Shown here: in pieces, positions 1 through 35,157 of the stretch
Numbering within the stretch: the first letter of the stretch is position 1
Layout: every line of letters starts with the position of its first letter
From: Phyllobacteriaceae bacterium
GTDB taxonomy: Bacteria > Pseudomonadota > Alphaproteobacteria > Rhizobiales > Rhizobiaceae
Length of the DNA stretch: 35,157 nt
Direction: 5' to 3'
Assembly (NCBI GenBank): GCA_023954255.1
Contig: JAMLIH010000029.1
Coordinates: forward strand, 1 to 35,157
Translations under genes and position numbers: made by a program
Notes under the pieces: generated by a model
Databases searched by the model: none
What the model was told of the DNA's origin: nothing
What the model saw: only the letters and a program-made list of their open reading frames with translations

Positions 1-1
1 T

Positions 2-169
2 GGGGAAACCCTGCTGCTGCAATACTACGCCAATTCGATCGCGCATCTGCGAAAACCGGCCGCGAAATCTCGCAAACGGGGGGCAGGAAAGGCAGGATCA
101 CAAACGCCGGGCAGGCCCGAAGCCCTGCTTGATACGGCTCCAACGGCATCAATTCTTACCGATAATTAA
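2..169 (+). CDS. C-terminal end of an acyltransferase-like protein (partial)
   Basis: The second frame is open from the window edge to TAA at 167-169 and gives 55 residues. They start with GETLLLQYYANSIAHL and continue into a Lys/Arg/Gly/Pro-rich tail. The 'YYANSIAHL' stretch resembles the C-terminal part of membrane-associated glycerol-3-phosphate acyltransferases (PlsB-like), which make lysophosphatidic acid at the inner membrane. That is a memory-based match over a short stretch. The start and the catalytic HX4D box lie outside the window. The frame could be chance, but the codon use looks coding and it ends just before the promoter region of the cytochrome gene. Confidence 0.45.
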   Translation, partial: GETLLLQYYANSIAHLRKPAAKSRKRGAGKAGSQTPGRPEALLDTAPTASILTDN

Positions 170-191
170 GTTGTCCTGCCGTCAGCGCTGC

Positions 192-219
192 CCGATACCT
201 TTGCCTCCGATACCTTTGC
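192..219 (+). repeat. 13-bp tandem direct repeat upstream of cytochrome b561
   Basis: The 13-mer CCGATACCTTTGC occurs at 192-204 and again at 207-219, a period of 15 bp. It lies 28 bp in front of the b561 start codon, between the upstream stop codon at 169 and the ribosome binding site. It may be a small duplication or a tandem regulator half-site. No known motif is recognised. Confidence 0.6.
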
Positions 220-246
220 TAATACCGGGACTTTCAGGAGCACGCC

Positions 247-774
247 ATGACGACCCGACCGGACGGATATTCACTTCTTTCCATTGCCCTGCACTGGATT
301 GCGGCGATTGCCGTAATCGCCCTTTTCATCACCCATGAGGGCGAGCGTGGAAGCGCCCAATACGCCTTTCACGTCGGTGGCGGCGCGCTTCTCGGCATCA
401 TCATCATCTGGCGCGTTCTGCGGCGGCCACTGCGCGGCTTTCCCGCCAAGCCGGACCAGCCTGCAATCCTCAACCTCGTCTCCACCGTCGTCCTATGGGC
501 CTTGCTTGCTGCCATGCTGATCACCGTGGTGACCGGCTATTTCCTGCCCTGGTCGCTCGGCGCGCCCATCGACATTTTCGGCATTGCCCAGATTCCCTCG
601 CCCATGGGGCGCTCCCACGGCCTGCACGAGGCCATGGAGGAAATTCACGAAATCACCGGTCAGGCCATCCTGCCGCTCGTGGCATTGCATGTCCTCGGCG
701 CGCTGAAACATGCCATCATCGACAAGGATGGCGTGATGCAGCGCATGGGCCGCGCGATAGGCGGCGGCCACTAG
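247..774 (+). CDS. Cytochrome b561 family protein
   Basis: This 175-residue protein is a predicted four-helix inner-membrane di-heme b cytochrome of the bacterial CybB/b561 type, which passes electrons between the quinone pool and other acceptors. The opening LSIALHWIAAIAVIALF is typical, with His16 in helix 1. His42 (FHVGGG) sits at the start of helix 2, and His134 and His148 lie in the C-terminal half; these are the likely heme ligands. Helices lie at roughly residues 10-29, 42-58, 76-99 and 136-155. Length is normal for the family. CAGGAGCACGCC precedes the ATG and gives a good ribosome binding site. It converges on the acylase gene with only 24 bp between the stops, and no clear terminator is seen there. 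The partner protein is unknown. Confidence 0.9.
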   Translation: MTTRPDGYSLLSIALHWIAAIAVIALFITHEGERGSAQYAFHVGGGALLGIIIIWRVLRRPLRGFPAKPDQPAILNLVSTVVLWALLAAMLITVVTGYFLPWSLGAPIDIFGIAQIPSPMGRSHGLHEAMEEIHEITGQAILPLVALHVLGALKHAIIDKDGVMQRMGRAIGGGH

Positions 775-798
775 GAAAACCATTCTCCCGCCGGTTGC

Positions 799-3249
799 CT
801 ACGGCCCGGGCTTCAGAATGAACCGGCCGGAGACGGAACGGCCGTAGTCTTCCAGCCGGGTCACCATCGGCACGTATTCGAGCTTGGCCCATTTCTCCGC
901 CAGATCGTCATAGTGCGGCGACATCACATTGCCGCTCTGGCCGGTCGAAATGATGAACTGCGACTTTTCCAGATCAGCAAAGTCGTAGACGGCCCGCAAA
1001 GCAGAACCGTGCACTCCGGCATAGGGCTCGTCCTTGCTGAAGTCGTTGGAGTTGCGCAACAGCGTGTACGTGCCGCCATCCATCTCCTTGCGGATGGTGA
1101 AGAAGCGCGACAGCGCCCCGACCCGGCTGAACGGCCTGTGCTCGTGCAGCGTCTTGTGGGCATCCCCCCAGCGCCATTTGCGCCAGTCGGCGCCATACGC
1201 CGCCTCCAGTTCCTTGAGCGCATCACCGACAGCGGCAAACAGGACATCGCCGCAACTCTCGTTGGGAGGCGTGACCACATCATTGCACCAGTTGCGGGCG
1301 CCGGTGGAGCGCAGCATGGTCAGCATGCGCGTCAGGCTGCCCCTCTCCACCAGGCCGAAATCCTCCTGCAGATCGTCCCTGAGCATGCGTGCCTGCAGAT
1401 TTCTGTGCCACGCCGTCAGGATCAGCGGGAATGGCGAATTGACATCCATCATGCCGTCCCATTGCTGCAATGCCTGCTGAAGCTCCTCGTTGAGCCGCAC
1501 GCCCTGCGGAATGAGACGGAAAGCCTCGTCGCGGAAGGCAACCAGCCCCGGCGAGTAGCGGTCGGCCTGGGCCTTCTTCATCGTCTCGAGCGACTGCTTT
1601 TCGCTGGAAGTGACAAACAGCTCTTCCACCCGATGCTGGCGGAAGGCCTCCGCCCAGTCATAGGTGATGTGGTTCCGGTAGCCCTCCGGCAACCAGTTGG
1701 AGTTGGCGGTCGCCACCGCGCCCTCCGAAGGGTTGAAGCGGGTCGGCAACTGCGCCGGATCGAGATAACCCTGCCAGTCGTAGAAATCGATCCAGCCCGG
1801 GACTGGTGCGCGGCCGGCAATCCGGTTGAGCGGCGAGCGCACCGGCACCCGGCCCGAGGCGATCAGCCCGATATTGCCGGTCACATCGGCGACCACCACC
1901 GATTGCATCGGCGAAACGTTGCGCCGGGCAGCCTCCAGAAAGCCCGGCACATTGCGCGCATCCGACATCGCCATCACCCCGTCGAAGGTGATGTCGTCTT
2001 CGGCCAGCGCCGTCCAGGAAAGTGCTGCAACATGGCCCTTGGGCAGCAATTCGCCAATCGAACGGTAGCCCTCGGGCAACACGGGGCCGTGGCGCGTCGT
2101 GCGGCGGGCCAGCGCGATATCCTCTCCACCCTTCACCTTGATCGTCAGCGCTTCCTCAGCGAAATCCGCAAAGCCTTCCGGCGTGCGGTACTGCCCGGGA
2201 TTGTCAGGACTCAGTTGTTCCAGGAAGAGGTCCTGGGAATCGAGATAGGTCGTCGTCAGCCCCCAGGCGAGCCAGTCGTTTCGGCCGGACAGAACAAGCG
2301 GCGTTCCCGGCAAGGTGCCGCCGATCAGGTTGCGGGTTTCCTCCCCTTCCTGCCAGCGCAGATGGGCGAGATAGAACGTGCTGGGCGCCGTCAGGCCCAG
2401 ATGCGGATCGTTGGCCAGCAGCGGCTTGCCGGAGACGGTCTTCGAGCCGGAAATCGCCCAGTTGTTGGAAGCCGGCAGTTGCAGCGTCCAGGGCGCGGTG
2501 GCCTTTGCCGATTCCTCGACCGGCTGGGTGCGCGGCGCCTTGTCGAAACCGTACAGCGCCTCCAGATTGGGCAGCACAGGCGGATTGTCCCGTTCGTTCG
2601 CCGGGTAGATTTCCTCGATCTGGCGGGCGGTAAACCGGCGGCCGGCCAGCGCCAGCCTTCCGATTTCCTCATCCATGTTGGCATCGAGCGTCAGCGCCAT
2701 CACTTTCAGCAACGCGACAGGCTGCCAGGCCTCCCACGGTTCGGGCTGGTGGCCAAGGATGATGAACTCGACGGGAAGCGAAGGTTCGAGCTTTCCGGTC
2801 TTGCGGGCGATCCAGGCGTTGACCCCTTCCACATAGGCGGTGATCACGGCCCTGTTTTCGGGCTTCAGCCGCTCGAAGGAGGCTTTCGCAGCAGGTGCAA
2901 TGCCCAGCGTCCTGAGAAATCGGTCGGAGGAAACCGCATCCGCCCCGAACATTTCCGCCAGCCTGCCCTGCCCCGCCATGCGCAGCACTTCCATCTGCCA
3001 CAGCCGCTCGCTTGCATGTGTCCAACCGAGCGCGCGCACCGCGTCAAGCCTGCTCTGCGCCTCGATATGGGGAATGGCGTATTGATCCTTGACGATCGAC
3101 ACGGGTGCCGAAAGCCCGGTGATCGCCGCTTCGCCCTCGGCAGGCGTCACCGTATTGCGCAACAACCCGTAGGCGCCTGCCAGCATCGCCGCCACCAGAA
3201 CGAACAGCGCAAGCGATCCGAAACCCAACCAGCGAAACAACCGTTTCAT
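799..3249 (-). CDS. Penicillin acylase family protein (Ntn hydrolase)
   Basis: The 816-residue protein belongs to the penicillin amidase/acyl-homoserine-lactone acylase family, secreted or periplasmic Ntn hydrolases that cleave amide bonds and mature by self-cleavage. A membrane or signal segment lies at about residues 9-31. Ser261 in PASNNWAISGSKT is the expected new N-terminal nucleophile of the beta chain, followed by the family signature LLANDPHLGL. The alpha chain with ALGWTHASERLWQMEVLR precedes it. The start was set at the ATG of MKRLFRWLG because GGGAGAGGG lies just upstream; a longer reading frame to 3324 has no such site. The substrate could be an amide, a peptide or an AHL and cannot be told from sequence alone. 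It is a single gene, convergent with cytochrome b561. Confidence 0.92.
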   Translation of the reverse strand: MKRLFRWLGFGSLALFVLVAAMLAGAYGLLRNTVTPAEGEAAITGLSAPVSIVKDQYAIPHIEAQSRLDAVRALGWTHASERLWQMEVLRMAGQGRLAEMFGADAVSSDRFLRTLGIAPAAKASFERLKPENRAVITAYVEGVNAWIARKTGKLEPSLPVEFIILGHQPEPWEAWQPVALLKVMALTLDANMDEEIGRLALAGRRFTARQIEEIYPANERDNPPVLPNLEALYGFDKAPRTQPVEESAKATAPWTLQLPASNNWAISGSKTVSGKPLLANDPHLGLTAPSTFYLAHLRWQEGEETRNLIGGTLPGTPLVLSGRNDWLAWGLTTTYLDSQDLFLEQLSPDNPGQYRTPEGFADFAEEALTIKVKGGEDIALARRTTRHGPVLPEGYRSIGELLPKGHVAALSWTALAEDDITFDGVMAMSDARNVPGFLEAARRNVSPMQSVVVADVTGNIGLIASGRVPVRSPLNRIAGRAPVPGWIDFYDWQGYLDPAQLPTRFNPSEGAVATANSNWLPEGYRNHITYDWAEAFRQHRVEELFVTSSEKQSLETMKKAQADRYSPGLVAFRDEAFRLIPQGVRLNEELQQALQQWDGMMDVNSPFPLILTAWHRNLQARMLRDDLQEDFGLVERGSLTRMLTMLRSTGARNWCNDVVTPPNESCGDVLFAAVGDALKELEAAYGADWRKWRWGDAHKTLHEHRPFSRVGALSRFFTIRKEMDGGTYTLLRNSNDFSKDEPYAGVHGSALRAVYDFADLEKSQFIISTGQSGNVMSPHYDDLAEKWAKLEYVPMVTRLEDYGRSVSGRFILKPGP

Positions 3250-3344
3250 GTATCTGCCCTCTCCCGAATATCCCGGGCGACATTGCCGCCGCCGCCCGGC
3301 AATGGCAAGCTTCGGCAAGCGCAAATCACCGGATGTACTGACCC

Positions 3345-4046
3345 GTGAAACCTTTATTGTCCGCCGGAGAACTGATCGGCTGCCTCAAGGCCGAGGCAAA
3401 AGAGGAAAACCGCGCCGGCATGGTGCGATTCGGCATTCCGGCCGACAAGGCGCTTGGCGTGCCCAAACCCGCCATCCGGGCCATCGCAAGGCAAACCCGC
3501 AAGGATCACGCCCTGGCGCTTGAACTGTGGAAGGCCGGCATTCTCGAAGCCCGTATTCTGGCGAGCCTCATCGCCGAACCGGCGAAGGTTACCCGCGCCC
3601 AGATGGAGGATTGGGTCTGCGATTTCGATTCCTGGGATATCTGCGACCAGGTCTGCGGCAATCTTTTCGACCGGGTGGCGGCAGCAGAAGAAGCCATCCG
3701 TGACTGGCATATGGATGAGCGCGAATTCGTCCGCCGAGCCGCCTTCTCCACCATAGCCTGGCGCGCGGTGCATCAGAAGAAACTGCCGGATGAAACCTTC
3801 CTCGCCTATCTGCCGATGATCGAGGCTGCATCCACCGATAGCCGCAACTTCGTCAGAAAGGCCGTCAACTGGGCGCTGCGCCAGATCGGCAAGCGCGATC
3901 TGCGGCTTCACGCAGCAGCGCTTGATGTCTCGCGAAAGCTTGCCGCTTCCACCGGCAAAACCGCCTCCTGGATCGGCCGCAATGCGGTAAAGGAACTGGA
4001 GAACGGCAGGCTGATCGAACGGCTTCAAAGCCGCGAGGCGCGCTAA
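3345..4046 (+). CDS. DNA alkylation repair protein, AlkD-like glycosylase
   Basis: This 233-residue all-helical HEAT-like repeat protein resembles AlkD, a DNA glycosylase that removes bulky or cationic alkylated purines without base flipping. The key AlkD residues appear conserved: SWDICD gives Trp97 and Asp101 (equivalents of Trp109 and Asp113 of Bacillus cereus AlkD), and KAVNWALRQIGKRD supplies Trp176 (equivalent of Trp187). The start is a GTG at 3345, the first start after an in-frame stop at 3339. The ribosome binding site is poor, but the next ATG at 3420 would cut off a conserved N-terminal helix. It begins 95 bp from the divergent acylase gene. Length is normal for the family. Confidence 0.88.
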   Translation: MKPLLSAGELIGCLKAEAKEENRAGMVRFGIPADKALGVPKPAIRAIARQTRKDHALALELWKAGILEARILASLIAEPAKVTRAQMEDWVCDFDSWDICDQVCGNLFDRVAAAEEAIRDWHMDEREFVRRAAFSTIAWRAVHQKKLPDETFLAYLPMIEAASTDSRNFVRKAVNWALRQIGKRDLRLHAAALDVSRKLAASTGKTASWIGRNAVKELENGRLIERLQSREAR

Positions 4047-4153
4047 CCTTCCCCGGTTTGCACCGCCCGCTTCAATTGGTCGTGATACCATGGACAAGGT
4101 TGCCCGCCCTGCGGCACAATGAAGGCACACCGAAACGGCAGAGGGAGGAGACC

Positions 4154-4801
4154 ATGCCGTTACCGTTATCAGGCCAGTCATCAGTTTTATTACCCGTTCC
4201 GGTGTCGCGAAGGACCTTCACCTGGATGGCCGCAGCCGCACCACTGCTACTTGCGACGGGCAGCCTCGGGGTACGCGCCGCAGAACTCAACGATGACGGC
4301 CTCCATGTCCAGCCCTGGTTCATGGAGACCTTTCTCGATCTTGCCGAGGACAAGGCGGAAGCTGAAGCGCAGGGAAGGCATTTCGCCGTTCTGTTCGAGC
4401 AGCGCGGCTGCCCCTACTGCCGCGAAATGCATCAGGTCAATTTCGCCCGCGACGACATCGCCGATTACGTGAAAGCGAATTTCGGCATTCTGCAGCTCAA
4501 CATGTGGGGTGCGCGCGAAGTCACCGACTTCGATGGCGAAGCCATGGAAGAGCGCGATCTCGCCCGCAAATGGAACGTCAACTTCACGCCGACCATCGTT
4601 TTTCTGCGCAAGGACGGCTCCGGCACTGCATCGCAGATGGAAGTTCTGCGCATGCCGGGCTATTTCAAACCCTTCCACTTCATTTCCATGTTCGAATATG
4701 TCGCCGCAGCGAAATACGATGGCGGCGAGGGTTTCCAGCGCTATTTGCAGGAAAAGTTCCAGCGTTACGAAGCCGAGGGGAAAAAACCCGACGTCTGGTG
4801 A
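4154..4801 (+). CDS. Tat-exported thioredoxin-like protein (SoxW type)
   Basis: The 215-residue protein has a thioredoxin fold with the redox motif Cys86-Pro-Tyr-Cys89 and the cis-proline loop NFTPTIVF. The N-terminus shows SRRTFTW (Arg19-Arg20), then a hydrophobic stretch and VRAAE, a convincing twin-arginine signal with cleavage near residue 42. A periplasmic thiol-disulfide role is therefore likely. SoxW-like thioredoxins usually sit in sulfur-oxidation (sox) clusters, but no sox gene is nearby, so here it is an orphan. The start at 4154 was chosen over an in-frame start at 4058 because GAGGGAGGAG lies directly upstream. It converges on the Lrp-type regulator with 13 bp between the stops. 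Confidence 0.85.
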   Translation: MPLPLSGQSSVLLPVPVSRRTFTWMAAAAPLLLATGSLGVRAAELNDDGLHVQPWFMETFLDLAEDKAEAEAQGRHFAVLFEQRGCPYCREMHQVNFARDDIADYVKANFGILQLNMWGAREVTDFDGEAMEERDLARKWNVNFTPTIVFLRKDGSGTASQMEVLRMPGYFKPFHFISMFEYVAAAKYDGGEGFQRYLQEKFQRYEAEGKKPDVW

Positions 4802-4814
4802 TGCTGCCCCGAAT

Positions 4815-5288
4815 TCACGCCTTGTCGAGCATCATGTAGTCGAGCGGCAGGGTCATCGTGTCCTTGATGCGCTCCATGGCGAAGGTCGAGGAGACGTCTT
4901 CGATCTCGATATCGGAAACCAGCCGCTTGTAGACGGCGTCATAGGCGGCAATGTCGGGCACCACTACCTTGAGCAGATAGTCGATCTGCCCGCTCATGCG
5001 ATAGAAACCGACCACTTCCGGCATCTTCGAGATAACCTCGGAAAACCGCTTCAGCCATTCCGCATTGTGCTTGTCGGTGCGGATCGAAACGAACACCGTC
5101 ACGCCGACATTGACCTTGCCGGGATTGAGCACGGCCACACGCCGCTCGATCACCTTGTCCTCTTCCAGTTTCTGGATGCGGCGCCAGCACGGCGTGGTTG
5201 AAAGTCCGACCTTTCTGGCGATGTCGGCAACCGGCATGGTCGCGTCTTCCTGCAGGATGGAGAGGATTTTCCGGTCGGTGCGGTCCAT
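4815..5288 (-). CDS. Lrp/AsnC family transcriptional regulator
   Basis: The 157-residue protein has the standard two-domain layout: an N-terminal winged helix-turn-helix (about residues 4-55, with IARKVGLSTTPCWRRIQKLE as the recognition part) and a C-terminal RAM/AsnC ligand-binding domain (about 65-150, with VGFYRMSGQIDYLLKVVVPD). Such proteins form dimers or octamers that sense amino acids and often repress themselves. The start at the ATG of MDRTDRKIL matches the family; 39 extra upstream codons are not conserved and run through promoter-like DNA. The target is unknown because both neighbours are unrelated. Confidence 0.93.
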   Translation of the reverse strand: MDRTDRKILSILQEDATMPVADIARKVGLSTTPCWRRIQKLEEDKVIERRVAVLNPGKVNVGVTVFVSIRTDKHNAEWLKRFSEVISKMPEVVGFYRMSGQIDYLLKVVVPDIAAYDAVYKRLVSDIEIEDVSSTFAMERIKDTMTLPLDYMMLDKA

Positions 5289-5323
5289 GGATAAACTCGC
5301 AAACAAATAGGCCAAAACCAAAA

Positions 5324-5351
5324 GAGAATAGAATGACGTTCTCCTGGTCAA
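5324..5351 (-). promoter_or_regulatory. Possible promoter and operator of the Lrp/AsnC gene
   Basis: On the minus strand TTGACC (5346-5351) and TATTCT (5325-5330) are separated by 15 bp, somewhat short for a sigma-70 promoter. The arms GAGAA (5324-5328) and TTCTC (5339-5343) form an inverted repeat over the same site, as expected for an autoregulated gene of this family. It lies 36 to 63 bp upstream of the start codon. This was found by eye only. Confidence 0.3.
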
Positions 5352-5431
5352 CCGGATTCTGGCGGCTTTTGAAAAAATAACCCAAACGTTGCCGGATCGC
5401 CGCATAAGGCTGCTGCCGGGTTGACGATCAT

Positions 5432-6073
5432 TCAGACCATCGCCTGAATCGTTTTGCGAAGGACCGGCAGCAAGTCCTTTTCAAACCACGGATTTTTCTT
5501 CAACCATGCATTGTTGCGCCAGGAAGGATGCGGCAGCGGGATCACCCGGCAGCCGGGTGCTTTCGCGGTTTCGTCCCCTTTGCAATCGCCATTGAAGTAG
5601 CGCTCCCAGTTGGTGACGGTGTCTGTGACCGACTTCGCAGCATCGCTGCCCAGATGGTAGGCGAAGGCAGCCCCGCCGATGACCAGCTTCAGTTCAAGCT
5701 GCGGCATGGCGGCAAACACGAGGTCATGCCAGGTCTGGCGGCATTCACGGCGCGGCGGCAGGTCGCCGCCATGCCTGTCATAGCCCGGAAAGCAGAATCC
5801 CATCGGCACGATGGCGATGCGCCCGGCATCGTAGAAGATCTCGCTTGAAACCCCCATCCATTCGCGCAGCCGGTCTCCCGACGGATCGGTGAACGGCACG
5901 CCGGACTTGTGCACGCGGATGCCCGGCGCCTGTCCGCATACGGCAATCCGCGCCGTCGGTGACAGGACGGCGACCGGCCTGGGCTCATGCGGCAATGGCT
6001 GGCGCAGCGGTTGCTCGACACAGACCCGGCAGCGGCGGATATCCTGATGCAGCTTTTTGAGGTTTCCTGCCAT
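5432..6073 (-). CDS. Uracil-DNA glycosylase family protein
   Basis: The 213-residue protein carries the two signature motifs of the UDG superfamily (COG1573 type): GQAPG at about 47-51 followed by SGVPFTDPSGDRLREWMG, and LPHPSWRNN with His182-Pro-Ser at the product-binding loop. It should excise uracil or related damaged bases from DNA. Cys15-x2-Cys18 near the N-terminus and Cys111 in PPRRECRQTWHD recall the iron-sulfur ligands of family 4/5 enzymes, but a full set was not verified. The ATG at 6073 is used because the apparent start at 6082 is a TTG. It follows the glutathione S-transferase gene by 18 bp and is probably cotranscribed with it. Confidence 0.85.
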   Translation of the reverse strand: MAGNLKKLHQDIRRCRVCVEQPLRQPLPHEPRPVAVLSPTARIAVCGQAPGIRVHKSGVPFTDPSGDRLREWMGVSSEIFYDAGRIAIVPMGFCFPGYDRHGGDLPPRRECRQTWHDLVFAAMPQLELKLVIGGAAFAYHLGSDAAKSVTDTVTNWERYFNGDCKGDETAKAPGCRVIPLPHPSWRNNAWLKKNPWFEKDLLPVLRKTIQAMV

Positions 6074-6091
6074 GCCCGCCAATGGCGCCCC

Positions 6092-6706
6092 TCAATCGAA
6101 GGCTGTCGAAGGCCGTTGGCCGATGCGCTCAAACCAGGCTTTCAGATTGCCATGCGCCTCGTCCATCGCAATGCGCGCAGGCTTCATGAACTGACAGGCA
6201 ACGAAGGCGGAGATGTCGGCAATCGTGAAACGGTCGCCGGCAATGTACTCTCGGCTGGCCAGTTCCCGGTCGAGAATGCCCATGAAGCGGGCAGCCCTTT
6301 CCTGGTTGATCCTGCCCCACTCGGCAATCTGCACCGGCTCGATCTTACTGGCACCGGGATGCAGATGACGGAAGCTGAAGGCCACCGGCATCATGAAATT
6401 GAGCTCCACCCGCCGCTGCCACATCTCGATCTGCGCCTTTTCCAGCGGCGTGCGCCCCATGAGATTGGGCTCCGGCACTGTCTCCTCGAAATAGCGGCAG
6501 ATCGCGACGGTCTCCGCAAGAAAGGTTTCGTCGTCGAGTTCGAGTACCGGCAGGCCCTGCATCGGGTTCATCCGGGTAAAGGCTTCCGACTTCTGTTCCA
6601 GCGCGTTGATGTCGTATTGCACGCGCTCGATCTCGATGCCCTTCTCCTTGAGAAATATCTGAACCCTGCGGGGATTGGGCGCCCGCCCGCCATCATGCAA
6701 CCGCAT
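6092..6706 (-). CDS. Glutathione S-transferase family protein
   Basis: The 204-residue protein has an N-terminal thioredoxin-like domain (residues 1-75: MRLHDGGRAPNPRRVQIFL, MNPMQGLPVLELDDETFLAETVAICRY) and an all-helical C-terminal domain with REYIAGDRFTIADISAF, the conserved GST N-capping box. It is a cytosolic enzyme that conjugates glutathione to electrophiles, or a related thiol transferase. The start at 6706 has GGAGAG eight bases upstream, and that site overlaps the stop codon of the thermonuclease gene, so the two are likely translated in tandem. An in-frame extension to 6748 lies inside the upstream gene and is not used. Substrate not predictable. Confidence 0.92.
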   Translation of the reverse strand: MRLHDGGRAPNPRRVQIFLKEKGIEIERVQYDINALEQKSEAFTRMNPMQGLPVLELDDETFLAETVAICRYFEETVPEPNLMGRTPLEKAQIEMWQRRVELNFMMPVAFSFRHLHPGASKIEPVQIAEWGRINQERAARFMGILDRELASREYIAGDRFTIADISAFVACQFMKPARIAMDEAHGNLKAWFERIGQRPSTAFD

Positions 6707-6711
6707 CGCTT

Positions 6712-7458
6712 CTACTCTCCAAACCAGTTCGTCACCGACCGCAACCACAACCGGCCGCGATTGACAAGGCTGCTGGCGAGGCCGGCGGCTGAACTGCCGC
6801 CAGGATCGGCCTCCTCCGCCCGGCCATGCAACTCACGCCAGTCGCGCGGGCGGTCGAACTCGCCGGCCCAGATGCCGCTGCCATTCTGGCGGGCAAGGCG
6901 CTCCTCGGCCTCGTAGTCACCGAACGATACCGCCCATCCCTCCAGCACCATCTGCCGGTTGATATCGGTTCCGCCCTTCCTGCAGACCACCAGCAGGCGA
7001 TCGAACTTGTCGATTTCGCCGCCACTGCAGGCGATCCCTCCCTGGCGGACGAACCGGCGCAATTGCTGCGCAGCTTCCCGTCCGCAGGGCCAGATGGTAC
7101 CGTTTCTGCGGCAGGTCTGGGAATATTCCGGCGCATCAATGCCCTGAAGCCGGTAGCGTTGGCTGCCCAGTTCCAGACTGTCCCCGTCAAGCACCCGGAA
7201 TGCGCCGCGCACCTCCTGTTCGCCCAGCCGGGCAAACCAGGCAGCGCCTATTGCCACCATCAGCATGAGGCTGGCAGCGGCAAAATAGTCGGCAATCCTG
7301 CGCAACCGGCGCCGCCACACGGGAACGCCGTTGTAAACCCCGCGCCGCCCGCGCCTGCTGCTGCCGTCACGATTGCCGGAAAAAGCCAAGAAATCCCCGC
7401 TTTCGAGCCTCGCCGAAGAGGCTCTGCCTGAACCAACTCTAAACAGGATATTAACCAT
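6712..7458 (-). CDS. Membrane-anchored thermonuclease family protein
   Basis: The 248-residue protein has a basic N-terminal region, one membrane segment at about residues 57-76 and a staphylococcal-nuclease-like domain from about 85 to 205. Catalytic features are visible: Asp91-Gly-Asp93, RYRLQGIDAPE (Arg103, Asp108, Glu111), GREA and DKFDR (Arg154). These match the calcium-binding and arginine residues of SNase. It should cut DNA or RNA outside the cytoplasmic membrane if the N-terminus is inside. The C-terminal 40 residues are not conserved in the family as far as I can tell. The start has only a moderate ribosome binding site. It heads a small minus-strand run with the GST and uracil glycosylase genes. 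Confidence 0.85.
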   Translation of the reverse strand: MVNILFRVGSGRASSARLESGDFLAFSGNRDGSSRRGRRGVYNGVPVWRRRLRRIADYFAAASLMLMVAIGAAWFARLGEQEVRGAFRVLDGDSLELGSQRYRLQGIDAPEYSQTCRRNGTIWPCGREAAQQLRRFVRQGGIACSGGEIDKFDRLLVVCRKGGTDINRQMVLEGWAVSFGDYEAEERLARQNGSGIWAGEFDRPRDWRELHGRAEEADPGGSSAAGLASSLVNRGRLWLRSVTNWFGE

Positions 7459-7618
7459 TCCTTTCTAGGTTTTCCTAACAGTCAGCCAGTGCGCCCTTCA
7501 AACCCTTTTCCCTGGCACGGGAAAGCGGCGATTTGGGCGCCTAGGCTGTGGCAAAGGCTGGGTTATCCCGACTTTCGGCAAACGGAAGGATGATCCAGTC
7601 GGTTGATTTTGTTCGTGG

Positions 7619-7651
7619 ATTCAGGGTTTTCGGCTTTGCAGAATCCTGAAT
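7619..7651. promoter_or_regulatory. Inverted repeat upstream of the sensor kinase
   Basis: The arms ATTCAGG (7619-7625) and CCTGAAT (7645-7651) flank 19 bp. An overlapping pair GGATTC/GAATCC is present in the same stretch. It lies 38 to 70 bp in front of the kinase ATG in a 230-bp gap between divergent genes and may be an operator or a leader hairpin. No named motif is recognised. Confidence 0.3.
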
Positions 7652-7688
7652 TGGCCCAACGCCATTCGATGCAGGCCGGAATCAGGGC

Positions 7689-9242
7689 ATGAGCCAGAGG
7701 CAGTCACAATCCACCGACAAGATCATTGTCGACCGCACAAAGCGCCGCTCCGCCTCCGGCAAGATGATCAGCGAGGCGCGCAAATACGCGTCTTCCAGCA
7801 TGCACCGTCCCGTCAAGTACGAGGTCGAGCGGCTGCATTCCTATGCCGAGAACCACGTCAACGCCAAGCTCGCCCTGCCGCTTTTCGTCATGATCATCGC
7901 CGTGGTCTCGACCCAGTGGGTCGGCGCCATGCTCGCTGCCTACTGGGCGGCAATCGTCATCCTGTCCTATGGCGTCCTGTTCGCCGTTTCCAGCCGCTAC
8001 CTGCAGACGGATGGCGACGAGAAGGACCTGCCGAAATGGCGCCGCCGCTTCATGGGCGCGCAACTGCTCGTCGCCTTCGCCTGGTCGATTTTCGCCTTCT
8101 ATCACTGTGCCAGCTGCAACATCGCCGACACCTTCCTGATCATCCAGTTCTCCGCCATCCTGGTGTTCCAGGCGGTTACGATGATGCTGTCGCACAGTTT
8201 CGGCGCCAATCTGCTGATGACCTCCGCGCCGCCGACGATCGTGCTGGCACTGCGCCTGATCCTGACCTTTCAGCCGGCCCCGCTTGTCATGGGCGGCATC
8301 CTGATCGGCTCGCAGGTGTTCTTCTACTTCGTCGCCAACCGCTTCCGCATCTCGATCCTGTCCGCCCTCGCCCACCACCATGAGCGCGAGAACCTGATCG
8401 CCGAGCTTGAAACCGCCAAGTCGATGTCGGAGGAAGCGCGCCGCCGCGCCGAAGAGGCAAACCTCGCCAAGTCGCGGTTTCTGGCCACCATGAGCCATGA
8501 ACTGCGCACGCCGCTCAATGCCATTCTCGGCTTTTCCGAGGTCATGCAGGGCGAGGTTCTGGGACCTCTCGGCAACGATACCTACAAGGGCTACATCTCC
8601 GACATTCACGCCTCCGGCACCCATCTGCTCAAGGTGATCAACGAAATCCTCGATCTTTCGCGCATCGAGGCCGGTCGCTACGAGCTCAAGGAGGAAGCGA
8701 TCAAGCTTGCCCACATCATCGAGGAGGCAAACCAGATGGTGGCGCTCAAGGCGCGCACCAAGGGTGTGGAGATATCCCTTCAGGTAGAGGAAAACCTCCC
8801 GCTGATCTGGGCCGATGAGAAGGCGGTTCGCCAGATCGCGCTCAACCTGTTGTCAAACGCGCTGAAGTTCACCCCGACCGGCGGCAAGATCACCGTCACC
8901 GTCGGCTGGACCAGCCTTGGCGGCCAGTATTTCTCGGTACGCGATACCGGTCCCGGCATTCCCGAAGAGGAAATCCCCGTCGTGCTTTCCTCCTTCGGCC
9001 AGGGTTCGATCGCCATCAAGAGTGCCGAACAGGGCACTGGTCTCGGCCTGCCCATCGTCCAGGCGCTGATGCACATGCATGAGGGCAGGTTCGACCTCAA
9101 ATCGGTGTTGCGCGAAGGTACGGTAGTGACCGCCAGCTTCCCGCGCTCACGCGTGCTGGAAATCATGGAAAAAACCGAAAATCTCGGTCATGAGCGCCAG
9201 CGCAAGGGCGGCCTGTACGCGGCCTCCAAAGCCGCCTCCTGA
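7689..9242 (+). CDS. Membrane sensor histidine kinase, PdhS/PleC-like
   Basis: The 517-residue protein has about six membrane helices between residues 60 and 218, a short coiled coil (230-262), a HisKA dimerisation domain and a HATPase domain. The H-box FLATMSHELRTPLNAILGFSEVM contains His270, the phosphorylation site. The N-box (ALNLLSNALKF), DTGPGIP and GTGLGLPIVQALM follow. The H-box and the stretch YISDIHASGTHLLKVINEILDLSRIEAG are typical of alphaproteobacterial kinases related to PleC, DivJ and PdhS, which act on DivK in cell-cycle control. Membership of that group is inferred from motif similarity. No response regulator gene is adjacent, so it is an orphan kinase. The ATG at 7689 has a weak ribosome binding site. 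Confidence 0.88.
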   Translation: MSQRQSQSTDKIIVDRTKRRSASGKMISEARKYASSSMHRPVKYEVERLHSYAENHVNAKLALPLFVMIIAVVSTQWVGAMLAAYWAAIVILSYGVLFAVSSRYLQTDGDEKDLPKWRRRFMGAQLLVAFAWSIFAFYHCASCNIADTFLIIQFSAILVFQAVTMMLSHSFGANLLMTSAPPTIVLALRLILTFQPAPLVMGGILIGSQVFFYFVANRFRISILSALAHHHERENLIAELETAKSMSEEARRRAEEANLAKSRFLATMSHELRTPLNAILGFSEVMQGEVLGPLGNDTYKGYISDIHASGTHLLKVINEILDLSRIEAGRYELKEEAIKLAHIIEEANQMVALKARTKGVEISLQVEENLPLIWADEKAVRQIALNLLSNALKFTPTGGKITVTVGWTSLGGQYFSVRDTGPGIPEEEIPVVLSSFGQGSIAIKSAEQGTGLGLPIVQALMHMHEGRFDLKSVLREGTVVTASFPRSRVLEIMEKTENLGHERQRKGGLYAASKAAS

Positions 9243-9247
9243 CGCTC

Positions 9248-10216
9248 TCAAACCGTATCGGCAAATCCGTCATGGACGGCTGCCACCGCCTTGATCAGCC
9301 CGATTGCAAGCGCGGCCTGCATGCCTTCGCCCGATTGGCCGAAGCCTGCCAACAGATGCGGCATGCCGCATTCCTGCGCCACCAGACCGGCAAGACCGTT
9401 CGCTCCACCTCCCGCCACCGCGCAATGGGCGCAGGCACCGTTTTCGATACGGTTGAGCAGCAGCGCCACCACCCAAGCCCGGATGCCGCACAGCACCACC
9501 GGCACATGGTTGACCCTTGCCGACAGAATGGCGCCTGCCAGCGCCGAATGTTCGCGCCCTCCGAGCCGACGCAACAGCTCCAGTGGATCGCTCGCAGCCC
9601 CGTGCAAAACAACAGCACTTTCCACCTGCTGCGCCTGTTCCCCATCAGGGGCGATGCCGGCAGCAGCGAGTGCTGTTTCCCGATCCCATCCCACCACTAG
9701 TTCGAGCAAGGCGGCATCGGCCACCTCCCCGCCTCTGTCGAAGGCTGCCAGGCCCAGCAGGTCCACCCCGCCGGCAATCGCCTCCATGCCGAAGCCGATC
9801 GTGCCCGCCGATCCCTTCTCGTCCAAGGCGGCGGTTTCGGTGATGTCGTCGACCGGGATTTGCAGCGCGAGATCGAAAACCTTGAGGCCGATATCCTGAG
9901 CCGCGCAGATCTGGTTGACCGCACCGCCACCGGCCGCCAGCCGTGTCACGGCTGCAAGCGTATCCTCCTCAGCCGATTGTCCTTCAACACCATGAGTACC
10001 GGCAAACAGCGCCATCAGCGGCCTATCCACCTTCGGGCTCCTGCCGCTCCAGGCGGCCAGCCATCCGGCAAGCTCCGCCTCGCCGGGCATTGCGCCGAGC
10101 CGTGCCGCCAGTTGAGCGCTGCGTACCGCGGCAAGCGCGCGGGCCTGCTCATCGGCCTGCGGCAGCGCTGAAATCAGGGCGCGTATGTCGTCAAAGGGCA
10201 ATCCGCTGAGCGCCAC
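9248..10216 (-). CDS. cobT: Nicotinate-nucleotide-dimethylbenzimidazole phosphoribosyltransferase (CobT-like)
   Basis: The 322-residue protein is recognisably CobT (CobU in the Pseudomonas denitrificans naming), which makes alpha-ribazole phosphate for the lower ligand of cobalamin. It shows LSGLPFDDIR at the start, LFAGTHGV, GFGMEAIAGGVDLLG and the C-terminal GEGMQAALA with Glu297 in the place of the catalytic glutamate. The usual KPPG-S/A-LGRLE loop near the N-terminus is replaced by ARLGAMPGEAELA, a notable divergence. The GTG at 10216 is chosen because GGAAACAGG lies upstream and because relatives begin near this point; the frame reaches back to a TTG at 10294. It converges on the kinase gene with 5 bp between the stops. 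No other cobalamin gene is in the window. Confidence 0.85.
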   Translation of the reverse strand: MALSGLPFDDIRALISALPQADEQARALAAVRSAQLAARLGAMPGEAELAGWLAAWSGRSPKVDRPLMALFAGTHGVEGQSAEEDTLAAVTRLAAGGGAVNQICAAQDIGLKVFDLALQIPVDDITETAALDEKGSAGTIGFGMEAIAGGVDLLGLAAFDRGGEVADAALLELVVGWDRETALAAAGIAPDGEQAQQVESAVVLHGAASDPLELLRRLGGREHSALAGAILSARVNHVPVVLCGIRAWVVALLLNRIENGACAHCAVAGGGANGLAGLVAQECGMPHLLAGFGQSGEGMQAALAIGLIKAVAAVHDGFADTV

Positions 10217-10391
10217 GCCTGTTTCCAATCCTGTGTTGAGGTGCCATTTCGAAAGAATGTCGCGAACCAATAGCGCCGCCGCCGCAAAACGCAACGCCTG
10301 CGCGTCCGTTCGGTGAAAATCTGTTCACAATGCTTGCAGGCCCGGCCGATCGTGCCTAACTGCCTGAGTGAAACGCCTGAACGGAAGCCGG

Positions 10392-10661
10392 ATGACCGAA
10401 ATCGCCTCCCCCTGCATTCTGGTCTGCTCGATCGACATGAAGACGGGCTATTGCTTCGGCTGCGGGCGCACACGCGACGAGATCGCCGGCTGGATGAACT
10501 ACACGCCGCAGGAGCGCGCCGAGATCATGGACGGCCTTGAAGCCCGCCTCGCCACCGTCGAGCGCAAGCCGCGCCGCGAAACCCGGCGACGCAGGCTGGC
10601 GCGCGAGCGCGGCGGGGATATTGCCGCTGCCAGCATGCCGGACGGAGCAGCGGACCGTTGA
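10392..10661 (+). CDS. DUF1289 family Cys-rich protein
   Basis: The 89-residue protein has the DUF1289 pattern ASPCILVC followed by GYCFGCGRTRDEIAGW, giving Cys8, Cys12, Cys21 and Cys24, a probable zinc or metal site. A conserved WxxxxxxER part and an Arg-rich tail follow. The function of the family is not established. The ATG at 10392 is preferred to a GTG at 10368 because it begins right at the conserved domain. The stop codon overlaps the TTG start of the next gene (TTGA), so the two are translationally coupled, an arrangement I associate with Hyphomicrobiales. Confidence 0.88.
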   Translation: MTEIASPCILVCSIDMKTGYCFGCGRTRDEIAGWMNYTPQERAEIMDGLEARLATVERKPRRETRRRRLARERGGDIAAASMPDGAADR

Positions 10662-11356
10662 AAACGCTCTGGATCATTCTCGGTCTGATCGGAGTGGGCC
10701 TCATCCTGCTCATTCTCAATCACGATCAGGGAACCGTATTCGGCATCGAGAACAACATGTTCGCCAGCCTGCTGTTTTACGGCGTGTGGGGCACCGTTAT
10801 CGGCGCGGCCGTGCTGTCGCGCGGCTCGCTTGCCCAGAATGCCCGCAATGCCGCAGTCTGGCTGGGCATCATACTCACCCTGATGACCGGCTATATCTAC
10901 CGCTATGAACTGCAGGATGTCGGCTCCGCGCTGACCGCAGGGCTTATCCCCGGCAGCCCGGTCTCCGGCCAAAACAGCGACGGCCGCGGTCAGGTCATGG
11001 TGGTGCGCTCGGCCAACGGCCATTTCGAGATCGATGCCGCCGTCAACGGCGAAAGCACCCGCTTTCTGGTCGATACCGGCGCCAGCAGCATCGTATTGAC
11101 GGCAGATGACGCCGAAAGGGCGGGCATCGATACGGCAGCCCTCACCTTCTCCGCGCCGATCATGACCGCCAATGGCGCTACCACGGCAGCGCCGGTGACC
11201 CTCGGCACCCTCGACATCGGGGACATTCGCCGCGACCGCGTACGCGCACTTGTCGCCAGACGCGGCAATCTCGACACCAGCCTGCTCGGCATGAATTTTC
11301 TGCAGACCCTGTGGAGTTTCGAAATTCGCGGCGACCGGCTGATCCTGACCGATTGA
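10658..11356 (+). CDS. TIGR02281 family clan AA aspartic protease
   Basis: The 232-residue protein has three N-terminal membrane helices (about residues 3-20, 36-54 and 66-82) and a retropepsin-like domain from about 112. The catalytic motif FLVDTGASSIVLT contains Asp139-Thr-Gly, and LLGMNFLQTLWSFEIRGDRLIL closes the domain, as in single-domain retroviral-type proteases that act as dimers. The protease domain probably faces the periplasm. The start is a TTG at 10658 that overlaps the preceding stop codon, which fits coupling with the DUF1289 gene. The natural substrate is unknown. The gene converges on the TSUP exporter gene, with 14 bp between the stops. Confidence 0.88.
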   Translation: MKTLWIILGLIGVGLILLILNHDQGTVFGIENNMFASLLFYGVWGTVIGAAVLSRGSLAQNARNAAVWLGIILTLMTGYIYRYELQDVGSALTAGLIPGSPVSGQNSDGRGQVMVVRSANGHFEIDAAVNGESTRFLVDTGASSIVLTADDAERAGIDTAALTFSAPIMTANGATTAAPVTLGTLDIGDIRRDRVRALVARRGNLDTSLLGMNFLQTLWSFEIRGDRLILTD

Positions 11357-11370
11357 ACAGGTTTTGCTGT

Positions 11371-12198
11371 CTATGACAGGCTGACAAAGAAGCGGATGGC
11401 AACGATCAGCAGAAAGATGCCGAAGCCGATCTCCAACTGCCGTTTCGACAGGCTGTGGGCAGCCCTGACGCCCAGCGGCGCCATGAAGACGGTAATCGGG
11501 ATGATCATCGCAAAGGCCAGCAGGTTGACATAGCCGAGCGAGAACGGCGGCAGGCCGGAAATGCCAAGCCCGACAAGAATATAGCCGATCACGCCGGGGA
11601 TCGAGATCAGTACGCCCGTGCCGGAGGAAGTTGCCACCGCCTGATGCATCGGCCGGCCGTAAAGCGTCATGAAGGTGTTGTTCATGACGCCGCCGCCAAT
11701 GCCCATGAAGGTGGAGAAAAAGCCGATCAGCCAGCCGATCACGGAGCGCACCGGCCCGGTCGGGATATCGCCCGAAAGCTTCCAGTTCTCCTTCGCAAAC
11801 AGCAGGCGAAGCGCGATTGCCAGTGCGATACAGGCAAAGATCAGCCGCAATCCGGCGCCGGAAATCCAGGCGGTGACGATGGCAGCGCAAATGACGCCGA
11901 CGGGAACCGGAATTGCAAAGGAACGCAGCAGGGCCATGTCGACTGCGCCGCGCGCGTGATGCTTGCGGAAACTCTGCAGCGAGGTCGGTACGATGATGGC
12001 AAGCGAGGTGCCGACAGCCACATGCATGCGCACGGCTTCGTCGATGCCGAGCGCCGTCAGCACCTGATAGAAAACCGGCACCAGTACAGCGCCGCCGCCA
12101 ATGCCGAACAGGCCTGCCAGAAACCCTGCCACGACACCGGCAACCAGAAGGGCGATCACAAACGGATAGACTTCGCTCAGTGGCGGCAGAAATTCCAC
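11371..12198 (-). CDS. TSUP family exporter (TauE/SafE type)
   Basis: The 275-residue protein has about eight membrane helices in two halves. Each half carries the family motif: GFLAGLFGIGGGAVLVPVFY near the N-terminus and GFFSTFMGIGGGVMNNTFM in the middle. TSUP proteins move small organosulfur or organic anions, such as sulfite or sulfoacetate, across the inner membrane. Sequence alone does not show the substrate. The start is a GTG at 12198 with AAAGGG upstream. A possible repressor site lies 24 bp in front of it. No sulfur metabolism gene is adjacent apart from the orphan thioredoxin 7 kb away. Confidence 0.88.
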   Translation of the reverse strand: MEFLPPLSEVYPFVIALLVAGVVAGFLAGLFGIGGGAVLVPVFYQVLTALGIDEAVRMHVAVGTSLAIIVPTSLQSFRKHHARGAVDMALLRSFAIPVPVGVICAAIVTAWISGAGLRLIFACIALAIALRLLFAKENWKLSGDIPTGPVRSVIGWLIGFFSTFMGIGGGVMNNTFMTLYGRPMHQAVATSSGTGVLISIPGVIGYILVGLGISGLPPFSLGYVNLLAFAMIIPITVFMAPLGVRAAHSLSKRQLEIGFGIFLLIVAIRFFVSLS

Positions 12199-12221
12199 GC
12201 CGGTGCCCTTTCAGAGAGATT

Positions 12222-12237
12222 GAGACCGGTTGGTCTC
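12222..12237. promoter_or_regulatory. Operator-like palindrome upstream of the TSUP gene
   Basis: GAGACC (12222-12227) and GGTCTC (12232-12237) form a perfect inverted repeat around GGTT. It lies 24 to 39 bp upstream of the TSUP GTG. The layout GACC-N4-GGTC resembles sites of some TetR-family repressors such as NemR. No TetR gene is in the window. It could also form a short hairpin behind the L,D-transpeptidase gene, though it lacks a T-run. Confidence 0.4.
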
Positions 12238-12315
12238 CCGGAAAGCCCGCGAAAGGTCCGAGGCGGGCCGTCCAGCCTTACGCCGCGCACCCGGCAGCGT
12301 CAAGCAAGCCCGGCT

Positions 12316-12897
12316 TTACAGAACCACCACCGTCGTTCCCAGCGGCACCCGGTTGTAGAGGTCGATGACATGCTCGTTGATCATGCGGATGCAGCCGTTC
12401 GAAACGGCCCGCCCGATGGTCTGCGGTGCCGTCGTGCCATGGATGCGGTAGAAGGTATCGTAACCCTTGTCGAACAGGTAGAGCGCCCGTGCGCCCAGCG
12501 GGTTGCTCGGCCCGCCCGGCATGCCGTTCTTGTATTTGGCGTATTTACCAGGCTCGCGGGCAATCATCTCGTCGGTCGGCCGCCAGCTCGGCCACTCCTT
12601 CTTGGCATCGATGGTTGCCGTGCCCGACCAGGCCAGCGCATCGCGCCCCACCCCGACGCCATAGCGCCGTGCCGTGACCGGCGACAGGACGAGATAGAGG
12701 AAGCGTTTGTGCGTGTCGATGACGATGGTGCCGCGCTTGTGGCGGTTGGGATAGGCAACGATCTGCGGTTCGTATTTGGGATCGACCTTGAAAGGCTTCT
12801 TCGATTGCGCAGACAAGGCACTGTCTGGAACCCCCAGAATAGTTCCTGCCGCCAATACCCACATCGTAGCGCTGCAAACGAACCCGCGCCTGTTCAT
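12316..12897 (-). CDS. L,D-transpeptidase (YkuD domain)
   Basis: The 193-residue protein has an export signal MNRRGFVCSATMWVLAAG (a twin-arginine-like NRRGF followed by a hydrophobic stretch and an Ala-rich cleavage site near residue 30) and a YkuD domain from about 56. The catalytic motif RIHGTTAPQTIGRAVSNGCIRM contains His153 and Cys169. Such enzymes make 3-3 cross-links in peptidoglycan or attach proteins to it in the periplasm, and Hyphomicrobiales carry many copies. The start at 12897 is preceded by AAGGAG at good spacing; an upstream in-frame ATG at 12939 has no such site. The gene appears complete and stands alone. Confidence 0.93.
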   Translation of the reverse strand: MNRRGFVCSATMWVLAAGTILGVPDSALSAQSKKPFKVDPKYEPQIVAYPNRHKRGTIVIDTHKRFLYLVLSPVTARRYGVGVGRDALAWSGTATIDAKKEWPSWRPTDEMIAREPGKYAKYKNGMPGGPSNPLGARALYLFDKGYDTFYRIHGTTAPQTIGRAVSNGCIRMINEHVIDLYNRVPLGTTVVVL

Positions 12898-12963
12898 GGC
12901 AAACTCCTTACCGTTCGAAAAACCTGCTTCCGAAGACAAGTTTACCCAACGGCAAAATCGGCT

Positions 12964-14022
12964 TCAAGCGGATTTGCGCAGCGAACATTCGCCACCAGCT
13001 GCTTCCGCCGCCGCTTCCTCCAGCGCAGGCTTCACCAAACCGAAGGCCGCCGGCAGCACTTCAGGCCCCGCTCCCGGCCTGACCGCCTCGCTGCTCAGCA
13101 TCTGCCGCCAATTGCGGGCGCCGGAAATACCCTGGAACAGGCCGATCATGTGGCGGGTGACGTGGTGCAGCTTTCCGCCGGATGCGATATGGGCATCCGC
13201 ATAGTCAGCCATCGCGGCAATGAGATCTTCCCAGCCGACCGGTTGGCCGGTCTCACCATAAAACACCCGGTCGGCATGACGCAGAATGCCTGGCGTCTGA
13301 TAGGCGGCACGGCCGAGCATGACACCGTCGAGCATGAGCCCGTCATGGCTCATCGCTTCCATCGCGTGATTCAAATCCTCAAGACCGCCGTTCAAGCCGA
13401 TGAAACGACTCGGGTTTTCCCGCTTGAGGCGATAGACCCGGCCGTAGTCGAGCGGCGGCACTTCCCGGTTTTCCTTCGGACTCAGCCCCTGCAGCCAGGC
13501 CTTTCGGGCATGAACCCACAACCCGTCGGCCCCGGCCCTCCAGACGGCGCCGGCAAGCGCGTCCAGCGCGGGGCCCGTGTCCTGATCGTCGACCCCCAGA
13601 CGGCACTTGACGGTCACCGGCAGGCTGGTGACGGATTTCATCGCCGCAACGCATTGCCCGACCAGGTCCGGCTCCTTCATCAGACAGGCGCCGAAGGTGC
13701 CGGACTGCACCCGGTCTGAAGGACAGCCGACATTGAGGTTGATCTCCGCATAGGGCCAGGCAGCGGCCAGTTCCACCGCCTTCGCAAGCTTGTCCGGATC
13801 GCTGCCGCCAAGCTGCAGCGCGACGGGGCCGGCCGTCTCGTCATCAAGCAGGCGCGCCCGGTCGCCATGGATAATGGCATCGGCCACCACCATTTCGGTA
13901 TAAAGCAGCGCGTGCTTCGTCATCTGCCGGTGGAAGAACCGGCAATGCCGGTCCGTCCAGTCGATCATGGGCGCGACGGCGAAGCGGGACATGGCGGAAT
14001 GTCTTGGGGTTTTGGCATCCAT
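12964..14022 (-). CDS. dusA: tRNA-dihydrouridine(20/20a) synthase DusA
   Basis: The 352-residue protein is an FMN-dependent TIM-barrel enzyme that reduces uridine 20/20a in the D-loop of tRNA using NADPH. Family features are clear: FAVAPMIDWTDRHCRFFHR at the start, YTEMV, LQLGGSDP, EINLNVGCPSDRVQSGTFG with catalytic Cys100, VKCRLGVDD and the C-terminal HMIGLFQGISGARNWRQML that is specific to DusA. The ATG at 14022 gives an N-terminus of normal length; the ATG at 13992 (MSRFAVAPM) is an alternative. It marks the end of the housekeeping region, directly followed by the catabolic clusters. Confidence 0.95.
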   Translation of the reverse strand: MDAKTPRHSAMSRFAVAPMIDWTDRHCRFFHRQMTKHALLYTEMVVADAIIHGDRARLLDDETAGPVALQLGGSDPDKLAKAVELAAAWPYAEINLNVGCPSDRVQSGTFGACLMKEPDLVGQCVAAMKSVTSLPVTVKCRLGVDDQDTGPALDALAGAVWRAGADGLWVHARKAWLQGLSPKENREVPPLDYGRVYRLKRENPSRFIGLNGGLEDLNHAMEAMSHDGLMLDGVMLGRAAYQTPGILRHADRVFYGETGQPVGWEDLIAAMADYADAHIASGGKLHHVTRHMIGLFQGISGARNWRQMLSSEAVRPGAGPEVLPAAFGLVKPALEEAAAEAAGGECSLRKSA

Positions 14023-14094
14023 GGCGGATTATCTACTGCTCCGCCGCCGATTGGGCAACCGGGCGTGTGGATCGCCGGCGCTGGCAGCAAAGCC

Positions 14095-14829
14095 TCAGGA
14101 CCGCGACCAGGCTCCTGCCTCGACCAGATCGAGCGGATGGCAGGGTGGCTGGTAGGGATCGACATCAAGCGCCGCCATCGCCACGGCCTTTTCGCCAAAC
14201 TCCGCCAGCATCTGCTGCCGCGCCTCACCGGAAACACGCGGCGCCGCATAGGCGACAAATGGCTGCTCCGTGACGAAGCCCATATATTCGAGCCCCAACC
14301 GCTGCACCGGATAGAGAATATTCTCGATGGGGCCGTAGACTCCTTGCGGCGAAAACCGTTCCGGCGTGCCGCCTGTGGTGACACAGATCATTGCCCTGCG
14401 TCCGCGCAACAGGCCGGTGTCGAAACGGGCGCCGTCGACATAGGCAACACCATAGGCGAGAACGCGCTCCAGCCAGCCCTTCAGCATCGCGGGCGCAGCA
14501 CCCCACCACAGCGGAAAGATCAAAATGAGGTTGTCGGCCTTGCGGACCCGCGCCTGCTCCCGTGCTATCTCGGCGGAGAACCCGTCTTCCCGCGCGGCCT
14601 TCGCCTGTTCAGACTGGTAATGGAAACGCGCCGGATCGGCGACGGTGGTGAAATCATGCCGTCCTGCAACGGGATTGAAGCCCTGCGCGTAGAGATCTGA
14701 CAGTTCGACACTGTGTCCTGCCGCCGTCAGTGCCCTATACGCTGCATTGGCCAGCGCATGGCAGAACGAACCCGGCTCCGGATTGGCAAGAACGATCAGC
14801 ACGTTCCTGCTTTCGCCCGCTACCATCAT
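14095..14829 (-). CDS. Flavodoxin-fold NAD(P)H:quinone reductase family protein
   Basis: The 244-residue protein has the Flavodoxin_2 layout of NQO1/MdaB-like enzymes: VLIVLANPEPGSFCHALANAAY at the start, LILIFPLWWGAAPAMLKGWLERV in the middle (flavin and quinone site) and MICVTTGGTPERF. It is a cytosolic flavoprotein that reduces quinones by two electrons with NAD(P)H, or a related carbonyl substrate. The ATG directly abuts the stop codon of the DUF849 gene, so it is the last gene of the TRAP operon and is translationally coupled. Its place in the pathway is unclear; it may deal with a reactive product. Confidence 0.88.
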   Translation of the reverse strand: MMVAGESRNVLIVLANPEPGSFCHALANAAYRALTAAGHSVELSDLYAQGFNPVAGRHDFTTVADPARFHYQSEQAKAAREDGFSAEIAREQARVRKADNLILIFPLWWGAAPAMLKGWLERVLAYGVAYVDGARFDTGLLRGRRAMICVTTGGTPERFSPQGVYGPIENILYPVQRLGLEYMGFVTEQPFVAYAAPRVSGEARQQMLAEFGEKAVAMAALDVDPYQPPCHPLDLVEAGAWSRS

Positions 14830-15756
14830 TCAGAACCCCACCCGGTCGCCGCCCTTGAGATTCAACCGTTCCCGTGCCTCCTGCGGCGTGGCAATCTCGA
14901 AGCCGAGCCGCTCCACCATGTCGCGGGCAATTCTGACTTGTTCCGCATTGCTCTCAGCCAGTCTTCCCTTGCCGGCCCAAAGCGAATCCTCAAGCCCTAC
15001 CCTTAGATTGCCGCCCATCAGCACCGATTGCATGGCGACCGGCATCTGGTTGCGGCCTGCTCCCAGAACCGACCAGACATAGTCACTGCCGAACAGCCGG
15101 TCGGCCGTTCGCTTCATGTGGATGACATCCTCGGGATGGGCGCCGATGCCGCCAAGGATGCCGAACACCGACTGGATGAAGAAGGGCGGCTTGATCAGCC
15201 CGCGGTCGACGAAATGGGCACAGGTATACAGATGGCCGATATCGTAGCATTCGACCTCGAAGCGGGTGCCGTTTTCGGCACACGTGGTCAGGATGGTCTC
15301 GATGTCGGCGAAGGTGTTCTTGAATATCCGGTCGCGCGATCCTTCCAGATAGTCTTTCTCCCAGGCATGTTTGAGCGACTTGAAACGGTCTAGCATCGGA
15401 TAAAGGCCGAAATTCATCGAACCCATGTTGAGCGAGGCCACCTCCGGCTTGAACTGCACCGCAGGCAGCAAGCGCTCCTCGATGGTCATGGTCGCCGCAC
15501 CGCCCGTCGTAATGTTCATGACGCAGTCCGAGCGCTGCTTGATCGCCTGAAGAATGGGCTCGAAACGCTCCGGGCTCTGGGTCGGCGCGCCGTTGTCCGG
15601 GTCGCGGGCATGCAGATGCACGACCGCAGCGCCCGCCTCGGCGGCACCAACCGCCGCATCGGCGATTTCCTGCGCCGTGACCGGCAGGTGCGGCGACATC
15701 GATGGCGTGTGGATCGAGCCGGTAACGGCGCAGGTAATGATGATCTTGTTTGTCAA
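14830..15756 (-). CDS. Beta-keto acid cleavage enzyme (BKACE, DUF849)
   Basis: The 308-residue protein belongs to the family of 3-keto-5-aminohexanoate cleavage enzyme (Kce). These zinc enzymes condense a beta-keto acid with acetyl-CoA and release acetoacetate plus a new CoA ester. Zinc ligands are visible as His47 and His49 in VVHLHARDPDNG and Glu256 in NLRVGLEDSLW. The start is a TTG at 15756, with GGAG ten bases upstream, and the protein length then fits the family. The frame is open further upstream to 17091, but that part is antisense-frame noise inside the DctM gene. It sits 17 bp behind DctM. Its presence suggests that the TRAP substrate is broken down through a beta-keto acid. Confidence 0.93.
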   Translation of the reverse strand: MTNKIIITCAVTGSIHTPSMSPHLPVTAQEIADAAVGAAEAGAAVVHLHARDPDNGAPTQSPERFEPILQAIKQRSDCVMNITTGGAATMTIEERLLPAVQFKPEVASLNMGSMNFGLYPMLDRFKSLKHAWEKDYLEGSRDRIFKNTFADIETILTTCAENGTRFEVECYDIGHLYTCAHFVDRGLIKPPFFIQSVFGILGGIGAHPEDVIHMKRTADRLFGSDYVWSVLGAGRNQMPVAMQSVLMGGNLRVGLEDSLWAGKGRLAESNAEQVRIARDMVERLGFEIATPQEARERLNLKGGDRVGF

Positions 15757-15773
15757 CTCGGGTTCACTCCGTT

Positions 15774-17054
15774 TCAGCGGATATCGGTAAACGAATGGGG
15801 AAGGAAAAGCGTGAACTGCGGCACGAAGGTCACGATTGCCAGCACCACGAGGCATATTCCGATCAGCGGCAATGCCTGGCGGATAACCTTGATCAGCGGC
15901 TCGCCGGATGTGGCCGATACGATGAACAACAATATTCCCACTGGTGGCGTTGCGAGACCAATGACCACGTTGAGGACGGCCATCGCACCGAACTGTACCG
16001 GGTCCATCTGAACGATTGCCGCAATCTTCACCAGGATCGGCATGGTCAGGATGAGGATTGAAATCGGCTCCAGGAACATGCCCAGCACCAGCAGGAACAG
16101 GTTCAGCATGATCAGGATCAGGTAGCGGTTCTCGGTGATCGAAAGCACCAGGCTGGCGATCTGCTGCGGCACGCGTTCCAGCGTGAAGACGAACGACACG
16201 ATCGCCGCCATCGATGTGATGAACAGGATCGATGCACTGACCAGCGCGGAGGCAATCAGCGCCTTCCAGATATGTTTCGGCGTGAGGTCGCGATAGAGGA
16301 ACCCGATCAGCAGCGCATAGGCCACCGCCACTGCCGCCGCTTCGGTCGGCGTGAAGACACCGCCCTTGATGCCGACCACGATGATCAGCGGCAGGAAGAG
16401 CGCCGGCAGCGTGCGCCGTGTCGCCGAAAGCCGGTCCTTCCATGGCATCTTCTCGGTGATGGGAAATCCCTCCTTGCGCGCACGCCAGGAAGCGTAGACG
16501 AGCAGGCCGGCGCATAGCGCGATGCCCGGCACCACGCCGGCCAGAAACAGTTGCCCGATGGAAACGCCGGAAAGAACGCCATAGATGATCATCGCGATCG
16601 ATGGCGGGATGATCGGCCCCATGACGGAACTGACACCGACAAGCGCTGCCGCATAAGCCTTCGGCATGCCCTGCTTGCTCATGGTGGGGATCAGGATGGA
16701 ACCGAGCGCCGAGGCTTCCGCCGTGGCACTGCCCGAAATGCCGGCAAAAAAGCCCGACGAAAGCACCGTCACCGAGGACATGCCGCCCCGCCGGTGACCC
16801 ACCATCGCCCGTGCGAAGTGGACGATGCGGTCTGTCACGCCGCCGACATTCATCAGATTGCCCGCAAGCAGAAACAGCGGGATGGTCAGCAGCACGAACT
16901 GGTCGACACCGGCCATCATGCGCTGCGGCAGCGCCAGAACGAGACCGCCATTGCCGGATAGGAACAGATAGGCCGTCCCGCCGACACCGAGCGCGAGCGC
17001 AATCGGCACACCTGTCGCCAGCAGCAGTAGAAAAGTTACGAAAAAGCCGCCCAT
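15774..17054 (-). CDS. TRAP transporter large permease (DctM type)
   Basis: The 426-residue protein is the 12-helix ion-coupled permease of a TRAP system, which uses a sodium or proton gradient to import a carboxylate delivered by the binding protein. Typical stretches are GVPIALALGVGGTAYLF, VPLFLLAGNLMN-like TIPLFLLAGNLMNVGGVTDR, GISGSATAEASALGSILIP, GPIIPPSIAMIIYGVLSGVS and LNVVIGLATPPVGILLF. Length is normal. The ATG overlaps the stop codon of the small permease by one base (TGATG), so both are made in step. Confidence 0.95.
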   Translation of the reverse strand: MGGFFVTFLLLLATGVPIALALGVGGTAYLFLSGNGGLVLALPQRMMAGVDQFVLLTIPLFLLAGNLMNVGGVTDRIVHFARAMVGHRRGGMSSVTVLSSGFFAGISGSATAEASALGSILIPTMSKQGMPKAYAAALVGVSSVMGPIIPPSIAMIIYGVLSGVSIGQLFLAGVVPGIALCAGLLVYASWRARKEGFPITEKMPWKDRLSATRRTLPALFLPLIIVVGIKGGVFTPTEAAAVAVAYALLIGFLYRDLTPKHIWKALIASALVSASILFITSMAAIVSFVFTLERVPQQIASLVLSITENRYLILIMLNLFLLVLGMFLEPISILILTMPILVKIAAIVQMDPVQFGAMAVLNVVIGLATPPVGILLFIVSATSGEPLIKVIRQALPLIGICLVVLAIVTFVPQFTLFLPHSFTDIR

Positions 17055-17641
17055 CAGAGCTTTTCTCCCGCATCAGGTGCCGGCACGGCATCGGGCTGGT
17101 TTTTCAGGAAAGCCCGCACGGAACGGATGACATCGACGATGATGTGCATCGACAGAAGGAAACAGCCGATGGAAACCGAAACATAGACCAGCCTGACCGA
17201 AAGACCGGCAGGCCTGCCGAACAGGTTCTGGAAAATGAAATCCATGGCCGGAATGGTCTGGTTGGTAAAACGCGAGGCGTAATCCCAGCCATACCATGTC
17301 ATGATCGCCAGAAAGCAGAGCACCGGCAGCGACAGCACGATGCGCAATGCGTGCCGCCAGCGCGGCGAAAGCATCAGCGGAAACACGTCCAGTGCCACGA
17401 ACTGGCCGTTCTCATAGGCCAGTCCGAGCAGCAGGAAGGTCATCCAGATCAGCAGGTAGCGGCACAGTTCCTCCGCCCAGATAAGGGAGGAATCGAACCC
17501 GTACCGCGCGACGACTTGCGCGACCATGACCGTGACGATCAGCGCCATCAGGCAGCCGGCTGCCAGTTGCATGGAGAAGACATAGAACCGCCCCATCCTG
17601 GAAAGAAGCGACGGTTCGTCTTGCATTTCACGGTCAGACAT
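17054..17641 (-). CDS. TRAP transporter small permease (DctQ type)
   Basis: The 195-residue protein has four membrane helices at about 20-45, 55-75, 93-113 and 140-165, with WAEELCRYLLIWMTFLLLGLAYENGQFVALD as the family hallmark around helix 2. It forms the membrane complex with DctM. The ATG at 17641 is chosen because GACGAGGG precedes it and the protein then has the usual length; a longer frame to 17689 adds a Cys/Arg-rich stretch unlike the family. It lies 94 bp behind dctP, and that gap contains a strong palindrome. Confidence 0.92.
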   Translation of the reverse strand: MSDREMQDEPSLLSRMGRFYVFSMQLAAGCLMALIVTVMVAQVVARYGFDSSLIWAEELCRYLLIWMTFLLLGLAYENGQFVALDVFPLMLSPRWRHALRIVLSLPVLCFLAIMTWYGWDYASRFTNQTIPAMDFIFQNLFGRPAGLSVRLVYVSVSIGCFLLSMHIIVDVIRSVRAFLKNQPDAVPAPDAGEKL

Positions 17642-17713
17642 CAAGCCCTCGTCCCTGCCCCCGCATCGGCAAGCCGCGCGACGGGCCAACCCGGCTGGTT
17701 CAGGTTAATCCCG

Positions 17714-17735
17714 CCGGTTTGGCGCGCCAAACCGG
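17714..17735. terminator. Perfect 22-bp palindrome between dctP and dctQ (mRNA stem-loop)
   Basis: The halves CCGGTTTGGCG (17714-17724) and CGCCAAACCGG (17725-17735) are exact reverse complements. In RNA this gives a 9-bp stem with a CGCG loop. It starts at the first base after the dctP stop codon on the minus strand. No T-run follows, so it is more likely a 3' end stabiliser or partial attenuator that raises binding-protein output over the permeases than a full terminator. Confidence 0.75.
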
Positions 17736-18731
17736 TCAGACGCTTCGCGCGACCTTCACGAATTCGCCGATAAGCGGTGACTTCTCGCTCCACTGGTCGA
17801 CGATCGGGGCCACCTTGGCCTGCATCTCCGCCAGATTCTCGAGTTCGAAAATCTCGACACCCTTCTTGCGCAACTCGTCCCGCCCAGTGTGATCCTGCTC
17901 CTTGGTGTATTCAAGGGTGGCGGCAACCGACCGGCGGCCGGCCTCACGCATTGCTTCCTGCAGTTCGCCCGAAAGACCGTCGAAATAGGCCTTGTTGACG
18001 GCCGTGGTCGAATGCCACGGATAGTGGCCGGTAAGAGTGAAGTTCTTGCCGACCTCCCACAGGTTTTCGCCGAGCATCGAGGAAACGTTGATTTCGACTG
18101 CGTCGATGGTTTTCGTCTCCAGCGCGCCATAGACCTCGCCATAGGGAAGACCGATGGGCGTCGTGCCGACTGCTTCCCAGATCGCCTTGTGCAGCGGCAC
18201 CGGCACGATGCGCGTCTTGAGGCCGGAGAACTCGGCAACCGTTTTCACCGGCGCGGCAACCGAAAGGAAGTGGCGCTGACCGATATCTGCCGTCGCTAGG
18301 CCAACCAGCCCGGCCGGCTGCAGATCGTCGTGAATCTTGTCGGCGATCTCGTTTGCCGCGATGGCGGCAAAGTGGTCGTAATCGCGGATCAGGAACGGAA
18401 GCTGATAGGCATCAAGACCGGGTCGGCCGGTCACGAGGGGGAACAGCACCCCGCTCGAATTGCTGATCTCGATGGTCCCTGCGGTCACCGACTCCAGGTT
18501 CTGCTTGTCGGTGCCCAACTGCCGGTTCGGGAAAATCTGCACGTCGAACGCGCCGGGCACGAGTTCCTCCAGCGCCTCGGCAAAGCTGGTCGCCATCCTG
18601 TGGCCCGGATGGATCTCGTTCGCCGCATGGGCAAAGCGCACCGACTGCGCGGCCGCCCTGGCGACCCAGGGCATTGCCAGCACGGCACTGCCGGCCAGGC
18701 CGGCCTTCATCAGGTTTCTTCTGGTAATCAT
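17736..18731 (-). CDS. TRAP transporter substrate-binding protein (DctP type)
   Basis: The 331-residue protein starts with MITRRNLMKAGLAGSAVLAMPWVARAA, a twin-arginine signal (TRRNLM) with cleavage after about residue 27. The mature part is a DctP-family binding protein: VRFAHAANEIHPGHRMATSFAEALEEL, then FPNRQLGTDKQNLESVTAGTIEI, FSGLKTRIVP and ALETKTIDAVEI. The arginine in 'LKTRIVP' is the usual carboxylate-binding residue of the family, which fits an organic-acid ligand. AAAAGGGAGG precedes the ATG. Gene order behind DUF6282 and before DctQM makes it part of the eight-gene operon. Confidence 0.94.
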   Translation of the reverse strand: MITRRNLMKAGLAGSAVLAMPWVARAAAQSVRFAHAANEIHPGHRMATSFAEALEELVPGAFDVQIFPNRQLGTDKQNLESVTAGTIEISNSSGVLFPLVTGRPGLDAYQLPFLIRDYDHFAAIAANEIADKIHDDLQPAGLVGLATADIGQRHFLSVAAPVKTVAEFSGLKTRIVPVPLHKAIWEAVGTTPIGLPYGEVYGALETKTIDAVEINVSSMLGENLWEVGKNFTLTGHYPWHSTTAVNKAYFDGLSGELQEAMREAGRRSVAATLEYTKEQDHTGRDELRKKGVEIFELENLAEMQAKVAPIVDQWSEKSPLIGEFVKVARSV

Positions 18732-18793
18732 TTCAATCCTCCCTTTTCACTGGGTTGTGATGCTTGATGCTCGCTTCCTCCCGGCTCCCACCC

Positions 18794-19705
18794 TTATTGG
18801 AGGTTGAGGAGCCACGCCGCATTGTCCCCGATCATCTTGCGGATGTCGGCCTTCGACACCTGCAGATCGAGAAGCATGCGAACGATTTGGCGATAGCCTT
18901 CGAGCGGACGCGGCGATCCCCTCAGGCCGAGATCGGAGGACAGCACCGTGCGGTCCACGCCAGCGACCTCGATATAATGGGCAAGATCCTGCGGCGTGAA
19001 GTGAAGGGCCGTGCCTTCGATGAACATGCAGATGGAGTGTTCGAGATACGCGCCGAGTTCGATCAGGGCACGCATGTCGTCATCCGTGCAGTTGACGACA
19101 TAGGTCGGATGATTGACCAGCATGCGCTTGACGCCGCGCTTGCCTGCCTCCTCGAAAACCATGATCAGTTCGGCTGCCGGCAGATGACCGCCGGCGAGGA
19201 TCATGTCCGCCTCTGCAACGATGTCGAGAACTTCCTTGGTTTCGTCGGAAACCCTGCCATTGGCATCGAGCGCCGAAAGCGGGATCGGATCGATCATCTT
19301 CTTGGCTGTTTTCGGGAAACTCTTGGCCGCCCCTTCCGTCTGGGCGATGTGGTTGGCCGCAGAAAGCGTCGGCAGCCAGATGATCTTCGCACCGATATTG
19401 GCGGCGTGGTTTACCGCATGCGGGTTGATGCCGCCGGAGGCATTGTTGAGCGCGAGGCCCGAAAACAGCCGGACCCCGGTATCCGGCACCAGCTTTTCCA
19501 GCATGACGGCATGCGCAACGCCGAGATAGAAATGATCCTTGTAGAGCAGCGCCCTGAACCTGGCTTCCGCCGCATCGAGCATGGCTTCATGGTGATCGAG
19601 AATTCGCGGCATCGCCGCAGGCCCGCTGTGGCAGTGCAGATCGACGGCGCCGACCAGCAGTTCGGCTACTTCATCATCCCGGTTCGCGCTCATGCTTTCT
19701 GTCAT
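18794..19705 (-). CDS. DUF6282 family amidohydrolase-like protein
   Basis: The 303-residue protein looks like a metal-dependent TIM-barrel hydrolase. The metal site can be proposed from Asp22-x-His24-x-His26 (DLHCHSGP), Lys56 and His58 (LLYKDHF), His174 (AGGH), His199 (VNHP), Glu222-His223 and Asp258 (LSSDLG). This is the amidohydrolase pattern, and I recall the family as DUF6282, without an assigned reaction. The start at 19705 has GAG-rich upstream sequence; Met5 is an alternative. It lies between the cupin and dctP genes in the operon, 32 bp from the former. A role in opening a lactone or amide, or decarboxylating the imported compound, is inference only. Confidence 0.8.
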   Translation of the reverse strand: MTESMSANRDDEVAELLVGAVDLHCHSGPAAMPRILDHHEAMLDAAEARFRALLYKDHFYLGVAHAVMLEKLVPDTGVRLFSGLALNNASGGINPHAVNHAANIGAKIIWLPTLSAANHIAQTEGAAKSFPKTAKKMIDPIPLSALDANGRVSDETKEVLDIVAEADMILAGGHLPAAELIMVFEEAGKRGVKRMLVNHPTYVVNCTDDDMRALIELGAYLEHSICMFIEGTALHFTPQDLAHYIEVAGVDRTVLSSDLGLRGSPRPLEGYRQIVRMLLDLQVSKADIRKMIGDNAAWLLNLQ

Positions 19706-19737
19706 CTCGGTCTCGTTTCTGTTCGTGGGTCAGTCTG

Positions 19738-20649
19738 TCAGGTCTGTTGCGGCATCGGGTAATCGTCGGCGTTGAGAACCCAGCCCTCTTTCTGTGAGAA
19801 ATCCATGCGCGGCGGACAGAAGATGTCGACGAGCTGGTTGTCGCCTGCTTCCATCCCGCGCGTGGTGTGGATGACCGGTGGCGGAATGACCGTCGAGGAG
19901 GGGGAGCCGCAGAACACATGCTGGTCCTCGCGCCAGTCGTTCATGTTGACGGTCCACGCCCATCTCAGGTGATGGGTGAACGAACCGTCGATCGCCAGCG
20001 AGCATTGCTCGAAATCGTCGTGGTGATGCGGCGACAGCTTGGTGATGTCGCGCGGGCCGACCTGCATATCGAGATAGTTGATCATGAAGGTGGTGCATCT
20101 GAAGATGCGCCCGAAACGCCCCGGTTCCTTCGGCACGTCGAGGGAATAGTGGCGGGTTTTCCAGCCGCCCACCGGCTCCGGCCAGGGCTCGAAGGGCGGG
20201 ATGTGTGTTCTCGCCACGTCGTAGGCGCCGGCATTGGAACAAGCTTCGGCAAGATCATCCGACTTGACGGTGAAAAGACGTACCAGCGTACCACCTCGCG
20301 GCATTTCGATCTTGCTGTCGCCGGGCGGCACGAAGGCGATGGAAAACCCCGGCACATCGACGGTTTCGCCACCGGCGCTGATCCTTGCCGGCTGATCCGC
20401 ATTTGGCAGCATGACGGCATATTCGTCAGGCTGACCTTTGCGCTCGAACACACCGCCCGGCGCAGCCTCGCCATAGGCCAGCACGAAGTTGTTGCCGCGA
20501 TGCAGCCAGACCTTGCCGCTTGCATCCTCAAGCTGTGGCGGTTGCTCGTAGAACAGCGCAACCTGAGGCTCGGCGATCAGCCCCGTCATGGCCGGTGCCG
20601 TGCCCTTGCTTGCTGCAAGGGCAGAACGCGGATCGGACTTGTCATACAT
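19738..20649 (-). CDS. Double-cupin-like protein of unknown function
   Basis: I do not recognise a named family. The 303-residue protein seems to have two cupin-like beta domains. The first, about 55-128, has YGEAAPGGVFERKGQPDEYAVMLP and IAFVPPGDSKIEMPRGG but few histidines. The second, about 185-280, has SPHHHDDFEQ (His208-210, Glu214) and IPPPVIHTTRG (His261), a plausible metal site. It could be an isomerase, epimerase, dioxygenase or sugar-acid-binding protein. The ATG at 20649 has GGAGG twelve bases upstream and follows the aldolase stop codon after 7 bp, so the genes are coupled. Its position fits an enzyme of the same pathway. Confidence 0.7.
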   Translation of the reverse strand: MYDKSDPRSALAASKGTAPAMTGLIAEPQVALFYEQPPQLEDASGKVWLHRGNNFVLAYGEAAPGGVFERKGQPDEYAVMLPNADQPARISAGGETVDVPGFSIAFVPPGDSKIEMPRGGTLVRLFTVKSDDLAEACSNAGAYDVARTHIPPFEPWPEPVGGWKTRHYSLDVPKEPGRFGRIFRCTTFMINYLDMQVGPRDITKLSPHHHDDFEQCSLAIDGSFTHHLRWAWTVNMNDWREDQHVFCGSPSSTVIPPPVIHTTRGMEAGDNQLVDIFCPPRMDFSQKEGWVLNADDYPMPQQT

Positions 20650-20656
20650 TGCCGTT

Positions 20657-21442
20657 CTAAACCTCCAATACGCTTGATGAAATTTCGGCAAGCGCGGCCT
20701 TGGCGGCCTGCCGCAGGAAACCCTGGTCAGAAGCCATCATGAAACCGGTGACACCCTTCGATGCCAGATCGCGTGCATCCTCCCGGGAGCCGGTCAGCGC
20801 GCAGACGGGCTTGCCGGCCTTTCTCGCTGCCGCAATGATCCTGTCGGTTGCATCCCTGACCGCATCCGCGGATGGCGATGCGGCGCCATAGGCGACCGTC
20901 AGATCGCCCCGCCCGATGAAGAATCCATCCAGCCCTTCTGTCGCAACGATCTCGTCGATGGTCTCCAGCGCATGGGGATCCTCGATCATGGCGATGACAC
21001 AGACATCACGGTCCTGGTTCGCCACGTGATCGGCGATGGACGCCTCACCGAATCCCCCTGCCCGCGTCGTGTTGGAGAAGCCGCGATGGCCGCCGCCATA
21101 TCGGCAGGCGGCCACCACGTCGCGTGCCTTCGCCGGGCTGTCCACATGCGGAACGAGAACACCGGCTGCCCCACAGTCGAGCACGCTCAGGATCGAAGAA
21201 GCAGAAGAATCGGGAACCCGCACGATGCCGGCCACCCCGCTGGCACGGCAGGCAAGCATCACGGCGTCGGTGCTCTCCCTGCCGAAGGGTGCATGCTCCT
21301 GGTCGACGACAACGAAGTTGTAGCCGGCAATTCCCAGTATCTCGGTGGCATGGGTCGTGGGCGTCTTCAGGAAGGTCCCGTAGAGGAACTCGCCACCTGC
21401 AAAGCGCTGTCTGAACGTAGCCGCACCAGCGGTCTCAGCCAT
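20657..21442 (-). CDS. HpcH/HpaI aldolase family protein
   Basis: The 261-residue protein is a class II pyruvate aldolase of the HpcH/HpaI type, which splits 2-keto-4-hydroxy acids into pyruvate and an aldehyde. Visible residues are Asp47-Gln-Glu49-His50 (VVVDQEHAPFGRE, His50 as base), Arg75 (GIVRVPD), Glu154 (AMIEDPHALE) and Asp180 (FIGRGDLTVAYG); the last two bind the metal. TRAGGFG is present as in 2-dehydro-3-deoxyglucarate aldolases. The start at 21442 has GGGAGGAAACC upstream. It is the first gene of the minus-strand operon, divergent from iclR and next to the operator-like repeat. The exact keto-acid is not predictable. Confidence 0.93.
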   Translation of the reverse strand: MAETAGAATFRQRFAGGEFLYGTFLKTPTTHATEILGIAGYNFVVVDQEHAPFGRESTDAVMLACRASGVAGIVRVPDSSASSILSVLDCGAAGVLVPHVDSPAKARDVVAACRYGGGHRGFSNTTRAGGFGEASIADHVANQDRDVCVIAMIEDPHALETIDEIVATEGLDGFFIGRGDLTVAYGAASPSADAVRDATDRIIAAARKAGKPVCALTGSREDARDLASKGVTGFMMASDQGFLRQAAKAALAEISSSVLEV

Positions 21443-21480
21443 GGTTTCCTCCCAGAACCAACGTAAATCAATTTTTTGCT

Positions 21481-21499
21481 TGTTTCGTTGTACGAAACA
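21481..21499. promoter_or_regulatory. Candidate IclR operator between divergent genes
   Basis: TGTTTCG (21481-21487) and CGAAACA (21493-21499) form a perfect 7-bp inverted repeat around TTGTA. The form GTTTCG-N5-CGAAAC resembles operator sequences of IclR-family regulators. It is 39 bp upstream of the aldolase start and 112 bp upstream of the iclR start, well placed to control both. Confidence 0.65.
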
Positions 21500-21610
21500 C
21501 ATTATCAGTAGACAGAACAGTGCTATGAATACGGGAACCTGTCAAGCCCGCTTTGCAGGCAGCGCGAAAACTGTGCCGCCCCGCTGAAAAGACGAACTGG
21601 AACTAGCCGG

Positions 21611-22390
21611 ATGCCAAGAATAAGCGGAGAAATAACAGAAGGAATTCAAAGCGTTGTCCTGGCACTGCGGGTAATCGAGCACCTTGCCCAGTCGCGCCGC
21701 CCGGTTGGCGTCACGTCCCTTGCAAACGCGCTGGGAACGACCAAGAGCCGGATATACCGCCATCTGCAGACCCTGGTTCAGCAAGGCTACATTGTCCGCT
21801 CCGAAGAATCGGAACTCTACAAGGTGGGCTCTCGGCTGATCTCGCTGGGCCGGCAGGTTTCCGAGAACAACAGCCTGGTCAACGCCGCCCACTACCCCAT
21901 GCGCGAACTGTGCGAGACGCTGGGCCATTCCTGCGTGCTCAGCCAGATCGAGGAAGATGGCGCAAGGGTGCTGCTGACGGTGCCCGGAAAATCGTCGATC
22001 GAGATCGGCGTCAAACCAGGCTCGCTGCTGCAATTCAACAACTCCGCCCAGGGCAAGGTCGCGCTCGCCTTCAGCCCCGAAGCCAACATCGAGCGCGTAC
22101 TGGCCCAGCCGCTCGAGCGCACGACCCCCAACACGATCACCGATCCGGACAGGTTTCGCGAGCATCTTGCCCTTGTGAGGAAACGTGGCTGGGCAACCGC
22201 AGCCAATGAATCGGCCATCGGGCTCAACGCCCTCGCCTTTCCGCTGTTCGACGAGATGGGCGCCGTCGTCGGTTCGGTCGCCATCGTCGATCTCTTCCAG
22301 TTCATCGAGGCGGAACCGACCGCCGAGCAGATCAGCGAAACCGCAAGGACCGCGCGGCGGATATGGCAAAACCTCGGCTATGCGGGGTGA
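21611..22390 (+). CDS. IclR family transcriptional regulator
   Basis: The 259-residue protein has an N-terminal winged helix-turn-helix (about 10-72; VTSLANALGTTKSRIYRHLQTL is the recognition part) and a C-terminal IclR effector domain (about 85-255; GHSCVLSQIEEDGARVLLTVPG and GLNALAFPLFDEMGAVVGSVAIV). IclR proteins usually sense a small organic acid and control a divergent catabolic operon. Gene position next to the eight-gene TRAP operon and a nearby inverted repeat support this. The ATG at 21611 has no strong ribosome binding site. The frameshifted SDR gene follows after 42 bp on the same strand. Confidence 0.93.
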   Translation: MPRISGEITEGIQSVVLALRVIEHLAQSRRPVGVTSLANALGTTKSRIYRHLQTLVQQGYIVRSEESELYKVGSRLISLGRQVSENNSLVNAAHYPMRELCETLGHSCVLSQIEEDGARVLLTVPGKSSIEIGVKPGSLLQFNNSAQGKVALAFSPEANIERVLAQPLERTTPNTITDPDRFREHLALVRKRGWATAANESAIGLNALAFPLFDEMGAVVGSVAIVDLFQFIEAEPTAEQISETARTARRIWQNLGYAG

Positions 22391-22432
22391 TCTTTGGAAA
22401 TGACGACAGGCACCATCACTAGTGGGAGTTTC

Positions 22433-23172
22433 ATGACGGAGTTTAGGGACAAGACTGCTATCGTGACCGGCGGCTCGCGCGGCATCGGCGCGGCGATATC
22501 GAGAGCCTTTGCCGATGGCGGTGCCACGTCGCCGCCATATACCGTTCCGGCAAGGAAGCTGCCGACCGGTTATGCGATGAAATTGCCGGTACCGGCGGCA
22601 AGGCCATCGCCGTGCAGGGCGATATCAGCAAGCCTGCCTCCGCCAAAAATGCCGTCGAGGAAGTAGCCAGACAGTTTTCCGGGATCGACATTCTGATCAA
22701 TGCCGCAGGCATCGGACCTTATCTTCCGCTCGCAGACATCACCGAAGAGCACTATCGCGACATATTCGACACCAACGTGCTGGGAACGGTGATGATGATC
22801 CAGTCGGCTGTGCCGCACATGCCGGCACAAGGCGGCCGGATCGTCAATTTTGCCTCCCGGCTGGCCTACAATCCCCTGCCCGGCAGTTCCGTCTACTCGG
22901 CCTCCAAGGCCGCCGTGATATGCCTTACCCACACCTATGCCCGCGAACTGGGCGCAAGGAACATCACCGTCAACGCCATTGCCCCCGGCGTCATCGAGAC
23001 CGACATGACACGCGATATCATCGCCCAGCGCGGTGAAGGCATCATCGCCCAGACGCCGCTGCATCGCATCGGCCAGCCCGATGACATTGCCGGCGTCGCG
23101 CTGTTTCTCGCCTCGTCCGCATCGAAGTGGATTACCGGCCGAACGCTGATCGCCGATGGCGGATTGAACTGA
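22433..23172 (+). pseudogene. SDR family oxidoreductase with a one-base frameshift
   Basis: The gene would encode a 246-residue short-chain dehydrogenase. The N-terminal part from the ATG at 22433 (GGGAG upstream) has the NAD(P) site TAIVTGGSRGIGAA. Near 22524 the frame shifts: the sequence GGTGCCACGTC lacks one base relative to the expected GGT-GCC-CAC-GTC. In the next frame it continues as HVAAIYRSGKEAADR, then INAAG, ASRLAYNPLPGSSVYSASK (Ser-Tyr-Lys) and ITGRTLIADGG to a stop at 23172. All catalytic motifs survive, so the break is recent or a sequencing error. It likely belonged to the IclR regulon. Confidence 0.85.
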
Positions 23173-23195
23173 AGCCGGAGCACGCTTCCAGCATC

Positions 23196-23210
23196 AGGGC
23201 AACCCGCCCT
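23196..23210. terminator. Weak hairpin between convergent SDR and ABC genes
   Basis: AGGGC (23196-23200) and GCCCT (23206-23210) can pair around AACCC. It fills the end of the 38-bp gap between two convergent genes. The stem is only 5 bp and no T-run follows, so a terminator role is tentative. Confidence 0.25.
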
Positions 23211-24710
23211 CTAATGGACGGCGGCATACATGATGTTTTCCTCGGTCGCCTCGTCGCCGCTGAATTCCTCGACGATACGCCCCTTGCGGGCAACGAGTAT
23301 CCGGTCCGACATGTTGAGGATTTCCGGCAAATAGGAAGAAATCATCACGACGGCGAGGCCCTGGTCGGCCAGCCGGTTTATCACCGCATGGATTTCGGCA
23401 ATCGCCCCGACATCGACGCCCCGGGTAGGCTCGTCGAAGATGATCAACTGCGGGTCCTGCACCAGCGCCTTGGCGATGACCACCTTCTGCTGGTTGCCGC
23501 CGGACAGTTCGATCACCGGAACATCGGAGGAAATCGCGCGGATGTTGAGCGACTTCGTCCAGTGCTCGGCGAGATCGCGCGCCTCCGATCCGCGCAGGAT
23601 GACCGACTTGTCGGAGGGCGAAGCCAGCTTTCCGATCTCGATTGATTCAGCAACCGACATCGTCTCGAAAATACCTTCCACCTTGCGGTCCTCGGTAACG
23701 TAGGCGATGCCGTCGCGCACCGAAGGCGCAGGCGTGCGGTAGCGCACCGACTTCGACCCCAGCCGCGTCACGCCGCCATGGAAGAAGTTGCGCTTGATCA
23801 CGCCGGAAACGATCTTCGCCGTTTCGGTACGCCCGGACCCGATCAGCCCGAAAATGCCGGTAACCTGGCCGGCATAGGCGGCAAAGGAGGTGTTGCGGAC
23901 CATCCGGCCCATCGACACGTTCTGCACGCTCAAAACGCGCTTGCCATAGGGGCGAACCCGGCGCTTGCCGTCCTCGCCGCCATAGAGTTCGCCGGAAAGG
24001 TCTCGCCCCACCATCGCGCTGATGATGCTGTCGCGGTCGAACTTGCCGGTCTCGTCGGTGATGACAAGCTTGCCGTCGCGCAGGATCGTGATCCGGTCGG
24101 AAATCGCAAGCGCCTCCTCCAGCGCATGCGAGATGAAGATGACGGAACAACCCCTTTCCTTCAGCCGCTCGATCAGTTCGAAGAAATGCTGCTTTTCCTC
24201 GGGCGTCAGCGTCGCCGTCGGCTCGTCGAAGATGATGATGCGGGCGTTCTTGCGAACGGCACGGGCGATCTCGACCATCTGCCGCTGGGCCGCTCCCAGC
24301 GAGGCGACATTCGCTGTCGGATCGACCGGGAAGTTGAGCGACTGAAGGAACTGCTGCGCCGCGATATACAGCGGGCGCAATCGGTTGAAGGCCTTCTCGT
24401 CGCCGAGATAGAGATTCTGCGCCACCGTCAGCGACGGCACCAGGCTCGTCTCCTGAAACACCATTGCAATGCCCTTGCGCAGCGCATCCGCCGGCGAGGA
24501 AAAGGACAGTTCCTCTCCGGCCAAGAGAATCTTTCCGCGGGTGATCGGCACCACGCCTGCCGCCATCTTCGTCAGCGTCGACTTGCCGGCACCATTCTCG
24601 CCGAGAAGGGCGTGAACCTCGCCTTCGGTGATGGAAAGCGAGACATCCTGAACGGCGGGAACGCCGTGATATTCCTTCGTGACCTCCCGGAATTCCAGCA
24701 ATGGCGTCAT
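23211..24710 (-). CDS. Ribose-type ABC transporter double ATP-binding protein
   Basis: The 499-residue protein has two fused nucleotide-binding domains, as in RbsA and MglA. The first has Walker A GENGAGKST (37-45), ASLGAAQRQMVEIAR as an atypical signature and IIIFDEPTATLTPEE. The second has the usual degenerate Walker A (GLIGSGRTE), an intact signature IELSGGNQQKVVIAKAL and LIIFDEPTRGVDVGA. It powers the importer formed by the two permeases upstream. The ATG at 24710 has GGGAGG upstream and overlaps the stop codon of the propeller gene by four bases (ATGA), so it is coupled to it. It is the last gene of the operon. Confidence 0.95.
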   Translation of the reverse strand: MTPLLEFREVTKEYHGVPAVQDVSLSITEGEVHALLGENGAGKSTLTKMAAGVVPITRGKILLAGEELSFSSPADALRKGIAMVFQETSLVPSLTVAQNLYLGDEKAFNRLRPLYIAAQQFLQSLNFPVDPTANVASLGAAQRQMVEIARAVRKNARIIIFDEPTATLTPEEKQHFFELIERLKERGCSVIFISHALEEALAISDRITILRDGKLVITDETGKFDRDSIISAMVGRDLSGELYGGEDGKRRVRPYGKRVLSVQNVSMGRMVRNTSFAAYAGQVTGIFGLIGSGRTETAKIVSGVIKRNFFHGGVTRLGSKSVRYRTPAPSVRDGIAYVTEDRKVEGIFETMSVAESIEIGKLASPSDKSVILRGSEARDLAEHWTKSLNIRAISSDVPVIELSGGNQQKVVIAKALVQDPQLIIFDEPTRGVDVGAIAEIHAVINRLADQGLAVVMISSYLPEILNMSDRILVARKGRIVEEFSGDEATEENIMYAAVH

Positions 24711-25819
24711 GCCGCGCCTCCCCGCTCCTGCTCCGCATCGGTAGCAACAACGACATCGTCTCCCCGGCAGGTAACGATCACACGGCCCTGATGTTCTAGG
24801 CAACTGGTTACCCCGTGACGATGGCCGTCGGCGCGGCTGTGCAACGAAGCAACCGGCATCAGGTCCAGGCCAAGGCGGACGGCAAGGCCGTAGGACCGGC
24901 TCGGTGCCCAGGGCTTGTGGACGCCGAGCGTCTTGACCGCACCGACCTGCATCGGTTCCTTGTAGGATTTGCCGGCCCTCAGCGCCGGGGCAATCCAGTA
25001 CTCTTCACCGATCATCTCCATCATGTGCCGGCGGAACAGGTCCTCGCGAAGTACGAACTCGACCAGTTGGCTGCGGGGAGCAAAGACCGACAGCCACGCG
25101 CCGTCCCTGCCGCGCGCCGAAAGCCTGCCCGGATAGCCGGGCAGATCGTCCAGAAGCACCCGGATAGTGTTGGGCTTGTCGGCAGAGATCGCAATCAGAC
25201 GGTGCCGCCAGGCTTCCGATATGACAACGCTTCCCTCGGTGCACAGCACGCCGCTGGGATAGCGCAGGTTTCGGGCGATGCACTGCGCTTCGCCGCCACC
25301 GAGGGGAATCCGCCAGACCGACCCGCTCTCTCCCAGTTCGAGAAGATCGCGTTGCCAGTCACCCACGTCATGTTTTTCCGAACCGATGGAAACGATCAGC
25401 GTATCCGCACCGTCGAAGGCCATGCTGGTGACTGCGGCAAGCTGCTTGGGGCCGATACCGGCAAGCATCGTCCCGTCATGGGCACCGCCGGAAACGGCAA
25501 TTCCCTTGCCCTTCAGGGCTATTGCCAGTCCGCCATCAGGCGCCGCAGCCAGGGCAAGAACATCGCTTTCGAAGCGTTGCAGCGCCTTTGACCCGGCCCG
25601 CGGCCGGGAACGCGACTTGCCGCCGGACTTGCCAAGCTCGAAAAGCCCGTTGCCGCTTGAATACAAGACGCTTGCGCCACTCAGCACCAGATTGTCGGGC
25701 GCTTCGGCCTCGGCCAGCACTTCCGCATCGTCGAGCGCCGTGTTCGGCCTGAGCGCGCCATCCATTGAGGGAACGGTCGCCGTCTCTCGCGCCTTGAATA
25801 TCCAGTCGAACATTGCCAT
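24707..25819 (-). CDS. Stand-alone beta-propeller protein (SMP-30/strictosidine-synthase-like)
   Basis: The 370-residue protein has no signal peptide and resembles the propeller at the end of the fused permease. Matching stretches are NLRYPSGVLCTEGSVVISEAW (compare FPNGVCVEPNGKSLLFAESW) and DLPGYPGRLSARGRDGAWLS (compare NIIGYPDNINRASDGNYWMA). Positions that hold metal ligands in SMP-30-type enzymes are changed here: Ser189 for Asn, Gly231 for Asp, and no acidic residue where the fused copy has Asp495/496. It may thus bind a ligand or partner without catalysis. Its ATG overlaps the stop of the fusion gene by one base (TGATG) and its stop overlaps the ATPase start. The family link is by motif comparison and is moderately sure. 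Confidence 0.72.
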   Translation of the reverse strand: MAMFDWIFKARETATVPSMDGALRPNTALDDAEVLAEAEAPDNLVLSGASVLYSSGNGLFELGKSGGKSRSRPRAGSKALQRFESDVLALAAAPDGGLAIALKGKGIAVSGGAHDGTMLAGIGPKQLAAVTSMAFDGADTLIVSIGSEKHDVGDWQRDLLELGESGSVWRIPLGGGEAQCIARNLRYPSGVLCTEGSVVISEAWRHRLIAISADKPNTIRVLLDDLPGYPGRLSARGRDGAWLSVFAPRSQLVEFVLREDLFRRHMMEMIGEEYWIAPALRAGKSYKEPMQVGAVKTLGVHKPWAPSRSYGLAVRLGLDLMPVASLHSRADGHRHGVTSCLEHQGRVIVTCRGDDVVVATDAEQERGGAA

Positions 25820-27978
25820 CACCGCTGCCCCCAATAGCTTGCCGGCCCCGTCCAGTCGGGATCGGCATCGGGCAGTCTGACCCGGCCGATACGGTTGTTG
25901 AGGATGCCGCCGAGATAAAGATAGCCCTTGTGTTCGCGCATCGAGGTGATCATCGGGTGGTTTTCCGCCGATCTGTCCCAAAGCGTTTCGAGGATTTTTC
26001 CCTCAGCGGTGAATTTCACCACACAACCCGTATTGATGTTCGGGTAGAGCCATTCGTCCGGCGCTACCTCCAGTGCCATGCGGCGGCGCACCGAAGGCAT
26101 GCGCAGGGCGAGGTCGAGCGCCGGCGAGCGCACGCCCATGATGGCCATCCAGTAATTGCCGTCCGAGGCCCGGTTGATGTTGTCGGGATAGCCGATGATG
26201 TTTTCCAGCACCGGTTCGATCTGGCCCGCCTTGTCGCCATCGAACCAGTAACGGCTGATGCGGCAGGCCCAGCTTTCGGCAAACAGCAGCGACTTGCCGT
26301 TCGGCTCGACACAGACACCGTTGGGAAACACCCGCTTGCGGACGATCGTTCTCGTCGAATTGTCGCGGGGATCGTAGCAGATCAGCCGGCCGTTGCCGCG
26401 CGATTCCAGCGCGTCGGACGGCCAGTTCTCCATGTCGTATCGAACCGTGGCCTCGCTGAAGAAAATCCGCCCGTCCGGCGCAATGTCCAGATCGTCGGCA
26501 AGGCGCATGCGTGAATCGTCGATGATCGAGAACGTCGTGCGGTTGGTCTGGTCGGTGGCCTTTTCGACCCGCCCGTCGGGATAGACCCTGTAGAGACCCA
26601 TGCCGCCGACACAGGTGTAGAGAACCCCTTCCCGGTCGAAGGCAAGGCCGAGCGGGTGTCCGCCGATATGGGCGAATACCTTCGGCGTTTTGTAGTCGGG
26701 GCCATCGAAGCGTATGATGTTGCCGAGCCTGTCGCCGCAATAGAGATTGTCATCGGCATCGAAGATGACATCCTCCGCCCCGTCCAGTTGGCTCAGGCCA
26801 ATCAGGTCCACATCTCGAAGCCGGTCGTTCATCGCATAGGGCGATGACGGGTCGTCGGGATCGGATGGCGCCGGAAGGCGGAAATAGGTTGGCGACATGT
26901 AGAGCCGCGACAGAATCTTGTCCTTGTTGCGGACAAAGCGGACATCGACCGCGATCGCGGTCAGAAGAACAAGCCCTAGAAAAAGCTGCCCGGAGCCGCT
27001 CTGCAGCCCCATCTGCACCACGCCGAGATTGATCAGCAGGACGATGATCGATCCCATCATCGCCTTGGCGACGGAACCGCGCCCGCCGCCCAGGCTGGTG
27101 CCGCCGACGATAACTGCCGTCAGGGCGAAGATTTCCATGCCGACACCCGGATAGGAGCCGCTATTGCCCAGACGCGCCGCATAGAGAAAGGCTGCAAGCC
27201 CGGCGAGTGCGCCGGAAACCACGTAGGTAAGGCAGATCGTGCGCCTCACTGCGATGCCCGTATTGAAGGCGGAGCGGCGAGAGCCGCCAACGGCCATGAT
27301 GTGCCAGCCCAGCCGTGTTCGCGAAAGAACCACATGGGTGATCGCGGCTATGACGATCAGCACCACCATTGAAAACGGAATGCCGAGAACATCGCCCTGG
27401 CCAACGAAATCCCAGATCGGGTTGTCATAGAAGCTCGCCGAAATCTGAACGGCAAATTTCAGCAGAAGAACGTCGACCAGCGCGCGCACGGTAATGAGCG
27501 TGACCAGCGTGGTCAGGAAGGCCCTGAGCCGGAAATAGCCGATCAGAATGCCATTGATCAGCCCGACGAAGGCGCAAAGGCAGACGACAATGGGCAGGAC
27601 AAGCAGTGGCGGCAGATCATAGATGCTCGTCAGCGCCAGGGCAGTCAGGTTGCCGAGCGCGAAAATCGACCCGACGCTCAGATCGACCCCGCCACCGATC
27701 ATGACGATCATCATCCCTATCGAAACGAGACCGAACTCGCCGAGCTGGCGGCCCATGTCGGAAAGGTTGGCGGCGGTAAAAAGCCCCGGCGCCAGGATCA
27801 TGAACAGGATGATGACAAACACCATCGAGGCAGCCGGCACCAGGCTGTCGGCCCATTGCTTCGACAGGATTTCCCCTACCATCTGGGTGGAGAAGCGCCG
27901 GTAACGCAACCGAGTCAGCCACTCAAACGGCAGATTGCCTTCGGATTGGCGGCGGTCGGCTTCGAAGTGTGTCCCCAT
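25819..27978 (-). CDS. ABC permease fused to a strictosidine-synthase/SMP-30-like beta-propeller
   Basis: The 719-residue protein has two parts in one open frame. Residues 45-350 form a ribose-type (RbsC-like) inner-membrane permease with MMIVMIGGGVDLSVGSIFAL, FNTGIAVRRTICLTYVVSGALAGLAA and IFALTAVIVGGTSLGGGRGS. After a polar linker (351-395), residues 396-705 form a propeller with GAEDVIFDADDNLYCGD, LADDLDIAPDGRIFFSEA, FPNGVCVEPNGKSLLFAE and IGYPDNINRASDGNYWMA. Glu402, Asp495/Asp496, Asn553 and Asp599 match the metal ligands of SMP-30 gluconolactonases. Because the C-terminus of such permeases is cytoplasmic, the propeller should sit at the inner mouth of the channel and could act on the incoming solute. 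The ATG at 27978 has a poor ribosome site; Met33 is an alternative. Confidence 0.88.
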   Translation of the reverse strand: MGTHFEADRRQSEGNLPFEWLTRLRYRRFSTQMVGEILSKQWADSLVPAASMVFVIILFMILAPGLFTAANLSDMGRQLGEFGLVSIGMMIVMIGGGVDLSVGSIFALGNLTALALTSIYDLPPLLVLPIVVCLCAFVGLINGILIGYFRLRAFLTTLVTLITVRALVDVLLLKFAVQISASFYDNPIWDFVGQGDVLGIPFSMVVLIVIAAITHVVLSRTRLGWHIMAVGGSRRSAFNTGIAVRRTICLTYVVSGALAGLAAFLYAARLGNSGSYPGVGMEIFALTAVIVGGTSLGGGRGSVAKAMMGSIIVLLINLGVVQMGLQSGSGQLFLGLVLLTAIAVDVRFVRNKDKILSRLYMSPTYFRLPAPSDPDDPSSPYAMNDRLRDVDLIGLSQLDGAEDVIFDADDNLYCGDRLGNIIRFDGPDYKTPKVFAHIGGHPLGLAFDREGVLYTCVGGMGLYRVYPDGRVEKATDQTNRTTFSIIDDSRMRLADDLDIAPDGRIFFSEATVRYDMENWPSDALESRGNGRLICYDPRDNSTRTIVRKRVFPNGVCVEPNGKSLLFAESWACRISRYWFDGDKAGQIEPVLENIIGYPDNINRASDGNYWMAIMGVRSPALDLALRMPSVRRRMALEVAPDEWLYPNINTGCVVKFTAEGKILETLWDRSAENHPMITSMREHKGYLYLGGILNNRIGRVRLPDADPDWTGPASYWGQR

Positions 27979-28020
27979 GCTCCAACATTGCGTACTCTAT
28001 CCAGACCGGGCTTGTGGCGG

Positions 28021-28048
28021 CGGCGGGGCCGGCAAGACAGCCCCGCCG
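28021..28048. terminator. GC-rich stem-loop behind the ABC substrate-binding-protein gene
   Basis: CGGCGGGGC (28021-28029) and GCCCCGCCG (28040-28048) form a perfect 9-bp stem with a 10-base loop. It begins 14 bp after the stop codon of the binding-protein gene (minus strand) and ends 42 bp before the fusion-permease start. No T-run follows. It probably protects the upstream mRNA or reduces readthrough. Confidence 0.65.
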
Positions 28049-28062
28049 TATTCAGGTTTCGA

Positions 28063-29124
28063 TTACTTGAAGTCGTCCATGGTCCAGCAGGAGCCCGGGC
28101 CGATATTGTCCTTGGTAAGGAACCTGCCACGCGTCGGCAGCGTGAACTTGGGAGCGTCCGGGGCCGGCGGATTCTGCAGGAAAATGCGGATCAGCGAGTT
28201 GATGTCCTGGGCCTGCTCGCGCACGTCATAGCTGAAATAGGCCGAATAGGTGCCATCCTCCAGCCGGTCGCATGCCGCCTCCTTGTTGCCGCCGCCGGAA
28301 GAAACAACGAAGACCTGGTCCTGAAGACCCGCTTCCTTCACGGCCGAACCGGCGCCGATGTCCATGCCGTCCCAGAAGCCGATGACGCCACAAAGGTCCG
28401 GATGCTGCTGAAGCACCGTCTTGGTGATCTCATTGGCCTTGCCGGCATCCCAGTTGGCCGATTGGTTGGAAACGACCTGTATTTCGGGATGCTTGGACAG
28501 AACCTCCGTCACGCCGCGGATTTGCGTCGCGCTGGCTGCCGAGGTCAGGATGCCCTGGATGATGGCGACCTTGCCGGAGCGGCCGGTGCCCTCGCCGCAC
28601 TTCTCGACGATGTACTCGGCCTCCTTCACGCCGTTCAGCTGCCACACCTCACCGATGTAGTAGGTTGGATAGGCCGAAGCGATGTTGACGGAGATGAAGT
28701 TGATGCCGGCTTCCGTGCCGCGCTTGAGCAGCTTGGCGTAGGACTGCAGGTCGGGGTTCTGCAGAACAATGATGTCCGGCTTCGAGTTGATCAGCTGCTC
28801 CATCGCCTGAACGCCGACATCGGTGTTCCAGTTCGGGTCGCGAACGACGATTTCGTAACCGAGTTCCTCCGCCTGGATCTTCATGCCGGCATACCAGCCC
28901 TGTGAAAGATCGTAGCTCATGGAGAACGGCACATAGCCGATTGTCTTGCCTTTCATCGCGGCGACATAGGGCTCGATGGTCGGGTCCGGTATGCCTTCGA
29001 TGTCGATGGCCTGTGCGGCGCCTGAATAGGCAAGCGATGCAAGGCCAAGCAGGCCGGCAGCCAGCAACGGCCTTGCCGAAAAGCGCCGTGCGCCTGTTCT
29101 TTTTGGGTATGCTGTCGTCTTCAT
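28063..29124 (-). CDS. Ribose-type ABC substrate-binding protein (Peripla_BP_4)
   Basis: The 353-residue protein has a signal peptide (about residues 1-39, LLAAGLLGLASLAYSGAAQA) and a two-lobed sugar-binding fold: KTIGYVPFSMSYDLSQGWYAGMKIQAEELGYEIVV, then AMEQLINSKPDIIVLQNPD, GKVAIIQG and ITKTVLQQHPDLCGVIGFWDGMDIGAGSAVKEAG. It delivers the solute to the permease pair. Ligands of this family include sugars, polyols and sugar-like acids or lactones; the propeller next to it would fit a lactone or sugar acid but this is inference. GGGAGGACATC precedes the ATG at 29124. It follows the first permease gene by 28 bp. Confidence 0.93.
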   Translation of the reverse strand: MKTTAYPKRTGARRFSARPLLAAGLLGLASLAYSGAAQAIDIEGIPDPTIEPYVAAMKGKTIGYVPFSMSYDLSQGWYAGMKIQAEELGYEIVVRDPNWNTDVGVQAMEQLINSKPDIIVLQNPDLQSYAKLLKRGTEAGINFISVNIASAYPTYYIGEVWQLNGVKEAEYIVEKCGEGTGRSGKVAIIQGILTSAASATQIRGVTEVLSKHPEIQVVSNQSANWDAGKANEITKTVLQQHPDLCGVIGFWDGMDIGAGSAVKEAGLQDQVFVVSSGGGNKEAACDRLEDGTYSAYFSYDVREQAQDINSLIRIFLQNPPAPDAPKFTLPTRGRFLTKDNIGPGSCWTMDDFK

Positions 29125-29152
29125 GATGTCCTCCCTTTTTGGACTGGTGATG

Positions 29153-30151
29153 CTAGATATCGCCCTGCTGGGATGTCTGTTCATCCCGCGGGTTGACGAT
29201 TTGATCGATGACGATTGCCGTCAGCAGGATCAGGCCCTTGATGGCGTTCTGTGTCGTGAACTGGATGTCCATGATGGTCATGCCGTTGAGAAACGTGCCG
29301 ATCAGAAGCGTGCCGACGACCACGTTCCGGATGCCGCCCTTGCCGCCGCTGAGACCGATCCCGCCAAGCACCACAACCAGAATGATCTCGTAAACGAGCA
29401 GGCTGTCGGTGATGCGGGTGTTCATGCTGTTGATGGCCGTTGCCTGAACAAGGCCGGCAATGAAGGCAATGAAGGCTGAGAGCACGAACTGGGCAACGAT
29501 CAGCGGCCGCACCGGCACGCCGGTGATGCGGGCAGCCGCACGGTTGTCGCCGGCGGCATAGGTAAAACGCCCGAACTTGGTATATTTCAGCAGCAGTCCG
29601 ACGACCGCCGCAATGACGGCGAACACGATCACCGGCATCGGAACACCGAACACCCGTCCCTTGCCCAGTTCCTCTATCACCCCGAGATTCGTCGGCAGAT
29701 AGACCGTATCCTGGCTGATCAGGACGAAGCGTCCGAAGCCGTAGATGCAGCCTGCCGTTGCAAGCGTCGAGAAAAGCGGCGGTATCTCGACATAGGCAAC
29801 CAAGAAACCGTTGATCAGCCCGACAAGGGCTACCGAGGCAAGGCCGATTGCCAGCGCTGCGGGAACCGGCATGCCACCGTTGATCAGTTGCAGCGTCCAG
29901 GCAACCGACATCGCCATCAGCGCGACGATCGACAGGTCAATGGCGCCGCCGATAACGATAACGCCCATGGCAACGCTCAGGATGCCGAGCACGGACACCG
30001 CCTGCAGCAGCAGCGCGATGTTGTTGGCATTCAGAAAGCCCGGAAGGAAAACGGAAAAGCCGGCAAACAACGCCACGAAGATCAGGAAGACGATCATCTC
30101 CTGCGTGCCCATCTTCCTGGATCTGAGCAGATTGAGCCCGATAGGCCTCAC
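29153..30151 (-). CDS. Ribose-type ABC transporter permease (RbsC-like)
   Basis: The 332-residue protein has about ten membrane helices and the family stretches VAMGVIVIGGAIDLSIVALMAM, LATAGCIYGFGRFVL, AAARITGVPVRPLIVAQFVLSA and EIILVVVLGGIGLSGGKGGIRNV. It is an ordinary permease without an extra domain and probably pairs with the fused permease. The start is a GTG at 30151 with GGGAGG eight bases upstream. It is the first gene of the five-gene operon. A 439-bp gap with a candidate operator separates it from the GntR gene. Confidence 0.92.
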   Translation of the reverse strand: MRPIGLNLLRSRKMGTQEMIVFLIFVALFAGFSVFLPGFLNANNIALLLQAVSVLGILSVAMGVIVIGGAIDLSIVALMAMSVAWTLQLINGGMPVPAALAIGLASVALVGLINGFLVAYVEIPPLFSTLATAGCIYGFGRFVLISQDTVYLPTNLGVIEELGKGRVFGVPMPVIVFAVIAAVVGLLLKYTKFGRFTYAAGDNRAAARITGVPVRPLIVAQFVLSAFIAFIAGLVQATAINSMNTRITDSLLVYEIILVVVLGGIGLSGGKGGIRNVVVGTLLIGTFLNGMTIMDIQFTTQNAIKGLILLTAIVIDQIVNPRDEQTSQQGDI

Positions 30152-30289
30152 GCGGCAACCTCCCGAATTACCAGCAACGGCAAGAAGCAGTCCGGCGCGC
30201 CGGCGCCCTCCCGCTTCGACTGTGTCTCACTCCCCCGGCCAAAACCGGCTGCAGACGTGCGGTCTTGCAGCTGGCGACCGCACAATAAA

Positions 30290-30320
30290 TAACACACTCA
30301 TACAATAATACAATCATAAA
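30290..30320 (-). promoter_or_regulatory. Copy 1 of a repeated operator/promoter element (ABC operon side)
   Basis: Read on the minus strand, 30302-30320 is TTTATGATTGTATTATTGT, identical to 31459-31477 on the plus strand. Including the next 12 bases (to 30290), 28 of 31 positions match. It stands 139 bp or more upstream of the first permease. Both copies point in the direction of transcription of the operon that follows, and the GntR gene lies between them, so a GntR operator with part of the promoter is likely. Confidence 0.7.
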
Positions 30321-30590
30321 TTAACGAAATCGAACAGCCGCCCGGTGGACAGATTCCAGGGCAGCGCCGGCGGATGTTGATTGACTGGATTTCAGGCTGG
30401 AGTTCAGGGCCTTGCAGTGGCGATGCGCATCAAATTCAGCAGCGGCATGGCGAGAGGCCGGCAACCCGGCACGAAGGCTTGTTCGGGCTGACAGGTCATC
30501 TCATCGTCGGATGAAAACGATACCTCCCGTCAGGCAGCTGAAACGCATGACGCAATCCGGTTTGGCCGGTTCCGTCAAAATCGAAACCGT
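30321..30590. other. Non-coding stretch behind the GntR gene
   Basis: The full gap between the permease start (30151) and the GntR stop (30591) is 439 bp. Apart from the operator-like element at 30290-30320 I see no gene in it. The right part is of mixed composition, with a loose CGGTTT/AAACCG pair near 30558-30590 that is a poor terminator. The short open frame at 30412-30594 has no ribosome binding site and no recognisable product. Confidence 0.5.
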
Positions 30591-31283
30591 TTAGCTGTTG
30601 CCCGATTCGAACGACTGCAGCACCATCTCAAGCGCTGCCTGCACATGTATTCTGGCAAGGCGGTGGGCTTCCTCCGCATCGCGCTTCTTCAGCGCGTCGA
30701 TGATCGCATCGAGTTCCTTCAGGCTTTCCTTCCAGCGGCTCGGCATCTGCAGCGAGCGGCCGCGCAGGATCATCGTGCGGGCATTGATCATGTAGAGCGA
30801 CTGGCCCAGCGCCTCATTGCCGGTGCCCGCGACCAGGCAATCGTAGAAGTGGTTCTTGGCTGCCAGCCGGTCGAGCACATCGCCATGCATGTAGGCCTCG
30901 CGGACCCCGTCGAGCGCCTGGGTAATCCGCGCGATGTCCTGATCCGAGGCATTCTCCGCGAAGAGCTTTGCTGCGAGGCTCTCAAGCACCTCGCGGACCT
31001 GATAGACCCCCTTCGCCTGCTCCGGCGTGATCCGCGCAACGGTCGGTCCCTTGTGCGCCACGACCACAACCAGCCCCTCGCTTTCCAGCTGCCGCAAGGC
31101 CTCCCGAACAAGCGTCCGGCTCACTCCGGTCATCTCGCAGAGATCACGCTCCGGCATCCGCTCACCGGCCTTGTAGTGACCCAGCGCAATCGCCTGCCGG
31201 ATGCTCTCGGTAACGCTGTGGCGCATCGTCGTCGCGGCGCGCTGAACACGAAAATCACGCGTGTCGGCAGTCTTGGTAATCAT
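30591..31283 (-). CDS. GntR family regulator with FCD domain
   Basis: The 230-residue protein has a GntR winged helix-turn-helix (about 18-85: SVTESIRQAIALGHYKAGERMPERDLCEMTGVSRTLVREALRQLESEGLV) and a helical FCD effector domain (about 95-220: VYQVREVLESLAAKLFAE, KNHFYDCLVAGTGNEAL, HRLARIHVQAALEMVL). FCD regulators often bind organic or sugar acids together with a metal. The ATG at 31283 has a perfect AGGAGG; the longer frame to 31400 is not used. It lies between two outward-facing operons that share an upstream element, so it probably represses both. Confidence 0.94.
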   Translation of the reverse strand: MITKTADTRDFRVQRAATTMRHSVTESIRQAIALGHYKAGERMPERDLCEMTGVSRTLVREALRQLESEGLVVVVAHKGPTVARITPEQAKGVYQVREVLESLAAKLFAENASDQDIARITQALDGVREAYMHGDVLDRLAAKNHFYDCLVAGTGNEALGQSLYMINARTMILRGRSLQMPSRWKESLKELDAIIDALKKRDAEEAHRLARIHVQAALEMVLQSFESGNS

Positions 31284-31458
31284 TCCGCAAAACCTCCTTG
31301 ACCGGCTCCGGTTGCGTTCCCGCCGTTGCCACCGGCCGCAGCTTAACCAAGTTCCTCCAGTTTTGCAGCCCCCGCGACCGGCCGGATCCCAGAATCGCAT
31401 GACTACAACCTATATTCTGACGGTCATAACAATTTCAAGAACCTGTCTGCCCACCATG

Positions 31459-31489
31459 TTTATGATTGTATTATTGTCTGAATATGTTA
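31459..31489 (+). promoter_or_regulatory. Copy 2 of the repeated operator/promoter element (SDR operon side)
   Basis: TTTATGATTGTATTATTGT at 31459-31477 is the same 19-mer as at 30302-30320 (minus strand), and the similarity goes on to 31489. It lies 53 to 84 bp upstream of the SDR start codon. TATTAT at 31469-31474 could serve as a -10 box, so a bound repressor would block the promoter. Confidence 0.7.
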
Positions 31490-31542
31490 CTCCTCGGCTC
31501 AACAGGCTGCCGCAACAAGCCTGATAGCCAGGGAGGAGAAAA

Positions 31543-32292
31543 ATGGGCCGCTTGTCGGGAAAGACAGCATTTGTCACGGGCGCAGGCGGAGGAATTGGCC
31601 GCGCAATTGCATTCTCCCTGGCGCGCGAAGGCGCAACCGTCGCCGCAGCCGATATCAACGATCAATTGCTTTCGGAAACCGCCGAACTGGCTGGCGATCT
31701 CGCCATAACGGCGGTCAAGTGCGATGTCGCCAACCGCACCGAGGTGTTTTCGAAGATAGACGGCTTCGCCCGTCAGGCCGGCGGCCTCGACATCCTCGTC
31801 AACAACGCCGTGATGTTTCACTACGCACCGCTCGTGGACTTCGACCCGCAGATCGCCAGCCGCATGCTCGATATCGGGCTCAAGGGCACCTATTGGTGCT
31901 TCCAGGCTGCGACACCGCATCTGAAGGCGCGCGGGCGCGGCTCGATCATCAACCTGTCATCCATCGCCGTTTCCATGTCGATACCGAACGCCTCGGTCTA
32001 CACCTCGATCAAGGGCGGCATCGATGCGCTGACACGTCAGCAGGCTGCCGAACTCGGGCCGCTGGGCATCCGGGTCAACGCGCTGGCGCCCGGTTCGGTA
32101 CCGACACCCGGCGCCAACTCCGTCATTACCGCTGAAGGCTGGAAGAGCCGGGCGCAGAAATCCGTGCTGCGCTACCTACCCTCGGCAGAGGAAATCGGCG
32201 ATGCCGCCGTGTTCCTGGCATCGGACGAGGCCGCCAGCATCACTGGCGTCACGCTCAAGATTGATGCAGGCATGACGATAACCGGTCCCTGA
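31543..32292 (+). CDS. SDR family oxidoreductase
   Basis: The 249-residue classical short-chain dehydrogenase shows TAFVTGAGGGIGRAIA (cofactor site), DILVNNAVM (NNA motif with Val in place of the common Gly), IINLSSIAVS and SVYTSIKGG (Ser, Tyr and Lys of the active site) and SITGVTLKIDAGM near the end. An Asp in AADIND after the second strand suggests NAD rather than NADP. GGGAGGAG precedes the ATG. It is the first gene of the plus-strand operon, downstream of the shared operator element, and would oxidise an alcohol of the imported compound. It is distinct from the broken SDR at 22.4 kb. Confidence 0.94.
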   Translation: MGRLSGKTAFVTGAGGGIGRAIAFSLAREGATVAAADINDQLLSETAELAGDLAITAVKCDVANRTEVFSKIDGFARQAGGLDILVNNAVMFHYAPLVDFDPQIASRMLDIGLKGTYWCFQAATPHLKARGRGSIINLSSIAVSMSIPNASVYTSIKGGIDALTRQQAAELGPLGIRVNALAPGSVPTPGANSVITAEGWKSRAQKSVLRYLPSAEEIGDAAVFLASDEAASITGVTLKIDAGMTITGP

Positions 32293-32337
32293 GGCCGGCC
32301 ACATCAATCGACTCAATCTACTTCCGGAGAAGGATGA

Positions 32338-33231
32338 ATGGAAAAGCAAAAGATCGGTTTCATTGGCCTGGGCCGCATGGGCGGACCGATGTCCAGCCGG
32401 CTTCTGGCAGCCGGATATGATCTTACGGTACTCGACGTCAACAGTGCAGCAATGGACGCCCTCGCCGGCAAGGGCGCAAAACGCGCCGCCTCCGCCAGGG
32501 AGGTTGCCGATGAATCGGACATCGTCATCACCAGCCTGCCGAAACCCGACATCGTGCTGCAGGCAGCACTGGGAGAGAACGGCATTGCGCAGGGCCAGCG
32601 GGCGAAGATCATGCTCGATGTATCGACCACCGGACCGAGCACGGCCCGGCAGGTTGCCGAAGGTCTCGCCAGGACCGGCAAGCAATGGGTCGACTGCCCG
32701 GTCAGCGGCGGCATCAAGGGAGCCACCGAGGGCACGCTTGCGCTGATGGTCTCCTGCCCTTCGGCAACCTACGAGACCATAGAGCCGCTGATCGCCAATT
32801 TCGGCAAGGCGTTCCACGTCGGCGAGGACGCAGGCCTCGGGCAGGTCGTCAAACTTGCCAACAACATGCTGGCCGCCGCCGCGATCTTCCTGACCGCCGA
32901 AGCCATGGCGATGGGCGTCAAGGCCGGCGTCAAGCCGGGCGTGATGCTGGACATCATCAATCTCAGCACCGGGCGCAACAGCGCCTCCCAGGACAAGTTC
33001 CCCAAATCCGTCCTTCCGGGTACCTTCGACTTCGGTTTCGCCACCGGGCTCTCCTACAAGGACGTTCGCCTGTGTGTCGACGAGTCGGAAACCCTCGGCG
33101 TGCCCATGGTAGGCGGTGCGCTGGTGCGGCAGATCCTGGCGATCACCCAGTCGAAATACGGCGCGGACTCCGACTTCACCTGCATGGCCAAACTCATCGA
33201 GGACTGGTCTGGCGTGGAAATCCGGGGCTGA
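32338..33231 (+). CDS. Beta-hydroxyacid dehydrogenase (3-hydroxyisobutyrate dehydrogenase family)
   Basis: The 297-residue protein has the family layout: Rossmann motif GFIGLGRMGGPM (8-18), LDVSTTGPSTARQVAE (93-108), DCPVSGGIKGATEGTLALM (119-137) and KLANNMLAAAAIFLTAEAM with catalytic Lys172. These NAD(P)-dependent enzymes act on 3-hydroxyisobutyrate, tartronate semialdehyde or similar beta-hydroxy acids. GGAGAAGG lies upstream of the ATG at 32338. It follows the SDR gene after 45 bp and ends 4 bp before the PrpD-like gene. The context fits a short oxidation pathway of a hydroxy-acid. Confidence 0.93.
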   Translation: MEKQKIGFIGLGRMGGPMSSRLLAAGYDLTVLDVNSAAMDALAGKGAKRAASAREVADESDIVITSLPKPDIVLQAALGENGIAQGQRAKIMLDVSTTGPSTARQVAEGLARTGKQWVDCPVSGGIKGATEGTLALMVSCPSATYETIEPLIANFGKAFHVGEDAGLGQVVKLANNMLAAAAIFLTAEAMAMGVKAGVKPGVMLDIINLSTGRNSASQDKFPKSVLPGTFDFGFATGLSYKDVRLCVDESETLGVPMVGGALVRQILAITQSKYGADSDFTCMAKLIEDWSGVEIRG

Positions 33232-33235
33232 GCGC

Positions 33236-34630
33236 ATGATCCGTGCAGACGCAGCACCGGCGACGGAAACCGACGGCCAGACGGTCCTTCAGAGGGTCGT
33301 CGGCCAGGCCCTGCGGTTCACCCCGTCCGATGTGACCGCCGAACAGAAGGCCAAGGCACAGTTGTGCCTCATCGACTTTCTGTCATGTGCACTGGAGGCG
33401 GCGGACCTTCCCTGGAGCCGGCAGGCAGCGGAAGTCGCCCTTCCCTTCGATGCGGCCACGATCATCGGCGCGGCAGGGCAGACCACGGTAGAGGATGCCG
33501 CCTTCGCCAATGCGGTGCGCGGCCACGGGCTTGTGCGCGAGGACATGCATGCCGGCAGCATTGCCCATCTCGGCGTGGTGATCTGGCCTACCCTGCTGGC
33601 GCTCTCCCAGACCCGGCCGATCAGCGGACCGGAACTCGTTCGCAGCGCAATCATCGGTTATGAGGTTGGCGGTCGCATTGGCCGCAAGGTCATGACCGCC
33701 GAAGTCGCCCGGCTTTTCCGCCCCACCGGACTGGTAGGCCCCTACGCCGCCGCCATTGCCGGCGCGGTGGCGCTCGGGCTGACGCCTGAAAGGGCGTGCT
33801 CCGCCCTGGCAATTGCCGGCAACTGCTCGTCGGGGCTGAACGAATGGCCGCATAATGGCGCCGACGAGATGTACTTCCATCCGGGCTTCGCCGCGCGCAA
33901 CGCCATCCGGGCAATCCGGCTGGCCGAAGCCGGGGTCAATGCTTCCCCGTCGATCATCGAGGGTCCGTCCGGCACGATGCAGGCCTATGCCCGCAAGCCG
34001 CTCGAAGGTGAAATCGAACTGTTCCCGGACGGCGATGCCGAGATCATGGCGGTGTTCAACAAGCAGGTGCCCGCCTGCAATTTCGCCCAGTCGCCCTGCC
34101 AGGCAGCCGTCGTCGCGCTGCATTCAGCCGGTGTTGACAGCAGCAGCATCACCGCCATTGCGATCGATACTTACGACGCGGCCCTCAACTATCCCGGCTG
34201 CGCTCATATGGGGCCCTACCGCACCCCGCTGCAGGCAAAGATGAGCATTGCTTTCGGCGTCGCCGCTGCACTGACGGCAGGCGAGATTGCCGAGTCCAAC
34301 TACTCCCGGCTCGACGAGCCGGAAATCATGCGCCTTGTCGGCGCAACCACGTTCAGCATCGACGAGAGCCTCAACCGGGCATTTCCCGAAAAACAGGGCA
34401 CCCGGGTGACCCTCAGCCTGCGCAACGGCGGAACGGCAACGCATGCCATGGACAACATCGCCTATGCCGGCGCTGCATTGATCCGCAGCCGGTTCCAGGA
34501 GGCCGCAGCGGCACTGCTCGGCACCGGAGCAGGCGACCTTATCCTCAAAAACATCGACGCGATCGGCGACCTCGCCGACTGCTCGGCGATCATTGCCAAT
34601 TGCCGGCCCGCCGGTGGCAAGGCCCTGTGA
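33236..34630 (+). CDS. MmgE/PrpD family protein
   Basis: The 464-residue protein has the typical MmgE/PrpD course: CLIDFLSCALEAADLPW near the N-terminus, DAAFANAVRGHGLVREDMH, AAAIAGAVALGLTPERACSALAIAG, FAARNAIRAIRLAEAGV and the C-terminal lid domain with MSIAFGVAAALTAGEI. Members include 2-methylcitrate dehydratase, cis-aconitate decarboxylase and iminodisuccinate epimerase, so a dehydratase, decarboxylase or epimerase of a di- or tricarboxylate is likely. The ATG at 33236 comes 4 bp after the preceding stop; the longer frame to 33116 lies inside that gene and is not used. The member type cannot be fixed from sequence alone. Confidence 0.92.
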   Translation: MIRADAAPATETDGQTVLQRVVGQALRFTPSDVTAEQKAKAQLCLIDFLSCALEAADLPWSRQAAEVALPFDAATIIGAAGQTTVEDAAFANAVRGHGLVREDMHAGSIAHLGVVIWPTLLALSQTRPISGPELVRSAIIGYEVGGRIGRKVMTAEVARLFRPTGLVGPYAAAIAGAVALGLTPERACSALAIAGNCSSGLNEWPHNGADEMYFHPGFAARNAIRAIRLAEAGVNASPSIIEGPSGTMQAYARKPLEGEIELFPDGDAEIMAVFNKQVPACNFAQSPCQAAVVALHSAGVDSSSITAIAIDTYDAALNYPGCAHMGPYRTPLQAKMSIAFGVAAALTAGEIAESNYSRLDEPEIMRLVGATTFSIDESLNRAFPEKQGTRVTLSLRNGGTATHAMDNIAYAGAALIRSRFQEAAAALLGTGAGDLILKNIDAIGDLADCSAIIANCRPAGGKAL

Positions 34631-34658
34631 GGCGACAAGGAGAAGATCGGCGATATCG

Positions 34659-35157
34659 ATGACGGAAACCCAAATCCTCATAGAAAGCATCGTGCAGGCC
34701 ATTGCAGCCGGCCTGTTCGTCGGCGCCATCTACGGCCTGATGTGCGTCGGTCTGGCGATGATTTTCGGCATCATGCGGGTCATCAACTTCGCCCAGGGCG
34801 ACCTGATGATGCTGGGCATGTATGCTGCCTATTTCGCCTTCGTTCACCTTGGCATCCAGGCAGCATTCGGCGTCTATGCGGGGCCCTATGTAGCCGCACT
34901 GCTGGCCGCGCCAGCCCTCTACATTTTCGGTTGGGCAGTCCACCGACTGCTGATCCGGCTGGTCACCGGCATACGAACCGCCTCCATGGAGGCGGAAGGC
35001 CATTATGCGCAGCTTATCCTGACCCTCGGCATAGCGCTGATCCTGCAGAACGGCGCCATGATCCTGTTCGGCTCGGAACTGATCTCCGTGCGCACCCCGC
35101 TCTCCAGTGCTGCGTGGTTCATTCCGCTGGGCGACGTGATGGCGGTCTTCCTGAACA
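34659..35157 (+). CDS. livH: Branched-chain amino acid-type ABC permease, LivH-like (partial)
   Basis: The frame from the ATG at 34659 runs off the window end after 166 codons. The visible N-terminal part has AIAAGLFVGAIYGLMCVGLAMIFGIMRVINFAQGDLMMLGMYAAYF, the hallmark of LivH permeases, followed by membrane helices and YAQLILTLGIALILQNGAMILFG. It is one half of the channel of a Liv/Hyc-type importer for amino acids, amides, urea or organic acids. AAGGAG lies 15 bases upstream, rather far. It follows the PrpD-like gene by 28 bp and is the fourth gene of the operon; the LivM, LivG, LivF and binding-protein genes would be expected beyond the edge. Confidence 0.9.
   Translation, partial: MTETQILIESIVQAIAAGLFVGAIYGLMCVGLAMIFGIMRVINFAQGDLMMLGMYAAYFAFVHLGIQAAFGVYAGPYVAALLAAPALYIFGWAVHRLLIRLVTGIRTASMEAEGHYAQLILTLGIALILQNGAMILFGSELISVRTPLSSAAWFIPLGDVMAVFLN

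Follow-up and report, generated by a model that had tools for sequence, protein, structure and literature searches.

The locus considered here raises the question of what an ABC permease does with a propeller attached to its end, i.e. whether the joined frame is genuine, on which side of the membrane the propeller lies, and which solute the transporter carries. The window, by which we mean the whole analyzed stretch of 35,157 nucleotides, contains on its minus strand (27978..25819) a 719-codon frame composed of an RbsC-type permease (P2) and a strictosidine-synthase-like (SSL) propeller. An earlier note on this DNA had proposed such a single frame, and Pfam domains detected in both parts bear it out; the note overlooked, however, the adjoining gene of a second, metal-less propeller, termed here SSL2. 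The relevant features are as follows.

29153..30151, minus strand: P1, unfused RbsC-type permease, 332 aa, GTG start (BPD_transp_2, E 3e-29; position conserved)
28063..29184, minus strand: SBP, periplasmic binding protein, 373 aa as annotated (Peripla_BP_4, E 6e-45)
25819..27978, minus strand: P2::SSL fusion, 719 aa
26938..27852, minus strand: P2 membrane part, residues 43-347, ten predicted helices (from the model and loop charges)
26824..26937, minus strand: K/R-rich linker behind the last helix, residues 348-385 (mean 4.46 K+R in 92 sequences)
25822..26823, minus strand: SSL propeller, residues 386-719
26775-26773, 26496-26494, 26322-26320 and 26184-26182, minus strand: SSL ligand positions E402, D495, N553 and D599, respectively
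24707..25822, minus strand: SSL2, a further propeller of the SSL type, encoded separately and lacking the metal site; GTG 25822 or ATG 25819 as start
23211..24710, minus strand: ATPase with two ABC_tran stretches (E 9e-52)

The annotated ATG of SBP falls inside P1 (the true start may be another ATG, some 20 codons further on), the start of SSL2 overlaps the stop of the fusion, and the ATG of the ATPase at 24710 overlaps the stop of SSL2 (ATGA). In comparisons with Pfam profiles the propeller of the fusion scores higher with Str_synth than with SGL. No solved chain was matched by sequence to the 353-aa N-terminal part, and the fold-comparison results for the model of the fusion were taken up by propellers.

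Conservation of the fusion and of the five-gene cassette

A survey of 297 genomes of the order, with at most three places scored per genome, revealed matches at E<=1e-60 in 36 genomes (the window's own counted) at 46 places. Both domains are spanned at 43 of these, including one copy with an internal stop (G087:C15), which was left out of all alignments; the remaining three comprise two genes cut by contig ends (G176 and G151:C6) and a permease alone (G220). At least 80% of the fusion protein is covered in 15 plasmid records. A scan of named genomes confirmed at least 544 relatives, of which 79 loci were kept; among the matches listed, most come from Alphaproteobacteria, accompanied by Betaproteobacteria (Bordetella, Variovorax, Paraburkholderia), a gammaproteobacterium (Alcanivorax) and a MAG labelled Deltaproteobacteria, and the fusion is also carried by one Pantoea plasmid and one Paraburkholderia plasmid. 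At least five copies of the transporter occur in one genome. When the search was started instead from the permease of an unfused relative, 15 of 15 places in 385 genomes of the class fell in frames no shorter than 710 aa, and 17 of 18 places in 398 genomes of the phylum fell in fusion-matching frames of at least 707 aa, the 18th being the locus L140 described below. The fusion thus recurs too widely for an assembly error or a missed stop, and the outcome that would have refuted the earlier note, homologs all carrying separate genes with an intervening stop, was not obtained.

The fusion belongs to a cassette with the order P1-SBP-P2::SSL-SSL2-ATPase on one strand, complete in 99 of 106 distinct cassettes (L115 duplicates L041 and L119 duplicates L043, each being counted once). 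Six of the seven incomplete ones run off the end of the DNA, either at contig ends (L045, L046, L065, L138) or at the limit of the examined flank (L058, L115). The seventh, L068 from a Rhodobacteraceae MAG, possesses a natural P2::SSL::SSL2 frame of 1060 aa, in which SSL2 homology spans residues 718-1052 (257 bits); this triple fusion, known from one MAG, suggests that the two propellers work together. In 89 of 103 loci the fusion and SSL2 share 4 nt, the start of SSL2 lying across the stop of the fusion. Chance adjacency of SSL2 and the fusion was considered and discarded in view of the 99 complete cassettes and the triple frame. All cassette loci were collected with the fusion as the query, and the counts are silent on the occurrence of SSL2 without it.

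Two relatives exhibit a different architecture. L139 has the order P1-SBP-P2-ATPase with P2 unfused, while in L140 P1 and SBP are followed by one frame joining P2 to the ATPase; both lack SSL as well as SSL2 in phmmer searches (E 1e-4) of 18 kb per locus. In the tree they nest among divergent fused rows (support 93), on long branches and with a distant outgroup, and because of this placement their unfused state could possibly reflect either a joint loss of the propellers or a deep ancestral condition.

Membrane topology and metal sites of the two propellers

The distribution of positive charges in the permease is strongly asymmetric: averaged over 92 rows, the predicted inside loops contain 4.47, 0.00, 1.95, 3.57 and 1.00 K+R and the C-terminal linker 4.46, while the predicted outside loops contain 0.03, 0.00, 0.11, 0.05 and 0.09. 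Together with the model, these charges predict ten helices with both ends inside, the topology of CUT2 importers. A hydrophobic N-terminal segment was found in none of 103 SSL2 proteins. The C-terminus of the fusion is therefore predicted to be cytoplasmic, as the earlier note had assumed; a periplasmic C-terminus, which would have undermined it, was not predicted. A periplasmic propeller came into consideration when an N-terminal membrane segment was predicted in 10 of 11 standalone SSL relatives (L141 and L150 being nearly identical there), and was rejected on the grounds of the loop charges and of SSL2 without such a segment. Set against these anchored relatives, the predicted cytoplasmic linker implies that the fused propeller seems to have switched the side of the membrane.

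The same relatives bring up the idea that the fused propeller is a pathway enzyme that is merely tethered to the membrane and acts on a cytoplasmic metabolite instead of the solute of the channel. Anchoring in 10 of 11 of the nearest standalone proteins would make tethering old in the family, but the strict tie of the propeller to one permease and to SSL2 across differing neighborhoods suggests that it serves the transporter, and we consider this explanation improbable.

The two propellers differ sharply in their metal sites. The lactonase-like site ascribed to the fused propeller holds up across the family: all four ligand positions (E402, D495 as D or N, N553, D599) are present in 90 of 91 distinct fused SSLs, and three in the remaining one. 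By contrast, among 89 distinct SSL2 proteins 67 keep none of the ligands, 20 keep one and two keep two; the place of D599 is taken by G, A or S in 89/89, and that of N600 by R in 83/89. An active SSL2 was rejected on the basis of these losses. According to PMC4215206, the great majority of SSL proteins seem to keep four metal ligands and to be more probably hydrolytic, true strictosidine synthases being outliers in this respect. A conserved metal site can nevertheless serve binding instead of catalysis.

In a tree of 51 rows, the fused SSLs form one group (99, starred) and so do the SSL2 proteins (100, starred); the separation of the two together from the 11 standalone SSLs has a support of 94, unstarred and not decisive. 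Judged from these relationships, an in-situ duplication of SSL plausibly gave rise to SSL2.

The pair of propellers might alternatively constitute a cytoplasmic sensor or gate, in which the fused one binds the substrate or product with its metal and, by way of SSL2, turns the ATPase on or off, with no chemistry involved. SSL2 has kept many invariant residues despite the loss of its metal site, as would be expected of a regulatory partner, its gene is flanked by those of P2 and the ATPase, with an overlap on either side in the window, and regulatory domains are known on ABC importers, usually on the ATPase (PMC11466899). The conservation of the ligand positions in 90/91 fused SSLs speaks against it, as does the view, stated in PMC4215206, that most four-ligand SSL proteins are hydrolases. 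We regard the sensor as unlikely, though as the most probable of the alternatives.

The binding protein, the gene neighborhood and a genetic link to mevalonate catabolism in one subgroup

The earlier note had spoken of a sugar permease, a label supported neither by the pocket of the binding protein nor by the neighboring genes. The comparison was based on eight polar pocket residues of RbsB, including Asn64. The other seven are given as ligand sites in PMC3676853. In a low-identity alignment none of the eight is kept in 98 of 103 distinct SBPs and one in the other five, whereas AlsB and YtfQ keep five; RbsB Asn190 is replaced by Trp in 103/103 and Gln235 by Tyr in 97/103. In the unfused L139 and L140 the SBP has one and two of these residues, respectively, so the unusual pocket is independent of the propellers. 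Matches to solved SBPs are remote (64-75 bits at best) and provide no clue to the substrate. Judged by the SBP residues, the monosaccharide typical of CUT2 importers appears not to be the substrate here, and sugar as such is doubtful.

The database names would imply an ordinary importer of a sugar or sugar-lactone with a gluconolactonase-like domain. The permeases, ATPase and SBP are indeed closest to ribose, arabinose, xylose and allose models, and a Pantoea cassette lies near triose/tetrose-type genes and a D-arabinono-1,4-lactone oxidase, but the scores stay below the curated cut-off of every sugar model, the pocket lacks the sugar contacts of which AlsB and YtfQ keep five, and no sugar kinase or isomerase was found in the 20 commonest neighbor clusters scanned, several frames of which have no Pfam match. 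We find an ordinary sugar importer very improbable.

The neighbors are instead mostly enzymes of CoA and carboxylic-acid metabolism, a context that the earlier note overlooked along with the mevalonate link of one subgroup. In 103 loci (a tally that includes the overlapping pair L041/L115) we found SDR in 45, enoyl-CoA hydratase in 34, acyl-CoA synthetase in 27, ALDH in 25, CoA-transferase III and AraC in 22 each, MmgE/PrpD and acyl-CoA dehydrogenase in 20 each, LysR in 18, Zn-ADH in 15, HIBDH and TRAP in 12 each, HMG-CoA lyase in 9 and HMG-CoA reductase in 8; these are raw counts by homology to cluster representatives, and SDR and ALDH are common everywhere. Neighborhood types are clustered along subfamilies, no type being equivalent to one clade (fasttree). 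The window cassette lies near an HpcH/HpaI aldolase, a DUF6282 protein, a BKACE domain, a TRAP binding protein, HIBDH and MmgE/PrpD.

With 442 bits against a cut-off of 260, the HMG-CoA reductase belongs to the degradative class. It is present in 8 of 103 loci, each time upstream of P1 and in the same orientation, with CoA-transferase III in between in seven and HMG-CoA lyase nearby in seven; in a Shinella plasmid it overlaps P1 by one base, and the 7.9-kb locus L193 reads HMG-CoA reductase (partial, at the contig end)-P1-SBP-P2::SSL-SSL2-ATPase-HMG-CoA lyase. The degradative reductase occurs at 33 places in 32 of the 297 genomes, and three of these places (one being the partial L193) have a cassette no more than 6 kb away. 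For a distance of 10 kb the expected number is about 0.02, if each genome is taken as 4.5 Mb and the positions as independent, a condition that related genomes do not fully satisfy. This subgroup points to mevalonate or mevalonolactone as the solute.

The other 30 of the 33 reductase places lack the cassette. They share the reductase, often with HMG-CoA lyase (17/30) or CoA-transferase III (5/30), but differ in that a TRAP transporter is present in 17/30 and an SSL gene in 0/30; a Peripla_BP_6 binding protein was found in both CoA-transferase loci scanned. The window's own genome contains such a reductase/TRAP locus elsewhere (L175). TRAP transporters typically carry carboxylates. With TRAP in over half of the other loci and no propeller there, the cassette would suit the lactone form. 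On the other hand, mevalonolactone reopens rapidly by itself in water (PMC13064465), so a lactonase may be needless there.

Proposed mechanism and relation to known systems

The reading that we prefer, and to which we give close to even chances, is a five-subunit RbsABC-like importer that contains its own hydrolase, possibly a lactonase, together with a pseudoenzyme partner. The solute would be small, neutral and not a sugar, most probably the lactone or ester of a hydroxy-carboxylic acid, and SBP would hand it to the P1/P2 pair, which a single double ATPase would power. On arrival, the metal-dependent propeller at the cytoplasmic end of P2 would open the lactone or ester, and the resulting carboxylate, which could not easily flow back, would pass to soluble CoA enzymes. 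SSL2, the metal-less sister, would pair with the fused propeller, the ATPase or both; it would complete or regulate the propeller unit and may act as its gate. The computed part comprises the gene set and its conservation, the intact versus lost metal sites, the predicted topology, the propeller-less relatives and the mevalonate link of a subgroup; catalysis, the lactone substrate, channelling and physical SSL-SSL2 pairing are what we infer. A more specific version, more tentative and somewhat doubtful, is import-coupled hydrolysis as an ABC counterpart of group translocation: the propeller and the pseudoenzyme would form one cytoplasmic exit chamber, which would take in a neutral lactone, mevalonolactone in the case of the reductase subgroup, and let out nothing but the anion of the hydroxy acid.

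Counting against such a mechanism, only 8/103 loci carry HMG-CoA reductase, and some loci look sugar- or polyol-like (Pantoea, and Paracoccus, where xylose genes lie near the cassette).

The component families are known, and their combination appears to be a CUT2-type ABC importer without the sugar. RbsABC/AraFGH-type importers share with it BPD_transp_2, Peripla_BP_4 and a double ABC_tran in one operon, as well as the ten-helix topology; unlike them, the cassette has a permease that carries a propeller, a second propeller gene always adjoining in the loci examined, and an SBP pocket devoid of sugar contacts. The SSL relatives within the N6P superfamily (rice TGW6 8kg3, strictosidine synthase, PON1, DFPase) share the propeller fold, and the four metal-ligand positions of the hydrolases among them are present in the cassette SSL, but the latter is fused to a permease and predicted to be cytoplasmic, while its nearest standalone relatives are N-terminally anchored (10/11). 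In strictosidine synthase proper, which carries out a metal-independent condensation, the ligands are not kept, whereas the fused SSL keeps their positions. RPA3624 and other SMP-30/gluconolactonase-like lactonases are separate soluble-type enzymes outside transporters, unlike the fused SSL with its preference for Str_synth.

In the literature covered, from which subscription journals are mostly missing, we found no description of the fusion or of the five-gene system, which leaves its absence unproven, and the accessible mevalonate literature names no such transporter. Plasmid records annotate the fusion as 'SMP-30/gluconolactonase/LRE family protein' or as 'ABC transporter permease'; SSL2 appears there as 'hypothetical protein' or 'strictosidine synthase'.

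If the proposed mechanism, which the HMG-CoA reductase subgroup renders testable, is true, an enzyme and a pseudoenzyme of its own would be permanent subunits of this ABC importer, and one could ask directly whether chemistry on the inner side can pull ABC import. The mechanism would also call for new names for many database entries ('sugar ABC transporter', 'SMP-30/gluconolactonase/LRE family protein', 'hypothetical protein') and provide a first candidate substrate class for transporters of which one genome can hold at least five copies.

Fused frames and standalone propellers

Analysis of the open frames joining cassette parts reveals a natural triple fusion in a Rhodobacteraceae MAG (locus L068), in which the second permease P2, the strictosidine-synthase-like propeller (SSL) and the second propeller SSL2 form one frame of 1060 aa on the minus strand. 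We also found an 850-aa open frame that unites P2 with the double ATPase in a relative lacking propellers (L140, 6435-8984, minus strand). Among the 11 standalone SSL relatives, 10 possess an N-terminal membrane segment (L141, L142, L150-L153, L158-L160 and L162), L161 being the one without it. Judging from the sequences, the presence of this segment makes it probable that these proteins are anchored in the membrane on its outer side.

Cassette copy number, and genes near the window's cassette

Several cassettes can be present per genome, as one of the genomes searched (G959) encodes at least five fused permeases; two others (G087 and G105) encode at least three each. Downstream of the window's cassette we found the following genes:

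14830-17091, minus strand, frame whose residues 449-745 form a beta-keto acid cleavage enzyme domain
17736-18731, minus strand, TRAP DctP binding protein
19738-20691, minus strand, 317-aa frame flanked by the DUF6282 and HpcH genes, with no match in Pfam or NCBIfam

Cassette subgroups

In plasmid pShin-02 of Shinella sp. HZN7 (L147), a gene for degradative HMG-CoA reductase and the cassette's first gene overlap by 1 base. The window's genome also has such a reductase gene (L175, G000:C129:47001-62000), but on a different contig from the cassette, with a TRAP permease ~4 kb away. Acyl-CoA synthetase and AraC regulator genes accompany the cassette in 19 of the 89 tree rows, and Zn-ADH and ALDH genes do so in another type of neighborhood (12/89); loci of these two types include L044, L051, L052, L056, L057, L067 and others. 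Both groups represent further subgroups of the cassette, probably with different substrates.
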